In this document: piece after piece, positions 1-64,000 of the stretch | How the letters are laid out: each line of letters begins with the position of its first letter | Numbering within the stretch: position 1 is the first letter of the stretch | Assembly: GCA_019454125.1 (NCBI GenBank) | Contig: CP075365.1 | Span: 1,234,218 to 1,298,217 of the forward strand | Direction of reading: 5' to 3' | DNA from: Fimbriimonadaceae bacterium | GTDB taxonomy: Bacteria > Armatimonadota > Fimbriimonadia > Fimbriimonadales > Fimbriimonadaceae | Length of the DNA: 64,000 nt | Made by a program: the position numbers and the translations under genes | The notes under the pieces: model-generated | Database searches by the model: none | Told to the model about the DNA's origin: nothing | Seen by the model: only the letters and a program-made list of their open reading frames with translations

Positions 1-152
1 GCGGTGCCCAGCTGTTTGAACTGGGACAGGGTCTGCGTCTTCTTCGCGGCCTCCTTCGCCTGTGCGAAGACCGGGAAGAGGATGGCCGCCAGGATCGCGA
101 TGATTGCGATTACGACTAGAAGTTCAATGAGGGTAAATGCACTGCGTCTCAT
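1..152 (-). CDS. prepilin-type N-terminal cleavage/methylation protein (5' part only)
   Basis: Only the first 50 codons lie in the window; the gene runs off its left edge. The protein begins [19 protein letters not shown], a class III (type IV pilin) signal: a short basic leader, prepilin peptidase cleavage before Phe, then one hydrophobic helix. It then reads into [19 protein letters not shown], as in the prepilin at 7560-8438. In this family the helix packs into a type IV pilus or type II secretion pseudopilus. The ATG at 152 is preceded by AAAGGAG, a clear Shine-Dalgarno. Function beyond pseudopilin-like secretion cannot be read from this fragment. Confidence 0.9.
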
Positions 153-273
153 AGCGAAACTCCTTTAAGAGCTACGTGCAAATGCGCCGCGGCCCGGAAA
201 GGATGCAGGGAGTAGACGCAATAAAAGAACTATTTCGTTGAAAGACCCAGTGTTTTTATGAGGAGCTCTTAGG

Positions 274-933
274 TCAAATGTCGGATGCGCGGAGCTGTGC
301 TTGCACAATCGAGTCAGCGAGTTGCACGACCGTGGAATCCGGGTTTGCCCTCAGGCTCTCGACCAACTGCTCGGCCCAAGCGCGCATCTTCGCCTCGCCG
401 TCCGCGTCTTGCATGGTCGCCCCGGGATCCAAGTACGCGTCGCCGACTTGGACGACCGGCGCGCGATCGCAGGCGTCCAGGCATTCGACCTCATGGAGGG
501 TGATCGCGCCGTCCGGCGTCGTGCCGCCCATCGGGACGCCTAGGATCTCTTCGAGCATGTCCGCCAAGCGGTAGGCGCCGCACATGTGGCAGCTCAGGCA
601 CGTGCAGACCTCGATCATGTGCAGGCCCGGTCTGTGGGCCGTGTTGTACATGGAATAGAAGGTCGCGACCCCTTCGATCTCGGCATAGCTGCGCTCGAGC
701 CGCACCGCGACTTCGGCGATGGCTTCCGGCGGCAAGTGGCCGCCGTATTCCCGCTGGCTGATCCAGAGCGCGGGCAGGATGCAGCTCTTGAGGTCCGGAT
801 AGTGCCCCTTCAAACCTTCCAACTCCCGAACGGCCTTCTCGCTCCATTTCAGGGTCAGGTCTTCTGGTCGGGGCGCCTTGGGGCGGGTAGCGCCGATCTG
901 GATGAGCTCGCTCACTGAGAGGAATTGTGGCAC
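274..933 (-). CDS. nuoE: NADH-quinone oxidoreductase subunit E (NuoE, 24 kDa, [2Fe-2S])
   Basis: Thioredoxin-fold subunit of the complex I peripheral arm that carries the N1a [2Fe-2S] cluster near the NADH site. The expected ligand pairs are visible as CTCLSCHMCGA and ECLDACDRAP, with the family's FYSMY region upstream of them. The frame stays open to 1206, but residues encoded above about 940 are Trp/Val/Gly-rich and unlike NuoE. They also lie antisense to a plausible small gene at 1076-1198. I therefore prefer the GTG at 933 (219 aa, a normal length); ATG 1059 and a TTG near 975 are alternatives. nuoF and nuoG, usual neighbours, are absent from the window. Confidence 0.88.
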   Translation of the reverse strand: MPQFLSVSELIQIGATRPKAPRPEDLTLKWSEKAVRELEGLKGHYPDLKSCILPALWISQREYGGHLPPEAIAEVAVRLERSYAEIEGVATFYSMYNTAHRPGLHMIEVCTCLSCHMCGAYRLADMLEEILGVPMGGTTPDGAITLHEVECLDACDRAPVVQVGDAYLDPGATMQDADGEAKMRAWAEQLVESLRANPDSTVVQLADSIVQAQLRASDI

Positions 934-1039
934 GGGCGGTTTGGGGTCGTTCGGGTTTGACGGCAAGCCCCTTGAAAACGGCTCCCGACTCAAGCTAATC
1001 CGAACAACCCCAAACCAACCCGACCACCCCCAAACGACC

Positions 1040-1067
1040 CTGACAACAGCCGTCCCCATGCCACAAT
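1040..1067 (+). promoter_or_regulatory. sigma-70-like promoter of the 40-aa basic ORF
   Basis: CTGACA at 1040-1045, a 16-nt spacer and CACAAT at 1062-1067 form a good -35/-10 pair. The -10 ends 8 nt before the ATG at 1076, so the mRNA would be leaderless or nearly so, the same geometry seen at about twenty other genes here. Confidence 0.5.
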
Positions 1068-1075
1068 AGCGGATC

Positions 1076-1198
1076 ATGCCCAGGAAGTCCGGCCCGAAGC
1101 TTATCCGCCGCAAGAAGCTCATCTTCAGTGCGAAGCGGGTCAAACGCAAATATCGCGCCCTGAAGCGCGGCCAGACGCCAGATCTGCGCAAGCACTGA
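1076..1198 (+). CDS. small, very basic protein of 40 aa, unknown function
   Basis: Forty codons, too short for most gene finders. The protein starts MPRKSGPKLIRRKKLIFSAK and continues in the same style; 17 of 40 residues are Lys or Arg, with no Cys, no acidic patch and no membrane segment. Such composition is typical of RNA- or DNA-binding microproteins such as tiny ribosomal proteins, but I recognise no family. Support for it being real: a -35/-10 pair with the -10 exactly 8 nt before ATG, and good codon usage for this GC content. It is divergent from nuoE and followed by the convergent prepilin gene at 1260. Confidence 0.5.
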   Translation: MPRKSGPKLIRRKKLIFSAKRVKRKYRALKRGQTPDLRKH

Positions 1199-1259
1199 CG
1201 ATCCACGGTCTACGGTCCACCGTCTCCGATTGAACCGTAACCGAGTGTCTTAGCTCAAG

Positions 1260-2241
1260 CTATCCGCCCCCGAAATCGCACTCCAGCGAAGAGAACGCGA
1301 ACTCGTTGTCGGGCCGAAAATAGCCGGCGTAGAACGGGGCGTTGTTGGACTTGGGCTGTCCCGGCGCTTTGCAGTCCGTCATCCAGTAAGGCGTCCCTGC
1401 GGGGAGAGTAGGGTATGGATCGTCCGAGCTCCAAGGAGACGTGTTCGCATTTTCCGCGTACTTGGGCCACAACGGGGCTCGGTGGCGAATGGCGTGGACC
1501 GACGTGTCCACGGCCACAGTCAGCATCGCCTTCCGTTGGACGTACACCGTGAAGTTCTCTTCGCTCGTCTGCATGAACCAGACATAGCCATAACCGGTCG
1601 TGTAGCTACAAAGACGAGCTTCTCCAGGCATTCCTTGTGGGTTGAATTGGCATGTATTGCCGATGCCTGAACAACAGAGTTGCGGGTAGGAGAGCATGAA
1701 TCCTAGCTGGTTTTCCCGGTATGCCTGGGTGAAGAGGGGGAGGCGCGACGGTTGTGCGACGCCGCCCTCGGGGAATGCGTGCAACTGGCCGTTCATACTG
1801 ACGTTCACGGGGACCGGATCCAGGTCGGCCCGTTTCGACTTAGCGACCTTCAAGTCTCGGGTCGGGACGCTCCGGTTGGTATAGAGCGACGTGTCCTTCA
1901 CGTAGGGGCGCAGGGCGTTCAGCACAAAGGAGGCTTCCTCGGACTTGCGCGGCTCGACATCCCTGTTGCCAACCGAAGTCCAGCCGCTTGGGACCGACGT
2001 GTAAGTTCCCAGGCGCCAGCTTCGCGCCGCGCTGTTGAACGTAATCGCGAGCGGCAAAATGCCGTCGTAATCGTCGACGTAAATGCGGCAGGCCGTCCCG
2101 ACCTGCTTGAGGTTGCTGACCGATTGCGTCTGGTTCGCCGATTCTTTCGCGCTCGCGAAGACCGGCAAGAGGGTCGCACTCAGGATGGCCACGATAGCCA
2201 CCACGACCAGCAGCTCCACCAAAGTGAAGGCGCCGTTTCAA
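1260..2241 (-). CDS. prepilin-like secreted protein with SSLECDFGGG tail; frameshift in the leader
   Basis: The long frame (1260-2222) encodes an FTLVELLVVVAIVAIL pilin helix, a Cys-containing globular domain (ENFTVYV, WPKYAENANTSPW, PYWMTDC) and the C-terminal tail RPDNEFAFSSLECDFGGG shared with the two paralogues at 3664 and 4634. No normal start exists in that frame: upstream codons read N-G-A-F-T and are preceded by TGA (2238-2240). A -10-like TAGATT (2248-2253) sits 6 nt before TTG 2241, which opens MKR in the neighbouring frame. Deleting one base around 2230-2236 would give MKRAFTLVELL. Either a real frameshift, or a sequencing error. The domain resembles type II secretion/type IV pilin minor subunits; cargo unknown. 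Confidence 0.75.
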
Positions 2242-2384
2242 ATATGGAATCTATGCATATGATGTCCTGGAACGTTAAAGCTCCAAGATCAGTATGGTCC
2301 GCGAAGTCGGCGCCTTCAAGTCATGCGATTTACTGACAAGCCGCGACCGCCCGCCGCATCACGAGTCACGACCCCTTGAATCCG

Positions 2385-3602
2385 CTATCGGTCGATCTCG
2401 CCGAGTACGATGTCGATCGAACCGATGATCGCGATGACGTCTGCGATCAACCGCCCCTTCGCCAGCACTTCAAGAGACTTGAGGTTCATGAAGGACGAAG
2501 GGCGCTCGTGCCACCGATAGGGCCGGTTGGTGCCGTCGCTGACGATGTAGAAGCCAAGCTCGCCCTTAGAGCCTTCGATCCCCGCGTAGGCTTCGCCGAC
2601 CGGTGGGTAAAAGCCCTCGGTCCACAGCTTGAAGTGGTGGATGACGGCCTCCATGGAACTGTCCAGTTCGGCCCGGGCAGGCGGCACGACCTTCCGGTCG
2701 CTGGAGCTCCAGGGCCCTTCCGGAAGCCCGTCGATGGCTTGGCGGATGATCTTGGCCGACTCCTTCATCTCCGCGATGCGGACGAGGAAGCGGTCGTAGA
2801 CGTCGCCCGTCTCGCCGACGGCGATCGCAAAGTCGAACTCCTGGTAACCGCTGTAGGGGTTGCTCTTGCGCAAGTCCCACTCGACCCCGCTGGCGCGGGC
2901 GATCGGCCCGCTGCAGCCAAGCTCCAGCGCCTCTTTGCCGGTCAAGACTCCGACCTGTTGGGTCCGCTCGATCCAGATCGGATTCTCCACGAGCAGGCTT
3001 TCGACGACGCCGAGCTCGTTCGGGAACTCGAGGAGGAACTTGCGCAGCTTCACCTCGAAGCCTTCGGGCATGTCGCCGCGCAGGCCACCGGGAACGATCC
3101 AAGAAGGCATCATGCGCACGCCGCTGAACATCTCGAACATATCGAGGATGTACTCGCGTTGCTGCATGATGTAGAAGAAGGGAGTCATCGCGCCGAGGTC
3201 CAGCGCGTGGGTGCCGAGCCAAACGCAGTGGCTGGCGATGCGGCTCAACTCCGCGAGAATGACGCGCAGGTATTGGCCGCGCCGGGGAACTTCGATTCCC
3301 AGCAGTTTCTCGATCGCGAGCGCGTGGGCTAGGTTGTTGCCGTTCGCGTTCAGGTAGTCGATACGGTCGGTCATGACCGTGCACTTGAGGTAGGTCTGGC
3401 TCTCCGCCTCCTTCTCCATCCCCGTGTGCAGGTAGCCGATCACGCACTTGGCTTGGACGATCGTCTCCCCTTCGAGCTCGCAGATGACACGCAGGACGCC
3501 GTGGGTGCTGGGGTGCTGCGGCCCCATGTTGACGACAGTCGTGTTCTCGCCGATCTTCTCGAAGATCGTCTCAGTCGTCGGCATGAAGGGAGAGGCGCCC
3601 AT
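2385..3602 (-). CDS. nuoD: NADH-quinone oxidoreductase subunit D (NuoD, 49 kDa)
   Basis: Quinone-site subunit of complex I, related to the large subunit of NiFe hydrogenases. Typical motifs are present: MGPQHPSTHGVLR near the N-terminus, GYLHTGMEK, YLNANGNN, and the C-terminal IGSIDIVLGEIDR ending as in the family. 405 aa is the normal size. ATG 3602 is preferred over the internal ATG at 3584 because a -10-like TAGAGT (3609-3614 on the complement) ends 6 nt before it. It stands alone here, flanked by prepilin-like genes, instead of following nuoC as in classic nuo operons. Confidence 0.96.
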   Translation of the reverse strand: MGASPFMPTTETIFEKIGENTTVVNMGPQHPSTHGVLRVICELEGETIVQAKCVIGYLHTGMEKEAESQTYLKCTVMTDRIDYLNANGNNLAHALAIEKLLGIEVPRRGQYLRVILAELSRIASHCVWLGTHALDLGAMTPFFYIMQQREYILDMFEMFSGVRMMPSWIVPGGLRGDMPEGFEVKLRKFLLEFPNELGVVESLLVENPIWIERTQQVGVLTGKEALELGCSGPIARASGVEWDLRKSNPYSGYQEFDFAIAVGETGDVYDRFLVRIAEMKESAKIIRQAIDGLPEGPWSSSDRKVVPPARAELDSSMEAVIHHFKLWTEGFYPPVGEAYAGIEGSKGELGFYIVSDGTNRPYRWHERPSSFMNLKSLEVLAKGRLIADVIAIIGSIDIVLGEIDR

Positions 3603-3608
3603 ATCGTT

Positions 3609-3614
3609 ACTCTA
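3609..3614 (-). promoter_or_regulatory. nuoD: -10 element of nuoD, leaderless geometry
   Basis: TAGAGT on the minus strand, 6 nt upstream of the nuoD ATG. The region where a -35 would lie falls inside the hairpin at 3623-3654, so termination of the upstream gene and nuoD initiation share sequence. Confidence 0.5.
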
Positions 3615-3622
3615 CGAGGGTA

Positions 3623-3654
3623 CCCGCCGTCCCTTCTCAGGAGGGGACGGCGGG
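3623..3654 (-). terminator. hairpin between prepilin-like gene and nuoD
   Basis: Perfect 11-bp inverted repeat, CCCGCCGTCCC (3623-3633) and GGGACGGCGGG (3644-3654), 10 nt apart, just after the stop of the 3664-4623 gene. No U-tract follows, so it may be a factor-dependent terminator or an mRNA 3' end stabiliser. Confidence 0.5.
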
Positions 3655-3663
3655 CAACCTAGA

Positions 3664-4623
3664 CTATCCTCCGCCGAAGTCGCATTCGAGCGAAGAGTAC
3701 GTGAACTCGTTGTCGGGTCTGTAGAAGCCAGCGTAGAACGGCATGGTCGCTTTCTGCTTCCCGGGGGCGACGCAGTTGGTCATCCAATACGGAGAGGCCC
3801 GCCTTCCAACCAGCTCTATGCTGCTCCACGGATACTCGTTCACGTTTTCACGGTACTGGGGCCAGACTGGGATCTCGCCAACTTTCAGTTCGACGCTTCC
3901 GTCTACGGAGACGAACGCCATCTTCCTACCGCGGTAGACCCAAACTGTAAAGTTTTCTCCACCAACCTGGAAGTACCAAACGTCGCCACTACCGGCATTG
4001 GTTCCACAGCTTGTCTGTCCCGCCTGAGGATAACCTGTAGGATTAAAGCGGCACGGGCTGCCGCTGTAATCACAACAAAGGACGGGAAGAGCAATCGAGA
4101 AGCCCAAAGAATTCTCCCAGTAGTTTTGAGTTGCGAACGTCAGCCGCTCGGGTTTTGCGATGGCGTCTACCGGATAGGCGTGCAACAGACCGTTGTAGTT
4201 AACGTTGACAAGGGAAGGCTTTCTATCTTGGAACGGGGCTTGATCCAAATCATGAATTGCCACGTGGTGTTCAGCAAGGATATGGGGATCGTTATGATAG
4301 GGAATGAGCGCGTTCCAGGCGAAAGACTTCTCCTCCGAGAGTCTTGGATTTACGTGCCTATTGGCCGAAGTGGTCCATCCCGCTGGAATCGCGGCGAAGG
4401 AACCGACGCGCCAACGGTCGGTCAGCGTGTTCTTTACCACCCCAAGTGGAAGCACGCGGTCATTGTCGTTCGCATAGAGCATCGCGGAATTGGCCAATCT
4501 TTGAAGACGGGACACTCGCTGGGTCGGTTGCTCCCCTGCTCTTAGTACAGGTACCACGGTGGCCCCAACAACGATCAAGGTTAATGCGCAAACTGCGAAA
4601 TCTTTGCTTGTGAAGTTTAGCAT
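3664..4623 (-). CDS. prepilin-derived membrane-anchored protein, SSLECDFGGG tail
   Basis: Paralogue of the 1260 and 4634 products. Conserved blocks include MLYANDNDRVLPLGV, WRVGSFAAIPAGWTTS, NVNYNGLLHAYPV, VLCCDYSG, ENFTVWV, WPQYRENVNEYPW, PYWMTNC and a C-terminal RPDNEFTYSSLECDFGGG. It keeps one N-terminal hydrophobic helix (about residues 8-28) but not the G/A-FTLIELL prepilin peptidase site, so it is probably a fixed single-pass membrane protein. ATG 4623 was chosen; the frame extends to 4647 inside the upstream gene. The GGAGGAGG coding the upstream gene's final glycines lies about 14 nt before this ATG and could serve as its Shine-Dalgarno. 319 aa. Confidence 0.75.
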   Translation of the reverse strand: MLNFTSKDFAVCALTLIVVGATVVPVLRAGEQPTQRVSRLQRLANSAMLYANDNDRVLPLGVVKNTLTDRWRVGSFAAIPAGWTTSANRHVNPRLSEEKSFAWNALIPYHNDPHILAEHHVAIHDLDQAPFQDRKPSLVNVNYNGLLHAYPVDAIAKPERLTFATQNYWENSLGFSIALPVLCCDYSGSPCRFNPTGYPQAGQTSCGTNAGSGDVWYFQVGGENFTVWVYRGRKMAFVSVDGSVELKVGEIPVWPQYRENVNEYPWSSIELVGRRASPYWMTNCVAPGKQKATMPFYAGFYRPDNEFTYSSLECDFGGG

Positions 4624-4633
4624 CGCCACTTTC

Positions 4634-5581
4634 TTAGCCTCCTCCAAAGTCGCACTCTAGCGAGCTATAGGTTCCCTCATTATCTGGCCGGAAAAATCCG
4701 GCGTAGAAGATGGAGATGCCGCGGGCCTTAGGCAAATAGGGCTCCCCACAGTCTGTCATCCAGAAGGGGGTTCCCGGGATCCCTGTGGGATCGAACGAGC
4801 TCCAAGGAGAATCCTGGACATTCTCAGCGTATTGGGGCCAGGTGGGCAACTCGATGGTGCGGACTCGCAGGGATCCGTCTGACTGAAGAAAAGCCAAGGA
4901 ACGGTCGACGACCCAAACTGTGAAGTTCTCGGGTCTTGCGGATGGAACCCAATAGTAACCGAAGTTACCTTGTGCGACAGTCGGTTTTCCGGGAAGGGCT
5001 CGAGGGTGGAAGCGGCAAAGCGGAGCGTTGATAGCAGCGCAATAAAGGTTTGGCACCGAGATTCCTAACGCTCTCGTGTTCTGCCGATATGCCTGATGGT
5101 AGAGCGGGACGATTTTCTCGTCGTACATCTGCGGCACGGGCCAGGCGTGAAGCAGTCCGTTGTAGTTCAAGTTGATCAACGGGGAAGCCACTGAAGTCAG
5201 GTTCTCGACGATTGGCAAGCCTGGTGTTCCAAGAGAACTCCATTCGTTAAGGTAGGGCCGTATCGAGTTGTACACGACGCTCGACTCTTCGACTTTCCTG
5301 GGGAATTGGTTCCGCCCGCCAGCGGCCACGGAACCAGACGGCACCGCCGTGAACTGGTTGTAGCGCCAGCGTTTCTGGACGGTGTCATAGCTCATCGCTA
5401 AAGGCAACACTTCGTCGTTGTCCGTTGCGTATTGGAGCGTCGCGGCGGCGACCGCGCGGAAGCCGTCGTAGTTCTGCGTAGGACGGAGCCATTTGCCCGC
5501 GACAGGGGCGAGAACAGCGACGACGGCAACGGCGAAAGCTGCGCCGAAAAACACTTCGGCGTAGCTCAGACGCGGGCTCAT
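4634..5581 (-). CDS. prepilin-derived membrane-anchored protein, SSLECDFGGG tail
   Basis: Third member of the tandem family (315 aa). An N-terminal helix (roughly residues 10-28, FFGAAFAVAVVAVLAPVAG) replaces the canonical prepilin signal. Conserved blocks follow: TLQYATDNDEVLPLAM, WRYNQFTAVPSG, NLNYNGLLHAWPV, LYCAAINAPLCRF, ENFTVWV, LQSDGSLRV, WPQYAENVQDSPW, PFWMTDC and the tail RPDNEGTYSSLECDFGGG. The 'SDGS' block sits where DGHV lies in H-X9-DG prepilins. It is directly upstream of, and apparently cotranscribed with, the 3664-4623 gene. Function unknown; a surface or pseudopilus-associated role is inferred from ancestry only. Confidence 0.78.
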   Translation of the reverse strand: MSPRLSYAEVFFGAAFAVAVVAVLAPVAGKWLRPTQNYDGFRAVAAATLQYATDNDEVLPLAMSYDTVQKRWRYNQFTAVPSGSVAAGGRNQFPRKVEESSVVYNSIRPYLNEWSSLGTPGLPIVENLTSVASPLINLNYNGLLHAWPVPQMYDEKIVPLYHQAYRQNTRALGISVPNLYCAAINAPLCRFHPRALPGKPTVAQGNFGYYWVPSARPENFTVWVVDRSLAFLQSDGSLRVRTIELPTWPQYAENVQDSPWSSFDPTGIPGTPFWMTDCGEPYLPKARGISIFYAGFFRPDNEGTYSSLECDFGGG

Positions 5582-5696
5582 GCGGCCGCACCCGGCTGAT
5601 ATGTTTTATGAGTCATGAGAGAGATCCTCAAGGCGCACTTCTGAATGCGCCCCTCCACGGGACGCGCCAGTAACCGGCAAAAGTTCGCACGTCAGC

Positions 5697-6329
5697 TTAC
5701 TGGAAGTCGCTGCCCGTCACCGGCTGGCGGACGGGGCTGTTCCGCGTGAGAAGGAGCTTTAGCGCGGTCGCTTTGCCAGAGACGAAGACGGTCGCCGATT
5801 CGCGGTCTGCGAGGCCGAACTCCAGGGTCGAGGAAGGTGCACCGGGAAGCTGGACCTTGTGCTTGCCCGGCTCGGTCTCAAGCGGTTTGCCCAGCCCGAC
5901 GTCTTTCCCGTCAAGTGTCGCCCGCAAGGCAGTCGAAGGCACGGCGATCACGGTCACCAGGGCCTTGCCGCTCGGCGCGTCCCGCACCTCCGGGATGGCT
6001 TCGGCCGTCTCGCCCGTGAAGGCGATCGAAAGGGCGCCCCCCGGGGCGACCTCGACGGTCGTCGGGAAGTCGCCCGACCGGGTACTCACAATGACTTCTT
6101 TGGGAGAGCCTGCGAGGACGAAAGGTGTCGCTGTCGCTGGCGCGGCGGTCGTCGGCTGCTTCCGGCCGTCGATCGACCAGACCGCCTCTTCGTTCGAGAC
6201 GTTCACCAGCCGGAGGGCGGCGGGCTTTGGCCGCGCGGGCATGACCGCATCTTCCGGCGCAGGCTGACAGGCGCCAGCCACCCAAATAAGGGTGGCCAGC
6301 GCAACGCCTTGGGAGGCAAGTCGCCTCAC
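5697..6329 (-). CDS. lipoprotein with DUF4397/PEGA-like beta domains
   Basis: 210 aa. N-terminus MRRLASQGVALATLIWVAGAC is a lipoprotein signal with a lipobox ending at Cys21. After a Pro/Glu linker, LRLVNVSNEEAVWSIDG resembles the start of DUF4397-type repeats (small beta-sandwich surface domains), and a second half with ATLDGKDVGLGKPLETEPG resembles PEGA-type repeats. GTG 6329 overlaps the stop of the small lipoprotein gene as GTGA, so translation is probably coupled. Last gene of a prepilin-lipoprotein-lipoprotein set. Domain assignment is by eye and tentative; envelope location is firm. Confidence 0.75.
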   Translation of the reverse strand: MRRLASQGVALATLIWVAGACQPAPEDAVMPARPKPAALRLVNVSNEEAVWSIDGRKQPTTAAPATATPFVLAGSPKEVIVSTRSGDFPTTVEVAPGGALSIAFTGETAEAIPEVRDAPSGKALVTVIAVPSTALRATLDGKDVGLGKPLETEPGKHKVQLPGAPSSTLEFGLADRESATVFVSGKATALKLLLTRNSPVRQPVTGSDFQ

Positions 6330-6505
6330 TGTGGCGTTTCGGTCGTGGCGGAGGTGCCGCTGCCCTCGCCGGGGGCACCGGGCGGAACCTTCGCCCCGGC
6401 TTGGGCCTCCTCACCCGGGGGTTGCGCGGTCCCGTCACCGGAATCGCCGCACCCAGAAAGGAGGCCGAGGCCGACAAGGGATGCCAGTATCGCGAGTTTC
6501 TTCAT
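6326..6505 (-). CDS. tiny lipoprotein (59 aa)
   Basis: ATG 6505, preceded by GCAGGG, encodes MKKLAILASLVGLGLLSGCG: a lipoprotein signal with lipobox LLSGC (Cys19), followed by a disordered Gly/Pro/Glu/Thr-rich tail of 40 residues. It starts 9 nt after the stop of the prepilin-like pseudogene and its stop overlaps the start of the next lipoprotein gene (GTGA). A related tiny lipoprotein, also with GCGDSG after the lipobox, follows the other H-X9-DG-type prepilin gene (7351-7563), so prepilin plus tiny lipoprotein looks like a duplicated module. Confidence 0.75.
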   Translation of the reverse strand: MKKLAILASLVGLGLLSGCGDSGDGTAQPPGEEAQAGAKVPPGAPGEGSGTSATTETPQ

Positions 6506-6514
6506 CCCTGCTAT

Positions 6515-7247
6515 TTACTGACCGGAGTCATAGTCCGGGCGGAAGAGCCAGGCGTGGCAACCGTCCCACCAATAGAACCCGGGGTAGCCGCTCTTGTCGT
6601 AGCCCGTGTACGGGTCGACTCGCCAGTCCGTGTTGTTGGGGGAGAGCGTCATGCCGAGGTTCGTGAACCTCGCGTGGCCATCCACGAAGGCGAAGTTCGC
6701 GCCCTTGCCATACACCCAGACAGGGCCGGAAAGGACGAACATCGCGCTTTGTTCGCCGTTGCGCGCGGAGGAGCAGCCGGTTTGGTACGGGATGTACTGG
6801 CAGGCGGTGTTCCGTTGCGGGCAGCGGAGCGCGGGGTTCGTCAGCATTCCGCCATCAATGTTGGCCTTGCCCTGGCCGACCCAAACGAGCGGGAGGCGGC
6901 CCGGACTGGCCACGCTCGTCGCAGAGTAGCTGGCGAGGAGGCCGTTATAGGTCATGTTCGTCTTGCCCTTCTTCTTTGGGGCCGGGAAGTGCGTTCGAGA
7001 CGCCGTACTTGACGGTCGGCAGGCCGGGGCCAGCGAAGATCTCGACGCTCTTCGTGTAAGGCATGATGGCGTTGCCCCAGGCGACGGGCGAAGACTGCGA
7101 GCGGTAAATGTAGTGCTCGTCCCCGCCCTCACCGACCGGCCAGTCGTGGGGCAGGTATTGCCAGAAGTTCCATTGCCAGAAGCCGTGCTCCGGCACGCCA
7201 AAGCCAAGCGAGAAGCGGGCCAGATGCCCTAGCCCGACACTACTCAC
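6515..7247 (-). pseudogene. prepilin-like gene, N-terminus missing and frameshifted
   Basis: Two adjacent frames make one recognisable product. The upstream part (7247 to about 6985) reads VAWGNAIMPYTKSVEIFAGP and VKYGVSNALP. The downstream part (about 6985 to 6515) reads KTNMTYNGLLASYSATSV, ANFAFVDGHARFTN and ends HAWLFRPDYDSGQ. These match the order of blocks in the neighbouring prepilin paralogues, with FVDGHA as the DG(H) motif. A one-base shift lies near 6975-6990, around the run coding APKKKGK. No pilin helix or credible start precedes it, only an open frame back to about 7315, so the 5' end is also lost. A sequencing error could explain the frameshift but not the missing N-terminus. 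Confidence 0.7.
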
Positions 7248-7350
7248 CGCCCCGGATAGTCGTGTTTCAAGGTGGATTTTTACGCGGAATTCTTGCGATA
7301 ACTTTGTAACATTGCCGGTGGGTCACGCAAAATTACGTGCCCTTTCCGGG

Positions 7351-7563
7351 TTACTGGTCTTCCGTGGCCACAGTCGGCGCTGGGCCGCTGGCGGGTTGGC
7401 TCGGGGAGACGGAGGTCTCGGGCTTCTCCCCGCCCACTCCATGGGCCGACTGACCTTCCGGGGCGGGCGTGTTCTGGCTTGAAAGCTCCTCGGCGCCACT
7501 ATCGCCACAGCCGCAAACCGCGAAAAGGAGCACGAGCGCGAAAAGGGTCGGGCGCACCGTCAT
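7351..7563 (-). CDS. tiny lipoprotein (70 aa)
   Basis: ATG 7563 overlaps the TGA of the upstream prepilin gene (ATGA). MTVRPTLFALVLLFAVCGCG is a lipoprotein signal with a VCGC lipobox (Cys19), then GDSGAEE and a disordered Pro/Ser/Thr/Glu-rich tail. It has the same layout as the 6326-6505 lipoprotein, which also follows a prepilin-like gene. The longer open frame to 7710 is the shadow of the prepilin gene. Role unknown; coupling to the prepilin suggests it acts on, or is anchored beside, the same surface structure. Confidence 0.7.
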   Translation of the reverse strand: MTVRPTLFALVLLFAVCGCGDSGAEELSSQNTPAPEGQSAHGVGGEKPETSVSPSQPASGPAPTVATEDQ

Positions 7564-8438
7564 TCGCCCCTCTTCCGGAACGGGCTGTGGGCGTAGGAAT
7601 AGCAGCATCCCTGGTTGCAGTCCTTGGTGTAGACCCAGTAGTAGCGCGGCTGCCCCGTCTTCGGGTCGATCTGCGCGTTTGGGCTCCAAGGGTCGCCGTT
7701 GCGCACCCATTTGACGTGCCCGTCGGCGTGGCCGAAGTTCATCCCGTTCGAGAACATACGCTGGTCAGAGATGTCCCAAAGTCCGCCGAAGACTCCGTAA
7801 ACGTCGACGCAGTCCGCGCCATCGCGCTGGAAGACGTAGGGGAAGGGTTGCACGCCCCGACCGGAGAGCCAACGCCCGCCTTTTAGCCGAATAAGCGGGT
7901 AGGCGAACGACCAGCCCGGCACGTGCGCCTTGCCGATACCCGGCCACACGACCATGACGTCCGCAGGGCTGTCCATGTTTGTCGCAGGCCAGGTGCTCAA
8001 GTAGCTGTTCATCTGGTACTGCATGCTGAAACCGGTGGGGTTCGGGAAGTCGGGCCCAGGGTTGCCCGGGTTGGGAGTCCACGGGTTGGTCGCCGTGGGC
8101 CCGCGATAAATGTTCCAGTTCTTCGCGTATATCTGCACGGAGTTCGCCCACTGCGCCCGCATGAGGTCGTTCGTGGGGGGGCCGTAGTCAATCCGGTCCG
8201 CCGGGGTCACGAAGAGGCTCGTTCCCCTATTGCCGGGGTGCGCGTTGGGATAGAAGTCGTCGTTGTCCGGCAGGTACATCTGGAAGGCCAGGGTCATCTG
8301 CTTGACGTTGCTGACGTCGGTCGTCTTCTTGGCCGCTTCCTTCGCCGAGGCGAAGACCGGGAAGAGGATGGCGGCGAGGATCGCGATTATCGCGATTACG
8401 ACGAGCAGTTCAATTAGGGTAAAGGCATGATTTCGCAA
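7560..8438 (-). CDS. prepilin-type protein with H-X9-DG motif
   Basis: Class III signal [19 protein letters not shown] followed by [19 protein letters not shown], nearly the same helix as the partial gene at 1-152. The C-terminal half contains FGHADGHVKWV, the H-X9-DG style motif of the large secreted prepilin-like families in Planctomycetes and Armatimonadota. TTG 8438 is chosen because it places a short basic leader directly before the cleavage site (292 aa); AGCGGGG lies upstream. The 5' leader contains GGTGG-T7-CCACC, a small hairpin at 8451-8469. Product is expected in the membrane and then in a pseudopilus or pilus after leader cleavage. Confidence 0.88.
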   Translation of the reverse strand: MRNHAFTLIELLVVIAIIAILAAILFPVFASAKEAAKKTTDVSNVKQMTLAFQMYLPDNDDFYPNAHPGNRGTSLFVTPADRIDYGPPTNDLMRAQWANSVQIYAKNWNIYRGPTATNPWTPNPGNPGPDFPNPTGFSMQYQMNSYLSTWPATNMDSPADVMVVWPGIGKAHVPGWSFAYPLIRLKGGRWLSGRGVQPFPYVFQRDGADCVDVYGVFGGLWDISDQRMFSNGMNFGHADGHVKWVRNGDPWSPNAQIDPKTGQPRYYWVYTKDCNQGCCYSYAHSPFRKRGE

Positions 8439-8508
8439 GGCTATCCCCGCTGGTGGAAAAAAACCACCTGCTTTTAGCTTACCCGACTTACTTGACCCAC
8501 CTCGGACA

Positions 8509-8940
8509 TCATTTGGCCGGATTTGCTGGGCAATCCTCGTTGGAGCAACCACAGTTCTCTGAAACGTTGAATGTTTCTCCGAACTCGGGATCGGTATCGT
8601 AGCAAAGGACTTGAACCTGCCGGTACCAGCAACAATGCCTGAGTGCGCCGTTACCGATACCCGCACAGTTAGATCCGTAAATTACGTCAGCTGGTTCACA
8701 AGCTCCAATCCAAAGATACTCCTTGTTGAGCCAGTCGAGGCACGGTTCGAATGTTTGAGGACATGCGGTTCCGGTCGGAGTGGAACAAACCGGATTGCTT
8801 AAGGCCGATCGTGCGGCAGAAACTCGCAGTGCTTCGGCGCGTTCCGCGGAATCTTTGGCAACCATCACAGCAAAAGTTGGTGTGCCAAAAACCAATCCGA
8901 GGGCCGAGGTCAGGATTAAATCAAATGCGTTCATTCGCAC
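8509..8940 (-). CDS. secreted Cys-rich hypothetical protein
   Basis: 143 aa. MRMNAFDLILTSALGLVFGT is an N-terminal hydrophobic segment, probably a signal peptide. The mature part carries about a dozen Cys in pairs (VCSTPTGTACP, EPCLDW, GACEPAD, RHCCWY, ENCGCSNEDC), as in small disulfide-stabilised exported proteins. No family recognised. AT-rich upstream DNA holds a -10-like TATAAC on the minus strand and a 15-nt perfect palindrome at 8956-8970, so it is likely a regulated single gene. It lies between the prepilin gene and nuoC. Confidence 0.6.
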   Translation of the reverse strand: MRMNAFDLILTSALGLVFGTPTFAVMVAKDSAERAEALRVSAARSALSNPVCSTPTGTACPQTFEPCLDWLNKEYLWIGACEPADVIYGSNCAGIGNGALRHCCWYRQVQVLCYDTDPEFGETFNVSENCGCSNEDCPANPAK

Positions 8941-8955
8941 GGAAATATGTTATAA

Positions 8956-8970
8956 TTACTTGCGAAGTAA
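8956..8970. promoter_or_regulatory. 15-nt palindrome upstream of the Cys-rich protein gene
   Basis: TTACTTGCGAAGTAA is a 6-bp perfect inverted repeat around GCG. It lies just upstream of TATAAC, the likely -10 of the 8509-8940 gene, where a repressor would block RNA polymerase. Candidate operator only. Confidence 0.4.
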
Positions 8971-9000
8971 CACTTGGGCTGAATGAGCCTAAAGGCCCGG

Positions 9001-9169
9001 CTAGAGGTGCATCAGAATTGAAAGACTAAACATGCCTCCCAACTTGCGTGACACCCCATAGGGGTCGCATGGATCGAACGTGACGAACTCAATGGTGCCG
9101 TCGATCCTGAGGACGAACGTATCTTGCCGATGCCCGTCGCCCCCCCAATAGCTGGGTCTAGAACCCTAA
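9001..9169 (-). other. orphan coding fragment, no start codon seen
   Basis: On the minus strand an open frame ending in TAG (9001-9003) reads GDGHRQDTFVLRIDGTIEFV followed by TFDPCDPYGVSRKLGG. This looks protein-like, but it is closed by TAG upstream and has no plausible start. It may be the 3' remnant of a prepilin-like gene cut off by rearrangement downstream of nuoC. Low confidence. Confidence 0.25.
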
Positions 9170-9195
9170 AGAAGCTGAGCGGATGAACGGGAGTC

Positions 9196-9804
9196 TCAGC
9201 GGCCGCTGACGCGCTCAGTGCCGGTCGTGCCTTCAAAGCTCTCGCCCGCGTGGGGCATGGCGATGTCTTCGACGGCCGGCCCCCGCGTGCCGTGGGCGAA
9301 GACCACGTCCTCACCGCCAAGGGGAACCTCTTTGCGCAATGGGAACCCGACCCAGTCGTCGGGCAAGAGGAACCGCTCGCCCTTGGGCAACTCGTTGCCA
9401 TCGAAGACGACCCCAAAGAGGTCGGCGACTTCCTTTTCCGGGTACTCCGCGCCGAGGAAAACGTCCTTGAGCGTCGGCACCTTCTCCCCGTCGTCCACGC
9501 CGATCTTCACAAAGATCCGGGACATGTGCTTCAGCGACATCAGGTTGTAAACGACCTCGAACCGCTGGGGCAAGTCGCGCGGCTGGCTCCACGCCGAGTA
9601 ATCCACGCCAAGGCATTCGCTGAAGTAGCTGTAGTCGAGGTCAGGGTCTTCTTTGAGGAAGCGAATCGCCTCCACGACTCTTTCCCGGGCGACGAGCAGG
9701 AAGGTCTCGCCCCGGTCTTCCTTGACCCCAAGGAACGCTTCGCCCAGCGCCTCACGAAGCTTCACGGTCTCCAGCCGCTCGTCGCCGAGCATGGGTACGG
9801 GCAT
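9196..9804 (-). CDS. nuoC: NADH-quinone oxidoreductase subunit C (NuoC, 30 kDa)
   Basis: 202 aa peripheral-arm subunit of complex I. Diagnostic NuoC blocks are YFSECLGVDYSAW, RFEVVYNLMSLKH, RIFVKIGVDDGEKVPTLKD and AEYPEKEVADLFGVVFDGN, followed by a FLLPDDWVGFPLRK signature near the end. ATG 9804 follows the nuoA stop directly, so the pair is cotranscribed as nuoA-nuoC with nuoB missing from between them; nuoB lies about 3 kb away on the other strand. It is not fused to NuoD. Confidence 0.95.
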   Translation of the reverse strand: MPVPMLGDERLETVKLREALGEAFLGVKEDRGETFLLVARERVVEAIRFLKEDPDLDYSYFSECLGVDYSAWSQPRDLPQRFEVVYNLMSLKHMSRIFVKIGVDDGEKVPTLKDVFLGAEYPEKEVADLFGVVFDGNELPKGERFLLPDDWVGFPLRKEVPLGGEDVVFAHGTRGPAVEDIAMPHAGESFEGTTGTERVSGR

Positions 9805-10272
9805 CTAAGCTTGGCCCCCGGTGATGGCTGGGCGGACGCCGGGCTCCGGCTCGGGGAGCCGGGGCAGGCTGGAAGACTGCAGCTTTTCGGGCGCCAGGCT
9901 GTCCGCCTCGTCCCAGTCCAGCGCGCCGATCCGGATGACGTAAGCGTCGCCGATGATCCAGAGCAGCATATAGATGCCCACGATCGCGCCGGTGAAAAGT
10001 TTGAACTCAAGCGAGCCGTTCTTGAAGACGGTCAGCCAACTCCAAAGGAAGACGACCTCGATGTCGAACAGCACGAACAGGATCGCGACAAGATAGAACT
10101 TGATCGGGATTCGCTCGTTCGCCCGCCCCGCGGGAGTGACGCCGCACTCATAGGGGCTGGACTTATAAGGCGTGTTCTTCTTCGGGCCAAGGAGCCAACT
10201 GAGGCTGACCATGGCGGCGCAAATGATGGCTGCGACGGCCATCAGGATCAGCAGAGGCGTGTAATCGCCCAT
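9805..10272 (-). CDS. nuoA: NADH-quinone oxidoreductase subunit A (NuoA, ND3-like)
   Basis: 155 aa. Three membrane helices typical of NuoA (about residues 5-27, 60-82 and 92-112), with the conserved loop SSPYECGVTPAGRANERIPI between helices 1 and 2 and FVLFDIEVVFLWSW in helix 2. A Pro/Glu-rich tail of about 35 residues extends beyond the usual end. A -10-like TAGAGG lies 7 nt before ATG 10272, the leaderless layout seen elsewhere. Overlapping regulatory space with trpD, which starts divergently at 10342. Confidence 0.95.
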   Translation of the reverse strand: MGDYTPLLILMAVAAIICAAMVSLSWLLGPKKNTPYKSSPYECGVTPAGRANERIPIKFYLVAILFVLFDIEVVFLWSWLTVFKNGSLEFKLFTGAIVGIYMLLWIIGDAYVIRIGALDWDEADSLAPEKLQSSSLPRLPEPEPGVRPAITGGQA

Positions 10273-10327
10273 CGTCTAACCTCTACGGTACCCGGTTCGA
10301 TCCATTCCTCACAGCCGGGGGGCCTGC

Positions 10328-10333
10328 TAGAAT
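10328..10333 (+). promoter_or_regulatory. -10 element of the trpDCF operon, leaderless geometry
   Basis: TAGAAT ending 8 nt before the trpD ATG. No room exists for a trp leader peptide or attenuator between it and trpD, so attenuation-type control of this operon is unlikely. Confidence 0.5.
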
Positions 10334-10341
10334 CGTGCGGC

Positions 10342-11349
10342 ATGGCGTTGACCCACGTGCTGCACCGATACCTCTCCCGCGAGAGCCTGGGCCAAGCGGA
10401 AGCGGCCGCCCTCATGCGGACGTTGGTCCAGGAGGCCCTGGCCCCGGAGCAAGTCGCCGCGCTCCTGGCCCTGTTGCAGGCGAAGGGGGCCACCGGCGAG
10501 GAACTCGCCGGGATGGCCTCGGTCCTGCGCGAGGCCGCGCTCAATCTTTCGGTCGAGGAGCCCGCCTTGGTCGATACGTGCGGCACGGGCGGCGGTCGTC
10601 CGAGCTTCAACCTTTCCACGGGATCGGCGATCGTGGCGGCCGCGGCCGGGGCGAAGGTGGCCAAGCATGGGAACCGGAGCGTCACTTCCAAGTGCGGGAG
10701 CGCCGACGTCCTGGAGGCCCTCGGTGTTTCGCTCTCCGCCGACTCCGAGCGCCTTCCCCACATCCTGCGCTCCACCGGCATCGTCTTCCTCTTCGCGCCG
10801 AACCACCATCCCGCCATGGCGCGGCTCGGGCCCGTGCGCCGTGCTCTCGGCGTCCGGACCGTCTTCAATCAACTCGGCCCGCTCGCCAACCCGGCCGGCG
10901 CGCAGCGTCAGCTGATCGGCGTCTGCGACGCCTCGATGCTGCAGCCGATGGCTGAGGCGCTTGCCCTCTTGGGCTCGGAGCACGCTTATGTCGTGCGAGG
11001 CCAGGACGACCTTGATGAGGTGTCGCCTTGCGCCCCGACGGACTTTTTCGAGGTCCGGCACGGGGAGATCGCCAGTGGAACGTTCGAACCTTCCGACTTT
11101 GGTCTGGAAAACCTAGACGTTTCCGCCCTTGAGCCGGGGGAATCCGCCGCTGAGAACGCCGCCATCATTCGCGATGCGTTGGGAGGAGGCGCTCCGCGGT
11201 CAACTGCTCTCGTGCCGAACGCGGCCCTGGCGCTGGTGCTCGCGGGGGCCGCGCCCGACCCCCGGTCTGGTGCGGAACTGGCGTGGGAGACGCTGAGGTC
11301 AGGAAAGGCCTTGAAGAAGCTCGAGGATTTGGTGGCGGCTTCGGGATGA
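10342..11349 (+). CDS. trpD: anthranilate phosphoribosyltransferase (TrpD)
   Basis: Transfers phosphoribosyl from PRPP to anthranilate, the second committed step of tryptophan synthesis. The PRPP/anthranilate loops are visible as DTCGTGGGRPSFNLSTGSA, AKHGNRSVTSKCGSADVLE and FAPNHHPAMARLGPVRRALG, then NQLGPLANPA. 335 aa is typical. The frame is open far upstream (to 9250) but this is antisense to nuoA and nuoC. ATG 10342 is supported by homology and by TAGAAT at 10328-10333, 8 nt before it. First gene of trpD-trpC-trpF. Confidence 0.97.
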   Translation: MALTHVLHRYLSRESLGQAEAAALMRTLVQEALAPEQVAALLALLQAKGATGEELAGMASVLREAALNLSVEEPALVDTCGTGGGRPSFNLSTGSAIVAAAAGAKVAKHGNRSVTSKCGSADVLEALGVSLSADSERLPHILRSTGIVFLFAPNHHPAMARLGPVRRALGVRTVFNQLGPLANPAGAQRQLIGVCDASMLQPMAEALALLGSEHAYVVRGQDDLDEVSPCAPTDFFEVRHGEIASGTFEPSDFGLENLDVSALEPGESAAENAAIIRDALGGGAPRSTALVPNAALALVLAGAAPDPRSGAELAWETLRSGKALKKLEDLVAASG

Positions 11350-12128
11350 ACGTGCTCGACCGCATCTGGGAGGCGAAGCGCGAGGCTCTGCCGAAGCGCA
11401 TGGCCGACGTCCCGCTTCAAGCGCTCAGGGAGCAAGCAGAGGCGGCTGGACCGACCCGAGGGTTTCTGCGAAGTATCCAGGATTCTTTGCACGAAGTTGC
11501 CCTTATCGCTGAAGTGAAGAAGGCAAGCCCGGTGAAGGGCCCGACCCGTGCCGGGCTCGACCCCGTGGCGGTGGCGACGCGTTACGAAGAGGTCGGCGTC
11601 GACTGCCTCAGCGTCCTCACCGACCAACCGTTCTTCCAGGGGTCGAACCAGGACCTGGCCGATTGCCGCAACGCGACCACCCGGCCCGTCTTGCGAAAGG
11701 ACTTTACGATTGACGCGTACGATATCTATGAGGCACGGGCGATTGGCGCCGATGCGGTCCTGCTTATCGTTAACGGTTTGGAGAAAGCGCAGCTCATTGA
11801 CCTAAGGGTCTTAGCCGAATCGCTAGGGATGGATGTTTTGGTAGAGGCACATTCCCTGCAAGAAGCGGAGCTTGCCCTGGAAACCGGCGCGAGACTTATC
11901 GGGGTGAACAACCGAGATCTGACCACGTTTGAAACCTCCATTGATGTGGCTTGCCAGGTGGTCCCGCAGATCGCCGCCCACGCGACGGTCGTGAGCGAAA
12001 GCGCGCTCCGAAGCCGAGAGGACATCGACAAAGTGAAGGAAGCCGGGGCAAGAGCCGTCCTTATCGGCACGGCCTTCTGCGCCGCGCCTGAGCCCGGGGC
12101 CAGGGTGCTCGAGGTCATGGGCTGGTGA
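11346..12128 (+). CDS. trpC: indole-3-glycerol phosphate synthase (TrpC)
   Basis: TIM-barrel enzyme closing the ring of CdRP to indole-3-glycerol phosphate. Family motifs in order: ALIAEVKKASPVKG, SVLTDQPFFQGS, VLRKDFTIDAYDIYEARA, DVLVEAHSLQE, GVNNRDLTTFE, VVSESALRSREDI and AVLIGTAFC. 260 aa. ATG 11346 overlaps the trpD stop as ATGA, and the gene ends overlapping trpF as GTGA, so the three are translationally coupled. Confidence 0.97.
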   Translation: MNVLDRIWEAKREALPKRMADVPLQALREQAEAAGPTRGFLRSIQDSLHEVALIAEVKKASPVKGPTRAGLDPVAVATRYEEVGVDCLSVLTDQPFFQGSNQDLADCRNATTRPVLRKDFTIDAYDIYEARAIGADAVLLIVNGLEKAQLIDLRVLAESLGMDVLVEAHSLQEAELALETGARLIGVNNRDLTTFETSIDVACQVVPQIAAHATVVSESALRSREDIDKVKEAGARAVLIGTAFCAAPEPGARVLEVMGW

Positions 12129-12727
12129 CCTGGGTCAAGATCTGCGGGCTGACGCGCGAAGAGGACGTCGAGGCGGTCGTCGAGGCGGGAGCCGATGCGG
12201 TCGGCTTTATCAGACACAAATCGAGCCCGCGATTTATCGCGTTAGAAGACGCAAAGCGCCTCGCGGTCAGAGCCGGGGAGTTGCAGAAACTGCTGGTCTA
12301 TCGCGCGATGCGAGAAGACGAAACCCTCGACGAGAAGAGTTGGGGGCAGGCTGAGGAATTCGAGGCCAAAGGTCTTCAACCAGATCGCAAAGTGTTGGTT
12401 CTTCGGCCGGAACCAGAAGCTCAAGTCAGCGTCCTTCTAGACAAGATTGACCAGCCGACCGTGCGCGCTGTGCTTTTGGACGCCTATGACCCCTTTGCTG
12501 GAGGTGGTACGGGCCGCCGGGTCGACCCTGGGTTCGCGGCCGAGTTCGTCGCCGCCTGCCCCGTTCCAGTGATCCTTGCGGGCGGCCTCAGGCCGGACAA
12601 CGTCGCCGAAGCCATCCGAGCGGTGCGCCCGTGGGGCATCGACGTCAGCAGCGGGGTCGAGGAGCGTGCCGGGATCAAAGACCGCGCCAAGATCCGCGAC
12701 TTTATGGCCGCCGCCCGCTCGGTCTAG
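12125..12727 (+). CDS. trpF: phosphoribosylanthranilate isomerase (TrpF)
   Basis: Amadori isomerase acting between TrpD and TrpC. N-terminal VKICGLTREEDVEAVVEAGA contains the catalytic Cys; PVILAGGLRPDNVAEAI and GIDVSSGVEE form the phosphate-binding C-terminal barrel strands. 200 aa, normal length. GTG 12125 shares bases with the trpC stop. trpA, trpB and trpE are not in the window. The next gene, nuoB, has its own -10. Confidence 0.96.
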   Translation: MTWVKICGLTREEDVEAVVEAGADAVGFIRHKSSPRFIALEDAKRLAVRAGELQKLLVYRAMREDETLDEKSWGQAEEFEAKGLQPDRKVLVLRPEPEAQVSVLLDKIDQPTVRAVLLDAYDPFAGGGTGRRVDPGFAAEFVAACPVPVILAGGLRPDNVAEAIRAVRPWGIDVSSGVEERAGIKDRAKIRDFMAAARSV

Positions 12728-12773
12728 AGCGTCGAAACGGCTCAGGCTCCGGAATCAAAGTGCTGGAAAGTCG

Positions 12774-12779
12774 TAGAAT
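12774..12779 (+). promoter_or_regulatory. nuoB: -10 element of nuoB, leaderless geometry
   Basis: TAGAAT, 6 nt before the nuoB ATG (12786), in the 58-nt gap after trpF. It suggests nuoB-nuoI is transcribed separately from trpDCF. Confidence 0.5.
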
Positions 12780-12785
12780 AGGCTA

Positions 12786-13370
12786 ATGCCAAAGCGGATC
12801 GAGACCCTGGTGATGCACGACAGCGCGACGCCAGTCGTCATGGGGGTCGAGAAGGCGGGTTCCGTCGCCGTGACGAACCTGGACTTCTTAACCAGCACCC
12901 TGAACCAGGCGCGTGCCAACGCCCTTTGGCCGTTGACGTTCGGACTGGCTTGCTGCGCCATCGAGATGATGTCGACTGTCGCCAGCCGTTTCGACTTGGC
13001 CCGGTTCGGCAGCGAAGCGTTCCGCGCGACCCCTCGGCAGGCCGACGTGATGATCATCGCTGGCCGGTTAAGCAAGAAGATGGCTCCGGTCTTGCGCCAG
13101 ATTTACGATCAAATGCCCGAGCCGAAGTGGGTCATTAGCATGGGCGCCTGCGCCAGCAGCGGCGGTGTCTATAACAACTATGCGATCGTCCAGGGCGCCG
13201 ACCAGGTCGTGCCCGTCGATGTCTACGTCCCCGGTTGCCCGCCCTCGCCGGACGCTTTGATGTACGCGATCATCAAGCTGCAGAACAAGATCAAGCGTTC
13301 GAGCATAAAGAACAACAAGAGCCTCTCGGTGATCGAGCTGAAGCCGAGGACCCTGGAGGCCACGCGATGA
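12786..13370 (+). CDS. nuoB: NADH-quinone oxidoreductase subunit B (NuoB, PSST)
   Basis: Carries the N2 [4Fe-4S] cluster at the quinone site. The ligands are visible as [10 protein letters not shown] (adjacent cysteines), [10 protein letters not shown] and VPGCPPSPD, all in the expected order, with the family's [17 protein letters not shown] block. 194 aa with a short basic C-terminal extension. Separate from its usual partners nuoA and nuoC by the trp genes; overlaps nuoI as ATGA. Confidence 0.97.
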
Positions 13371-13837
13371 GCTTCGAGGTCTTTCGCGACGTTGCAAGGC
13401 CGATCGTCGAAGGCTTCGGCATCACGGGCCGGCGGCTCGCCGAGGACAAGGTCACGATCGAATATCCCGAGAAGCGGCGTGAGCAGTTCCGGCGGACGCG
13501 CTGGCGGCACGTCCTCACCCGGTACGAAAACGGCCTTGAAAAGTGCATCGGCTGCTCCCTCTGCGCGGGGGCCTGCCCGGCCCGTTGCATCTATGTCCAG
13601 GCGGCGGAGAACACAGACGAGGAACGCTACTCGCCCGGCGAACGGTACGCCGTCCGGTACGAGATCAACATGCTCCGTTGCATCTTCTGCGGCTACTGCC
13701 AGGAAGCCTGCCCGACGGGCGCCATCGTGCTTCGGAAGGACTTCGAGCTCGCCAACTATGAACGGGAAGATTTCGTGTACACGAAAGAGATGCTCTTGGA
13801 ACCGATTCCCCGCGAAGAGATAGGCCGTACGGGCTAA
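13367..13837 (+). CDS. nuoI: NADH-quinone oxidoreductase subunit I (NuoI, TYKY)
   Basis: Ferredoxin-like subunit with two [4Fe-4S] clusters, seen as [15 protein letters not shown] and [14 protein letters not shown], followed by the NuoI tail with [11 protein letters not shown]. 156 aa from ATG 13367, which overlaps the nuoB stop (ATGA). The open frame further upstream is the nuoB shadow. nuoH, which normally precedes nuoI, is absent here. Confidence 0.96.
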
Positions 13838-13863
13838 AAGAAGCCTGACCGGGGTCGGGGAAG

Positions 13864-13881
13864 TCCCGACAATAGTCGGGA
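13864..13881 (+). other. hairpin upstream of the 13887 lipoprotein gene
   Basis: TCCCGAC (13864-13870) and GTCGGGA (13875-13881) form a 7-bp stem with loop AATA, ending 5 nt before ATG 13887. It may end nuoBI transcription or shape translation start of the lipoprotein; it lacks a U-tract. Confidence 0.35.
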
Positions 13882-13886
13882 AAGAG

Positions 13887-14438
13887 ATGCGCCACCTCGT
13901 TTGGGCCATGGCCCTTTGCTGGATCCTGGTCGGTTGCCAGCCGCGGATGCTGGTCGGGCCGCAGGATTCGGTCGGGGGCTATCGCGCAGAGCACCCGGTC
14001 AGTGTCGCCCTGATCAATCGCACCGACGCCGAGCTCGTGGTCTATCCGTACGTCTGGGCCAGCCACGAGTCCTTTCGGACTGAGATGCCGGTCCGGCTCG
14101 TTCCTCCCAGTGCCGCTTCCGGTGGGGGAGGGCGGGCCAGTCAGAAGGCGCCCCTCTTCCAGACCCTCTCGATGCCGGAGCACGAGATCGGCGCCTATAG
14201 CATCGAGGTGATGTCGGACGAACTCGACGTGCGCCTCGCCGTTATCGATCTCTCCCGGGAAGAGATGGAGCAGGCCCAGGATTCGAACAACTTGAGGGTC
14301 GTCTTCCGCAAAGACCACATCGACCTTTCGTTGGCCGGATCCACGCGTCGGCTCGAGTGGCTCCGCAAGCCGCCGTCAATGCGCGTCCGCATCGTCGACG
14401 ACGGGCCCAGCGCGGAAACCTCCCTTGACGGCAACTAG
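13887..14438 (+). CDS. lipoprotein, unknown function (183 aa)
   Basis: MRHLVWAMALCWILVGCQ is a lipoprotein signal with lipobox ILVGC (Cys17). The mature part contains a short beta-rich stretch (VSVALINRTDAELVVYPYVW), a Gly/Ser linker and a C-terminal region with RVVFRKDHIDLSLAGS. No family recognised. It follows nuoI by 50 nt but is probably unrelated to complex I. Confidence 0.7.
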   Translation: MRHLVWAMALCWILVGCQPRMLVGPQDSVGGYRAEHPVSVALINRTDAELVVYPYVWASHESFRTEMPVRLVPPSAASGGGGRASQKAPLFQTLSMPEHEIGAYSIEVMSDELDVRLAVIDLSREEMEQAQDSNNLRVVFRKDHIDLSLAGSTRRLEWLRKPPSMRVRIVDDGPSAETSLDGN

Positions 14439-14477
14439 CTTCCGCCTCGCGTAGAATGACGCGGAGGGCAAGGGCAG

Positions 14478-15296
14478 TTGTCGACAGTCACGCTATCGCG
14501 GAGAGTCACCTTTAGCAGCGGCCACCGCTATTGGCTCAGCGCCCTTTCTGAGGAAGAGAATCGTGCGCGGTTCGGAGCATGGGCCAGCCCGTACAACCAT
14601 GGTCACAACTACGTGCTTTGGGTGAGCGCCGCTGGCCCGGTCGACCCAGTTAACGGCATGGTCGTTAACATCAAATGGATCGACGACGTTCTCCAAGACC
14701 GGGTGGTGCAAGTTTTCAACGGGAAGTCGATTAACGACGAGGTGCCCGGTATGGCAGGGCGCACGCCGACCGTTGAGAACCTTTTGCTCTTTTTCCGGGA
14801 CACTCTCCGGGACCTGCCCGGTGGCATACCGTTGGCGGCGCTAAAGCTCGAAGAATCTGAGACTTTTTATGGCGAATGGAGACTCCAAGACGATATGATC
14901 AGCATCACCCGCACTTACGAGTTCGCGGCATCGCACCGCCTCCACGTCGAGTCCCTCTCGCACGAAGAGAACATACGGCTTTTCGGCAAGTGTAACAACC
15001 CGAACGGCCACGGGCACAACTATGTGTTAGAGGTCACGGTGACCGGCGAGCCCGACCCGCTCACCGGGATGATTGTGGACCTTGCCACTTTGGACGAGGT
15101 CGTGGAGCGAGAGATCGTCGGTCGTTACGACCATAAGAACCTTGATCAAGACGTCCCAGAGTTCGCGGGCCGAAACACGACGAGCGAAGTCGTCGCGCAG
15201 ATGATCTTTGACCGGTTAAAGGATAAGCTTCATTCTCGCTTGGTCAAGGTATCACTTTTTGAGACTGCCCGGAACCGGTTTGAGGTTGTTGCTTAG
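14478..15296 (+). CDS. tandem 6-pyruvoyltetrahydropterin synthase-family protein
   Basis: 272 aa made of two PTPS/QueD-like domains (about 1-135 and 140-272). The second keeps all catalytic features: zinc His in AASHRLH, FGKCNNPNGHGHNY with the catalytic Cys spaced C-x5-HGH, YDHKNLD and a C-terminal FETARN Glu. That Cys spacing is the PTPS-II pattern (6-pyruvoyltetrahydropterin synthase) rather than the C-x3-HGH of classic QueD. The first domain keeps HGHNY and SSGHRYW but has Trp in place of the Cys (FGAWASPYNHGHNY) and lacks the Asp-His pair, so it is probably non-catalytic. TTG 14478 follows GGAGGG. Substrate (pterin or queuosine path) is undecided. Confidence 0.85.
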   Translation: MSTVTLSRRVTFSSGHRYWLSALSEEENRARFGAWASPYNHGHNYVLWVSAAGPVDPVNGMVVNIKWIDDVLQDRVVQVFNGKSINDEVPGMAGRTPTVENLLLFFRDTLRDLPGGIPLAALKLEESETFYGEWRLQDDMISITRTYEFAASHRLHVESLSHEENIRLFGKCNNPNGHGHNYVLEVTVTGEPDPLTGMIVDLATLDEVVEREIVGRYDHKNLDQDVPEFAGRNTTSEVVAQMIFDRLKDKLHSRLVKVSLFETARNRFEVVA

Positions 15297-15452
15297 CTTA
15301 CGTCAGAACCAGTCATACTGGACAGCCTAAGGCTCCCCGGTCACTCCATTTACTAAGATGCCTCATTGCCAGAGCTGTTACGCATCTTCAGTTCCGATAG
15401 CATAGAGGAACATTGGCGTCGCGCTAAGAGTTTTTACCGGCCGGTTGGCCTA

Positions 15453-15521
15453 AGGAGGACAAAAGTTATGATTAGCATGGACCTCCTAACATCAGCTTCA
15501 CAAAACAAGCATGCCGAATAA
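15453..15521 (+). other. 17-codon ORF with its Shine-Dalgarno in a hairpin
   Basis: AGGAGG (15453-15458) precedes ATG 15468, which opens a 17-codon frame ending at TAA 15521 (peptide MISMDLLTSASQNKHAE). CCTCCT at 15482-15487, inside that frame, is the exact complement of the Shine-Dalgarno, so the leader can fold to hide it. A 10-nt palindrome ACCGGCCGGT sits just before at 15436-15445. No downstream same-strand gene exists to be controlled, since the HNH gene is convergent. May be a small regulated peptide or chance. Confidence 0.3.
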
Positions 15522-15548
15522 GGGACTCTTGGCAGCAATCTTGAAGCG

Positions 15549-16082
15549 TCAATTGACAGTCGTCGAAAACTCTTTGAAGACCGGCAGGTAGAACGCCCAC
15601 TCGCTTCGCTGGATCGCCTTGAGGTACTTCGGCAGCGAGAGGTAGGGGACGTAGTGGGGCTGCTTGGGCTTAGTGCGCAGCTTCATGTTCGCCTGCGCCG
15701 GGGTCTTATCGCCTTTCTTCAGGTTGCACTTGCGGCAGCAGGCGACGAGGTTGTCCCAGGTGTGCGGGCCACCGCACCAGCGCGGCACGACGTGGTCGAT
15801 CGTCAGGTCGCGCTTCGAGCCGCAATATTGGCACGTGTAACTGTCCCGGGCGAGCACGCTGTGCCGCGAAAGGCGCAATTGGGGGATGGGGCGCCGCACC
15901 TGGTACTTCATTTTCACCACCGACGGCGCTGCCAATTCGCCCGTGCTCGTGCGGATCGCGCGTTGCGAATCCTCCAAGACATCGGCTTTCCCGAGAAGGA
16001 CGAGCGTCATGGCACGACGCAAATTGCACACGTTTAACGGTTCGTAGTTCGCATTAAGCAGCAGTACGTCAGGCGTTGACAC
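15549..16082 (-). CDS. HNH endonuclease
   Basis: 177 aa. HNH/zinc core YTCQYCGSKRDLTIDHVVPR, then GGPHTWDNLVACCRKCNLKK, gives two CxxC zinc pairs and the D-H/N/H catalytic set. It resembles the widespread chromosomal stand-alone HNH nucleases of the McrA-like superfamily (N-terminal VLLLNANYEPLNVCNLRRAM is typical of that group). GTG 16082 follows GAAAGGGGG. Not flanked by phage or restriction genes here. A strong terminator-like hairpin lies in its leader. Confidence 0.9.
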   Translation of the reverse strand: MSTPDVLLLNANYEPLNVCNLRRAMTLVLLGKADVLEDSQRAIRTSTGELAAPSVVKMKYQVRRPIPQLRLSRHSVLARDSYTCQYCGSKRDLTIDHVVPRWCGGPHTWDNLVACCRKCNLKKGDKTPAQANMKLRTKPKQPHYVPYLSLPKYLKAIQRSEWAFYLPVFKEFSTTVN

Positions 16083-16138
16083 GGCGGCACCCCCTTTCTC
16101 GTAAGATTCGGCGAGGACTCGGGCCCTGAAAGAAAAAA

Positions 16139-16166
16139 GGGCCCGCAGGCGTCAGCATGCGGGCCC
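16139..16166 (-). terminator. rho-independent terminator in the HNH gene leader (possible attenuator)
   Basis: On the minus strand GGGCCCGCA (complement of 16158-16166), a 10-nt loop and TGCGGGCCC are followed by TTTTTTC: a textbook intrinsic terminator. It lies about 57 nt upstream of the HNH start and no gene precedes it on this strand, so it would cut a short leader RNA, possibly started near the CACAAT at about 16270. Consistent with attenuation of the HNH gene or a small RNA. Confidence 0.6.
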
Positions 16167-16483
16167 CTTCGGGCAAGTCGACACGAGCTCGTCCTATCGT
16201 ATCGTCCCACATTGGGGGCCATACGCCGGACATACGGTCAAACCTGCTGCTCCTCACCGCTCTTCTATTGTGAACGATCCGGGATCACCCAGTGATGCTC
16301 ACTTAACGAAAGTTTAACAATCTGCGCCAGGTTTTCAGGCAGATCCTAGACTCACAGGTATGGAAAACAGCAGGAATGCGGGGTTGCCCACTGAGACCGC
16401 CCCGACGATTGCCAAAGGTCGTTAGAACAATCATCCCGGGAACTTTATCGCCCCGAGTCGTTTCGACGATGTCCGCGGGACGG
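16167..16483. other. intergenic region without a gene
   Basis: Divergent space between the HNH gene and murA. Short open frames here have no credible starts or protein-like character. The left part is the leader of the HNH gene on minus; the right part leads to murA on plus, with TAGAAT at 16484-16489 as probable -10. Confidence 0.5.
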
Positions 16484-16520
16484 TAGAATGCCGGGCGATC
16501 CCAAGGATGGGGCAATTTTG

Positions 16521-17819
16521 ATGGAAACACTGGTTGTACGGGGCGGCGTGCCGCTTCATGGTGAGGTCTCGGTGCCCGGCAGCAAGAATGCGGCACTAGC
16601 CATTCTTTCTTCGGTGGTCTTGGCCAGCGGGCCGGTCGTCTTGCACAACGTGCCCGAAGTCACGGACGTGGCGATCAAAGTCAACCTCTTGCGGCAGTTC
16701 GGGGTCCAGGTCGATTGGCGCGAGGGCTCGCTCTTCATCGATGCGACTTCCATGAAGTTTTGGGCCGCAGACGAGGAATCCGTGCGGCCGATTCGAACCG
16801 GCTTCTACCTGCTTGGCCCGCTCTTGGCGCGGATCGGCCGCGCCGACCTGCCCATGCCGGGCGGGTGCAAGATCGGGGCCCGGCCCGTCGATTTCCACCT
16901 GAAGGGCCTCGCCGCGATGGGCGCCAAGATCAAGATGGACGGCGGCCGCTACATCGCGAGGGCCGACCGCCTCACCGGGTGCGAGATCTATCTGGATTCG
17001 CCCAGCGCCGGCGCGACCCAGCACCTCATGGCCACGGCGACCTTGATCGAGGGCACCACGACCATCCAGAACGCGGCGATGGAACCGGAGATCGTGGCCG
17101 TGGCCCAGTTCCTGAACCGGATCGGGGCACGCATCGAAGGGGCGGGCACGAACAAGGTCACGGTCACGGGGGTCAGCCGCCTCGAGGGTGGAGAGTTCCG
17201 CGTGCCGGAAGACCGGCTCCAAGCCGGGACGTACCTGCTCGCCGGCGCGATCACCCGTGGCGACGTCACCGTCACCGGGATCCTCCCAGAACCCCAGACT
17301 GCGCTCGTCACGAAGTTGCGCGAATCGGGTGTGACGGTCGAGGAAGACACCGACCGCATCCGCGTCGTCTCGAACGCGCGACCGCACGGCATCAGCATCA
17401 AGACGATGCCATACCCCGGCTTTCCGACAGACATGCAGCAGCCGTTTTCCGCCTTGCTCGCGCTTGCCGTGGGCCAGAGCGTGGTCGAAGAGACGCTCTA
17501 CGAGAGCCGCATCGGCCACGTCCCTGAGCTAAACCGCATGGGTGCGGACATGCGTGTGCAAGGGCGCTCGACCATCATCAATGGGGTCGAGCGCATCGTC
17601 GGCGCGCCGGTGGAGGCAAGCGACCTGCGGGCGGGGGCCGCCCTGGCCCTGGCGGGCTTGGCGGCGGAAGGGGAGACCCACATCCGCAACGTCCATTTCA
17701 TCGACCGCGGGTACGAGGATTTCGAGCAGAGGCTGCGGTCTCTTGGGGCTGACGTCCAGCGGGTCGGGGCCGAGCCCGATGGCTCAAGCTCCGAGGCGCG
17801 TAGACTCACTGAGATTTGA
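16521..17819 (+). CDS. murA: UDP-N-acetylglucosamine 1-carboxyvinyltransferase (MurA)
   Basis: First committed step of peptidoglycan synthesis: transfers enolpyruvate from PEP to UDP-GlcNAc in the cytoplasm. N-terminal VPGSKNAALAIL binds substrate; the fosfomycin-target Cys loop is LPMPGGCKIGARPVDFHL; late motif PYPGFPTDMQQPF and C-terminal FIDRGYEDFEQRL complete the EPSP-synthase-like fold. 432 aa from ATG 16521, preceded by AAGGATGGGG; the frame is open to 16488. TAGAAT (16484-16489) would give a leader of about 25 nt. Overlaps mreB as TTGA. Confidence 0.97.
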   Translation: METLVVRGGVPLHGEVSVPGSKNAALAILSSVVLASGPVVLHNVPEVTDVAIKVNLLRQFGVQVDWREGSLFIDATSMKFWAADEESVRPIRTGFYLLGPLLARIGRADLPMPGGCKIGARPVDFHLKGLAAMGAKIKMDGGRYIARADRLTGCEIYLDSPSAGATQHLMATATLIEGTTTIQNAAMEPEIVAVAQFLNRIGARIEGAGTNKVTVTGVSRLEGGEFRVPEDRLQAGTYLLAGAITRGDVTVTGILPEPQTALVTKLRESGVTVEEDTDRIRVVSNARPHGISIKTMPYPGFPTDMQQPFSALLALAVGQSVVEETLYESRIGHVPELNRMGADMRVQGRSTIINGVERIVGAPVEASDLRAGAALALAGLAAEGETHIRNVHFIDRGYEDFEQRLRSLGADVQRVGAEPDGSSSEARRLTEI

Positions 17820-18829
17820 GACTCGTCGCCCAACTTGGGATCGATCTCGGCACGGCCAACATCCTCGTCTACCGAAGGGGACGAGGCATCGTGCTGAACG
17901 AACCGACCGTCGTGGCGGTCAACACCGAAAGCAAGAAGGTGTTGGCCGTCGGCAACGCCGCCCGCGACATGATCGGGCGCACCCCCGGCTATATCCAGGC
18001 GATCCGGCCGCTGAAGGACGGGGTCATCGCGGATTACACCGTGACCCACAAGATGCTGGAATTCATCCGGCTGAAAGTTTGCGGGCGCAGCCAGTTCTTC
18101 AAGCCCCAAGCCATGATCTGCGTGCCGAGCGGCGTCACGAACGTCGAACAGCGCGCGGTCATCAAGGCCGCCCATGCGGCGGGCTACGGCAAGGCGTGGC
18201 CCATCGAAGAGCCCATGGCGGCCGCGATCGGTTGCGGGCTGCCCATCGATTCGGCCTCCGGCAACATGGTCGTCGATATCGGTGGCGGCACGACGGACGT
18301 GGCCGTGATCTCACTGGGGGGCATCGTGACCTCGGCCTCGCTCCGGGTCGGCGGGAACAAGATGGACGAGGCGATTGTCCGGCACGTGCGCAACGTCTAT
18401 AACCTCGCGATCGGCGACCAGACCGCAGAGGAGATTAAGATCCGGGTCGGTTCGGCCTATCCGCTCGAGACCGAACTCAAGATGGAGATCAGGGGCCGTG
18501 ACCTCGTCGCGGGCCTCCCCAAGACGGTGGAGATCACGTCCGAAGAAGTGCGCGACGCCTTGGCCGAACCCGTGCGGCAGATCGCGGAGAAAGTCTGCAG
18601 CGTGCTCGAATCGACTCCGCCCGAGCTGGCGAGCGACATTATTCAGCGGGGCATCGTCTTGACCGGCGGCGGGGCGCTCCTACGAGGGCTCGACCGGCTC
18701 CTGATCGGCGTGACCGAGATCAATGTCGCAGTGGCCGAGAACGCGCTGCACTCGGTCGCGATCGGGACAGGCCGCGCGCTCGAGAACCTTGCGGAGATCG
18801 AGAGGGCGGGCGCTGTGAGGCGGTATTGA
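17816..18829 (+). CDS. mreB: rod-shape-determining actin homologue MreB
   Basis: Bacterial actin guiding lateral cell-wall synthesis. ATPase phosphate and adenosine motifs are clear: LGIDLGTANILVY, VVDIGGGTTDVAVISLGG and IVLTGGGALLRGLD. 337 aa, family length. TTG 17816 shares the murA stop (TTGA). mreC and mreD do not follow; instead a secreted protein gene overlaps it. Confidence 0.96.
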   Translation: MRLVAQLGIDLGTANILVYRRGRGIVLNEPTVVAVNTESKKVLAVGNAARDMIGRTPGYIQAIRPLKDGVIADYTVTHKMLEFIRLKVCGRSQFFKPQAMICVPSGVTNVEQRAVIKAAHAAGYGKAWPIEEPMAAAIGCGLPIDSASGNMVVDIGGGTTDVAVISLGGIVTSASLRVGGNKMDEAIVRHVRNVYNLAIGDQTAEEIKIRVGSAYPLETELKMEIRGRDLVAGLPKTVEITSEEVRDALAEPVRQIAEKVCSVLESTPPELASDIIQRGIVLTGGGALLRGLDRLLIGVTEINVAVAENALHSVAIGTGRALENLAEIERAGAVRRY

Positions 18830-19374
18830 ACCGGGTCCGTGCCGTTTCGCTCCTTGCCATGGCTCTTGTCCTGGCGAACCCCGCCGCCCGGGGGCAGGAG
18901 AAAGAGATTGCGCCGCGCCCCACGGCGAGCGTAGGCGCAGCCCCGGTGACGCGCGGCGAGGCCCACGTCGTGCTCTCCCGCTTCGACCGCGCCGCAAGCA
19001 AGGTCCTCGGCTTAGAAGCGCCGCCGATGGTCAAGGTAGCCGAGCCGGACAAACCGATCACGCGCGGCGAAATCATTAAGTTATTGCGTGAGAAGTTAGA
19101 CAGATTCCGCCCAAAGTTTGTGGTCACGCCTCGACCTTCGCCGATTGACCGCAAAGCCCTGGAGAGCCGTAACAAGCCGAATGTCCGGCAGGATCTTGAG
19201 CCGTTGCTCCGGTCCGGGTTTGTGGCGCCGGTAGGGCCCGTGGTCGTCGGCCCGGCCGAAACGCTTACGGTGGACGAGTTCGCGGACCTCGTGGGCTTCT
19301 TCTTCTCGCGGCTCGCGGACCTCACCCACAAGCCGTCTGCGCAATTTTCGCCAGAGATCATGAAGGGCGGCTAA
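18826..19374 (+). CDS. secreted protein with degenerate SLH-like repeats
   Basis: 182 aa, TTG start overlapping the mreB stop (TTGA). N-terminal MNRVRAVSLLAMALVLANPA is a signal peptide. VTRGEAHVVLSRF, ITRGEIIKLLREKLD and LTVDEFADLVGFF resemble the first helix of three S-layer-homology repeats, which bind cell-wall polymers, but the rest of each repeat is poorly conserved. Coupling to murA-mreB hints at an envelope role; this is inference. Confidence 0.6.
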   Translation: MNRVRAVSLLAMALVLANPAARGQEKEIAPRPTASVGAAPVTRGEAHVVLSRFDRAASKVLGLEAPPMVKVAEPDKPITRGEIIKLLREKLDRFRPKFVVTPRPSPIDRKALESRNKPNVRQDLEPLLRSGFVAPVGPVVVGPAETLTVDEFADLVGFFFSRLADLTHKPSAQFSPEIMKGG

Positions 19375-19415
19375 GTTGTGGTTCGGGGGCGACCCCGACC
19401 GACAATTCCAGTGGC

Positions 19416-20894
19416 ATGTTCCAGGCGCCGACGTGGTCCGAGACCGAGCTCTTCGACCTCTTTGACCTCAGCATCCTCGACGAAGAAGGGGTGGAAGCCT
19501 GGCTCGGCTCCACATTAAACCGATGTGCCGCGTGGTTTCGGGCCTCTGGGGCCTCCGTTTTCCTTGCGGACGAGTTCGGCTCCTACCGGCTCCGGGCAAA
19601 AGCCGGCGCCCAAAGCCAGGTTCCCAGCGGTGCGATGATCCGGCCCGGCGAAGGGATCGCGGGTGCCGTCCTGGCGGACGGCAAGCCGAAGATCGTGGGC
19701 GACCCCGGCCGCGACCCGCAGCTCAGCGGTTCGCACGTGTCCCGAAAGTCGGGGATCGCCAGCTCCATGGTGGTGCCCTTGGTCTCGACAGCCGCCGAGC
19801 GACTCGGTGTGCTGAACCTCTCGCGAGGCCCGGGCGAGACGCCCTTCCTGCCGGCTGACCTAGAACAAGCCGCGACCCTCGGGCGCCACGTCGCCATGGC
19901 CGTTGCAAACGCCCGGTTGATCGACCTCACGCGGCAGGCCCTCGCCGAGCAGCGCAAGAAGGCGGAGCAGCTTCAAGCCGTCCTGGCAAGCGTGGCTGGC
20001 CAGGTGACGGTCTTTGACGCCAGGGCCAGGCTCCATGACACCTCCGGCATCCATCCCGTCGCGCTGCAGCTTGCCCGTCGGCTGGCCGAGCAAGTGGCCG
20101 CATATCCGGCGCCGTTACAAGACCATGCCTTCGACCGCGAGGCCGACCGAGTCTGGGCCGTCCATGCCGTCCCTCTGAGCGATGGGGGCGGGGTCCTCAC
20201 CGTGCAGGACGTGACCGAGTTCCACCGGGCCCGTTCGGAGAGCGACCGCCTCCGGAGACTCGCCGAGATCGGGCAAATGACGGCCGCGGTCGCCCACGAG
20301 ATCCGCAACCCTCTCACTGGGATCGGGGCTGCGGCCCAGATCGTCTGCACGGACCCCGACGCCGCGCCGACCTGTGGCCAGATCATCGTCGAGGAGGTCG
20401 GCAAACTCGAAGCCTTGTGCTCTGAGTTCCTTGAGCTGGCAAGGCCCATGAAGCTGGCGCCGAAACTCTGCGATCTCGCGGAGCCCGTCCGGCGGGCGGT
20501 GGAGATGTGCCGGTCCCAGTTCGAGGAGAAGGGGGTCAGGATTTCCTTTGAGACAGGCGGCAAAAGACCGATGATCCAATTGGACGTCCGACGAGTCGAA
20601 CAGGTGGCCCACAACCTGGTGCGCAACGCCCTGCAGGCCAGTGCGCCTGGTGGCACGGTCTGGGTCCGGGTTCGAGGGGCCTCGTTCGAGGTGGAAGACG
20701 ACGGAGTAGGGATAGATCAGGAGACGATCGACAAGTTGTTCGCGCCCTTCTTCACGACCAAGCCGGGAGGCACTGGCCTTGGCCTGTGCAATTCGCGGCG
20801 GGTGGTGGACGCCCATGGGGGCTCGATCACCGTCGCCTCCGAACCCGGCGAGGGCACTGTTTTCACCGTGACGTTCCTGGAGGGTGGGCGTTGA
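19416..20894 (+). CDS. sensor histidine kinase (GAF, HisKA, HATPase_c), NtrB-like
   Basis: 492 aa, no membrane helix, so cytoplasmic. Residues about 20-170 form a GAF domain (PGEGIAGAVLADGKPKIV, MVVPLVSTAAERLGVLNLSR). Next comes a degenerate PAS-like part, then the phospho-acceptor AAVAHEIRNPLTGIGAAAQ, and an ATPase with N-box NLVRNALQAS, DDGVGI and GTGLGLCNSRRVVDAHGG. This is the NtrB/AtoS kinase pattern that pairs with NtrC regulators, and one overlaps its 3' end. GACAAT (19401-19406) is 9 nt before ATG 19416, a leaderless layout. Signal unknown. Confidence 0.93.
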   Translation: MFQAPTWSETELFDLFDLSILDEEGVEAWLGSTLNRCAAWFRASGASVFLADEFGSYRLRAKAGAQSQVPSGAMIRPGEGIAGAVLADGKPKIVGDPGRDPQLSGSHVSRKSGIASSMVVPLVSTAAERLGVLNLSRGPGETPFLPADLEQAATLGRHVAMAVANARLIDLTRQALAEQRKKAEQLQAVLASVAGQVTVFDARARLHDTSGIHPVALQLARRLAEQVAAYPAPLQDHAFDREADRVWAVHAVPLSDGGGVLTVQDVTEFHRARSESDRLRRLAEIGQMTAAVAHEIRNPLTGIGAAAQIVCTDPDAAPTCGQIIVEEVGKLEALCSEFLELARPMKLAPKLCDLAEPVRRAVEMCRSQFEEKGVRISFETGGKRPMIQLDVRRVEQVAHNLVRNALQASAPGGTVWVRVRGASFEVEDDGVGIDQETIDKLFAPFFTTKPGGTGLGLCNSRRVVDAHGGSITVASEPGEGTVFTVTFLEGGR

Positions 20895-22072
20895 GCAGCA
20901 AGAAACGGGTGATGATCGTCGACGACGAACTGAACATTCGTCGGATCCTGGAGATGGCTTTCGAACGCCACGGCTGGGCCGCAGTGACCGCCGCCGATGC
21001 AGACGAGGCTGTCGCCGTTCTGAGCCGTCATGCCGTGGACTGCGTCCTTACGGACGTAACGATGCCGGGCCGGACCGGCTTACAGCTTCAGGCCGAGATC
21101 GCCGAGCGGTGGCCGGAAACGCCGGTCGTGATCATGACCGCCTTCGGCACGATCCCGCAAGCGGTCCAGGCGATCCGCAACGGCGCTTTTGAGTTCGTCA
21201 CGAAACCCTTTGACCTTGACGCCCTGAAGAAGGTCGTCGGAGCCGCGATGGAAGGGAGCAGGCCGACCAAGAAACCGAGGCGGGGACGCAAGGCGGGTGA
21301 GGCCGGCTCCAGCTTCATCGCCGAATCCCCTGCGATGCAGGAAGTGCTCGATACGGTTCGACGGGCCGCCGATTCTCGAGCGACCGTCTTGGTCACGGGT
21401 GAGAGCGGCACGGGCAAGGAAGTCGTCGCAAAGCTCCTTCACCAGTTGTCACCGCGGGCGGAGAAGCCGTTCGTCGCCGTCTCCTGCGCCGCCCTGCCGG
21501 AAACGCTGCTCGAAAGCGAGCTTTTCGGCCATGAGAAGGGGGCATTCACTGGCGCCCAGGCGGCGAAACCGGGCCGCTTTGAACTTGCCGACGAAGGGAC
21601 CTTGTTCCTCGATGAGATCGGCGATGTCCCGATGGCGATCCAGGTCAAGCTCCTTCGCGTGCTGCAGGAACGCGAGTTCGAGCGCCTCGGCGCTACTCGC
21701 CCGACCCGGGTCGACGTCCGTCTGGTCACCGCGACCAACCGTGATTTGCAGACTGCCGTCGACGAGGGCATTTTCCGTCTCGACCTAATGTACAGGCTCC
21801 AAGTCGTGGAAATTGCCCTACCCCCGCTTCGGGAGCGGGTCGAGGACATCAAGCCCCTCGCGGAGCACTTCCTAAGCAAAATCAGCGTGGAGAACGACCG
21901 CGCTCTGGCCGAAGTCTCGCCCGAGGCCCTTGCCAGCCTTACGTCCTATTCCTGGCCGGGCAACGTGCGTGAACTGGAGAACACGATCGAGCGGGCCGTC
22001 GTACTCGCTGCGAAAGACGAGACGGTCCTGCTCCCGCGCCACCTCCCGAAGACCCTGCAAGCGGCGGCGTAG
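20891..22072 (+). CDS. NtrC-family sigma-54 activator lacking the DNA-binding domain
   Basis: 393 aa. Receiver domain 1-120 (VMIVDDELNIRRIL, LTDVTMPGRTGLQL, EFVTKPFDL), then an AAA+ domain (about 140-390) with Walker A GESGTGKE, the sigma-54 contact GAFTGA, Walker B GTLFLDEIGDVP, and LMYRLQVVEI, SWPGNVRELENTIERAVVL. The chain stops at LPRHLPKTLQAAA, just after the AAA+ lid: the usual 50-70-residue Fis-type HTH is missing, as known for FlgR of Helicobacter and CtcC of Chlamydia. It would activate sigma-54 RNA polymerase from solution. TTG 20891 shares the kinase stop (TTGA). Confidence 0.92.
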   Translation: MSSKKRVMIVDDELNIRRILEMAFERHGWAAVTAADADEAVAVLSRHAVDCVLTDVTMPGRTGLQLQAEIAERWPETPVVIMTAFGTIPQAVQAIRNGAFEFVTKPFDLDALKKVVGAAMEGSRPTKKPRRGRKAGEAGSSFIAESPAMQEVLDTVRRAADSRATVLVTGESGTGKEVVAKLLHQLSPRAEKPFVAVSCAALPETLLESELFGHEKGAFTGAQAAKPGRFELADEGTLFLDEIGDVPMAIQVKLLRVLQEREFERLGATRPTRVDVRLVTATNRDLQTAVDEGIFRLDLMYRLQVVEIALPPLRERVEDIKPLAEHFLSKISVENDRALAEVSPEALASLTSYSWPGNVRELENTIERAVVLAAKDETVLLPRHLPKTLQAAA

Positions 22073-22182
22073 ATTATTCGGGGTGCGGATCGGGACAATG
22101 AACCCCGGACCCTGGAACCGCCGTCAACCCTAGAGTGTTTTCTCAATGTGGCCGGTCCGAAAGGCGGCCACGCCCCGCTGAA

Positions 22183-22776
22183 ATGTCCGCAACTGCCGAA
22201 CTCACCGCTGATGAACAGACCCGCTTCGAAGAGCTGGTCGCGGGGAGCTATGCCAAGGTCTACCACCTGGCATACCGTCTGAGCGGCGATAGGAACGATG
22301 CGGAGGACCTTACCCAGGAGGCCTTCTTCCGGGCCTACCGAGGTTTTCCTGCCTACGAAGGCGACAAACCGTTTGAGAACTGGATTTTTCGTATTGTCAC
22401 GAGGCTCTTCCTTGACCTGAATCGGGCCCGCCGCCGCCGCGTCAAGACAGTCTCCTACGACGCTCCGCTGAGATTGGACTCCGCCGAGAACAGCGTCCAG
22501 TTCGACAGTCCTGACCCTGCCCCGACTCCGGACGAGGCGGTCCTACGCGGCGAAATCGACGAAAAGCTCGAGCGGTCGCTGACTTACCTGACCCCGGAAC
22601 AAAGGCGGCTGGTCTGGCTTGCGGACGTCGAAGGAGTCTCCTACAAGGAGATCGCCGAGATGACCGGCGCGCCGGTGGGCACCGTCCGCTCCCGTCTGCA
22701 CCGGGCGCACCGCCGTCTGCGCCAGATTCTTGAGTCGTTCGGTTCGGGCGATTCGGCCAAGGCCTGCCCGGCCTGA
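22183..22776 (+). CDS. ECF-type RNA polymerase sigma factor
   Basis: 197 aa. Sigma region 2 YHLAYRLSGDRNDAEDLTQEAFFRAYRG, then FENWIFRIVTRLFLDLNRAR, and region 4 LTPEQRRLVWLADVEGVSYKEIAEMTGAPVGTVRSRLHRA. RpoE-like (ECF) architecture with an acidic linker. ATG 22183 is used; the frame opens at GTG 22135. TAGAGT at about 22131 is a possible -10. No anti-sigma gene is adjacent, since glgA follows after 125 nt, so control is not evident. Confidence 0.92.
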   Translation: MSATAELTADEQTRFEELVAGSYAKVYHLAYRLSGDRNDAEDLTQEAFFRAYRGFPAYEGDKPFENWIFRIVTRLFLDLNRARRRRVKTVSYDAPLRLDSAENSVQFDSPDPAPTPDEAVLRGEIDEKLERSLTYLTPEQRRLVWLADVEGVSYKEIAEMTGAPVGTVRSRLHRAHRRLRQILESFGSGDSAKACPA

Positions 22777-22901
22777 GAAAGAAGCGGGCAATCCTGGCAC
22801 CTTAACCGGCCCGAGCGGTCCGCGGAGAGCCGAGACTTGAGGGTAGGGTGTCTTTTCCATTCGGGCCCGAACCCCGATGCCGATAAGGCTTTTTCGAACT
22901 C

Positions 22902-24359
22902 ATGCGAATTCTTTTCTTGAGCGCCGAGGTTGCTCCTTACGCCAAAGTCGGCGGATTGGCCGACGTCGCCGCCTCCTTACCCAAGGAGCTTCGGCAACGC
23001 GGCCATGACGTCCGCATCGTAATGCCGGCTTACCAGATGGTCTGCCGCGACCCCCGATGGGGTAGCCGGCTCGTCCGGCCGCAGTTCCCGGTCCGCATGA
23101 ACGCGAAGACCACGATGCTGGCGGACCTCTATGAGTTCGAGCACGACGACCGGCATGTCTGGATGATCGACGGGGACGACTATTTCGACCGCATCGAGCG
23201 GAGCCAGGACGTCTACACGCCTTCCGTCGACGCTTATCTCTTCTACACGATGGCGGCCCTTCAAGCCTGTGTGGTCTCGGATTGGATCCCGGACGTCGTG
23301 CACGCGAACGACTGGCACACCGGTTTCGCCCCTGTCCTCATGCGCGAACGGTTCAGCGAGTTCGGCGCCACCGGAAGCTGTTACACGATCCACAACCTGG
23401 CCTACCAGGGCGAGTTCGGCAAGGAAGTCCTGGAAACGGTCGGACTGCCTGAGCGCCTTTGGACCATGGACGCGCTCGAGACCTGGGGCAAGGTGAACTT
23501 CATCAAGTCCGGTTGCGTGTTCGCCGACCAAGTCAACACGGTTTCCCCCACCTACGCCCGCGAGATCCAGACTCGGGGCTTCGGCTGCAACCTGCACGGC
23601 TTGATGCGGCACCTTGACGAGGAGGGCCGGTTGCGCGGCATCCTCAACGGGATCGACGAGCAGCGCCACGATCCCGCCACCGACCCGGAACTGCCCGCCC
23701 ACTTTTCTGTCGCCGATCCCGCAGGGAAGGCGAGTTGCCGGGCTGAACTGATTAAAGAGTTGCGGCTAGACATAGACGAAACGACCCCGGTGATGGGCGT
23801 TGTCAGCCGCTTGAGCGACCAAAAGGGCTTCGACCTGATCGTCCACGGCGCGGCTGGCTACTTGAGCCTGGGAACGGCGCTGGTCGTACTCGGAACGGGC
23901 GATCCTTGGGCTGCAAACGAGTTGCGCCGCCTAGAAGAGCGTTACCCCGGGAAAGTTCGATTTGTTGAAGCTTACAACGCGGAGCTTGCACAAAGGATTT
24001 ATGGGGGAAGCGACATGTTCCTGATGCCGAGCGCGTTCGAGCCCTGCGGCCTGGGACAGATGTTCGCGATGCGATACGGCACCATCCCTGTCGTCCGTAA
24101 AACGGGGGGACTTGCCGACACGGTCTTTGAGAACGAGAACGGGTTCGTCTTCGATGAGAAGAACCTTGGCGAATTCGTCGCGGCCATCGCTCGAGCGGTC
24201 ATGGCTTTCCGCGACCCTTCGCGCTGGCAAGGCATCGTCCGCCGAGCGATGGAAGGCGACTACAGCTGGGCGAAGAGCGCGGTCGAATACGAGAAGCTGT
24301 ACGAAGACGCGGTCGCGGTGAGGAAGCTCCGCGTCGAATCGACTCCGCGTCAAGCCTGA
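22902..24359 (+). CDS. glgA: glycogen synthase (ADP-glucose, GT5)
   Basis: Adds glucose from ADP-glucose to alpha-1,4-glucan. GT5 signatures: N-terminal AEVAPYAKVGGLADV (KxGGL loop), DVVHANDWHT, TIHNLAYQGEF, GILNGIDEQRHDPATD, VSRLSDQKGFDLI and C-terminal MPSAFEPCGLGQMFAMRYGT. 485 aa, typical. No other glg gene is nearby. Its 3' end overlaps the convergent queG gene by 10 bp. Confidence 0.96.
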   Translation: MRILFLSAEVAPYAKVGGLADVAASLPKELRQRGHDVRIVMPAYQMVCRDPRWGSRLVRPQFPVRMNAKTTMLADLYEFEHDDRHVWMIDGDDYFDRIERSQDVYTPSVDAYLFYTMAALQACVVSDWIPDVVHANDWHTGFAPVLMRERFSEFGATGSCYTIHNLAYQGEFGKEVLETVGLPERLWTMDALETWGKVNFIKSGCVFADQVNTVSPTYAREIQTRGFGCNLHGLMRHLDEEGRLRGILNGIDEQRHDPATDPELPAHFSVADPAGKASCRAELIKELRLDIDETTPVMGVVSRLSDQKGFDLIVHGAAGYLSLGTALVVLGTGDPWAANELRRLEERYPGKVRFVEAYNAELAQRIYGGSDMFLMPSAFEPCGLGQMFAMRYGTIPVVRKTGGLADTVFENENGFVFDEKNLGEFVAAIARAVMAFRDPSRWQGIVRRAMEGDYSWAKSAVEYEKLYEDAVAVRKLRVESTPRQA

Positions 24360-25294
24360 CCGTTTTCGAGGTTGGTCCGCGCATTCCGGCGCAACCCCTC
24401 CAGCCCCGCGCGCCGCACAGGCGAGCCTTGCGTCAACACGTCCCACTCCTCGGGTTGGATCACGCGAAGGCGCTCCAAGGTTGGCCAGACGCGCGTGGCC
24501 AGGAAGCCAGGTTCGCGCGTCGGGACGGCTCGCAGCGGTTGGGACTGGCGCGGCTGGTTGAAGGGGCAAACCTCCTGGCATACATCGCACCCGAAGGTCC
24601 AGTCACCCACCAGCCCTTTCAGTTCGGGGTCGATGTCCCCCTTCTTCTCGATGGTGAGATAGCTGATGCAGCGCCGCGCCTCGATTTGCCACCGCCCGTC
24701 CTCGAACACGATGCACCCGGTCGGGCATGCGTCTATGCAGGCACGGCAACGCCCGCACCCGCCTATCGCCGGTCGATCCGGCTCCAGCGAGAGGCTCGTG
24801 AGGAGCAGGCCGATCAAGAACCAACTGCCCCGCTGCGAGTTTATGAGCATGCTGTTCTTTCCGAACCAGCCCAGGCCGGCTCGGTGCGCGAACTCACGCT
24901 CCAGGATCGGGGCGGAGTCAACGCAGACTCGCCAGCGGCAAGTTTCGCGCTCCTCAAGCCAAGTCCCGATGCGTTTAAGTTTAGACCTTAAGACTTTATG
25001 GTAGTCGCGACCCAGCGCATAGCGTGCGATCCGCGGCACGCCGTTTACAGGCGGGTTCGGCTGGTTGTAGTTGAGAGCGAAAGCGAGCACCGAGCGCGCT
25101 CCCGGCAAGAGCCCTTCCAGATCTTTACGCAGGTCCAGTGACTTCGCCAAGTACGTCATCTCGCCGTGGAAGCCCTTCGCGACCCATTCGGCGTATTGCG
25201 GCCAAGTCGCGGGTGCCTCGGCGGCGCAAACGCCGACCAAATCGAACCCTTCGGCTTGCGCGCGGCGGACGACCTCGTCCTTGATGCCTGCCAT
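24350..25294 (-). CDS. queG: epoxyqueuosine reductase (QueG)
   Basis: Cobalamin- and iron-sulfur-dependent enzyme for the last step of queuosine synthesis in tRNA. Two [4Fe-4S] sites: CGRCRACIDACPTGCI and FGCDVCQEVCPFN; upstream GWFGKNSMLINSQRGSWF is a QueG hallmark. 314 aa from ATG 25294 (MAGIKDEVVRRAQ), slightly short, lacking most of the C-terminal HEAT-like extension of E. coli QueG. The ATG is one base after the rsmA stop, so they are coupled. Confidence 0.93.
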   Translation of the reverse strand: MAGIKDEVVRRAQAEGFDLVGVCAAEAPATWPQYAEWVAKGFHGEMTYLAKSLDLRKDLEGLLPGARSVLAFALNYNQPNPPVNGVPRIARYALGRDYHKVLRSKLKRIGTWLEERETCRWRVCVDSAPILEREFAHRAGLGWFGKNSMLINSQRGSWFLIGLLLTSLSLEPDRPAIGGCGRCRACIDACPTGCIVFEDGRWQIEARRCISYLTIEKKGDIDPELKGLVGDWTFGCDVCQEVCPFNQPRQSQPLRAVPTREPGFLATRVWPTLERLRVIQPEEWDVLTQGSPVRRAGLEGLRRNARTNLENGQA

Positions 25295-25295
25295 A

Positions 25296-26150
25296 TCAAC
25301 CTTCCCGGTCAATCGCCCGGCAAAGCGCGAGCCACTGGGCCTCGGCCAGTTCGTGCGGGCGCAGCGAAGGCGAAACGCCGGCCCTCTCAAAGTCTGCGGC
25401 GGCGACCGTGGGCAAATTGTTCTTCAGCGTCTTTCGGGGTTGACGGAAGGCGGCTCGCACTGTCGAGCGGAACGCCTCGAGGTTCTGAATCCGATCGGGT
25501 CTGGGGGCGAATTCCAGGACGATGCTCTCGACTTTGGGGGGCGGCAGAAACGCGCCCGGGGGGACGAGGCAGACCCGACGAATCTCGTAGTCGGCCTGCA
25601 GGACGACCGAGAGGGCTCCCCGGCCCGAATCCCCTGCGGCAGCAAGGATTTTTTCTCCCACCTCGCGCTGCATCATTAAGACCGCCCGGTCGATCAGTTC
25701 TGGCCGCGAGCAAATGCGGTCGAGCAAAGGCCCCGTTATGTTATACGGCATGTTCGAGACGATGGCCCTTGGGCGGGGAAGGGACGTGAGAAGCCCGTAA
25801 AAGCCGTCGCCAGGCTCCTCAAGGGCGTCCCCGAGTACGACGCGCGCGTCCGGCGCCGATTCGGCCAAGACGGGAAGGAAGCGGGGATCCAGCTCGATGG
25901 CGACGGTTTCCTCGACCAGCCGGGAGATGGGGCCGGTCAGGACGCCCGGGCCGGGCCCGACCTCGAGCACGCCACGAACGCCGCCCAGACGGCCCGTAAT
26001 GGCGCCTGTGACGCGGGTGGACGTGAGAAAGTGTTGGCCAAGCCTCTTATCGGCCCGCAATCCGTGGCGGGCCAAAAGGGCGCTCAGCGGCTCTTGCCGC
26101 TCTGAAGCCGTTCCTTGAATACGTGCACCGTCACCTTCTTCCGGCCCCAT
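25296..26150 (-). CDS. rsmA: 16S rRNA (adenine1518-N6/adenine1519-N6)-dimethyltransferase (RsmA/KsgA)
   Basis: Dimethylates two adenines in helix 45 of 16S rRNA during 30S maturation. KRLGQHFLTS, EVGPGPGVLTGPI (SAM site), IELDPRF and the catalytic SNMPYNITGPLL identify it; the late region LPPPKVESIVL is also typical. 284 aa from ATG 26150; ATG 26159 is equally possible and the frame opens at 26180. Either start overlaps the upstream 3D-domain gene by about 70 bp. No strong Shine-Dalgarno. Confidence 0.94.
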   Translation of the reverse strand: MGPEEGDGARIQGTASERQEPLSALLARHGLRADKRLGQHFLTSTRVTGAITGRLGGVRGVLEVGPGPGVLTGPISRLVEETVAIELDPRFLPVLAESAPDARVVLGDALEEPGDGFYGLLTSLPRPRAIVSNMPYNITGPLLDRICSRPELIDRAVLMMQREVGEKILAAAGDSGRGALSVVLQADYEIRRVCLVPPGAFLPPPKVESIVLEFAPRPDRIQNLEAFRSTVRAAFRQPRKTLKNNLPTVAAADFERAGVSPSLRPHELAEAQWLALCRAIDREG

Positions 26151-26740
26151 CGGCGGCATTCGGAATTCGTCGGGAAGCACACGTCGATTTTATTCCCCTT
26201 GATCGCGCCGCCCGTATCCGCGGCAAGCGCGAATCCGTAGCCTTCTACGTAAACAAGGGTTCCCAGGGAGATCACTCTTGGATCTACCGCCACGATTCCA
26301 TAGCCTGCGCGCCGACCTGTCGCAGTCCTTCCTGTACTGCTGCCGTCGTAGGGCGTGTAGGCTGTCGACGTCATCTGCATGACTCTAGCCCGCGAGAAGC
26401 TGCCGCGGCTCGTGTTGAAGCCTGGCCGGCCGATCTCGAAGATTTCGGGTTGCGCTTCGGTCTGCGAAACGACTGTCTCTTCGCGGAAAATCGGCTTGTC
26501 ACCGACCATCACCGCGTCGACCCGAACCTTGATCTCTCCCTTCCGGCCTTCTTGCGCTTTGCGCATCCGGCCCCCGACGAGATCGCGGCTAAAACGATAT
26601 TCAGTAGCGTGGTCCAGCACTTTCGTTCGATAGCGCTTGACCATCTGCAGTTTTCCTAGGCTCGTTACAATCTCCGCCCGGCCCGACATGGGCAGCATGA
26701 GCAGACAGACCGTCGTCGCCAATATGAGTTTCACTCGCAT
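26084..26740 (-). CDS. secreted 3D-domain protein, G5-like region (YabE/RpfB-like)
   Basis: 218 aa with signal peptide MRVKLILATTVCLLMLPMSG. Residues about 60-100 (EIKVRVDAVMVGDKPIFREE) resemble a G5 domain. The C-terminal 3D domain carries three Asp: MTSTAYTPYD, GIVAVDPRVISLGTLVYVEGYG and AADTGGAIKGNKIDVCF. The fold is the double-psi barrel of MltA-type lytic transglycosylases and resuscitation-promoting proteins, so a peptidoglycan hydrolase role is likely. Upstream of rsmA, as in the yabE-rnmV-ksgA order of Firmicutes. Confidence 0.88.
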   Translation of the reverse strand: MRVKLILATTVCLLMLPMSGRAEIVTSLGKLQMVKRYRTKVLDHATEYRFSRDLVGGRMRKAQEGRKGEIKVRVDAVMVGDKPIFREETVVSQTEAQPEIFEIGRPGFNTSRGSFSRARVMQMTSTAYTPYDGSSTGRTATGRRAGYGIVAVDPRVISLGTLVYVEGYGFALAADTGGAIKGNKIDVCFPTNSECRRWGRKKVTVHVFKERLQSGKSR

Positions 26741-26932
26741 TCGGTTGTGCCTCTTGCGGGGGCACCCTCCGCATGGATGGGCGCGGCGGGACTCTACCCC
26801 CGTTTAAGGCGCATGGCCGTTGCAATAAGGGGTTCGCCCGGACTCTCGGCCCGGGCCTTAAGACCGAGTTTTAAGGCCCTTAATAGAGCTGCTTAGGTTC
26901 AACCGCCAGATTTTTGGAGGAAAGTTCGACCT

Positions 26933-27757
26933 TTATCTGGCCTTGGCCAAAAAGACAGGGCAGGGATTGCCCTCGCTCGTGACCAAAAGTCCCCTTCCGT
27001 CGCTGGTGAAGCAGATCGCCTCCGACTGGCTCATGACGGGCATGGCCACGGTTTTTGGCACTTCGCGCCACCAGTCACGGAACACGGTGCCGGGCTCGAA
27101 AACTAGGGCGCCGCTGTAGGTGCGGAGCACCACGGACTTGCGGTCCGGAGAGATGTCTCCGGCCGTCACATACTTGCCCCCCAGAGCTCCCGTGTCAAGG
27201 GGAATCACTCCGAGTTTCTTTAGCTCGTAAGAACCCGATTTCTGCGGGCTCGGCAGGTAGTAGACCCCCGTCTCTCCGTCGCGCGCCTTAGTGACGAGGA
27301 AGAGGCTTCCGGAGCCCGGTTCGACGAGAAGCGCCTCGCAATCCCGCGGTTTATCCGGATAGGTCAGCGTTAAGGTCAGGTTTGGGACAAGGGTCGAACT
27401 TGCCATCTCGGCGGGGTCGTCCACGCGATAAATGGCAATCGAACTCCGCTTGCGGTCGTTGTCGCCAATATCGCCTAAATAAACGTAGGCTTTACCGCCG
27501 ATCATAGCGGCCGCCATGTCCTCGCAATCGCTTGTCTTAACGTCTTTTAGCCTGAATATCCCTGTGACTTCACCCGAACTGTTAAATCGGAAGAATCGTG
27601 CCGAGTCTCCACTATCGTTGTGTGTATAGAAAACGCCAGGTTTTAAGGGGCTGGCCGCAACTCCGCTGCTCTCGGTAACCCTCTCGTTCTTAATCTGGCA
27701 GAGCAGCTCGGGTTTGCTCCACGTTTGTTGGGCGAGCAACAAGACGGCAGGGATCAT
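26933..27757 (-). CDS. secreted beta-propeller-like protein
   Basis: 274 aa. Short N-terminal hydrophobic stretch MIPAVLLLAQQTW, then ESSGVAASPLKPGVFYTHND and DSGDSARFFRF, then VYLGDIGDND and repeats of about 40-50 residues with SLFLVTKARDG. This matches uncharacterised esterase-like/phytase-like propeller proteins found in many soil bacteria. TAGACT (complement of 27766-27771) is 8 nt before ATG 27757, a leaderless layout. Substrate unknown. Confidence 0.7.
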   Translation of the reverse strand: MIPAVLLLAQQTWSKPELLCQIKNERVTESSGVAASPLKPGVFYTHNDSGDSARFFRFNSSGEVTGIFRLKDVKTSDCEDMAAAMIGGKAYVYLGDIGDNDRKRSSIAIYRVDDPAEMASSTLVPNLTLTLTYPDKPRDCEALLVEPGSGSLFLVTKARDGETGVYYLPSPQKSGSYELKKLGVIPLDTGALGGKYVTAGDISPDRKSVVLRTYSGALVFEPGTVFRDWWREVPKTVAMPVMSQSEAICFTSDGRGLLVTSEGNPCPVFLAKAR

Positions 27758-27768
27758 CGCCCCCGAGT

Positions 27769-31669
<3,901 letters not shown>

Positions 31670-31714
31670 TGATAGAACGTAGACGCTGCAGAGCAGCCTG
31701 ACGCTCGCTGCGGC

Positions 31715-32881
31715 CTAGGCCTCGGCGAGCTGACGGTGGCGCAAAGGAACCGAAGGCAGCCGAAGCCCGGTGTCGTCGCTCGTGCTGACCCGAAGGAGCT
31801 TCATGACCGCGATCTTGATGGCCCCTGCGAGAGGGTAGGCGACGAGCATGCCGGGTAGGCCGAAAAGCGCGCTGGCGGCAAAGACCACGAATACACCGAG
31901 AAGGGGATTCAGCTTCACGGCACGCCCAACAATGTTTGGCGTGATGATTGTGTCGTAGGCAGTGCCGACAAGGAACATCACTGTGAGGATCGCGAGGCCA
32001 TATTGCCACGGCTCGCTGAAGGAGAACCAGCTCCCTTCCGTGCCGGTCTGTCCGCCGATGACAAGCACGATAAAGACGATGATAGAGCTGATGATGTTGC
32101 CAATGATCGGGATGAGGTAAAGGGTGCCGACCACGACGCCTAGGACGAAATAATAGTCGACGCCTAACACGTAGAGCACCGTCGTCATGACCGTGGCGTA
32201 GAGCATAACGTTCAGGATAAGGCCCCGAATGTAGTTCTTAAAGACGGCTACGATCTGGCCGACCGTTTCGACTGTCCCGGCGCGGATGGAAGGTGGGACA
32301 TAACTAGCCAGTTTCGCGCGCAACCGATCCATGTCCATCAACATGAAGAACACAAAGATCGGCGTTAATGAAAGCAGGAACAATTGGCCGAAGATGCTGA
32401 AGATCGAGGCGAATCCGCCCGTCAAGAACCGTTGTGCAGTCTCCAGCAAACGTTCCCGGTTTGGAACGATATACTTGTCAATCAGCCCCTGCCGCGTCGT
32501 CGGCAGGTCGAACTGCCGAAGCACCTCTTCGTTTCGGACAAGGAACTTGTCGACTTCGGCAAAGGTCTTGTCAGGAGACTGACTCTGCAATTCATCCCAC
32601 TGTCTGGCCCCTTCGGAGTAAAGCACGGCCGCTTGGGTCGCGACGAAGGGCGCGGCGGAAACGATGGCCAGGCCGAGCACCGCGTAAAAGGAGATCGTGA
32701 GGACGCCGGCGGCAAGGGGAGAGGGGAGGCCGATGCGTCGCAACCCCTTCGCCAAGGGCTCGAGCATCACCGCGATAAGGCCCGAGAGGATGAAGGGAAG
32801 GAGCACACCCCTGACGGCCCAAAGGAAAAAGACCGCCGTCACGACGACGGCAATCCAAATCCCTATGCGCCACCAGTTCAA
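31715..32881 (-). CDS. AI-2E family transporter / PerM-like permease
   Basis: 388 aa with about eight membrane helices: an N-terminal pair (WIAVVVTAVFFLWAVRGVLL), a soluble loop of about 100 residues, and a C-terminal bundle (VDYYFVLGVVVGTLYLIPIIG, SSIIVFIVLVIGG). The motif IPIIGNIISS and the P-G-M-L-V-A-YPLAG region near the end are typical of the AI-2E transporter (YdiK/PerM) family, whose members export small molecules or Na+/H+. TTG start 32881 after GGGAGCG. Substrate not determinable. Confidence 0.88.
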   Translation of the reverse strand: MNWWRIGIWIAVVVTAVFFLWAVRGVLLPFILSGLIAVMLEPLAKGLRRIGLPSPLAAGVLTISFYAVLGLAIVSAAPFVATQAAVLYSEGARQWDELQSQSPDKTFAEVDKFLVRNEEVLRQFDLPTTRQGLIDKYIVPNRERLLETAQRFLTGGFASIFSIFGQLFLLSLTPIFVFFMLMDMDRLRAKLASYVPPSIRAGTVETVGQIVAVFKNYIRGLILNVMLYATVMTTVLYVLGVDYYFVLGVVVGTLYLIPIIGNIISSIIVFIVLVIGGQTGTEGSWFSFSEPWQYGLAILTVMFLVGTAYDTIITPNIVGRAVKLNPLLGVFVVFAASALFGLPGMLVAYPLAGAIKIAVMKLLRVSTSDDTGLRLPSVPLRHRQLAEA

Positions 32882-32911
32882 AGAGCGCTCCCTCGCCTCT
32901 TCGACAACGCC

Positions 32912-33139
32912 TTATGCGCCGATTTCTTCGTGGCCGTGGGTCAGCTTCTTAGAGCGCTGCTCGGCAATCCACTCTTCGGTCTTGCCTTTCAGGTCCTTGA
33001 GCCGATCGGCGAGTTGTTCGCGAGTCTCGGTGCCCGCCTTCGGGGCGAACAGCAGGCCAGCCACCGCGCCCAGGAGCGCACCAAGGCCAAATCCGGCCAG
33101 CAGGTAGACCAATGCGTTCTTATCGTCGTTACCGTTCAT
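32912..33139 (-). CDS. YtxH-domain protein (75 aa)
   Basis: One N-terminal membrane helix, YLLAGFGLGALLGAVAGLLF, followed by APKAGTETREQLADRLKDLK and a charged helix: the exact layout of YtxH general-stress proteins. ATG 33139 is the conserved start; the frame extends to 33250 within the neighbouring gene. Cotranscribed with the 33154-33501 gene, 15 nt upstream. Confidence 0.85.
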   Translation of the reverse strand: MNGNDDKNALVYLLAGFGLGALLGAVAGLLFAPKAGTETREQLADRLKDLKGKTEEWIAEQRSKKLTHGHEEIGA

Positions 33140-33153
33140 AGTTTTTTTGATCC

Positions 33154-33501
33154 TTAGCTCTTTGGCGCCGGCAGTGCAGGCGCCGCCTTCTTCTGGTGCA
33201 AGTATGACCCAACCAGGCGCGAGCCGACAGCGACAAGGGTCGCCAACCATCCGCGCGAACGGTATTTTTTGAACGCTTCGAAAGCCGCCGCGAAGGGTTC
33301 CTCGCCTCGGCGGGCCTGGGCCGCCTGCACAGCGGCGAGACGGGTCTCGATCGACTTCATATCGCTCTGGAGGCCGTCAAGCCGCTTTTCCAAGCCCTTG
33401 ACGCTCGACTTGAGCTCGTTGACCATGCGCATCGCCGCGCCCACGACCAGCATAAGCAGGGCGAGGAGCACGACGACCACCCAAAGGAGGACCGTCTCCA
33501 T
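33154..33501 (-). CDS. membrane-anchored coiled-coil protein (DUF948-like)
   Basis: 115 aa. Residues 1-25 form one membrane helix (VLLWVVVVLLALLMLVVGAA), then a coiled coil (MVNELKSSVKGLEKRLDGLQ), then a basic tail. In Firmicutes, DUF948 proteins often sit beside ytxH, as here. CAGAAT (complement of 33509-33514) is 7 nt before ATG 33501, so this is the promoter-proximal gene of a two-gene stress-type operon. Confidence 0.72.
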   Translation of the reverse strand: METVLLWVVVVLLALLMLVVGAAMRMVNELKSSVKGLEKRLDGLQSDMKSIETRLAAVQAAQARRGEEPFAAAFEAFKKYRSRGWLATLVAVGSRLVGSYLHQKKAAPALPAPKS

Positions 33502-33593
33502 AGTTACTATTCTGAACGACTGCCCAAGGCCGATGGGGCGGGCCTGTGCTTAGAGGCTGTCAAGGGGCTGTCCCGCATGTGGGGCCGCAGTAT

Positions 33594-34718
33594 TCAACGA
33601 GGACACGGGTGAGACTGCGCGATCGTTCCGCCCGCGACCACGGTCATCCCGCGGTACGCGACCGCGATCTGGCCGGGAGTCACGGCGTTCACGGGCCTAT
33701 CGAAGACGAGGCGAGCCGCATTGGCTGACGCCGCATCGGTGCCAGCGTGGCTTGAGCCTGCGAAGAGCCAGGCGTCGCGGGGCTCCATCATGTGGCGGAT
33801 CTTCGCCTTCACCCGCATCGGCATCGCCTCGGGGGGGAAGGCGCTCCAGGCGACGTCGGTGACCGAAACTTCGCGCTGGCCGAGGTCTCCTTCATCCCCG
33901 AGCGTCACGCGGCGGGTGACGGGATCGATGCCGATGACGTAGAGGGGGCGCCCGGCCGCGATGCCGAGACCCCTCCGCTGGCCGATTGTGAAGTCCGCCA
34001 CTCCCCCGTGCCGGCCGATCACCTGGCCCCCCACGCCCACCAACTCGCCTTCTTCGAACATTTCCGGCTTGGCCCGTCGCAAGAACTCACGGTATCCGCC
34101 CACCTCGCTGACGAAGCAGATCTCCTGCGAATCCGGCTTGTCCGCAACGGGGAGTCCGAGTTCGCGCGCCATCCGGCGCGTCTCCGTCTTGTCAGGCACC
34201 TCGCCCAGCGGGAACCAGACTGATTCGAGTTGCGCCTGGGTCATGGCATAGAGCACGTAGCTCTGGTCCTTCGCCGCGCCTCGCGCCCGCATCAACCTCT
34301 GCCGCCCCTGGATCCTGCGGATGCGGGCGTAGTGCCCCGTCGCCAAGACGTCGCACCCCAGCTCGCGCGACTTCGCAAGCAGCGCGTCGAACTTCACCTT
34401 TCGGTTGCAGGTGACGCAGGGGTTTGGCGTGCGCCCCCTGCCGTATTCCTCGATGAACTCGTCGATGACGGCCTCCTTGAAGGCGTCCTTGAAGTCGACG
34501 ACGTAGTGGGGGATGCCCAGCATCCGGGCGGAACGGCGGGCGTCCTCGACCGCGCCGAGCGAACAGCAACCAGAATGGCGCGGGTCGCGCTGGCTCTCCT
34601 GCCAGATCTGCATGGTCACGCCGACGACGTCGTGGCCGCGGCGCACGAGCATCCCCGCCACGACCGCGCTGTCCACCCCGCCGGACATCGCGACGCAGAC
34701 CGTCCGTCGCCGCGGCAC
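33594..34718 (-). CDS. mnmA: tRNA-specific 2-thiouridylase (MnmA)
   Basis: Makes s2U34 in tRNA for Lys, Glu and Gln. N-type ATP pyrophosphatase PP-loop MSGGVDSAV, first catalytic Cys in GRTPNPCVTCNRKVKFD, second Cys in SQEICFVSEV, and GQRRGLGIAAGRPLYVIGID in the tRNA-binding part. 374 aa. GTG 34718 follows the upstream TAG with no gap. Confidence 0.96.
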   Translation of the reverse strand: MPRRRTVCVAMSGGVDSAVVAGMLVRRGHDVVGVTMQIWQESQRDPRHSGCCSLGAVEDARRSARMLGIPHYVVDFKDAFKEAVIDEFIEEYGRGRTPNPCVTCNRKVKFDALLAKSRELGCDVLATGHYARIRRIQGRQRLMRARGAAKDQSYVLYAMTQAQLESVWFPLGEVPDKTETRRMARELGLPVADKPDSQEICFVSEVGGYREFLRRAKPEMFEEGELVGVGGQVIGRHGGVADFTIGQRRGLGIAAGRPLYVIGIDPVTRRVTLGDEGDLGQREVSVTDVAWSAFPPEAMPMRVKAKIRHMMEPRDAWLFAGSSHAGTDAASANAARLVFDRPVNAVTPGQIAVAYRGMTVVAGGTIAQSHPCPR

Positions 34719-35885
34719 CTACTTGCCCTCGATCAGCGAGAGGTAAGGCTCTTCCTTGAGCAGGGCTTCCAGCCGGGATATGGTCACGACCTTCGGTTCC
34801 GCGCCCTTGGCCAGGACGATGAAGGTCGGGGTCCCGCCGAGGTCGATCTGCTTGGAGAGGTTCAGGTCTGCGACGACGGAGGTCGCCTCAGGCGAATCCG
34901 ACTGCATGGCGGCGCGGACCCCTTCCTCGTCCAGCCCCATCTCGGTGGCGATCTGGATCAAGCCCTCGGGAGACTTGACGCGGAACTCGTTCGCTTCCGA
35001 GAAGCAGGCGCCCAGGTACTGCCAGAACTTGCCGGACTTGGCTGCATACTCGGCGGCGACGGCCGCGTGCATGCTGGTCTCGTGCCCGGCGTGTTCCACC
35101 AGTGGAACGTGGCGGAAGGCGATGCGGATGCGGCCTTTGCCCTCGCGGAAGATCTGCTCGATGACCGGGGCAGCTCGACGGCAGGCGGGGCAGTTGACGT
35201 CGGCGAACTCGATGATCGTGACCGGTGCGTCGGCCGTGCCCTTCATCCTGGATTCGCCCGGGAGCAGCTCCTCGATGGTAATGCCCTGCAGGTTCACCCC
35301 CTTCACGATGTCCTCCGCCTTGGCGTTGAGGTACGCGCTATAGCCCCCCAGAGAGCCGAGGGCGAGGATCATGCCGCCCGCCGTCGCCATCATGTCCTGG
35401 CGCCCGCCCCGCCCTTCCGGCACAGGCATCTGCGACATCACGAGGGTCGCGAAGAATATGGCCGTCATGATGCCCGCCGAGGCCAGGCACCAAAGGCAGG
35501 TGGCCTGGATGACCGCGATCGAGGTGTAGACGAAGTACATGCTGGCCATGAAGCCAAAGCTGGCGACCACGAGCCCGGCTTGCGAGAGCGGCTTCCACAT
35601 GTTCGGCGGGCCGAACGAGCGTGCCGCGGCCAATCCGGCCAGGAGAAGGTAGCCGATAAGGCCGACAAGGGCGACAGGAACCCCGAACCACGCCGCAGTC
35701 GGGTGCATGGCGACCGTGTCGCAACCTCCGGTGGTGCCGCAAGGAAGCGACTTGCCGAAGACGTGGGAAAAGCTCAGGGCGCCCGCGACGAAGACGCCGG
35801 CCCAGGAAAGGAACGCGACCACTCGGTTCACCATCGCGGCCGACCCGGAAGCCTTGACCGCCCCAGCTTCGGTAACAGTGCTCAT
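34719..35885 (-). CDS. VKOR-DsbA fusion, disulfide-forming membrane protein
   Basis: 388 aa. N-terminal vitamin K epoxide reductase domain with four to five helices, loop cysteines in SLPCGTTGGCDTV, and the quinone-reactive CLWC in IQATCLWCLASAG. The C-terminal periplasmic thioredoxin-fold domain has FADVNCPACRRAAPVIEQI (CPAC) and the cis-Pro loop GGTPTFIVLA. The fusion both makes disulfides in exported proteins and passes electrons to quinone. ATG 35885 is chosen over 35960 because TATACT (complement of 35894-35899) lies 8 nt before it. Confidence 0.93.
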   Translation of the reverse strand: MSTVTEAGAVKASGSAAMVNRVVAFLSWAGVFVAGALSFSHVFGKSLPCGTTGGCDTVAMHPTAAWFGVPVALVGLIGYLLLAGLAAARSFGPPNMWKPLSQAGLVVASFGFMASMYFVYTSIAVIQATCLWCLASAGIMTAIFFATLVMSQMPVPEGRGGRQDMMATAGGMILALGSLGGYSAYLNAKAEDIVKGVNLQGITIEELLPGESRMKGTADAPVTIIEFADVNCPACRRAAPVIEQIFREGKGRIRIAFRHVPLVEHAGHETSMHAAVAAEYAAKSGKFWQYLGACFSEANEFRVKSPEGLIQIATEMGLDEEGVRAAMQSDSPEATSVVADLNLSKQIDLGGTPTFIVLAKGAEPKVVTISRLEALLKEEPYLSLIEGK

Positions 35886-36018
35886 CAGACTAAAGTATAC
35901 GGCTCCGCAAAGCCTGGTTATGCTGACCAATTGCCAGCCGCCCCAGTTCCCGCGTCCCAAAGCGTCTTGCGAGGACGGCCCGCGCGAACCCTAATGGTAT
36001 CCTTTTAGGTTCAGCCGA

Positions 36019-37392
36019 ATGGCCGCCCTCCTCCAGCCCGGCATCCTTCCGAAGCGCAACAAAACCGTGCGCGGCACGTACTTCGTGCAGACCTGGGGGT
36101 GCCAGATGAATGAGGAGGACAGCGAACAGATCGCGCTCTACCTGGAGAACCTTGGCCTCGCCCGGGCCGAGAGCCCCCGCGAGGCACACGTGGTCGTGCT
36201 GAACACCTGCAGCGTCCGCAAGAAGCCGGAGGACAAGGCGTTCAGCTTCCTCGGATTCCTGCGCGAGATCAAGGCCTCGCGGCCTGAGATGGTGGTGGGG
36301 GTGGCGGGGTGCATGGCCCAGCTCCGCGCCGACGAGATCCGACAGCGCAATCCCCACGTGGACTTCGTCGTGGGCACCGCCCAGGTGAGCGCCATCCCCG
36401 GCCTCGTCGAGCAAGCCCTCCAGCAGAAGCGTTTCGAGAAGCGACTGGATCTCCCCGAGCGAAAGGGGGCGGTCGTCACCGACATTCCCCAGCGCCAGAT
36501 CGAACGACGCGGCAAGCTCAAGGCGTTCGTGCCGATCCAGTACGGCTGCGACAAGTTCTGCACGTTTTGCATCGTGCCGACCACCCGCGGCCGCGAACGG
36601 TCAAGGCCGACCCAGCACATCGTCGAGGAGGTCCGCCGCCTCGCCGAGCTCGGAACCCGCGAGGTCACGCTGCTCGGCCAGACCGTCAACTCCTATGGCA
36701 AGAACCTGGCCGAGGGGAACGTGCCGTTCTCGACGCTCCTGCGCCTGCTCGCGGGCATTCCCGGCCTGGAGCGCATCCGCTACACGTCCCCCTACCCGCG
36801 CGACTTCAAGCACGACCTCATTGAGACGATCCGCGCAGTCCCCGAGGTCATGGAGCACTGTCACATGCCGCTCCAGGCGGGCGACGACGGGTTGCTGAAG
36901 CGCATGAAGAGGCTCTACACGGTCGAGTCCTATGCCGCGATCGTCGCGGAACTCAGGGCGGCTGTGCCCGGGATCGGCCTCACCACCGACATCATCGTCG
37001 GCTTCCCCGGCGAGACCGACCTGGAGTTCCAGGCCACCTTGGACGCGATGGAGCGGTTCCAGTTCGACGGGGCGTACATGTTCAAGTACAGCCCCCGCCC
37101 CGGCACCCCCGCCGCCGAGATGGAACAGGTCGACCCCCTGGTCGCCAAGACGAGGCTGGACAAGCTGATCGAGGTGCAGACCGCCATCACCTGTGCCCGC
37201 AACGCCGCACTCGTGGGACAATCGTTCGAGGTGCTGGTCGAGGGCCCGACCCCCAAGAACCCCTCCCTCATTCAAGGCTACTCCCGCTGCTTTCGCATGC
37301 TCCACTTCCCGGCGAAGCCGGAGTGGGTCGGCGAGTTGGTCACGGTACGGGCGACTGAGGGCCACCTTTGGGGATTGAGCGGTACGGCGTAG
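36019..37392 (+). CDS. miaB: tRNA-2-methylthio-N6-dimethylallyladenosine synthase (MiaB)
   Basis: Radical-SAM methylthiotransferase for position 37 of tRNA. The N-terminal UPF0004 domain has three cluster cysteines (TWGCQMNEEDSEQ, LNTCSVRKK, VAGCMAQLR). The radical SAM motif is YGCDKFCTFCIVPTTRG, followed by RYTSPYPRDF and a C-terminal TRAM domain. 457 aa. Divergent from the VKOR-DsbA gene. Its 3' end is followed by a large foldback region. Confidence 0.96.
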   Translation: MAALLQPGILPKRNKTVRGTYFVQTWGCQMNEEDSEQIALYLENLGLARAESPREAHVVVLNTCSVRKKPEDKAFSFLGFLREIKASRPEMVVGVAGCMAQLRADEIRQRNPHVDFVVGTAQVSAIPGLVEQALQQKRFEKRLDLPERKGAVVTDIPQRQIERRGKLKAFVPIQYGCDKFCTFCIVPTTRGRERSRPTQHIVEEVRRLAELGTREVTLLGQTVNSYGKNLAEGNVPFSTLLRLLAGIPGLERIRYTSPYPRDFKHDLIETIRAVPEVMEHCHMPLQAGDDGLLKRMKRLYTVESYAAIVAELRAAVPGIGLTTDIIVGFPGETDLEFQATLDAMERFQFDGAYMFKYSPRPGTPAAEMEQVDPLVAKTRLDKLIEVQTAITCARNAALVGQSFEVLVEGPTPKNPSLIQGYSRCFRMLHFPAKPEWVGELVTVRATEGHLWGLSGTA

Positions 37393-37411
37393 GGGAAGCT
37401 CCGTGGTAGCC

Positions 37412-37502
37412 GCAGGCTGTCGGCCCATGCGGCAGCAATGGGTCGATCCCTGCGGGCGGGAAAGGTGAGTCGCGGGACGCAGGGATCCTCCGGACAGCCT
37501 GC
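37412..37502. repeat. nested inverted repeat downstream of miaB
   Basis: Outer arms GCAGGCTGTC (37412-37421) and GACAGCCTGC (37493-37502), inner arms GATCCCTGCG (37445-37454) and CGCAGGGATC (37478-37487), all perfect. It can fold into one 91-nt cruciform or RNA hairpin 20 nt after the miaB stop. Confidence 0.7.
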
Positions 37503-37503
37503 C

Positions 37504-37530
37504 ACCCTCTCCTTCGGCGAAGGAGAGGGT
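37504..37530. repeat. 27-nt perfect palindrome
   Basis: Arms ACCCTCTCCTTCG (37504-37516) and CGAAGGAGAGGGT (37518-37530) around a single G. The CTCTCC/GGAGAG core is shared with the dispersed repeat at 37617-37674. A further hairpin follows, with arms CGAACCGGG (37543-37551) and CCCGGTTCG (37561-37569). Confidence 0.7.
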
Positions 37531-37616
37531 CGGTGAGCGAAGCGAACCGGGGTGAGGTTTCCCGGTTCGGGGTTGCGCAAGCTCTAAGCGAGCCCTTTAG
37601 GTCCCCACCGCCGGGG

Positions 37617-37674
37617 AAACCTCACCCCCAACCCCCTCTCCTTCGCAGGAGGAGAGGGGGCTCCGGACTGCGTC
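37617..37674. repeat. dispersed palindromic repeat, copy 1
   Basis: 58 bp identical, in inverted orientation, to 44051-44108. Its core is a hairpin with 11-bp arms CCCCCTCTCCT (37632-37642) and AGGAGAGGGGG (37650-37660). The flank AACCTCACCCCC recurs again at about 37878-37889. This is the REP-like intergenic repeat style seen in many GC-rich genomes. Confidence 0.8.
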
Positions 37675-38098
37675 CCGCGCAAGACCGGGCCGATCTGGCC
37701 CCCCGGCTGATCCTATGGATCTGGGCCACGGGGCCAGCTGGTCATCCCCTCTTTAACTCCCTAGAAACTCCCCAGAAACTCCCCAGAAGCTCCCCAGAAA
37801 CCGGGTTTCTGGGGAGTTTCTGGGGAGTTGGAGGCCGCTTTCTGGAGGGGTCACGCCCACCCCCCACCGCCGGGGAAACCTCACCCCCCAACCCGCTTGC
37901 CGAAGCTGGCCCCCGGCCAGAGCCGCGGCCATGCTTTGCGTTCGTCACGATTTGGGCCACCGGTTACGGGGTGTCCGATGCTCAGCAGTCCCGTGGGCCT
38001 TGCCTTGCTGACTTAGCTGCCCCACCAGACAACTGCGGTACGCGCGGATTTTGCCCGGTTTTATTCGCTAATGCTTGCGCAACGAGGGGCTGGGGGGC
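37675..38098. other. non-coding repeat-rich intergenic DNA
   Basis: The open frame crossing this stretch is Pro/Arg-rich without protein-like character. It contains four tandem 11-nt units of AAACTCCCCAG type from 37755, a long hairpin (37777-37829), and a second partial copy of the GGGGAAACCTCACCCCC flank (about 37872). Nothing gene-like is seen until the GTG at 38112. Confidence 0.6.
37777..37829. repeat. 26-bp hairpin built from 11-nt repeats
   Basis: Left arm 37777-37802 and right arm 37804-37829 are complementary over 26 nt with one G.U pair and a one-base centre, each arm holding two AACTCCCCAGA-type 11-mers. An almost perfect foldback of this length is rare outside mobile or regulatory elements. 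Confidence 0.75.
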
Positions 38099-38111
38099 TA
38101 AAGTCTAACTT

Positions 38112-38833
38112 GTGAGGGCAGTAAGAACTCTTAGTAGACACACCTTGGCGAGGTGCGTTGCGGCATTATTCCTTTTTGCCCTCGGCGTTCCAGCTCGTGC
38201 TGACTTCCTTTACGGACTTTCTACAAGCCGTGAACTGGTCAAGATCGATCTGGACACCTATTCAGTCGAGGTTGTTGGAAACCTGGGCAAAGGGGCTGCG
38301 GTGCAAGGCTTGTTTTAGGGCCCCGCCAACGGCCTGTACGCGGTTGGCAACAAGTCCGCCTTCTATTTACTTGACCAAAGGACTGGTCGGGCCAAGGAGA
38401 TAGGGATCGCATGGGATCCGGAAGTAGCACAGTGGCCTACGATCTAACCAAGAACCAGTACATGGGGATCGCGTCCCCCAGCTTCTGTGAAGTTGACCCT
38501 GCCGATGGCTCGGTAGTGCGGATGTTTACCGGTCAGTCTATCTACCGCCATCTTCTTTTCGTCCCTGAGATTGGATTGGTGACATCCTCACAATTCGGTG
38601 ACCTTTACCGAGTCGATTGGGACGCAACGTTTACCTTCTTGGTAAGTCCTGGGGTCATTTATGATTCATTGGCCTTTGACCCGGTTCGAAGAGTCGTCTG
38701 GGGCGAAAGGAACAATCGCCTTGTTAAACTCGAACCTTATAACGGATGGAGAGAGACCGAGGTCAAGCGACCATTCCCGACAATGTGGGCCCTTGCCTAT
38801 TCGTCGCCCCTTCCCTCAAGAGCTAGGAAGTAG
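38112..38833 (+). pseudogene. secreted beta-propeller-like protein, nonsense and frameshift mutations
   Basis: GTG 38112 opens a signal peptide (CVAALFLFALGVPARAD) and a propeller-like start (LYGLSTSRELVKIDLDTYSV). A TAG at 38316-38318 stops it; the same frame then continues sensibly (GPANGLYAVGNKSAFYLLDQ) to about 38400. From about 38411 another frame takes over (STVAYDLTKNQYMGIASPSF ... VRRVVWGERNNRLVKLEP) to the stop at 38833. One nonsense codon plus one frameshift indicate a decayed gene. TAAAGT (38099-38104), 7 nt before GTG, suggests the promoter is still intact. Confidence 0.75.
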
Positions 38834-38866
38834 AACACGACCGGGCTACTCGCCAAACTGATCCAT

Positions 38867-39985
38867 TTAGCGCGGCAAACGAGTCGGAGCGGTAGAACGG
38901 CTGACGGAGACGACCGCGTCGAAGCGGTCGGCGGGCACGAACGTGAGCACGCCACCGTTCTCTGGCTCGGCCGCGGCTAGCGGCTCGCGGAAGGCACTGG
39001 TCGTCGCGAACCAGGCCTCGCCTTCGGCGGGGAACTTAGAGGGGAGCCCGTCGGGTGCTGCGGGGAGAGGGCGAACCGCGCGCTCCCAGTGAGCGTAGAA
39101 CTCGCCCTCCCGCGCGAACAGACCAATGGCGTAAGTCTTCGCCCCGAGTTTATCGCGTAAAGTATCGCCCAAGATTCGATACCCCAGGCCACGGCCAATA
39201 TGGCCATTGTGCGCCCAGACAACCGCACGCCCCTTGCCCAAACCAGCAAGGGTTCGCTCGGCCATAATCTGGTCGCGAAGCGCCATCCTCTCTACGAGCG
39301 GAGTGTCGGGTCTGTAATTCCAATAACGTCGGAGATCCTTCACGGCCTGACGAAGAGTGGAAGACGCGACTCTCTCGGCAGTCTTGAAGCGGATCGAGCC
39401 CAACTTTTTGTCAAAGTCCTTGAGCCATTCGAGATAAGAATCGCGCGCTTTGTTGAATTCTTCTGGCTGGTCGGTCTTGCCAAGGAACTGGTACCCTTCG
39501 CCTAGCCGTTTTGCTGCCTCTTCGGCAAGGCTGGGCTCGTACGGCTTGATGAGGTCTGAGACTAGCGTGAGCACCGCGTCGGAAGAGAATTGCGGATCCA
39601 TCCCCAGGACCCGTAGTTTGGGTCGCGACTTGATATAGGTGAAGAGGGGCAGCGCTTCCTTCCAACAGAAATTGTCGAACACCGTGCTCTCCATAAGTTC
39701 ACGGTCGCTTAACCCATTCCGCTGCGCCATGGCAAGGTTCGTCTCCAACGCCCCGCTCTCTAAAATGAGGGTGTCGTAACCCAACTCATCGTGAAGAAAC
39801 TTCACGAGACGGGTCTTCAATAAGTAGAACTCAGCCGTGCCATGGGTCGCTTCGCCCAACTGCACGAGAGACTTGCCTCGCAATTCTTGCCTTAAGAAGC
39901 CAAGGTCGGCGTAGTCGTCGCCTTCCAGCGCCACATGTTGGGCGACCAAGGTTTGCCCTATGGCGATCGCGGCGAGCCACGTCAT
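38867..39985 (-). CDS. erythromycin esterase family protein
   Basis: 372 aa. The EreA/EreB-like superfamily motif is LVQLGEATHGTAEFYLLKTR, with the catalytic His in GEATHG; VVWAHNGHIGRG is the second conserved block. Chromosomal members often act on unknown esters rather than macrolides. The N-terminal LAAIAIGQTLVAQ may be a signal peptide, making it exported. TAGGAT (complement of 39994-39999) lies 8 nt before ATG 39985. Confidence 0.88.
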   Translation of the reverse strand: MTWLAAIAIGQTLVAQHVALEGDDYADLGFLRQELRGKSLVQLGEATHGTAEFYLLKTRLVKFLHDELGYDTLILESGALETNLAMAQRNGLSDRELMESTVFDNFCWKEALPLFTYIKSRPKLRVLGMDPQFSSDAVLTLVSDLIKPYEPSLAEEAAKRLGEGYQFLGKTDQPEEFNKARDSYLEWLKDFDKKLGSIRFKTAERVASSTLRQAVKDLRRYWNYRPDTPLVERMALRDQIMAERTLAGLGKGRAVVWAHNGHIGRGLGYRILGDTLRDKLGAKTYAIGLFAREGEFYAHWERAVRPLPAAPDGLPSKFPAEGEAWFATTSAFREPLAAAEPENGGVLTFVPADRFDAVVSVSRSTAPTRLPR

Positions 39986-40120
39986 TTAGCGGCATCCTAC
40001 CTGGCCGATAGCCTGATCCCCTGTGTCGGATTGCCTGGTCCGGCTGCTCCAGAGACGGGCCGGGGGAGATTGCCCCGTAAGACGGTTCTTGCCCGGATCC
40101 GACATGGCGGCTAAGGCCAA

Positions 40121-40126
40121 TATAAT
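40121..40126 (+). promoter_or_regulatory. consensus -10 of the flavodoxin gene, leaderless geometry
   Basis: Perfect TATAAT, 6 nt before ATG 40133. The clearest example of the short -10-to-start spacing in this window. Confidence 0.6.
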
Positions 40127-40132
40127 GAGGGC

Positions 40133-40711
40133 ATGGCCAAAATCCTGATCGCCTATGCCACCAGCTATGGCCAGACGGCAAAGATCGCGGCGAAGATCGC
40201 CGATTGGGCCAACGCGCGGGGCCATGAGGCGGTGCTCTTCGACACGGGCGCCCGCAATCCGGAACCGGATTTGACCGGTTTCGACGCCATCGTGCTGGCG
40301 GGATCGATCGTGCAGGCCCGGCACCAAACGTCCTTGGTGTCCTGGGCAAAGCGCAACGCCTCCGCCTCAAAGGAGCGGCCGTCGCTGTTCCTCTCCGTGA
40401 GCATGTCCGCCCACGGCACCGAGCCCCGCCACCGCCAAGACGTTGCGAAGTGCATACGCGGGTTCTTGGAGGAGACGGGTTGGTGCCCGACGCTCTCGCT
40501 GCCGGTCGCGGGGGCGCTCGCCTACCGCAAGTACGGCTGGCTGATCCGGCTCATGATGCGGAGGATCGTGGCGAAAGAGGGCGGCGACACCGACACCTCC
40601 CGCGACTACGAGTACACCGACTGGGCGAAGCTGGAAGGGGACTTCGACGCCTTCCTCCGCGCGCTCCCGGAGGGCGCCCCCAGCCTCGCAGAGCCGGCCG
40701 CGACCCAGTAG
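40133..40711 (+). CDS. HemG-like flavodoxin-domain protein (protoporphyrinogen IX dehydrogenase family)
   Basis: 192 aa. The flavodoxin FMN loop is ILIAYATSYGQTAKIA, followed by VLAGSIVQARHQ. The later block with AGALAYRKYGWLIRLMMRRI and YEYTDWAKLEGDF aligns with E. coli HemG, which oxidises protoporphyrinogen IX using menaquinone. No other heme genes are nearby, so the substrate is inferred. The segment coding FLEETGWCPTLSLPV (40461-40507) is the source of, or shares origin with, the units of the array directly downstream. Confidence 0.85.
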   Translation: MAKILIAYATSYGQTAKIAAKIADWANARGHEAVLFDTGARNPEPDLTGFDAIVLAGSIVQARHQTSLVSWAKRNASASKERPSLFLSVSMSAHGTEPRHRQDVAKCIRGFLEETGWCPTLSLPVAGALAYRKYGWLIRLMMRRIVAKEGGDTDTSRDYEYTDWAKLEGDFDAFLRALPEGAPSLAEPAATQ

Positions 40712-40736
40712 CGGGGGCTCGCGGGGCCGAAGCCGG

Positions 40737-41371
40737 TCCCCCCCCCCTTGCCCAAGCCTGGGGGGGGGGAGAGGCGTCAACGGGTTCTTGGCGGAGACGG
40801 GTAGGGGCCTGACGCTCTGCCTGCCGGCCTCCCCTCCCCCTTGCCCCCTCCCCAAGCCTGGGGAGGGGGAGAGGCGTCAACGGTTCTTGGCGGAGACGGG
40901 TAGGAGCCCGACGCTCTGCCTGCCGGCCTCCCCTCCCCCTTGCCCCCTCCCCAAGCCTGGGAAGGGGGGGGCGGGCGCTTGGAGGAGACGGGTAGGAGCC
41001 CGACGCTCTGCGTGCCGGCCTCCCCTCCCCCTTGCCCCCTCCCCAAGCCTGGCGAGGGGGGGGAGGCGTCAAGGGGTTCTTGGAGGAGACGGGTTGGAGC
41101 CCGACGCTCTGCCTGCCGGTCTCCCCTCCCCCCTGCCCCCTCCCCAAGACTGGGGAGGGGGAGGGGCGTCAAAGGGTTCTTGGAGGAGACGGGTTTGGGC
41201 CTGACGCTCTCCCTGCCGGGCTCCCCTCCCCCTTGCCCCCTCCCCAAGCCTGGGGAGGGGGGAGAGGCGTCACAGGGCTTGGAGGAGACGGGTAGGAGCC
41301 CGACGCTCTGCCTGCCGGCCTCCCCTCCCCCTTGCCCCCTCCCCAAGCCTGGGGAGGGGGGAGAGGCGTCA
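40737..41371. repeat. tandem array: six copies of a flavodoxin-gene fragment alternating with seven GC hairpins
   Basis: Six units of 92-101 bp (marker GAGACGGG ends at 40801, 40900, 40992, 41093, 41193, 41292). Each has about 47 bp matching 40461-40507 of the preceding gene, best in copy 4 (41075-41121, 44 of 47 identical). A C-rich run and a hairpin of CCCCCTCCCC and GGGGAGGGGG around AAGCCT follow. Each unit ends near GAGGCGTCA, the same bases that contain the corA stop at the right edge. Long open frames on both strands arise from the repeats and are not genes. Not a CRISPR: the units are long, imperfect and lack unique spacers. Confidence 0.85.
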
Positions 41372-42337
41372 CAGGTAGCCGCGGCGCTTGAAGACCGCGA
41401 TCACGACCAGGCTCGCGACCACCATGCTGACGAGCGCAAGGGGGTACCCGTAGCGGAGCTGCAGCTCCGGCATGTATTGAAAGTTCATGCCATAGATCCC
41501 GGCGATTAGGGAGCTGACCATGAGCAGGGTCGAGACCACGGTCAAAGTCCGCATCACCTCGTTCAGCCGGTTGCTCACGAGCCCGATCTGCGCGTCCATG
41601 ATAGACGTCAAGATGTCGCGCCCAAGGTCAATGTTCTCGCTTAAGCGCATGCAATGGTTGTAGACGTCGTTAAACGCTAAGATCTGGTCTTTCGGCACAA
41701 GCGGTTCGCCATAGCGGACTAACGCGTTGATATTATCGCGGACGGGGGCGATCTGCTTTCGCATGACGAGCAAGTCCCGTTTCAGCGCGAGCGCAGGGCC
41801 GGGTTGCACCCGCGCCTGCTCGAAGACGGTGTCCTCCAAGTCCTCGATCTTCTCGTGGAAGGTGTCCAGCACCGGGAAATAGCCGTCGACGAGGGCGTCC
41901 AACAGGCTGTGCAAGAGGGTGCCCTGGTCTGGGCCGACGTCGTCGGTGTCCTCGATCCAATCCTGGAAGACCTCGTCCACCACTGGCACCGGTTCCCGCG
42001 TGAGCGTCACGATCCGGCGAGCAGAGGCGAAGACGGCGACCGGCTGATAGACAGGCTCGGAGGCGTAAAAGTGGGTGGCCGTCAGCATGAACCCGAAGAC
42101 ACCGTTGCGGCGTTCAATCCCGGCGCGCATGTGGCCGCTGAGGGCGTCCTCGATCGTCAGTGGGCAGAGATCGACCAGGGTCCGCGCGACTTCGGGCAGG
42201 TGGTCGAGGTCGCTTGCGACCGCGTTCACCCAGAGCAGCGCGTCCGGATCGACCTGGTCGCCCGGCAGGGCCAGCGGTCTTGCCTCCAACCCCACGAGCT
42301 GCGCCGCGCGTACGGAGCCGACCAAAGCCTCTGCCAT
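41369..42337 (-). CDS. corA: CorA family magnesium/divalent cation channel
   Basis: 322 aa. N-terminal soluble funnel domain, long stalk helix (KIEDLEDTVFEQARVQPGPA) and two C-terminal helices with the selectivity motif IYGMNFQYMPEL between them. It ends FKRRGYL, the basic sphincter tail. ATG 42337 is preferred over the frame opening at 42826 because TAGAAG (complement of 42345-42350) lies 7 nt before it and homology starts here. Its stop codon lies inside the last unit of the repeat array. Confidence 0.94.
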   Translation of the reverse strand: MAEALVGSVRAAQLVGLEARPLALPGDQVDPDALLWVNAVASDLDHLPEVARTLVDLCPLTIEDALSGHMRAGIERRNGVFGFMLTATHFYASEPVYQPVAVFASARRIVTLTREPVPVVDEVFQDWIEDTDDVGPDQGTLLHSLLDALVDGYFPVLDTFHEKIEDLEDTVFEQARVQPGPALALKRDLLVMRKQIAPVRDNINALVRYGEPLVPKDQILAFNDVYNHCMRLSENIDLGRDILTSIMDAQIGLVSNRLNEVMRTLTVVSTLLMVSSLIAGIYGMNFQYMPELQLRYGYPLALVSMVVASLVVIAVFKRRGYL

Positions 42338-42476
42338 CCTCAAACTTCTAGACGAGCCGACCGGTCGAAACGAGCCGGGCGTCCACCGAGTGGCAAGCCC
42401 TGGGCCCCCGGGCTCGTCGGCCAAATCTGGTGGAACCAAGCTGAGAGGGCGGCGGTATTGCTGACAGGTTAGGACA

Positions 42477-43328
42477 ATGAACAAACCTCGTCGAACGATG
42501 ATTACTGCCCTTGGTGTAGTCGGCCTTGGGAGCGCCTTTGCGATCGCCTTTGCCCAGACCGCGCCTCCTGCACCCGCGCAAGACCCGGTGCCGCCGCTTG
42601 CGGCACTCTCGGTCGCCCCTAGCGCGCAACAGGAGAAGAAGGTTTCGGTCAGCAAGACCGACGTGAGCGGCAGCGAACTCATCAAATGGCTTAAGGACCA
42701 AGGTGTGTCCTTTGCCGCGGAGACCGGCGGTTTCGACAAGGGCAGATATTCGGTGAACATCGTGAACCGACCCTTGAGCGAAGCGGTCGAAGCCATCGCC
42801 GAAATCCTGGGGATGAGCGTCAACAAGCACGGAGGGGTTTACACGCTAAAGCCCGGGTTCGCGTTCGGGACGAAGTCCATCGCCCCCGACATGAAGAACT
42901 TCACCTTTGACACGAAGGAACTTCAGAAGTCCATGGAGAAGCTGCGGGCCATGCCCGAGCTCAAAGAGTTCAAGGGTCTAGAAAGGATGCCAGAACTTAA
43001 AGAACTGGAGAAGCTGCGGGCGATGCCGGAGCTGAAAGAGCTGGACCCTGAGGCCCGCAAGGCGTTGGAAGAGGCCCTGGGCTCGGTGCGAGGCCTTAAG
43101 TTGGAAGACCTGAAACCTGGCGTGACGCCGTTAAGGGTCAAGCTCGGACCCGAGAACATGTCGCGCCTCCTGGATAGCCTAACGCCAGAGCAGAAGAAGC
43201 TTAACGAAGAGCAAGGCTTCTTGAAGTACGACGACCTTACGCCGCAACAGCGCGAGTTGCTGGGCGGAAGCGACTTCAGTTCGATCACCTACGAATCGCC
43301 GAAAGGCAAAGTCACTATTAAGAAGTGA
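42477..43328 (+). CDS. secreted STN-domain-like protein with MPELKEL repeats
   Basis: 283 aa. Signal peptide MNKPRRTMITALGVVGLGSA. Residues about 55-125 (VSGSELIKWLKDQGVSF, YSVNIVNRPLSEAVEAIAEI) resemble the secretin/TonB short N-terminal domain. Next come near-repeats KLRAMPELKEF, ERMPELKELE, KLRAMPELKEL, a predicted helical stretch, and a C-terminal globular part. May be a stand-alone STN adaptor of a secretion or pilus system; inference only. Divergent from corA with 139 nt between. Confidence 0.65.
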   Translation: MNKPRRTMITALGVVGLGSAFAIAFAQTAPPAPAQDPVPPLAALSVAPSAQQEKKVSVSKTDVSGSELIKWLKDQGVSFAAETGGFDKGRYSVNIVNRPLSEAVEAIAEILGMSVNKHGGVYTLKPGFAFGTKSIAPDMKNFTFDTKELQKSMEKLRAMPELKEFKGLERMPELKELEKLRAMPELKELDPEARKALEEALGSVRGLKLEDLKPGVTPLRVKLGPENMSRLLDSLTPEQKKLNEEQGFLKYDDLTPQQRELLGGSDFSSITYESPKGKVTIKK

Positions 43329-43368
43329 CCATCGCCCGAACCCCCTCAACCGTGAAGGGGGAGGGGGA

Positions 43369-43848
43369 TTAAGCCGGCGGAGGAGAGTTTTGCTGCCTGA
43401 GCTCGGCGATTCGCTCCTCGACGTCCTTCTTTTTGAGTCCGAAGAAGCCCGCCTTAATACCATACTTCTTTATGCCGCCCAAAGCGAACTGTTGCATCAC
43501 AATATAGCCGATAAGACCGCAACAAAGCGCGGAATTGAGGCCCATGAGCAAACTTGCCAAAAGCGCACTATAGGAGGGCCAGCCAAGGCCATTCGCGATG
43601 CGAGCGTTGGGCTTGAAAGTGAGGAATGCGACGATGATCCCAACGGCCGCGCTCCCCGCGAGCTGGATCCCTAACTGGTCTTTCTCCTCGACGCTGCGAA
43701 CGGCAAGGTTCAATGCGACGACCATGACCACATTGACGATGAACACGGTGTTAAGCCCGAAGAAACCGTCTGCCAGCGACTTCAGCCTATCGGGGTCAAG
43801 GGTTTCGCGCGGGTAAGCGACGTAGCCAGGGGGCGGGGCGCCTGCCAT
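43369..43848 (-). CDS. integral membrane protein, unknown function (159 aa)
   Basis: Three or four helices (GLNTVFIVNVVMVVALNLAV, GSAAVGIIVAFLTF, YSALLASLLMGLNSALCCGL) and a C-terminal charged helix KKKDVEERIAELRQQ. No family recognised. ATG 43848 is chosen because TATAGT (complement of 43856-43861) ends 7 nt before it; the longer frame to 44025 runs through a dispersed repeat (11-nt units at 43924-43967). Confidence 0.65.
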   Translation of the reverse strand: MAGAPPPGYVAYPRETLDPDRLKSLADGFFGLNTVFIVNVVMVVALNLAVRSVEEKDQLGIQLAGSAAVGIIVAFLTFKPNARIANGLGWPSYSALLASLLMGLNSALCCGLIGYIVMQQFALGGIKKYGIKAGFFGLKKKDVEERIAELRQQNSPPPA

Positions 43849-43923
43849 AGGGCGGACTATAGTCCATCCCCGGCCCACGCTGCAACCTAGCGGCTTGGCC
43901 ATTCGCACGTCTTCTCCACGCTT

Positions 43924-43967
43924 TGTCGTCCGGTCGTCGTCCGATTGTCGTCCGATTGTCGTCCGAT
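43924..43967. repeat. four tandem 11-bp repeats (copy A of a dispersed element)
   Basis: Four units of consensus ATCGGACGACA read on the minus strand, one per helical turn, about 75 nt upstream of the 43848 gene. The same four units occur on plus at 48164-48207 upstream of the 48329 gene, with further similarity in the flanks (CCCTTCGT and TCGTCGCC). In both cases the repeat reads in the direction of the gene it precedes. Confidence 0.8.
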
Positions 43968-44050
43968 CGCGATGGGACGACGATGCGGCGACGAAGGGCC
44001 GACCAAGGGCTTCCAAAACGGGCACGCTAAATGGGACGGCCGCGACGTGC

Positions 44051-44108
44051 GACGCAGTCCGGAGCCCCCTCTCCTCCTGCGAAGGAGAGGGGGTTGGGGG
44101 TGAGGTTT
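44051..44108. repeat. dispersed palindromic repeat, copy 2 (inverted)
   Basis: Exact 58-bp inverted duplicate of 37617-37674, including the 11-bp-arm hairpin. Lies between the membrane protein gene and the 44190 lipoprotein gene. Confidence 0.8.
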
Positions 44109-44189
44109 GACCGGCCCTCGGACGCGAAAGCCCCGGGTGACAGAAGTCCGTGGAGAAAGCTATTGCGGGGCGTGTAAGATTTAGGCTCC

Positions 44190-44621
44190 ATGAAAGCTGC
44201 CCCTTGGGCGGTCGGGTTCGCGGTCCTCGCCGGGTGCCAGAACACCCAAATGGTGGTCGGCAAGTGGAAGGCGGAAGGCGGCAGCGACCTCCCAGACACC
44301 ACCCTCGCCATCGAGTTTAAGCCGGACGGCACCTTCCGATCGGACTCAGAATCTTGGTCGGGCAGCGGCCAGACCGTCCAAACCTTGTGGGGCACGTGGA
44401 CTCTTGAAGGCGACACGCTTGTGCTGGAGCATAAGAAGGTGGGGTGGGCTTTCCCTGGAGACAAGCGCCGAGAGGAGAGGTTGCGCAGGGAGCGAAGCGA
44501 GGCCGACCGCCAAGTCCTGGAAATGGCGGATTTGAACGGCCGTTGGAAGCTGGAATGGCACAACGAGAGCCAGTTCGCGGTCTCCCTTCCCATGGGCCGC
44601 TTTCTTTGGAAACGGCAGTGA
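44190..44621 (+). CDS. lipoprotein, lipocalin-like/META-like beta domain
   Basis: 143 aa. MKAAPWAVGFAVLAGCQ has lipobox VLAGC (Cys16). VVGKWKAEGG, IEFKPDGTFRSDSES, TLWGTWTLEGDTLVLEHK is the repeating beta pattern of small stress-related lipocalin-like domains. Ends in a basic helix and WKLEWHNESQFAVSLPMGRF. TAAGAT (44175-44180) lies 9 nt before ATG. Function unknown. Confidence 0.75.
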   Translation: MKAAPWAVGFAVLAGCQNTQMVVGKWKAEGGSDLPDTTLAIEFKPDGTFRSDSESWSGSGQTVQTLWGTWTLEGDTLVLEHKKVGWAFPGDKRREERLRRERSEADRQVLEMADLNGRWKLEWHNESQFAVSLPMGRFLWKRQ

Positions 44622-44691
44622 GCCAAAGGATTGCTTGACTATTGGCTCAACCTTGCCTAGGGCCGAGGGACGCAGGCAACCATGATACGGC

Positions 44692-45198
44692 ATGTCCGAA
44701 ACGACAGGAAAAGAAGAATTCATGCCGGCGAAGCCGGGCGCGGAGCACGAGTGGCTCGGACGAATGGTGGGCGACTGGACCTTCACCAGCGAGTCCCAGA
44801 TGCCCGACGGCTCCACGGTCATCGGCAAGGGCACCGAAACGGTGCGCTCCCTGCACGGGATGTGGTTCATCACGGAAGGGAAGGGCGGCATGGCGGAGGG
44901 CGACGATATGGCTTACATTTCCGTACTTGGCTACGACCAGAACAAGGGGGCGTACGTGGGCTCCTGGAGCGGCTCGCCCACTTCCCACATGTTCATCTAT
45001 GAGGGCCAGCGCTGCCAGGAAGGCGACTGCCTGCCCCTGAAGAGCACCGGCCCGGACTTTAGCGACCCGTCCAAGACGGTGGAATACATCGACCGTATCG
45101 ATTGGATCGACGAAGACACGCGGACGCTCACTTCGCTGCTGCCGGGCCCGGACGGCGCGCTCATCGAGTTCATGAAGGCGACCTATAAGAGGAGTTGA
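44692..45198 (+). CDS. DUF1579 family protein
   Basis: 168 aa cytoplasmic protein. Family blocks: HEWLGRMVGDWTFTSESQMP, SLHGMWFITEGKGGM, ISVLGYDQNKGAYVGSWSGS, and late FMKATYKRS. DUF1579 proteins have a lipocalin-like beta barrel of unknown ligand. Start 44692 is uncertain; an internal ATG at 44722 (MPAKPGAEH) fits homologues equally well. Confidence 0.85.
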   Translation: MSETTGKEEFMPAKPGAEHEWLGRMVGDWTFTSESQMPDGSTVIGKGTETVRSLHGMWFITEGKGGMAEGDDMAYISVLGYDQNKGAYVGSWSGSPTSHMFIYEGQRCQEGDCLPLKSTGPDFSDPSKTVEYIDRIDWIDEDTRTLTSLLPGPDGALIEFMKATYKRS

Positions 45199-45378
45199 CC
45201 TGCGGCGAAGGGGGACTGGAGCTCGCCGAGAGCAGCCGGCCCCCCTTTTAGCCCTGGTGAAAACACGAGAAACAATCGGCTTTTGCAGGTTTAACACTCC
45301 CTTAATCTCAAATCGACCTGCTCGCGACAATGGGATCGTACGCCGCTCCTGATGATGGGCCGGCCGACGAAGTCAGCT

Positions 45379-46392
45379 ATGCGACACATCACGATCCTTT
45401 CCCTTGCGGCAGTCGCCGCCAGTTCGTTTGCCCAGTTCAGCGCGGGCAACCTCGCCGTCGCCGTCGTGGGTGACGGCCAGACCCCGACGTCCGGCAACCT
45501 CGGCATTTCTGTCCGCCAGTTCACGACCGCGGGTAGCCAGGTCGGCAGCGACCTCAGCCTGATCAACCTCTCGGGCGGCCGCAACATCACGACGACCTAC
45601 GGTGAGACGAGCGAAGCCAACATCACCCTGAGCGGCGACGGTCGGTTCTTCATGCTCGGCGGCTATGACCTCTCGGTCCGCAACGCCGGTTTCAACACGA
45701 TCAACTCTGACCGCGCCGTGGCCCGCATCGACATGAACGGCGGCGTCGATGTCAGCACTGCCTTCAAGCCGGCTTCTGGCGACGGCGTTCGCGCGGTCTA
45801 TTCTGCAGACGGCACCGACTATATCGCCACCGGCGGCGACATGGGCCTGCTCCGCGGCAGCTTCCCGGGCGCGCCCACCCAGGTCGTCTCGGGCTTCACC
45901 AGCAGCCGCACAGTCAAGGCTTTCGGCAGCGGCTTCATGTTCAACGGCTCGAACGCCTTCCAGGGCGGTAACGGCTTCGCCTTCTTCGACGGCACGAACG
46001 TGACGGAGCTCTTCGGGACGCCGAACGGCGCGAGCGCCCGCGACTTCGAGGTTGTCAACAGCACGACGCTCTATCTCGCCACGAGCTCCGCCAACACCGG
46101 CCTCGTGAAGATGACCTTCGACGGCAGCGCCTGGGTTCAGTCCTACGGCCTGACGGGCACGGCCCTCTCCGGCGTCGCTTTCGACGGCAACTCGGTCTAC
46201 GCCACCTCGTCGGACGGCACCCGCCTCATGGTCTCGACGGACACGGGCAGCGGCTTCACCGCGTGGTCGACCCTTGCCACGGCCTCGGCCAACACCCGCT
46301 TCCGCGGCGTGGAAGTCGTTCCCGAGCCGGGCACGATGATCGCCCTCGGCGCGGGCGTCGCCGCCCTCGCCTCTCGCCGCCGCCGCAAGTAA
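45379..46392 (+). CDS. PEP-CTERM exported beta-propeller-like protein
   Basis: 337 aa. Signal peptide MRHITILSLAAVAASSFA; the body has repeats with FMLGGYDLSVRN and LYLATSSANTGLVKMTF; the C-terminus VVPEPGTMIALGAGVAALAS ends RRRRK, a PEP-CTERM sorting signal (VPEP motif, helix, basic tail) cut by exosortase. It is a paralogue of the 55453-56988 product, which shares VGDG, ADTRFRGV-type blocks but has no PEP-CTERM. ATG 45379 is used; 45352 is also open. Confidence 0.9.
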   Translation: MRHITILSLAAVAASSFAQFSAGNLAVAVVGDGQTPTSGNLGISVRQFTTAGSQVGSDLSLINLSGGRNITTTYGETSEANITLSGDGRFFMLGGYDLSVRNAGFNTINSDRAVARIDMNGGVDVSTAFKPASGDGVRAVYSADGTDYIATGGDMGLLRGSFPGAPTQVVSGFTSSRTVKAFGSGFMFNGSNAFQGGNGFAFFDGTNVTELFGTPNGASARDFEVVNSTTLYLATSSANTGLVKMTFDGSAWVQSYGLTGTALSGVAFDGNSVYATSSDGTRLMVSTDTGSGFTAWSTLATASANTRFRGVEVVPEPGTMIALGAGVAALASRRRRK

Positions 46393-46452
46393 GGCGTCTC
46401 CGCTGTCAACGCCTCCCCCCGTGGGGTGGGGGAGGGTTGGCCAAAGCAGGCG

Positions 46453-46487
46453 AAAACCCGGACTGTCTTCTTGACGGGCCGGGTTTT
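46453..46487. terminator. bidirectional terminator
   Basis: AAAACCCGG (46453-46461) and CCGGGTTTT (46479-46487), then further T: an intrinsic terminator for the PEP-CTERM gene on plus. Read on minus it also has a U-rich end and serves the convergent 46496 gene. Confidence 0.75.
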
Positions 46488-46495
46488 TCCTTTGA

Positions 46496-46825
46496 TCAGC
46501 GCGGAGCGTCCGGGAAGTCGCGGTAGAGCCCGCTCTTGTAGTTTGTCACGCGCCTGTAGACCTCGGCGTGCAACGCCTCGACCTCTGGGTGCCGCGAGGC
46601 CGCGGTGTGGAACGCATCGTCCGCCTGGGTCAGGTTCTTGAACTCGATCGTCACGTGCCATTCGCCCAAGGCCTCTGGGCCAAAGCCAAACTTGCGCCGG
46701 GAGAGCCGATACCCCTCGATCTCACCCCGCTCCTGCAGGAAACCGAGCCACCCCCGGATCGCTTCGACAAACTCGACGTCTCGCACCCCCGGCGCGAGAT
46801 CGACCCAAATCTCGTAAAGGTCCAC
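46496..46825 (-). CDS. DUF6614-like small protein (109 aa)
   Basis: The protein starts VDLYEIWVDLAPGVRDVEFV and contains RRKFGFGPEALGEWHVTIEF and SGLYRDFPDAPR. This is a single alpha/beta domain found alone in many bacteria (I believe DUF6614); function unknown. GTG 46825 is chosen: TATGAT (complement of 46832-46837) ends exactly 6 nt before it. The frame continues open for 1.7 kb upstream, but that is only the complement of the thiolase gene. Confidence 0.75.
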   Translation of the reverse strand: MDLYEIWVDLAPGVRDVEFVEAIRGWLGFLQERGEIEGYRLSRRKFGFGPEALGEWHVTIEFKNLTQADDAFHTAASRHPEVEALHAEVYRRVTNYKSGLYRDFPDAPR

Positions 46826-46891
46826 GCCCGAATCATAGCTCCGGTGCCCCCTCTCCCCCGGAGGGGCGAGGGGGAGTAAACTCCGACCACA

Positions 46892-48067
46892 ATGCCTGAC
46901 GTCGTCGTCCTCTCCGGGGTCCGCACCCCCATTGGCGCATTCCAGGGCGCTTTCGCGCCGCTTACCGCACCCCAACTCGGCGCGATCGCCATCAGGGCCG
47001 CGCTCGAGAAGGCGGGCGTCAGCCCCGACCAGGTCGACGAGGTGCTTATGGGCTGCGTTCTGCAGGGCGGGCTCGGCCAGGCCCCCGCTCGGCAGGCCGC
47101 CAAGGGGGCGGGCGTCCCCGACAGCGTGCCCTGCACCACCGTCAACAAGGTCTGTGGCAGCGGGATGAAGACGGTCATGATGGCGGCCCAGGCGATCAAG
47201 GCAGGCGACGCCCAGGTCGTGGTCGCGGGCGGAATGGAGTCGATGACCAACGCGCCCTACGCCATGCCTGCCGCGCGCGCTGGCTTCCGCCTGGGCCACG
47301 CCCAAGCGCTCGACCTCATGATCCATGACGGCCTGTGGGACCCCTATAACGACAAGCACATGGGCATGTGCGGCGACGCCTGCGCCAGCACCGAGAACTT
47401 TAGCCGTGAGGAGCTTGACGCCTATGCCGCCGAGAGCTACCAACGCGCCCTGCGCGCCCAAGAAGAGGGCCGGCTGGGCGAGGAGATCGTTCCCGTCCCC
47501 GTGCCCCAGCGCAAAGGCGACCCGCTCATGGTGACTGAGGACGAGGAGCCGAAGCGCGGCAACCCGGCCAAGCTGCCGGAGCTCCGCCCCGCCTTCAATA
47601 AGGACGGCGTCACCACCGCCGGCAACGCGAGCAGCCTCAACGACGGCGCCGCCGCCATGGTCGTCGCCTCGGCCGAATGGGCTAGCGCCCAAGGGCTGAG
47701 CCCGATCGGACAGGTCAAGGCCTATGTGCAGTACGCCCACGCGCCCGAGTGGTTCACCACGGCACCGGCCCATGCCATCGAGCGGCTGCTGGAGAAGGCA
47801 GGCCTCACCCTGGACCAGATCGACCTCTTCGAGATCAACGAGGCGTTCTCGGTCGTGCCCTTGTACGCGGCCCGCAAACTCGGCATCCCCCAGGCCAAGC
47901 TGAACGTGAACGGCGGCGCGGTCTCCCTCGGCCACCCCATTGGCATGTCCGGCACCCGGCTGCTGATGACGGCTTTGCACGAGCTCCGCCGCCGCCGAGG
48001 CAAGTACGCCATCGCTACGCCGTGTATCGGTGGTGGTGAGGCTACGGCGGTTCTGTTGACGGCTTAG
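46892..48067 (+). CDS. acetyl-CoA C-acetyltransferase (thiolase)
   Basis: 391 aa biosynthetic-type thiolase condensing two acetyl-CoA or cleaving acetoacetyl-CoA. Nucleophilic Cys in VNKVCGSGMKTVMMAA, GGMESMTNAPYAMP, INEAFSVV, His in NVNGGAVSLGHPIGMSGTR and the second Cys in ATPCIGGGEATAVLL. TAAACT (46877-46882) is 9 nt before ATG 46892. No adjacent fatty acid or PHA genes, so the pathway is unknown. Confidence 0.95.
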   Translation: MPDVVVLSGVRTPIGAFQGAFAPLTAPQLGAIAIRAALEKAGVSPDQVDEVLMGCVLQGGLGQAPARQAAKGAGVPDSVPCTTVNKVCGSGMKTVMMAAQAIKAGDAQVVVAGGMESMTNAPYAMPAARAGFRLGHAQALDLMIHDGLWDPYNDKHMGMCGDACASTENFSREELDAYAAESYQRALRAQEEGRLGEEIVPVPVPQRKGDPLMVTEDEEPKRGNPAKLPELRPAFNKDGVTTAGNASSLNDGAAAMVVASAEWASAQGLSPIGQVKAYVQYAHAPEWFTTAPAHAIERLLEKAGLTLDQIDLFEINEAFSVVPLYAARKLGIPQAKLNVNGGAVSLGHPIGMSGTRLLMTALHELRRRRGKYAIATPCIGGGEATAVLLTA

Positions 48068-48163
48068 CCAGTTTGCTTCTGAATTGCCGTTGGCGGGCGG
48101 GTGGCTTGGCCGTCTTGGCGACCCCGGGCGCCCCGTTCGTCGCCCCATCGTCGGCCCTTCGTG

Positions 48164-48207
48164 ATCGGACGACAATCGGACGACAATCGGACGACGACCG
48201 GACGACA
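48164..48207. repeat. four tandem 11-bp repeats (copy B of a dispersed element)
   Basis: Units at 48164, 48175, 48186 and 48197: ATCGGACGACA twice, then ATCGGACGACG and ACCGGACGACA. Same element as 43924-43967 in inverted orientation. It lies about 120 nt upstream of the baeRF-like gene. Confidence 0.8.
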
Positions 48208-48328
48208 AGACTTGGGAAACAAGGGAGTGCGAAGGCTCGCGCTCGCTGGGGATGGGCCGCGCCGAGTCTGGCGCAGACCGTGCCACCCCACCCAAGACCG
48301 CAAAGTGCCGCTTCGCCATACTCAGGGC

Positions 48329-49423
48329 ATGACCTGGGAGAAAACGCTTCAGGAGCTTCGAGAAGAGCTTGCCGTCCACGAGGCCTACCCGTGTGTGACC
48401 CTCACGATGCCCTCTGCCCGTAGCATGCCCGCGAACGCGGAGGATCCCATCCGGCTCAAGAACCTGCTCACCGAGGCGAAGAACCGGCTCAACGACGAGC
48501 TTGGCAAACGCCCCGCCAAGGGCACCCTGGAAAACCTCGAACGCGCCGCGGACTCGGTCGACCACGACCGCAACCTAGAGGGCATCGCCATCTTCGCCAA
48601 CGAGACCCTGGAAGTCGTCTTTAAGACCCGCTTCCCGCTTCCTGAGAAGCTGACGATCGACGAGCGGTTCTCTCTGCGTCCGATCCTCCGCGCCGAGCGC
48701 CGGGCCGAACCCTACTCCCTGCTGGTCCTCTCGTTGCAGGATGCCCTGCTCTTCGAGGGGAGCCGCGACGACCTTTACGAAGTGAGGGGCCACGGCTTTC
48801 CCGCCGAGAACAAGGGGCCGGGAGGGGCGAGCAAGGTGCCAGGCGGAATTGGGGTCGACTCCACCGCCGCAGTTGACGAGTCGCGCCTGCGGTTCGTTCG
48901 CGAGTGCCTTGAGAAGGCGGCCGCCCTCCCGGGACTGCCGAGCAAGATCATTTTGGCTGGCACCGAGGAAGTTCTTTCGGCGGCCCAGAGCCACGTCCCT
49001 GCTTCGTTGGAGCTTGTCGCGACATTAGCAGGGAACCTGACCGAAGAGAACCCGGCCGCCCTCGGCAAGCGGGCCTTTGAGGCCCTGCGGAACGCCAGGC
49101 GCGAGATGGCGCAAGAACTGTTAGGCAGGCTCGACTCGGCACGAGGCGCTCAGAAATGGGAGGCCGGTGTCCAAACGCTCGCCCCTCTCGCCTTGGACGG
49201 CCGCATCGAACTCCTCGTCTGCGGGTTCGACTACGCCGTGCCAGGAAAATTCGACGAGGGCGCCCGGACGATGAACCTCATCGAGGTGCCCGGGGACTGG
49301 AACGATAGCGACGACGCCGTCGAATGGATCGTCCAGAGAGTGGTGCAGAGCGGCGGTACGGTGCGGTTCGTCGAGGACGAGCTCCTCGGCGAGGCACCTA
49401 TGCAAGCCATCCTCCGATACTGA
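48329..49423 (+). CDS. bacterial archaeo-eukaryotic release-factor-like (baeRF) protein
   Basis: 364 aa. VTLTMPSARSMPANAEDPIR with LKNLLTEAKNRL is the opening of baeRF family 3-type proteins, which resemble eRF1/aRF1 domains and Pelota and are proposed to act on ribosomes. YSLLVLSLQDALLFEGSRDD and the C-terminal GGTVRFVEDELLGEAPMQAI fit the L7Ae-like last domain. CATACT (48317-48322) is 6 nt before ATG 48329; the longer frame crosses the 11-bp repeats. Family name is from memory. Confidence 0.75.
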   Translation: MTWEKTLQELREELAVHEAYPCVTLTMPSARSMPANAEDPIRLKNLLTEAKNRLNDELGKRPAKGTLENLERAADSVDHDRNLEGIAIFANETLEVVFKTRFPLPEKLTIDERFSLRPILRAERRAEPYSLLVLSLQDALLFEGSRDDLYEVRGHGFPAENKGPGGASKVPGGIGVDSTAAVDESRLRFVRECLEKAAALPGLPSKIILAGTEEVLSAAQSHVPASLELVATLAGNLTEENPAALGKRAFEALRNARREMAQELLGRLDSARGAQKWEAGVQTLAPLALDGRIELLVCGFDYAVPGKFDEGARTMNLIEVPGDWNDSDDAVEWIVQRVVQSGGTVRFVEDELLGEAPMQAILRY

Positions 49424-49496
49424 AAGGCCGCGAGAATCGGACGCTCGGCGAGGTATGCCTGAAGCTCTCGCCGAGCGCCGTGGGGCGGTGTAGGCG

Positions 49497-49934
49497 TCAG
49501 CCTGCGCCGTTGCCGTTCCGGTTTCGGTGGGCGAGGGTGCGTCCGACCTCTGCGCCCTTGTCCGCCGAGCAGTGGTCCAGCGCATCGCCCAAGGAAATGA
49601 CGCCGCTCAACGTACCCTTCTCGTCGCAAACCACGAGCCGGCCGATCTGGGCTTCGCCCATCATGGCGAGCGCCTCGTCGACTTCGCAGTCGTCGCAGAT
49701 CGTGCGGGCGGGGCTGGTCATCGCCCGGCTGACCGGGGCAGTCGGCGGGATTCCGGCGGCGAAGGCGCGGACAGTGATGTCCCGGTCCGTCAAAACCCCG
49801 ACCGGTTGATTGTCCCGGTCCACGACCGGCAGCATGCCGATACCTTCGTTCCGCATGATCTGGGCGGCTTGGCCGAGCTGCGTTTCTGGGTCTACGGAAA
49901 AGACGTTCTTCGAGATAACGTTATTGAGTTGCAT
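49497..49934 (-). CDS. CBS-domain pair protein
   Basis: 145 aa, two CBS motifs: MQLNNVISKNVFSVDPETQL to GVLTDRDITVRA, and VSRAMTSPARTICDDCEVDE to GVISLGDAL. Stand-alone CBS pairs sense adenine nucleotides. ATG 49934 is preceded by GGAGAAC, a Shine-Dalgarno. Ends with a disordered Arg/Asn tail. Confidence 0.92.
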   Translation of the reverse strand: MQLNNVISKNVFSVDPETQLGQAAQIMRNEGIGMLPVVDRDNQPVGVLTDRDITVRAFAAGIPPTAPVSRAMTSPARTICDDCEVDEALAMMGEAQIGRLVVCDEKGTLSGVISLGDALDHCSADKGAEVGRTLAHRNRNGNGAG

Positions 49935-50236
49935 AGAAAGTTCTCCTATCTCCATTGACGATGCGTCCGGGGGCCGGGCCCAGCCCTGGAACCCTTGAAC
50001 AACTGGCCTCGACCCTCGCCACCACCGAAACAATCTTTATGGCCTTCAGGCCGACGCTTACGAGTTTGTTTCGAAAAATGCCAGGCCTCTTCGAAGACGA
50101 AAACCGGCCCGGCCGTAAAAACCATAAGAATTGGCTCTCCGCGTGGCCCAGTCCATGCAACCTCTCGAAAAAACGGGGAGAATAAAAATTGTGATTGTTC
50201 GATGGTCTAACGGATTTCACGAGGCGTGCGGCTAGC

Positions 50237-50986
50237 ATGGTGACGGTGCGCGATGTGCGCAAGGCGTTCGAAGTGCCTAAGAAGCCGCCGATCCAGGCTT
50301 TGACGGGGGTTGACCTGACGGCCGAGCCGGGGCGGGTGCACGGCCTCCTCGGTGTGAACGGGGCGGGCAAGACCACGCTGCTGCGGATCCTCGCCACCGT
50401 GATCCGGGCGGATTCCGGGACGGCCACCGTCCAGGGGTTCGACGTCGGCAGGGAGCCGGAGAAGGTGCGCGCCTCGATCGGGTTCCTTTCTGGTTCGACT
50501 GCGGTCTATGGGCGGCTCAATCCCGTGGAGACCCTGCGCTACTTCGGCTCGCTCTGCGGGATGTCAGAGGAGGCGCTCGACAAAAGGGTGGGATATGTCG
50601 TGGAGCGTTTCGGCATAGACAGCTTCAGCGACCAGCTTTGCGAGAAACTTTCGACCGGCCAAAAGCAGCGCGTCGGCATTGCCCGCGCCATCCTTCACGA
50701 CCCACCCGTCGTGTTCTTTGACGAGCCGACTTCCGGGCTCGACGTGGTCACCAAGCAGGGGGTCATGGAGTTCATCGAGGAGTGCCGCGAGATCGGCAAG
50801 ACAGTGGTCTTTTCCACCCACGTCATGAGCGAGGCAGACCGGGTGTGCGACGACGTCACGATCATCCATGACGGCAAGGTGCTGGCCGCGGGCACGAAAG
50901 AAGAGTTCCTGCGGCAGCACGGGGCGGTCGCCCTAGAGCCCGCGTTTTTGGCTGCGGTCGGCTACGGTTCGGCGGTGAAGGCATGA
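50237..50986 (+). CDS. ABC exporter ATP-binding protein (NatA-like)
   Basis: 249 aa ATPase: Walker A GVNGAGKTTL, signature LSTGQKQRVGIARAIL, Walker B VVFFDEPTSGLD and H-loop VFSTHVMSEADRV. The layout fits NatA of the NatAB sodium exporter and related ABC-2 exporters. Overlaps the permease gene as ATGA. The ATG 50237 start begins at the conserved MVTVRDVRKAF; the frame opens at 50195. Confidence 0.93.
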   Translation: MVTVRDVRKAFEVPKKPPIQALTGVDLTAEPGRVHGLLGVNGAGKTTLLRILATVIRADSGTATVQGFDVGREPEKVRASIGFLSGSTAVYGRLNPVETLRYFGSLCGMSEEALDKRVGYVVERFGIDSFSDQLCEKLSTGQKQRVGIARAILHDPPVVFFDEPTSGLDVVTKQGVMEFIEECREIGKTVVFSTHVMSEADRVCDDVTIIHDGKVLAAGTKEEFLRQHGAVALEPAFLAAVGYGSAVKA

Positions 50987-52173
50987 ATCGCGCCCTGACG
51001 ATTTTTTTGAAGGAGCTGCGGGAAACGTTCCGAGACCGTCGCGTGGTGCAGGCGGCCTTCGTCATGCCGGTCTTCATGATCCTCCTCATGGTCTTCCTCT
51101 TCGGCATGCTGGAGAAGAAACTGAGCGAGCCGCCACGACCAGAGATCGCGGTGGTCGGCCAAGAAGTCACCGGGGTCAGGGCGGCGCTCTTGAAGGGGTT
51201 GGCCGGGGAGACCAAGTACGTGGCCGACCGCGAATCGGGGGTCAAGATGCTTCGAGAAGGGAAGGTGAAGCTCGTGGTCCAATTCGATCCGGACTTCGAG
51301 GAGAAAGTCGCATCGGGGCAGACGAAGATGCAGATCGTCTTCGACCCGACGAACACCATGTCGCAGATTTCGGCCGGGACCGTGCGCAAGGCGGTCGAAG
51401 CTTTGAACGTCCAGCGGGCGCGCGCGACGTTCGAGGCGGCCGGGTATCCGGGTAACGCAGTGGAGCCGATCAAACTCCAAGAGAGCGCCGACAAACCGCC
51501 GGAGGGCTTGGGCGGGTCGCTGCTCGCGGGATTGCTGCCGTACCTGATCGTGCTGTGGGCCTTCTATGGGGGGATGAGCCTGGCGGCGGACATGGTCGCA
51601 GGGGAGAAAGAACGCGGCACCCTCGAGACGCTCCTCACGACACCGGTCTCGCGGATGGACATCGTCGTCGGCAAGGCGCTTGCGCTGGGCACGACGTGCC
51701 TCTGCAGCGCGGGCAGCAGCCTCATCGCCTTGCTCGTGGTCGGGGCTATGGGGTTGCCGGCGACGCGCGAGATGTTCCCCTCGGGACTGTCGCTGCCGGT
51801 CACTTCGGTCTTGACCCTGCTCCTGGTGATCGTGAGCCTGGTCGCGATGTTCACCACGATCCTGATGGCGGTCTCGTCCTATGCCAAGACCATGCGTGAA
51901 GCCCAGACCTACCTGACCCTGGTGAGCTTCGCCGTGCTCATGCCGGCCGTTTCGAGCCAGTTCATCGGGTTCACGGGGGCGGAGCGGGCCCCTTGGATCC
52001 GGTGGACCCCCGTGCTGAACGCGGCCATGAGCCTGCGCGACGCGCTGGTCGGGCGGATCGATTGGGGCAGCACGGTCGCGACCGTCGGGCTGAGCTTCGC
52101 GATCGCCGTGGTCTTCGCAATGTTAACAGTGCGCCTCTTCAAGGACGAGCGGATCCTAGGCAAAGGCGCTTGA
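50983..52173 (+). CDS. ABC-2 type permease (NatB-like)
   Basis: 396 aa. One N-terminal helix (VMPVFMILLMVFLFGM), a large extracytoplasmic loop (about 45-175), then five to six helices (LLPYLIVLWAFYGGMSLAAD, AGSSLIALLVVGAMGL, VTSVLTLLLVIVSLVAMFTT). ADMVAGEKERGTLETLLTTP is the ABC_membrane_3/NatB signature. Paired with 50237-50986 as an exporter for ions or small molecules. Confidence 0.92.
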   Translation: MNRALTIFLKELRETFRDRRVVQAAFVMPVFMILLMVFLFGMLEKKLSEPPRPEIAVVGQEVTGVRAALLKGLAGETKYVADRESGVKMLREGKVKLVVQFDPDFEEKVASGQTKMQIVFDPTNTMSQISAGTVRKAVEALNVQRARATFEAAGYPGNAVEPIKLQESADKPPEGLGGSLLAGLLPYLIVLWAFYGGMSLAADMVAGEKERGTLETLLTTPVSRMDIVVGKALALGTTCLCSAGSSLIALLVVGAMGLPATREMFPSGLSLPVTSVLTLLLVIVSLVAMFTTILMAVSSYAKTMREAQTYLTLVSFAVLMPAVSSQFIGFTGAERAPWIRWTPVLNAAMSLRDALVGRIDWGSTVATVGLSFAIAVVFAMLTVRLFKDERILGKGA

Positions 52174-52228
52174 CGGCTAGGCCTTGGTGCCGGGTGAATC
52201 ACGAGTCTTTGGTTAAGGCGTAATCTAA

Positions 52229-52248
52229 CCGGGCAAAATCTTGCCCGG
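52229..52248 (+). promoter_or_regulatory. hairpin ending at the start codon of the acetyltransferase gene
   Basis: CCGGGCAA (52229-52236) and TTGCCCGG (52241-52248) form a perfect 8-bp stem with loop AATC; its last base is the G of the GTG start. TAATCT (52221-52226) is a possible -10. It may end the ABC operon or occlude the start codon. Confidence 0.4.
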
Positions 52249-52775
52249 TGTCGCGTTTTGCTGAGCAAGAACGAGAAGTTCGGACCGGTCCAGGGGCCGC
52301 CTTCGTCGTGCGGGAGGCTTCTTTTGACGACCTTGACGGGATCGCCGATTTGACGGCGGGGCGGAGCGGTGTCGAGGTCGAGAAGCTCCCGCCCTGGGAC
52401 CAGAGCGAGGTTCCGGCAAACCCTGGCGACCGGCGCCTCTTCATCGTGGAGTCCGACGGGGCAGTCGTGGGCTTTGGCCGTGTGGCGCGGCTGGAGATCC
52501 CGAGCTTGCCGAGCGGTTGGTACCTCGCCGGTGCCGTGATCGACGCCGACCACGCCACTTCAGAGCTTGGTCACGTCTTGACGCGCAAGCGGCTCGACTG
52601 GATCGGGGAGCGCGCGCCCGAAGCCTTTTCTTGCGCCGATTCTGACGACTCCGCCAGCATCATCCGGCATGCAGAACTCGGATTTGACGAAGTGGCGAAC
52701 CCGGGACTTAAGGGGAACGCCCTCTTGTACCGGATCTCCCTGCCGTTGAAGCCTGCCTTCAAGAGTCGGAGATAA
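52248..52775 (+). CDS. GNAT family N-acetyltransferase
   Basis: 175 aa. FVVREASFDDLDGIADLTAG opening, FIVESDGAVVGFGRVARLEI strands, SGWYLAGAVIDADHATSELG as the acetyl-CoA-binding turn region, and SIIRHAELGFDEV near the end match GNAT. The Q/RxxGxG/A loop is weak. GTG 52248 is tentative because the hairpin abuts it. Acceptor substrate unknown. Confidence 0.72.
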   Translation: MSRFAEQEREVRTGPGAAFVVREASFDDLDGIADLTAGRSGVEVEKLPPWDQSEVPANPGDRRLFIVESDGAVVGFGRVARLEIPSLPSGWYLAGAVIDADHATSELGHVLTRKRLDWIGERAPEAFSCADSDDSASIIRHAELGFDEVANPGLKGNALLYRISLPLKPAFKSRR

Positions 52776-52781
52776 GGCGAC

Positions 52782-54518
52782 TCAGGACTTGATGGCCGCG
52801 CGCAGGTTTGCGTACTGGAGGTTCGACTTGAACCGGTCCGGGACGCGGCCGCCGCGTGAGTAGCCGGACATCACCCGCACCCCGACTTTCACCTTTCGGT
52901 CGCTCGAGACGTAGGGGCCAATGTTGTCCACCAGCCGAAGCTTCAGGGTCGCACCCCCCGAGCGGCCGGTCTGTTGCGCTTGCAGGTAGTCCCAGCGGTT
53001 CGTCTTCGTGTTCCAGACGTAGAGGAACGCGGTCGTCGTGGCGGTGTTCGTCGCCGAGACGGTGACGGTCGGTTCGAGGTAGCGCAGGCTGCTGGCGGCG
53101 GTCGGCGCGTCAAAGGTCACGCTCGCCATGGCGGCTCGCTCGCCGCTCGCGTTGGCCTCGTCCTGCAGGACGTAGCCTGCGGCGTTGGGGCTCGCCACGT
53201 CGTCGAGGGTCCCGCTCACATAAGTTCCGAGCACTCGCGCCACCGAGGCAGGCCGAATGTCGTTCTTGCTGAAGCGGTTGGCATAGGCCATCGCCGCGGC
53301 TCTCGCGACGTTCACCCGGCCGTTGCTGAACGTGGAGGCTGGGCCGATCTTGTCAGCCGTGGCATAGAGGATGTCGCGGACATCTGCGGGTTCGAGGTTC
53401 GGGCTGATCGACCAGATAAGGGCCACCGCACCGTTGGCCACCGGAGTCGCCATGCTCGTCCCGCTGGCGAAGCCGAAGCCGCCGCCGTTGGTGGTGCTCA
53501 GGATGTTCACGCCCGGCGCGAAGATCGAGACTCCGCGGCCAAAGGCGGAGAAACCGGCCTTGCGGTCGGCCTCGTCCGAGGCGCCGACGACGATCGTCGA
53601 CCGGTACTGGAACCCGGAGAGGTTGCGACCGTCGTTGCCGGCCGCGTAAAGGAAGAGCCCGCCCTTCGCCTCGACATACTGCGCAGTGGTCTCGACCGCG
53701 GGGTCGTCGACGCCGGTATAGCTCGCGCTGACCACCTTTGCGCCGTGGTCCACCGCCCATCGGGCGCCGGCCAGGATGTCCTCGCCGGACGCGCCGCCGC
53801 CAGGTTCGTTCGAGGTTCGGATCGGCATGATCCGGAACCCCCAACCGACGCCGCAGACGCCGACGCCGTTGTTGCCGACCGCGGCCGCGTCGCCCGCCAC
53901 GTGGGTGCCGTGGCCGTTGATGTCCTGGACCTTTCCGCCTTGCGCTTGGGGCAAGCGGTCGACCGAGTTGTAACCCCGCACCATGGCAGCGCGGAGGTCC
54001 GGGTGGCCGATGTCCATGCCCGTGTCCACCACCGCGACGGTGACGTTGGACGTCCCACTTCCATAAAACCAGCCGAGCGGGCACTGCATGACGGTGTGGT
54101 GCCACTGCTGGCCGAACATCGGGTCGTTCGGGGTCACTGGGGCAACGGCGAGCGACTTCTTCCAGTTCGGGGTGACGTAGTCGAAGGCCCCTGTGCCCAT
54201 GAAGCGCTTGCTCATGGCATTCTCGTTGTCGCCCCTGGGGACCTTGAGGATGAACTCGTTCACCTCTGGGTAGCTGCGGAGCGTCAGGGGCTTAATCTGC
54301 CTCAGGGCGGCATCGTAAAGGGCCTGCGCGCGGCTCGGGCTAGCGCCGAGCTTCATAAGTTCGCTGGGCAGGTAAGGGCGCGCGATCATCGTGCCCGTGA
54401 ACTCCAGCTCTCCCTTTTCTTGGATGTAGGGCCCGAACCTTCCTCCAGCACCGAACGGCGACGCGACCGCAAGAGTGACCGCGGAAAGCGCGGCGAGGGT
54501 CAGAAGGGTTCTTGCCAT
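52782..54518 (-). CDS. secreted subtilisin-like serine protease (S8)
   Basis: 578 aa. Signal peptide 1-20 (MARTLLTLAALSAVTLAVAS), an N-terminal prodomain to about 125, and a peptidase domain with Asp165 (VVDTGMD), His203 (NGHGTHVAG) and Ser355 (SGTSMATPVANGA), followed by a C-terminal beta domain of about 150 residues. Thermitase/fervidolysin-like spacing. Exported protease, perhaps nutritional. Convergent with the acetyltransferase gene. Confidence 0.94.
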   Translation of the reverse strand: MARTLLTLAALSAVTLAVASPFGAGGRFGPYIQEKGELEFTGTMIARPYLPSELMKLGASPSRAQALYDAALRQIKPLTLRSYPEVNEFILKVPRGDNENAMSKRFMGTGAFDYVTPNWKKSLAVAPVTPNDPMFGQQWHHTVMQCPLGWFYGSGTSNVTVAVVDTGMDIGHPDLRAAMVRGYNSVDRLPQAQGGKVQDINGHGTHVAGDAAAVGNNGVGVCGVGWGFRIMPIRTSNEPGGGASGEDILAGARWAVDHGAKVVSASYTGVDDPAVETTAQYVEAKGGLFLYAAGNDGRNLSGFQYRSTIVVGASDEADRKAGFSAFGRGVSIFAPGVNILSTTNGGGFGFASGTSMATPVANGAVALIWSISPNLEPADVRDILYATADKIGPASTFSNGRVNVARAAAMAYANRFSKNDIRPASVARVLGTYVSGTLDDVASPNAAGYVLQDEANASGERAAMASVTFDAPTAASSLRYLEPTVTVSATNTATTTAFLYVWNTKTNRWDYLQAQQTGRSGGATLKLRLVDNIGPYVSSDRKVKVGVRVMSGYSRGGRVPDRFKSNLQYANLRAAIKS

Positions 54519-54562
54519 GGACTAGGCCATGGTACCCAATCTAAGGCCCGGTTCGCGATGCG

Positions 54563-55318
54563 TCATTGGCAGATGTAGCCTCCGTCGATGACCAGCTCCG
54601 CGCCCGTCACAAACTTGGATTCGTCGGAGACGAGGTACACGATGCCCCAGGCGATGTCGTCCGGTTCGCCCACGTGGCCCACGGGGTGGCGCGCGTCAAG
54701 CGCCTTGCGACCCTCGGCTATGTCCAACCCCGCTTCGCGCAGGAAGCGTTCGACCAACGGCGTCCAAATGAAGCCGGGGTGGACCGAGTTCACGCGGATC
54801 TTGTCCTTTGCGTAGAGAAGGGCGTCGGTCTTCGTCATCGACCGCACGGCGCCTTTGCTCGCGTGGTAGGCCGGGATGTCCGGTGCGCTGATGATCCCGT
54901 AGATGCTCGAGACGTTGACGATGCTGCCGCCTCCGGCGCGGAGCATGTGCGGGATCGCGTGCTTCGTGCAGAAGAACACGCCTTTGGTGTTTACGGCTTG
55001 CACCCGGTCCCACTCCTCTTCGGTGAGTTCATGGGTCGGCTTGTTCGCCCCCTCGATGCCCGCGTTGTTCACGACCGCGTCGAGGCGGCCCCACTTGGCG
55101 ACGACTTCGCTAAAGACGGTCTTCGTCTCTGCCTCGTCGGATACGTCCAGGTGCCAATAGGCTCCGCCGATCTCTTCGGCCAAGGCCCGGCCTTCTTCAT
55201 CGAGCAAATCTGTCACGGCGACTTTCGCGCCTTCTTCGGCGAGCCTCTGGCAGGCCGCGCGGCCTATTCCGAGGGAGCCACCCGTGACGATGACGACTTT
55301 ATCTTTAACGCGTGCCAT
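54563..55318 (-). CDS. short-chain dehydrogenase/reductase (SDR)
   Basis: 251 aa classical SDR: cofactor motif VTGGSLGIGRAA, NNAG, active-site Ser (VSSIYG) with Y-x-x-x-K in AYHASKGAVRS, and the late PGFIWTPLVERFL. Asp at the end of strand 2 (TDLLDEEGR) favours NAD(H). ATG 55318 is preceded by GGAGGCGAT. Substrate unknown. Confidence 0.94.
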   Translation of the reverse strand: MARVKDKVVIVTGGSLGIGRAACQRLAEEGAKVAVTDLLDEEGRALAEEIGGAYWHLDVSDEAETKTVFSEVVAKWGRLDAVVNNAGIEGANKPTHELTEEEWDRVQAVNTKGVFFCTKHAIPHMLRAGGGSIVNVSSIYGIISAPDIPAYHASKGAVRSMTKTDALLYAKDKIRVNSVHPGFIWTPLVERFLREAGLDIAEGRKALDARHPVGHVGEPDDIAWGIVYLVSDESKFVTGAELVIDGGYICQ

Positions 55319-55410
55319 ATCGCCTCCATGAGCGGCGCTCGGCCCGGTCTTCCTTGTCGTTTCTTGGGCGTCGCGCCCTTCTCTATTGTACTCAGGGGGC
55401 GCAAATGAAA

Positions 55411-55435
55411 CGCCCCCTCCGGAAGGGAGGGGGCG
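55411..55435 (-). terminator. terminator of the 55453 gene
   Basis: CGCCCCCTCC (55411-55420) and GGAGGGGGCG (55426-55435) form a 10-bp stem; read on minus it is followed by TTTCATTTG. Lies 18 nt after the stop codon. Confidence 0.75.
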
Positions 55436-55452
55436 TCGGGTCTGACGGTCGC

Positions 55453-56988
55453 TTAGCGACCGACGGTCCAGTTAACGAAGTCGACTTCGTTGCACCAGAG
55501 GCTGAGGGCGGACGGGCCGGTCTGCTTGATGCCGTAGCGCATTCGGACCGTGCCGCTGCCGTCGGCGTAGCGGGCAAGGTTGCCGTCGCCGTTGACTTCA
55601 CGGACGGCGTAGCTGCTCGTCACGGGGAACTCGGCGCGGTTCACCCAAGCGGCGTTCAGGAAGTCGCGGAGCTCGATCGCGATGCGGAACGCACCGGTGT
55701 TGCCCATTCGGACCTTCATGCCGAGCTTGAAGCTGCTCGGGTTGGCGACGGTCGTGCGACCCTCGACCTCGACCTGGACCGGATCCACGCTCTGGTTCGG
55801 GACGATGAACTTGCAGACGCGGAGAGCGTTGTTGTCATCGGCGGCGAGGCTGGCGAGGTTGCCCTGGTCGAGGCGGCCCAAGCGGACCACAAAGGCGGTC
55901 GGGACGACCGTCTCGGGGCTCTGGGCGCCCTGCGGAACGAGCGAGACGCCGCGGAAGCGGGTGTCGGCCGGGGCGCTGGCGATCACGGTGAAGGCCGAGA
56001 GCGGGCCCTGGTCGATCGTCGTCGCGAGGACGTTGTTCGCGTTGCCGCCGCTGGTCACGAAGATGCGGACGTCGTTTCCTTCCTTCCTGACCGTAAGGCC
56101 GCGGGCGGTGGCGACGTTGAGGCCGGCATTGAGCGTGTACTGGTTCACCCACTGCGAACCGTTGAACGTCCACTTAGAGACGCCGCCGAAGCCGGCGGCA
56201 CCCGCGTCAGAGGCGACGTAGAGGGTGTCCTCGTCAGAGAAGGCGAACTCGTAGGGGCTGATCGGCGCGTTGGTGGACGGGTCGAAGCCGGGGAGCAGGA
56301 TCGTGGCGTTGTCGGGGCCGGTCGGCAGACCGTTGCCCACCGTGTTCACGCCGCGGAAAGCGCCGGACATCGTGGAAACGAACAGCTGGCCGAAGAAGAT
56401 GCGGACGACGCGGGTGTTCGTCGGCGAGGGGGAAACCAGGGTCGAAAGGAGGTCGCCGAGCTGGGCGCTGCGGACGCCGCCGAGGGTGCCAGCGGCGGTG
56501 CCGGCCGACCAGAACTGGACGCCGTCCGAAGACGTGCCGGAGCGGACGTTGTTCGTGTCGTAGGCGTCGGTCAGGGCGGTGCTGCTGTCCACGGTGCCGT
56601 CGGCAGCGATGCGGGCGATGACGCGGTTGACGCTGGAAACGCTCGTCGAAACGACGGCGGGGGTGCCGACCTCGGCGTCGTAGCCGACATGGACGAGGTA
56701 CTTACCGTCGGCGCTCAGGCTCAGCCAGCCTTCGCTGGTCGCGCTGCCGCTGTTGGTCACGATGCGGTTGTTGCCGACGCGCGCCGTGGGGAGCATGATC
56801 GACTGGACAAGCACGCCGGCCGGGGTGTACTCGTCAAGGAAGACGGCAGCGGCGGCGTTATTGAGCGGCGCGGTGCCGTCGCCAACTCGGCTGACAACAA
56901 TGTTGCCGGGCGTGAAGGGGGCGGCGTTGGCCGCGACGGCGGCAAGCGCCATGAGCGCAACAGCGCCAAACTTGATATTTAACTTCAT
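55453..56988 (-). CDS. exported beta-propeller-like protein with extra C-terminal domain
   Basis: 511 aa. Signal peptide MKLNIKFGAVALMALAAVAA. The first 360 residues are paralogous to the PEP-CTERM protein at 45379 (GNIVVSRVGDGTAPLNN, LSLSADGKYLVHVGYD, ADTRFRGVSLVP). After VPQGAQSPETVVP a beta-rich C-terminal domain (about 150 residues; FRIAIELRDF, SGTVRMRYGIKQTGPSA) replaces the PEP-CTERM. AGGAAAGG just before ATG 56988 is a Shine-Dalgarno. Its 5' region holds an unusual series of hairpins. Confidence 0.78.
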   Translation of the reverse strand: MKLNIKFGAVALMALAAVAANAAPFTPGNIVVSRVGDGTAPLNNAAAAVFLDEYTPAGVLVQSIMLPTARVGNNRIVTNSGSATSEGWLSLSADGKYLVHVGYDAEVGTPAVVSTSVSSVNRVIARIAADGTVDSSTALTDAYDTNNVRSGTSSDGVQFWSAGTAAGTLGGVRSAQLGDLLSTLVSPSPTNTRVVRIFFGQLFVSTMSGAFRGVNTVGNGLPTGPDNATILLPGFDPSTNAPISPYEFAFSDEDTLYVASDAGAAGFGGVSKWTFNGSQWVNQYTLNAGLNVATARGLTVRKEGNDVRIFVTSGGNANNVLATTIDQGPLSAFTVIASAPADTRFRGVSLVPQGAQSPETVVPTAFVVRLGRLDQGNLASLAADDNNALRVCKFIVPNQSVDPVQVEVEGRTTVANPSSFKLGMKVRMGNTGAFRIAIELRDFLNAAWVNRAEFPVTSSYAVREVNGDGNLARYADGSGTVRMRYGIKQTGPSALSLWCNEVDFVNWTVGR

Positions 56989-57016
56989 TTTCCTTTCCTC
57001 GGTATAGACGTGAGGT

Positions 57017-57040
57017 AAATGTTAAGAACTCTTAACATTT
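57017..57040. promoter_or_regulatory. perfect 11-bp inverted repeat in the 55453 gene leader
   Basis: AAATGTTAAGA and TCTTAACATTT separated by AC, 29 nt upstream of the start codon. It could be a dimeric repressor site or an RNA hairpin. It is AT-rich against a GC-rich background, so unlikely by chance. Confidence 0.6.
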
Positions 57041-57044
57041 CATG

Positions 57045-57176
57045 CTCAGCCTTCAAGATTGAGCACCCAATGGGTTTACCCTTTTGATAGGGGCCATGGG
57101 AACGTCCCGGGACGAATAGCTACTCTCTTGCGGGACCCCTTGCTGGAGGCCTTTTCTCGCCAGGAGATGGCGAGAA
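57045..57176 (-). other. cluster of hairpins, candidate structured 5' leader
   Basis: On minus, in order before the 55453 gene: TTCTCGCC/GGCGAGAA (57154-57176, 7-nt loop), the 12-nt palindrome CGTCCCGGGACG (57103-57114), ACCCA/TGGGT (57065-57075) and TGCTCA/TGAGCA just after. With the 57017-57040 repeat this makes five stems in 160 nt. The whole gap 56989-57375 has no gene. No known riboswitch motif was recognised. Confidence 0.45.
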
Positions 57177-57375
57177 TTGAGTCTACAACGGCAGGCACAA
57201 CACCGGAGAATTAGGGCAGTCTTGGCAAGGCTTCTGTGCGGGGCCACCCAGTCGTCGCATTGAAGTTTTGCGTCGTTAATTCGTAAGGGTCGACGGGATT
57301 GCTCCGCCTTAACCTTTAGCCCATGAAACACCCTAATGCCTTGCCAGGCGAGTGCACGTCAGGGGTTCGTCGATG

Positions 57376-58953
57376 CTATGAACTCTTTGGCCCGACCCGC
57401 TTCAGCGCGCGGTCGAGGTAAGCCGTCTCTGGCATGCCGAGCCGCTTCGCTGCGAAATAGTACGCCCACGCGCCGGTCAGCCCACCAAGGAGCAGAACGG
57501 ATCCCGCGACCAGCTTGCCCGGGTGCGGCTGCACCACGAGCGCGTCCAAGGCGAACCATAAGCCGGCGATAGGCGCCGTGGAGGCCAAGGCAAGGCCGAG
57601 CGTGCGCAGGATCCCACGGATATCGAGCCCGTCGACCTGCCTCTTGATCGCCACGAGCAGAAGGGCCGCCATCACGACGGCGGCGATCGAGCCCGAGAGG
57701 GTGAGCAGCGCGGGCGGCCACGCGAGAAGGTAGCTCAGGCCGCAGAGCCCGAGAAAGACGGCCGTCGCAATGGTGCCGAGGACGACGGGAGTCAACGTCT
57801 GTTGCACGGCGAAAAACGCGCGCATCAGCACGGGCTGGGCGCACCACGCCACGATCCCGATGGCGAAGGGGCGAAGCACCATGATCGTCCGCGCCGTCTC
57901 CTCCGGGCCGAACGCGCCGTGCTCGAGCAGCAGCCGGATGATCGCCGTCGGCATCGTGATCAAGAGGACGGTGGCGGGGACGGCGAGGAAGACGACCGTG
58001 CGGAGGGTGGAGGAGACCTGGTCGCGGAAGGCGTCCATCCGGCCTTGGGCGAAGAACTGGGCCAGGGCGGGGAAGGCGGCAATCGCCAGCGACTGGCCGA
58101 AGATGGCGAGCGGCGCTTGGACGAGCCGGTTCGCGTTGTCCAGGGCCGAGACCAGCGACTCGTCCTTATAGAACGTCGCGAAGACGTTCAGGATGAGCGC
58201 GAACACGCTCGGAAGAGAGAGCCCGAGGACGACCGGCAACATGAGTCGGAAGACTTTCCGCGCCCCTTCGTTCTTCAGGTCGAATGTGAGCTCGAACTTT
58301 GCGCCCAGGTGCCGCATCACGAAGAGTGGGATCACGATGTTCCCGATGAAGGCCCCTGCAAGCGCGCCCCATCCCAGGCCAAGGACGCCCGGGGTGAAGA
58401 AATGGGAGAGGACGAGCCCGCCCGTGATGATGCCGAGGTTGTAGACGTTCGGCCCGAGGCCAGGCACGGTGAAAACCTGGCGGGCATAGAGGGTCCCGAA
58501 CATGATGCCCCCTATGAAGAAGGCGAACTGGGCGGGGAGCAAGACCCGGCTGATCGGCACAATGAGGTGGTGCAACTCTGGTTTGCCGGGGGCAACGAGA
58601 TAGGCCAGTTGTGGTGCGAAGACCCAAGCGGCGGCGATCACCACGATCAACAGCACCGACATCACGCTGACCACGACGCTGAAAAGCTTCCACGCCTCCT
58701 CCTCGCGACCGGTGTGGAGGTACTCGCTGAAGACGGGAATGAAGGCGGAGCTGAGCGCACCGCCGGCGACCAGGAAGAAGATCAGGTCCGGGATGCCGAA
58801 GGCGAGGACATAGGCGCTGCGCTCGGCCGATTGGCCGAAGAGGCCTGCGATGACGGCGTCCCTCACCAGGCCCAAGACCCGGCTGCCCACCAGGCTCGCC
58901 ATCATGATCCAGCCGGCGCGGGCGACGTTCGGCTTTGCTTCTGAAGCCTCCAA
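57376..58953 (-). CDS. murJ: lipid II flippase MurJ (MviN)
   Basis: 525 aa, about 14 membrane helices. MurJ signatures: GSRVLGLVRDAVIAGLFG in helix 1, AFGIPDLIFFLVAGGALSSA, FIPVFSEYL and helix 8 ALAQFFAQGRMD. It flips lipid II outward for peptidoglycan synthesis. TAAACT (complement of 58962-58967) lies 8 nt before TTG 58953, pointing to a leaderless mRNA with a TTG start. Confidence 0.95.
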   Translation of the reverse strand: MEASEAKPNVARAGWIMMASLVGSRVLGLVRDAVIAGLFGQSAERSAYVLAFGIPDLIFFLVAGGALSSAFIPVFSEYLHTGREEEAWKLFSVVVSVMSVLLIVVIAAAWVFAPQLAYLVAPGKPELHHLIVPISRVLLPAQFAFFIGGIMFGTLYARQVFTVPGLGPNVYNLGIITGGLVLSHFFTPGVLGLGWGALAGAFIGNIVIPLFVMRHLGAKFELTFDLKNEGARKVFRLMLPVVLGLSLPSVFALILNVFATFYKDESLVSALDNANRLVQAPLAIFGQSLAIAAFPALAQFFAQGRMDAFRDQVSSTLRTVVFLAVPATVLLITMPTAIIRLLLEHGAFGPEETARTIMVLRPFAIGIVAWCAQPVLMRAFFAVQQTLTPVVLGTIATAVFLGLCGLSYLLAWPPALLTLSGSIAAVVMAALLLVAIKRQVDGLDIRGILRTLGLALASTAPIAGLWFALDALVVQPHPGKLVAGSVLLLGGLTGAWAYYFAAKRLGMPETAYLDRALKRVGPKSS

Positions 58954-59030
58954 GGGAAGCGAGTTTAGCCGACCCCCAAAATGACGGAGGGCACGAGCGA
59001 TGTGCCCGTGCCCGTGTCAATCCGAAGGGT

Positions 59031-59105
59031 TGGAGCGGGAAAAGAGATTCGAACTCTCGACCCTCTCGTTGGCAACGAGATGCTCTACCACTGAGCTATT
59101 CCCGC
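59031..59105 (-). tRNA. tRNA-Gly(GCC)
   Basis: Cloverleaf on minus: acceptor GCGGGAA/TTCCCGC, D-arm AGCTCAGTGGTAGAGC, anticodon stem TCTCG-TTGCCAA-CGAGA with anticodon GCC, and T-arm with GTTCGAATC. The discriminator T is followed by an encoded CCA (59031-59033). Confidence 0.97.
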
Positions 59106-59173
59106 CTCCGGAATTTGATTATAGCCACTTCGGAACTGCTTTTCAAGGGCCCTGGGTGGCGGGTCCTAGGGAA

Positions 59174-59497
59174 TCAGACGTGGCGCTCGAGGAACCCCTT
59201 GATCGTGTCCTTGCTGCCGGCGCCGACCATTCGGTCGACCTCTTGGCCGCCCTTGAAGACCACCAGGGCTGGGATGCTCATGATCCCGTACCGGGTCGCC
59301 AAGTCGCCCTCGGCGTCGACGTCGACCTTGTAGACCTTGGCCTTGCCGGCCATCTCAGACGCGATCTGTTCGATACTCGGGCCGATCGCCTTGCAGGGAC
59401 CGCACCATTCGGCCCAGAAGTCGACTAAGACGGGGACGTCCGACTGGAGGACCTCTTTCTCAAAATCTGCGGTGGAGACCGCCATGTTCGCTGCCAT
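59174..59497 (-). CDS. trxA: thioredoxin
   Basis: 107 aa. Active site FWAEWCGPCKAIGPSIEQIA, cis-Pro loop MSIPALVVFKGGQEV. Cytoplasmic disulfide reductase. ATG 59497 has AAGGAA upstream. It lies next to the tRNA gene and divergent from the Gly-rich exported protein. Confidence 0.97.
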   Translation of the reverse strand: MAANMAVSTADFEKEVLQSDVPVLVDFWAEWCGPCKAIGPSIEQIASEMAGKAKVYKVDVDAEGDLATRYGIMSIPALVVFKGGQEVDRMVGAGSKDTIKGFLERHV

Positions 59498-59644
59498 TGT
59501 GTAGTTCCTTCTGCCGAGCAGGCGGAAAAGTTACCGAGGTATACCTCAGAGGCGACCGGCTTCGGCCTGTCGCGAACCTCCCGTCCTGCCGTATACGTCT
59601 ATAGAAGGCTAACGGCAGAAGGACCGTTCCAAGAGGACTAAGAC

Positions 59645-60511
59645 TTGAAGACGAACCCGAGAATCCTGACGTTGACCATGGGCCTCGCCCTGGTTTCCAT
59701 GGGCGCGGTGGCCCAACAGCGTTCGACGCCTCAGAACTTCCGCGGCCCGGCGGAAACGGGGCTCGTCGGCATCAACCTCTTCGATCCAGGCACCCGGGTC
59801 ATTGCCAAATACGGTTCGCCGGTCGAGATCCAGGCGCTCGCGATCGGGACTGGCGCAGGGCTCGGCGCGACAGCCTCGACCAGCGGCGGTGGCCGACAAG
59901 GCCCGGCCGGAGCCGGCGGCCAGCGAGCTGGTGGCGGTGGAGGCGGCGGCGGACGCCCGACGGCTTCGATCGACCAGATCCTGCCCGGTTCGCTCGGCGG
60001 CTTCATCGGCGACCCGTTCGGCGACGGCAGCGAGTGGAAGCAACAGGCTCCCAGCGCTCCGACGGCGGCAGGCGCCCAGGGCGGCCAGTTCGGCGGGGGC
60101 ACCGGTGAGGGGGCGGCCCGTGCGGGCGGCGGCCAGATCGACCCAGGCGCGGGCGGCGCCGCTTCCGGTGGCGGTGGACTGCAATCGAGCGGCCTCGTCA
60201 CCTTCACCCGATGGGTCTACAACCGTGGCCCCAGCCGCTACGCCTTCGTGCTGGACAACCACAACCGCGTGATCCAGATCGAAGCCGTCGGCTCGATCGA
60301 TTCGCGGCCGGTCACGAAGCGGGGGATCTGCTTCAACAAGACGTTCGGCAACATTATCAACGCCTACAACGACCCCGACGGCTACGAGATCAACGGTGAC
60401 ACCATCGTCGTGCGCTACCTGCAGCGAGGAAACGTCGCGTTCCGGCTCCAGCGCACTGAGGCGAACAAGCCTCACCGGGTCACCGGCATCGTGGTCGCCG
60501 CAGGAAGCTAA
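59645..60511 (+). CDS. exported Gly-rich protein, unknown function
   Basis: 288 aa. TTG 59645 after AGAGGA; signal peptide LTLTMGLALVSMGAVA. The N-terminal conserved part (GLVGINLFDPGTRVIAKYGS) resembles a SmpA/BamE-like or outer-membrane assembly start; a low-complexity Gly/Ala/Gln linker (about 75-180) follows, then TFTRWVYNRGPSRYAFVLDN and GNIINAYNDPDGYEING, a second globular part. The LFDPGTRVIAKYGSP plus YGDPD-type motif suggests a split domain joined across a disordered insert. Upstream of dnaG, 8 nt apart. Confidence 0.6.
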   Translation: MKTNPRILTLTMGLALVSMGAVAQQRSTPQNFRGPAETGLVGINLFDPGTRVIAKYGSPVEIQALAIGTGAGLGATASTSGGGRQGPAGAGGQRAGGGGGGGGRPTASIDQILPGSLGGFIGDPFGDGSEWKQQAPSAPTAAGAQGGQFGGGTGEGAARAGGGQIDPGAGGAASGGGGLQSSGLVTFTRWVYNRGPSRYAFVLDNHNRVIQIEAVGSIDSRPVTKRGICFNKTFGNIINAYNDPDGYEINGDTIVVRYLQRGNVAFRLQRTEANKPHRVTGIVVAAGS

Positions 60512-60519
60512 GAGGCGGC

Positions 60520-62286
60520 GTGGACGACGTCGACCGGGTTCGCTCAAGGGCTAACCTTGTCGATTTGGTGCGACAGCGGGTCGCGCTCAAGAAAGTCGGT
60601 CGGACGTGGAAGGGGCTCTGTCCCTTCCACGACGATCGCAACCCCTCCTTCCAGGTCGACCAAGAGACGGGTCGCTACCGCTGCTGGTCCTGCGGGGCGA
60701 AGGGCGACTCCTTTGACTGGGTCATGCAGACCGATAAGGTCGATTTCGCCGAGGCTCTGCGCATCCTCGCTGCCCTAACTGGGGTCGAGCTCACTCGGCG
60801 GCAAGGGGAGAAAAAGACCGAGGTCGAACAGTGGCTCAGCGCCATGGAAGCCGCCCAGGACTTCTTTCAGAAGCAGTTCGCCCTTTCCGCGACTGCACGA
60901 GAGTACTGCCAGGCCCGAGGGCTCGACGCGGACACCGTGGCCCAATGGGGCCTTGGCTACGCCCCGGACGTAAACGCAGCCCTCGCCACCGTGTTGCAAA
61001 AGGCCGGGCACAGCCTGGCCGACTGCCGCAAGCTTTTCCTCGTCGAGGCGGATAGCGGCGGGGGCTACTACGACCGCTTTCGCGGTCGGCTCATGTTCCC
61101 GATCCACGATGAACGGGGGCGCCTGGTGGCATTCGGCGGACGCATCCTCGGGGACGGCCACCCCAAGTATGTCAACAGTGGCGATACCCCGCTTTTCTCC
61201 AAGAGCCGCGTGCTCTACGGCTTGGACCGCGCCAAGCCGACCCTCGTCGAAACTCAGACGGCCGTGCTTGTCGAGGGCTATCTGGACGTCATCGCGTGCC
61301 ATCGGGCGGGCGTGACCGGCGCCCTCGCCAGCCTGGGGACTTCCTTGACCGAGGAGCATGCCAAGCTGCTCCGGCGGTGGGCCGAAACCGTGGTCGTCCT
61401 TTATGACAGCGACACGGCGGGCCAGAAGGCTTCGGAGCGGGCGTGCGAGGTGCTTCGGGCAGGAGGGTTGAAGGTGCGGGTGGCGGTGTTACCGGAGGGC
61501 GACGACCCGGACACCCTGCTCCGCAGGGACGGTCCGCAGGCCGTTCTGCGCGCGGTGGAGCAACCCGTCTCCGAGCTTCAATACCGCCTGGTCCAGGCAG
61601 AACGCCGGCACGGCCACACCTCGCAAGAGTTCTGGACCGAAGCGGCAAAGGCACTGGTGGAAGCCACCGACCCGATGGAGCGGGCGGGGGAAGTCGACCG
61701 GCTGGTGGCTCGGTATCCGTTCACCGCCGATCGGGCCTCGGCCCGGCGCGCCGTCGAAGAACTCATCCGTGCCGAGGCCGCCAAGTCGGAACCGCAGGGC
61801 TCGACGCCGAGGACGTCTGCGCGGGGGGGCCGGCGGGCGTTCCGGCCGAGGCTCCACATGGAGATGACCCAGGCCGAGGCGGCGATCCTGCGGTCCCTCC
61901 TGTCCGCCCAGCTTCGGCAGCGTGCCTGGGAGACCTGCTTGCGCGAGGACATCTTCTTCTCCGCGCCGGCCGCCAAGATCGCGGAATCGGTCCGACGGGC
62001 GTTTCCTGACCAGGCTCCCGAGGGCGAGCCGCCCGTTTGGCTGTCGAAGCTGGATCCGGACGATGCGGCGCGGCTGACCGACCTCGTCCGCGAAATGCAC
62101 CTTTCGCCCAGCAAGGAGCGGCTCTTGGCCGAGCACGAGACCTTCGACGGCGCCATGGAGATCCTTGAGGAAAAGCTGGAATCCAGGAAACGGCAGACGG
62201 GGAGCTCGGCCGCCGTCGTCGACATGGACGCCTTCCGCGAATACAGCGCACGCCTGCGCGCGGCCAAGGGCGAGCCCCAAGACTAA
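60520..62286 (+). CDS. dnaG: DNA primase (DnaG)
   Basis: 588 aa. CHC2 zinc finger CPFHDDRNPSF ... CWSCGAKGD, then the TOPRIM catalytic domain with AVLVEGYLDVIACHRAG and VVLYDSDTAGQKASERA, and a variable C-terminal helicase-binding region. Makes RNA primers for the replisome. GTG 60520. Followed by a sigma-70 gene, recalling the rpsU-dnaG-rpoD macromolecular synthesis operon but without rpsU. Confidence 0.97.
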   Translation: MDDVDRVRSRANLVDLVRQRVALKKVGRTWKGLCPFHDDRNPSFQVDQETGRYRCWSCGAKGDSFDWVMQTDKVDFAEALRILAALTGVELTRRQGEKKTEVEQWLSAMEAAQDFFQKQFALSATAREYCQARGLDADTVAQWGLGYAPDVNAALATVLQKAGHSLADCRKLFLVEADSGGGYYDRFRGRLMFPIHDERGRLVAFGGRILGDGHPKYVNSGDTPLFSKSRVLYGLDRAKPTLVETQTAVLVEGYLDVIACHRAGVTGALASLGTSLTEEHAKLLRRWAETVVVLYDSDTAGQKASERACEVLRAGGLKVRVAVLPEGDDPDTLLRRDGPQAVLRAVEQPVSELQYRLVQAERRHGHTSQEFWTEAAKALVEATDPMERAGEVDRLVARYPFTADRASARRAVEELIRAEAAKSEPQGSTPRTSARGGRRAFRPRLHMEMTQAEAAILRSLLSAQLRQRAWETCLREDIFFSAPAAKIAESVRRAFPDQAPEGEPPVWLSKLDPDDAARLTDLVREMHLSPSKERLLAEHETFDGAMEILEEKLESRKRQTGSSAAVVDMDAFREYSARLRAAKGEPQD

Positions 62287-62348
62287 AGTCCATTAAGATT
62301 CCTTTACCGAAAGTCCGAATCGCACGGCTTTTGTCGTATGGTTACTTC

Positions 62349-63251
62349 GTGGGCACGATTCCTGCGCTCCGAAGGCAACCCCGAAGATTTGGGGATGGCG
62401 GCGCGCAAAGAGCCGCGGGTGCGGACGACGCGGTCAAAGCTTGGCTTGAGCGCATCGGCGAGATTCCATTGCTGAGCGCAGAGCAGGAACGGCGCGTCGC
62501 CGAATGCAGCGCGCAGGGCTGCCCAGAATGCCGTCGGGAGTTGATCGAGCACAACCTTCGGCTCGTCGTCGGGATCGCTGCGAAATTTGCGGGGACGGGT
62601 GTCCCCCTCCAGGATCTTATCCAGGAGGGCAATATCGGCCTCATGAACGCGGCCGCGCGTTTCGACCCTTCCCGTGGCCACCGGTTCAGCACGTATGCGA
62701 CCTGGTGGGTCCGGCAAGCGGTGAGCCGGGCGGCGGCCAACCAATCCGGCTTGGTGCGCGTCCCTGCCCATGCCCGCGACGCGAAGGCCCGGCTGCAGCA
62801 TTTGGTCCGGCGAATGGCCCGAGAACTCCGCCGCGAGCCCAGCCTTGAGGAGCTTGGCTCTGCCGCTGGCGCCAGCATCGAGGACGTCCGGTTCCAGCTC
62901 TCTCCCTCGCCGGAGGTCTCGTTTGTCGGCTCAATGGAAGAAGATGCCTGGGAGCGGATCGCGCCGACGACGGCCGGGAACGACTTTGACGTGCTGGTGG
63001 ACGAGGAGGTCGCGCACGTCGTGCGGCGGTTGATCGAGACGTTGCCGACCGCGGAACGCGAGGTGACGATGCGGCGTTACGGCCTCTCCGGCGAGAAGCC
63101 GCAGAGCGTGCGGGCCGTGGCGGAGGCCCTTCGATTAAAGCCGAGCGAGGTGCGCCAGGCGCAGGCAAGGGCTCTTGCGCGGCTCCGCCATCCGATGCTT
63201 TCCTCCGCGATCCGCGACGCCCTCAGCGGAATCTCGTATGGAACGGCGTGA
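62349..63251 (+). CDS. RNA polymerase sigma-70 factor (RpoD/SigA-related, short)
   Basis: 300 aa. Region 1.2 VKAWLERIGEIPLLSAEQER, region 2 HNLRLVVGIAAKFAGTGVPL, IQEGNIGLMNAAARFDPSRG and FSTYATWWVRQAVSRA, region 3, region 4 with YGLSGEKPQSVRAVAEALRL. It lacks the long region 1.1 and non-conserved insert, so it may be an alternative group 2 factor rather than the main RpoD, although it sits behind dnaG. GTG 62349 is preferred to TTG 62331 because TATGGT (62337-62342) lies exactly 6 nt before it. Confidence 0.9.
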   Translation: MGTIPALRRQPRRFGDGGAQRAAGADDAVKAWLERIGEIPLLSAEQERRVAECSAQGCPECRRELIEHNLRLVVGIAAKFAGTGVPLQDLIQEGNIGLMNAAARFDPSRGHRFSTYATWWVRQAVSRAAANQSGLVRVPAHARDAKARLQHLVRRMARELRREPSLEELGSAAGASIEDVRFQLSPSPEVSFVGSMEEDAWERIAPTTAGNDFDVLVDEEVAHVVRRLIETLPTAEREVTMRRYGLSGEKPQSVRAVAEALRLKPSEVRQAQARALARLRHPMLSSAIRDALSGISYGTA

Positions 63252-63796
63252 CCGCGCCTCACGTCGAAGTCCTGCTCGCCACGGGCGAACGCGTCCCCCT
63301 TTCGGCGCTCTATGCCGAGCCGCTGGCGCTCGTCTTTCTGCGGCATTTCGGGTGAGTGTTCTGCCGACGATTGGTCGCGCAGTTGCGCCGACACCCGGAA
63401 CTGAACATCGTGCAGGTCTGCATGGCGACGCCTGAAGACGCCCGGAGCTTCGCCAATAAGTTACGGAGCCCGCATCGATTTATCTGCGACCCGGATGCGA
63501 AGCTTTACGAACGATTCGGGCTTAAGAAGGCGGGGACAGGGCAAATTTTGAACCTGAGGACGGTCTCGCGCTCTCTGGCCGAAGTCGGGATGGGGAATTT
63601 AGGGGGCAAACCAGTAGGGAACCCATATCAAATGCCGGGTGTCTTTGTACTTGCGAGCGACGGCGAGGTCGTATGGAGTTATTACAGTACGGACATCTCA
63701 GATAATCCGCGTGTGGAGGAGATCCGCTCAGCCTTGGAGCGCGCCGTCGGGCAGGATCGCGAAGTGCCCGCAGCTGACCGGCCGTGCAAAGCCTGA
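63248..63796 (+). CDS. peroxiredoxin-like protein (AhpC/TSA_2), probable selenoprotein
   Basis: GTG 63248 overlaps the sigma gene stop (GTGA). Thirty-five codons end LALVFLRHFG, then TGA (63353-63355), then VFCRRLVAQLRRHPELNIVQ in the same frame to the stop at 63796, 182 residues in all. In the AhpC/TSA_2 peroxiredoxin-like family this point is the FLRHFGCxFC motif, so TGA replaces the first Cys, giving UxxC. Just downstream, GTCGCGC (63374-63380) and GCG-C-CGAC (63385-63392) fold around loop AGTT, 25 nt after TGA, within the distance of bacterial SECIS elements. Without Sec the protein would be split and useless. selA, selB and selC are not in the window. Confidence 0.8.
63374..63392 (+). 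promoter_or_regulatory. candidate bacterial SECIS hairpin
   Basis: Stem of seven pairs, GTCG with CGAC and CGC with GCG, with C63388 bulged, closing the loop AGTT with G in its second position. Distance from the TGA to the loop is 25 nt. Both features match the relaxed bacterial SECIS rules. Confidence 0.6.
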
Positions 63797-64000
63797 CTCG
63801 TCAAACTCTCGCCCGTCGGTGTGTTGTACGCGCAGGCCGACCTCGCGGCAGACCACTAAGCTCCCAGCGGCATCGTAAAGGTGGCACCGGTGGGAGGTCA
63901 TTCCCCGGATCCGCCCGGTCGCGGCGAACATCGCTTCGATCACGAAGGCACCGAGCATGCGGGGCTTTCCGCCAAGCACCTCGAACTCTGGGGCGACCTC
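63728..64000 (-). CDS. hypothetical protein, 3' part only
   Basis: Open frame entering from the right edge and ending at 63728, overlapping the peroxiredoxin gene tail by 69 bp in convergent orientation. Residues include LGGKPRMLGAFVIEAMFAAT and YDAAGSLVVCREVGLRVQHT. Codon usage looks coding, but no family is recognised and the start is outside the window. Confidence 0.45.
   Translation of the reverse strand, partial: EVAPEFEVLGGKPRMLGAFVIEAMFAATGRIRGMTSHRCHLYDAAGSLVVCREVGLRVQHTDGREFDESGFARPVSCGHFAILPDGALQG

Follow-up and report, generated by a model that had tools for sequence, protein, structure and literature searches.

The 490 nt downstream of a miaB-like gene are a genome-specific pile-up of dispersed palindromic elements, in which several kinds are mixed. 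Here we describe the anatomy of these elements, their dispersal and their clustering, together with a covariation of three strands that extends across hundreds of relatives. The explanation that we favor, with a probability of about three in four, combines this pile-up with the assignment of two of its elements, B and C, to the BoxC/PIT kind, for which a triplex fold is predicted. The cluster lies in a window (the whole stretch of DNA that was analysed, 64 kb long) of a 2.65-Mb genome that consists of a single contig and is assigned, by its relatives, to the family Fimbriimonadaceae in the phylum Armatimonadota.

An initial annotation, made from the letters of the window, had listed five foldbacks within positions 37412-37900, and all five are present there (Table 1). 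The concentration that it reported is real, as the 490 nt after miaB form the densest segment of the 64 kb and exceed every one of 500 shuffles. Perfect inverted-repeat arms of at least 10 nt cover 207 of these 490 nt, which ranks first among 908 overlapping segments; arm coverage averages 6.9 nt over the segments and is zero in 711 of the 908, and 500 dinucleotide shuffles gave a mean of 7.0 and a maximum of 62. The statement that no gene is present also holds, since the cluster is crossed by mechanical ORFs only.

Table 1. Positions of the cluster's features, its upstream neighbor and a further C copy within the 64-kb window
Feature	Position	Strand	Remark
miaB-like gene (UPF0004, Radical SAM, TRAM)	36019..37392	+	upstream neighbor of the cluster
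Element A, ~90-bp nested inverted repeat	37406..37502		9 counted genome sites
Nested 91-nt inverted repeat, outer arms	37412-37421/37493-37502		
Nested 91-nt inverted repeat, inner arms	37445-37454/37478-37487		
Perfect 12-nt arms	37471-37482 + 37668-37679		enclose the 3' part of A, plus B and C
27-nt palindrome	37504-37530		
Element B, PIT-like with hairpin linker	37505..37559	+	10 successive allowed triads
B, pyrimidine strand	37505-37514		
B, purine strand	37520-37529		
B, linker hairpin	37530-37549		
B, third strand	37550-37559		
CGAACCGGG hairpin, arms	37543-37551/37561-37569		
Direct repeat, 33 nt	37603-37635/37862-37894		
Element C, BoxC/PIT with TT linker	37620..37660	-	inverted relative to B
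C, third strand	37620-37629		from 37618 if the flanking TT is counted
Dispersed hairpin, arms	37632-37642/37650-37660		
Palindrome D	37695..37737 (about)		no significant second genome copy
Element E, hairpin of 11-nt units (AACTCCCCAGA)	37755..37829		one other copy
26-bp hairpin of 11-nt units	37777-37802/37804-37829		within 37755-37829
C2, C-element third strand with flank	37862..37894	-	hairpin part absent; remnant
Second C copy in the window	44065..44105	+	97% over 44051-44115 including flanks

Several features surround the cluster. Just 3' of it (38112-38833), two ORFs in different frames resemble one broken gene, with an in-frame stop and a frame change, and the second part has no Pfam match. 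A gene for an erythromycin-esterase-like protein on the minus strand (38870-39985) and a flavodoxin-domain gene (40133-40708) follow. The second-densest foldback region of the window is a G+C-rich tandem repeat of 99 bp, present in 6.4 copies with a CCCCCTCCCCAAGCCTGGGGAGGGGG hairpin (40744-41375), and two 11-bp tandem-repeat arrays with reverse-complementary units lie 4.2 kb apart (43925-43969 and 48164-48208).

B and C are related elements, each of which consists of a pyrimidine strand, a purine strand and then the third strand GGGTGAGG (class II). Read on its own strand, C has the order CCCCCTCTCC-loop-AGGAGAGGGGG-TT-GGGGGTGAGGT; 12 of the 13 triads examined are allowed, where the threshold is 8 or more, and outside the core the second pair of its stem is C/A, which is not Watson-Crick. 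B has this kind of stem and tail, with a linker of 20 nt that is a small hairpin in its own right, around GCGAAGC. On a strand made single by transcription or replication, the purine part would pair with the pyrimidine part as a hairpin, and the 3' tail GGGTGAGG(TT) would fold back into the hairpin's major groove through reverse-Hoogsteen bonds, giving a three-stranded stem. The path to the third strand would be a two-base linker in C and a small hairpin of its own in B.

A repetition check, in which a complete lack of recurrence would have spoken against the initial annotation, found A, B, C and E to recur in the genome. Element A has one other nearly full copy (88%), and the other copy of E (1418105-1418216, 81%) likewise adjoins a C element. 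The repeat sites cluster genome-wide: 36 sites, derived from 61 match rows that include the window's own after reverse-strand duplicates and the weakest rows were dropped, have 10 neighbors within 300 bp, compared with 0.15 under uniform placement. Four of these close neighbors are the window cluster and six lie elsewhere in the genome. Confinement to intergenic DNA could account for part of the clustering; by our estimate it would raise the expectation about tenfold, still below the observed neighbor count. The proposal of a landing zone for palindromic elements thus stands in outline, given that the parts are dispersed repeats and that clustering is genome-wide. Places at which the predicted fold stalls polymerases may become open to the insertion of other palindromic elements, and clusters would grow in this way.

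The cluster is specific to this genome: of 19 relatives, none has it downstream of miaB. At that position one relative (G023) carries an inverted pair of the same element kind in different surrounding sequence, and another (G005) carries a fragment. No empty site was found among the relatives compared, whose sequences after miaB differ from one another. The element kind itself is widespread. A stem-plus-tail pattern with a linker of 1-25 nt matches in 92 of 151 related genomes, with up to 182 matches per genome, and its reversed control gave 4 matches overall; a long-linker pattern of the B type (10-34 nt) matches in 71 of 291 genomes of the phylum, with 2 for the control. Both linker patterns also match at least 120 stretches of viral contigs, as counted among the matches listed from a sample of that collection, in which contigs have no assigned host. 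Close copies of B or C were not detected among 72,556 plasmid records at E 1e-5.

In G023, a ~115-bp inverted PIT pair occurs in about 30 copies, some of them in tandem at a spacing of about 226 bp. For this genome we considered a mobile unit whose ends coincide with the tags and rejected it, as most of 17 units share sequence past the tags; 3 of the 17 have other flanks, and no target duplications were found around the 17 units. Because the units share sequence beyond the tags and lack target duplications, we claim neither a unit boundary nor an insertion mechanism. Separately, the metagenome-assembled genome JADZEW01, titled Methanoregulaceae archaeon SJ84, corresponds to G011, which belongs to the same bacterial family as the window, and is probably mislabelled.

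In purine-motif triads, a third-strand T or A suits an A-T pair and a G suits a G-C pair. Binding of the tail to the stem would therefore require every tail base to suit the base pair that it faces, while positions just beyond the core are free to vary. We examined 624 distinct elements, of which 524 came from viral contigs (among the matches listed) and 100 from Armatimonadota loci; only elements with a paired first position were counted, and elements with another tag or purine core inside the linker were dropped. At the first position past the core, stem A is faced by T in 118 elements, A in 11, G in 1 and C in 4, and stem G by T in 8, A in 7, G in 358 and C in 5 (Fisher p 1.8e-96). At the second position, the corresponding counts are T 41, A 11, G 5 and C 13 for stem A, and T 4, A 0, G 94 and C 13 for stem G (p 5e-25). 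The third free position showed no stem-tail association in the same element set. An interior core position behaves in the same three-strand manner among the viral-contig matches listed: stem G is faced by tail G in 119, A in 7 and C in 2, and stem A by tail A in 303, T in 2 and C in 1. The stem-A count includes loci from earlier patterns requiring TGAGG, and a free-letter scan contributed only 8 loci beyond those of the earlier patterns. Overall, covariation at three positions gave p of about 1e-98, 1e-96 and 1e-24, with elements counted without a tree.

Mutual information is highest at the predicted register and has dropped almost to that of shuffles at offset 3. Longer purine runs go with longer third-strand runs (rho 0.76, n=464), a stronger correlation than the 0.46 between the lengths of the two hairpin strands. 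By reasoning, neither Watson-Crick pairs between the tail and one strand of the hairpin, nor a quadruplex, nor a protein tag predicts the observed pattern, and DNA copying yields direct or complementary repeats, not mirror repeats. Our search of the open-access literature found no earlier published evidence of three-strand covariation. These counts over hundreds of relatives suggest, from sequence comparison, that the unusual fold matters in nature. In addition, a C in the purine strand tends to face a third-strand T (7 of 7 at position 1 and 26 of 49 at position 2), which is possibly a further natural triad.

The long-linker class to which B belongs keeps the covariation, with A facing T in 10 of 10 and G facing G in 138 of 143. 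Its linkers often fold themselves: 85 of 122 distinct long linkers in the viral set (among the matches listed) equal or surpass 95% of their own shuffles in folding, as do 13 of 32 distinct linkers from Armatimonadota loci. The same level is reached by 51 of 80 distinct linkers from a phylum-wide pattern scan, a set that overlaps the Armatimonadota loci and leaves out linkers containing a second tag. Roughly one long linker in three does not reach the 95% level, and the linker of B by itself also falls short of it (fraction 0.10). Linker stems also change on both sides, from GGCTC/GAGCC to GATTC/GAATC or the reverse within one genome (G150), and between GGCCC/GGGCC and GGCGC/GCGCC within another (G166). 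Since many linkers fold, their stems change on two sides and the tail covaries in this class, it seems that hairpin-linked elements are a second architecture in their own right.

The initial annotation called one hairpin REP-like. That label is half right: B and C belong to the BoxC/PIT (triplex) kind and are not GTAG REPs. We consider it unlikely that they are plain REPs whose movement depends on a REP-associated tyrosine transposase (RAYT), with GGGTGAGG as a GTAG-like protein-binding tag and the triplex geometry irrelevant. Y1 genes and elements do co-occur across genomes, with elements in 78 of 106 genomes that have a PF01797 match and in 14 of 45 that have none, a comparison in which ancestry is uncontrolled. 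The inverted pairs look like REPINs, GTAG stands directly before CCCTCACC in many element pairs of G023, and one PIT lies ~0.3 kb upstream of the Y1 gene of the window's own genome, inside another ORF. However, 8 genomes with at least 10 element copies each have no PF01797 match, and the joint change of tail and stem is not predicted by a protein tag. The fetched flanks of 20 Y1 loci from other genomes, some of which end at contig ends, contain no element (0 of 20), with a bare tag 2.4-3.0 kb away at 2 of the 20.

A search for the TnpA-REP transposase, which had been recommended in the same annotation, did reveal a TnpA-REP-like gene in the genome: one Y1 transposase gene is clear, and a second scores below the cut-off of its family. 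The immediate flanks of the clear gene carry a different palindrome, GCCTCGGCACG-CGTGCCGAGGC, which is also present near the gene's 3' end and has 20 genome sites; 7 surround the Y1 gene (1373476 to 1376482), and none lies in the window. Next to the RAYT gene, sites of this RAYT-family palindrome occur at a 1107-bp spacing three times (G000:C1:1373476-1375871), as if a segment had been triplicated. With a different palindrome at the genome's own gene and 20 Y1 loci without elements, a RAYT as the general mobiliser of B and C is unsupported, and the comparison of Y1 loci revealed no dedicated enzyme for them. Given the co-occurrence of elements and Y1 genes and the GTAG in the G023 pairs, RAYTs may play a role in some lineages.

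A little less probable still is that the covariation reflects shared ancestry, with a few families, each having its own stem and tail ends, copied often. The elements do group into families, and the counts were made without an element tree. Against this, when near-identical elements that otherwise differ by no more than 2 letters were matched, 30 of 38 pairs showed a joint change of all three letters, the pattern persists in locus-level counts, and the window's own genome has both stem types, each with the fitting third base (9 of 9 and 5 of 5). Finally, a structured RNA, the other suggestion of the initial annotation, or a regulatory 3' region of miaB is very improbable: the position directly after a gene and the strong RNA folding (z-scores of -6.8 and -5.0) would suit it, but the parts recur at unrelated genome places, neither a terminator-like nor a promoter-like site was found in the cluster, purine-motif triplexes cannot form in RNA (PMC4666352, in excerpts), and we reject a conserved RNA there in view of the absence after miaB in the relatives and the lack of an Rfam match in the cluster.

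For the favored explanation, a pile-up with BoxC/PIT elements predicted to fold as triplexes, the remaining steps are conjectural. The triplex may form in the window's organism and stall polymerases, and an enzyme acting on single-stranded DNA would spread the elements. Whether intrastrand triplexes occur in cells and have importance there is a question of long standing: in E. coli, triplex folding of a TM-ECO oligonucleotide was demonstrated in vitro, the elements block polymerase in vitro and variability is raised around their sites, and footprinting revealed at most minor or transient folding in vivo (excerpts of PMC4666352). We count this footprint against the explanation, and likewise an inconsistent element in 5 of the 14 loci having both stem types, the lack of association at the third free position, the long linkers (that of B included) below the 95% level, and the searches that found no empty site, target duplication or dedicated enzyme. 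The triplex reading also gives no reason why a stem A faces A at one place but T elsewhere. RNA structures were settled by this type of evidence, covariation, which here extends over hundreds of natural elements and specifies for each base which mutations would abolish or restore the fold. More tentatively, the intrastrand triplex may be a fold under natural selection that serves as recognition signal for a widespread class of mobile DNA, in which case an enzyme of single-stranded DNA would recognise the triplex and keep the third strand in step, and the hairpin-linked form (B) would be a second, previously undescribed architecture of this signal; we regard this proposal as possible rather than probable.

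Among known systems, REP, REPIN and BIME repeats with RAYT, as portrayed in excerpts of Di Nocera et al. 2013 (PMC3733652), share with B and C short palindromic dispersed repeats, inverted pairs and mosaic clusters. B and C differ in having a third strand, no GTAG or CGTC tag and no consistent RAYT link. The RAYT palindrome GCCTCGGCACG-CGTGCCGAGGC occurs in the same genome and is likewise palindromic and dispersed, but it flanks a RAYT gene, is absent from the window and has no third strand. H-DNA arises from a mirror repeat in a duplex, whereas in B and C the three strands succeed each other on one strand with a hairpin. Purine-motif triads with an antiparallel third strand are common to both (PMC4666352, in excerpts).

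The closest relatives are BoxC elements, which are the same as PIT (potential intrastrand triplex) and TM-ECO and consist of a pyrimidine/purine hairpin followed by a purine-rich third strand; E. coli MG1655 has 23 TM-ECO, and 3610 are reported from 262 proteobacterial genomes (Holder et al. 2015, PMC4666352, in excerpts). They share with B and C the class II order with the core CCCTCNCC / GGNGAGGG / GGGTGAGG, and they are dispersed, intergenic and often in inverted pairs. B and C occur in Armatimonadota, in contrast to the proteobacterial genomes from which that source, as excerpted, reports TM-ECO. The TM-ECO pattern has a 3-nt second loop, the ITxF finder allows 1-6 nt, and Hoyne et al. 2000, as quoted in PMC4666352, set limits of 0-10 nt. 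C has a longer stem than TM-ECO and a 2-nt linker, within the ITxF range, and by its sequence it is of the known BoxC/PIT/TM-ECO kind. The 20-nt hairpin linker of B lies outside the limits of both ITxF and Hoyne et al., and B is therefore filed as a variant, not a member, of BoxC/PIT/TM-ECO. The class of B, in which a variable hairpin links the stem to the third strand, is new, and it widens the family past the reach of published searches.

Follow-up and report, generated by a model that had tools for sequence, protein, structure and literature searches.

A probable SelL-related selenoprotein with an in-frame TGA codon, encoded behind dnaG and a sigma factor gene in a Fimbriimonadaceae bacterium

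The window analysed here, a stretch of 64,000 nucleotides from a Fimbriimonadaceae bacterium, contains near its end a redox protein gene in which a TGA codon stands at an active-site position. The question is whether this TGA is a stop, an artefact or a selenocysteine (Sec) codon. The available computational evidence, concerning the integrity of the gene, its family and fold, the decoding machinery of the host, the residues found at the TGA column and their co-occurrence with that machinery, and covariation in a downstream hairpin, is that the gene almost certainly encodes a SelL-related thioredoxin-fold selenoenzyme, in which the UGA at 63353-63355 is decoded as Sec36 via SelB and a hairpin with an AGUU loop. 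The features concerned are as follows.

60520-62286, + strand: dnaG, DNA primase (TIGR01391, 390 bits)
62331-63251, + strand: sigma factor of the sigma-70 family (best-scoring model RpoS with 216 bits, short of its cut-off of 378.7)
63248-63251, + strand: GTGA overlap, seen in the sequence, of the redox gene's GTG start with the sigma gene's TGA stop
63248-63796, + strand: SelL-related redox protein gene (NF040769, PF13911), 182 amino acids plus TGA stop, with an in-frame TGA as the predicted Sec36
63353-63355, + strand: in-frame TGA, predicted Sec codon (residue 36); the column is Cys or TGA in all 50 family homologues and invariant in alignment A1
63362-63364, + strand: TGC, predicted resolving Cys39 of UxxC, at least 90% conserved in A1
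63374-63392, + strand: candidate SECIS element of the bacterial type, a stem of 7 bp in which one C is bulged, capped by the apical loop AGUU (63381-63384), which begins 25 nt past the UGA

Reading frame, family and fold

When the TGA is read through, 63248-63793 encodes 182 residues including the motif FLRHFGUVFC, with UVFC comprising residues 36-39, and the gene then ends in its own TGA (63794-63796). As the preliminary description had claimed, the in-frame TGA is seen in the sequence at the first Cys of FLRHFGCxFC, i.e. at column 36 of FLRHFG(C/U)xFC, an otherwise invariant Cys that TGA replaces here. Standard gene calling, from GTG 63356, retains a 146-residue ORF only; the catalytic residue is lost, as had been stated, but the loss amounts to 36 of 182 residues (about 20%) and not to the N-terminal third. 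The fact that standard translation stops at the TGA, with a GTG immediately after it, is compatible with a nonsense-mutated pseudogene or with a gene truncated to the shorter ORF, both of which are, however, highly improbable, because the frame is unbroken across the 182 residues with the active-site and core columns conserved, the 146-residue ORF lacks both the catalytic residue, which is invariant, and the initial beta strands of the fold, and the same TGA is present in multiple independent relatives. On the - strand, an inositol monophosphatase gene (PF00459, 108.6 bits) converges on the redox gene and shares 69 bases with its 3' end (63728-63796).

The best family model is that of the SelL-related redox proteins (NF040769, NCBIfam), which scores 138.5 bits over residues 2-162 of 183 (cut-off 120), and the CxxC/UxxC active site belonging to that model is present as UVFC. 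Matches to PF13911 (AhpC-TSA_2, Pfam; 45.2 bits, gathering cut-off 27) and PF00578 (31.5 bits) were also obtained, NF040769 being a much better model than the latter. The canonical peroxiredoxin motif PxxxTxxC/U is absent, in that the residue three positions ahead of the Sec in FLRHFGUVFC is His instead of Thr. Thus, of the earlier designation as a peroxiredoxin-like selenoprotein, the second word is well supported, whereas for the first SelL-related is the better name. The protein, with Sec in place of the first Cys of CxxC, is the same in kind as the bacterial NF040769 proteins, among which it is a divergent representative from the Armatimonadota; its identity to the homologues found is at most 54%.

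SelL itself, from aquatic animals and marine bacteria, has a related Prx-like thioredoxin fold, and its motif in the original SelL paper is reportedly UxxU. The two Sec residues of SelL proper are not found here, the second position being TGC (Cys39), so that one Sec (UxxC) stands against two. SelL has been described as a Prx-like protein occurring in prokaryotes and eukaryotes alike (PMC2398784), with two Sec residues (PMC3473315). The PF13911 match is shared with the AhpC-TSA_2/prostamide-PGF synthase (SelU3, PRXL2B) group, and human prostamide/prostaglandin F (PGF) synthase is both the best PDB match by sequence and a top fold match (about 21% identity); the human enzyme, by contrast, is a Cys form (C44/C47). 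The bacterial AhpC/TSA selenoprotein with UxxS (PF13911/cd02970), which is catalogued in PMC9312934 and PMC13188914, belongs to the same Pfam family and likewise has Sec first, but has Ser in the second position where the present protein has Cys. With the Prx-like thiol:disulfide oxidoreductase selenoproteins (PF00578, UxxC/UxxU) it has UxxC and a peroxiredoxin-like fold in common. The SelL-related family is therefore one already modelled by NCBI, with related UxxC/UxxS Prx-like families also catalogued (PMC9312934, PMC13188914), and the novelty is accordingly lower than a first reading implied.

An AlphaFold model, built from 64 window and locus sequences (mean pLDDT 94.7), places residue 36 after a strand (residues 26-30) and just before a helix (residues 37-47). 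Its neighbours in the PDB by Foldseek include PrxQ/Bcp-type peroxiredoxins and ResA, in addition to human PGF synthase.

Selenocysteine machinery and the residue at column 36 among relatives

The host genome, a single contig of 2.65 Mb with a completeness of 97.1%, carries a tRNA-Sec whose anticodon is UCA (78 bits), selA (456 bits), a full-length selB (360 bits) and selD (333 bits). All four of the genes for which a search had been proposed are thus present on the chromosome, and the absence of Sec machinery, which had been named as grounds for rejecting a selenoprotein, does not hold. The selD gene (G000:C1:887229-888206, - strand) has an in-frame TGA of its own, in codons read as UASK, which fits the known SelD motif UxxK (PMC13188914), which brings the selenoprotein genes of this genome to at least two. 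The machinery is common in the Fimbriimonadaceae, where 50 of 85 genomes have a selA match above cut-off.

These 85 genomes were searched for relatives of the redox protein; 53 have a match, and a codon-level alignment was made of 50 homologues. Column 36 is Cys (TGC or TGT) in 39 of them and TGA in 11, with no other residue, which places the TGA at this column beyond chance. The TGA forms, one of them in the same-genus relative G053, all occur in genomes with both selA and selB (11/11), while the Cys forms are divided among genomes with both (18), with one (3) and with neither (18). Among the 18 homologues from genomes without selA and selB there is no TGA (Fisher p 0.004, kinship not corrected). 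The comparison of homologues at the TGA column, which had been put forward as a check, therefore has a clear outcome: TGA is found only where Sec machinery exists.

On a tree of the 50 homologues 10 changes between Sec and Cys are needed, at least six of which are forced by well-supported branches; the two residues have thus been swapped at least six times within the family. The Sec forms do not cluster on this tree (10 changes, compared with a mean of 10.1 after shuffling), which lends no support to vertical inheritance from one Sec origin.

Beyond the family, the DNA pattern FLRHFG-TGA-xFC was found in at least 118 stretches of genome_contigs, from more than 12 phyla, including Chloroflexota, Planctomycetota, Acidobacteriota, Thermodesulfobacteriota, Nitrospirota, Armatimonadota and Actinomycetota; unlike this DNA pattern for FLRHFGUxFC, a single-protein scan of genome_contigs gave no match. 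NF040769 matches were obtained in 75 of 291 Armatimonadota genomes, many of them with one TGA. A scan of plasmids gave weak relatives only, and a scan of viral contigs none with the TGA motif. In two loci, L033 (G073) and L039 (G072), Ala replaces the resolving Cys (ULFA and CLFA, respectively), which suggests a one-selenol or one-thiol variant.

The preliminary description had also noted that a TGC or TGT at 63353-63355 would overturn its proposal. A sequencing or assembly error of this type, making the protein an ordinary CxxC member, would need a single base change only, in a family consisting mostly of Cys forms (39/50), but is very unlikely given the recurrence of TGA at the same column in many independent genomes (10 others in the family, including that of the same genus, besides the stretches elsewhere), its absence from genomes without the machinery, and the presence in the host copy of a UUG Leu codon and a hairpin typical of Sec forms, as described below. 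Decoding of the UGA as a residue other than Sec (Trp, Cys by suppression, or through a reassigned code), with which the continuation of the frame past the TGA would also be consistent, is the least credible alternative, because UGA ends both the redox gene and the sigma gene (63249-63251) and thus serves as an ordinary stop here, the full Sec machinery is present, and none of the aligned homologues has Trp at the column. All three alternatives (sequencing error, pseudogene, recoding) were thus rejected, on the recurrence of the TGA, the intact frame and the Sec machinery.

The hairpin downstream of the UGA

A stem-loop with a G in its apical loop had been claimed 25 nt downstream of the TGA, and is found at 63374-63392 (GUCGCGC-AGUU-GCG(C)CGAC; -8.3 kcal/mol folded alone; the G is loop position 2). 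The published bSECIS model has a loop of 3-9 nt, an upper stem of 4-16 bp, a G at loop position 1 or 2, a spacing of 16-37 nt and an MFE of -7.5 kcal/mol or lower (PMC13188914), and the hairpin agrees with it in every respect, although it is not the global MFE structure of the 48-mer, i.e. when 48 nt of the host sequence are folded freely the MFE pairs differ from those of the hairpin. In an unrestricted test of hairpin energy, 44.5% of synonymous shuffles were equally stable. Because of these two results the SECIS case is built on the spacing, the loop sequence and the covariation seen across relatives, rather than on energy alone; the energy-only test, being uninformative, gave way to tests of codon choice at specific positions, of covariation, and with Cys forms as controls.

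The AGUU loop sits over Gln-Leu codons, the host Leu codon being UUG. The Leu codon (+10) is UUR in 47 of the 48 Sec members with Gln-Leu there, compared with a UUR share of 20% for Leu codons elsewhere in the same Sec genes and with 3/9 at +10 in Cys forms. In a covariation set of 58 Sec forms with Gln followed by Leu, Val, Met or Ile at the loop codons, double changes in the stem (C-G/T-A, G-C/C-G) give a score of 0.36, compared with at most 0.16 for slid registers and at most 0.17 for shuffles. A stable hairpin with a GU loop at this spacing is present in 46 of 121 Sec forms but in one of 39 Cys forms (p 4e-6, kinship not corrected); with Sec forms from the Fimbriimonadaceae alone the proportions are 5/11 and 1/39 (p 0.001, kinship not corrected). 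The AGUU loop at the exact spacing occurs in only five of the 11 Sec forms of the family, the others using different hairpins. One Cys form, L035 (G056), whose genome has selA and selB, keeps an AGUU hairpin at the SECIS position, and this may be a fossil SECIS of a recent Sec-to-Cys change.

Proposed function, gene neighbourhood and significance

Taking the gene as that of a SelL-related selenoenzyme, SelD, SelA and tRNA-Sec would make Sec-tRNA, which SelB, positioned on the AGUU hairpin, would deliver to the ribosome at the UGA, so enabling insertion of Sec36 rather than termination. Sec36, located at the N-terminus of the first active-site helix, would then attack a peroxide or disulfide substrate, with Cys39 resolving it as a selenenylsulfide and a thioredoxin-like partner probably acting as the electron donor that reduces the enzyme again.

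The genes for dnaG, the sigma-70 factor and the redox protein are consecutive on the + strand (60520-63796) in an apparent operon, and the GTGA overlap that had been reported with the sigma gene was located at its junction with the redox gene, from which translational coupling of the two would be predicted. A homologous sigma gene is directly upstream in 29 of the 50 loci, and sigma and/or dnaG in 34; in G053, G004 and G046 there is no sigma gene at this place, and dnaG is the immediate upstream neighbour of the redox gene. The linkage is seen with Cys and Sec forms alike, its plain reading being co-expression with replication and transcription genes. It is conceivable, but improbable, that the redox enzyme functions within the dnaG-sigma operon, translated from and coupled to the sigma message, sensing or repairing oxidation that affects the primase or the sigma factor, and tuned by selenium supply or UGA decoding. 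The host genome has about 30 sigma-70/ECF-type matches, a large number for 2.65 Mb.

A literature search found no selenoprotein work on Armatimonadota, and the present gene is one more well-supported selenoprotein of a known class, now in that phylum. At least 118 such stretches would lose their catalytic residue under standard gene calling. The repeated swaps of Sec and Cys between close relatives, some having selA/selB and others not, provide a good natural set for studying why Sec is kept or lost, and the conserved place of the gene after dnaG and the sigma gene is a lead.
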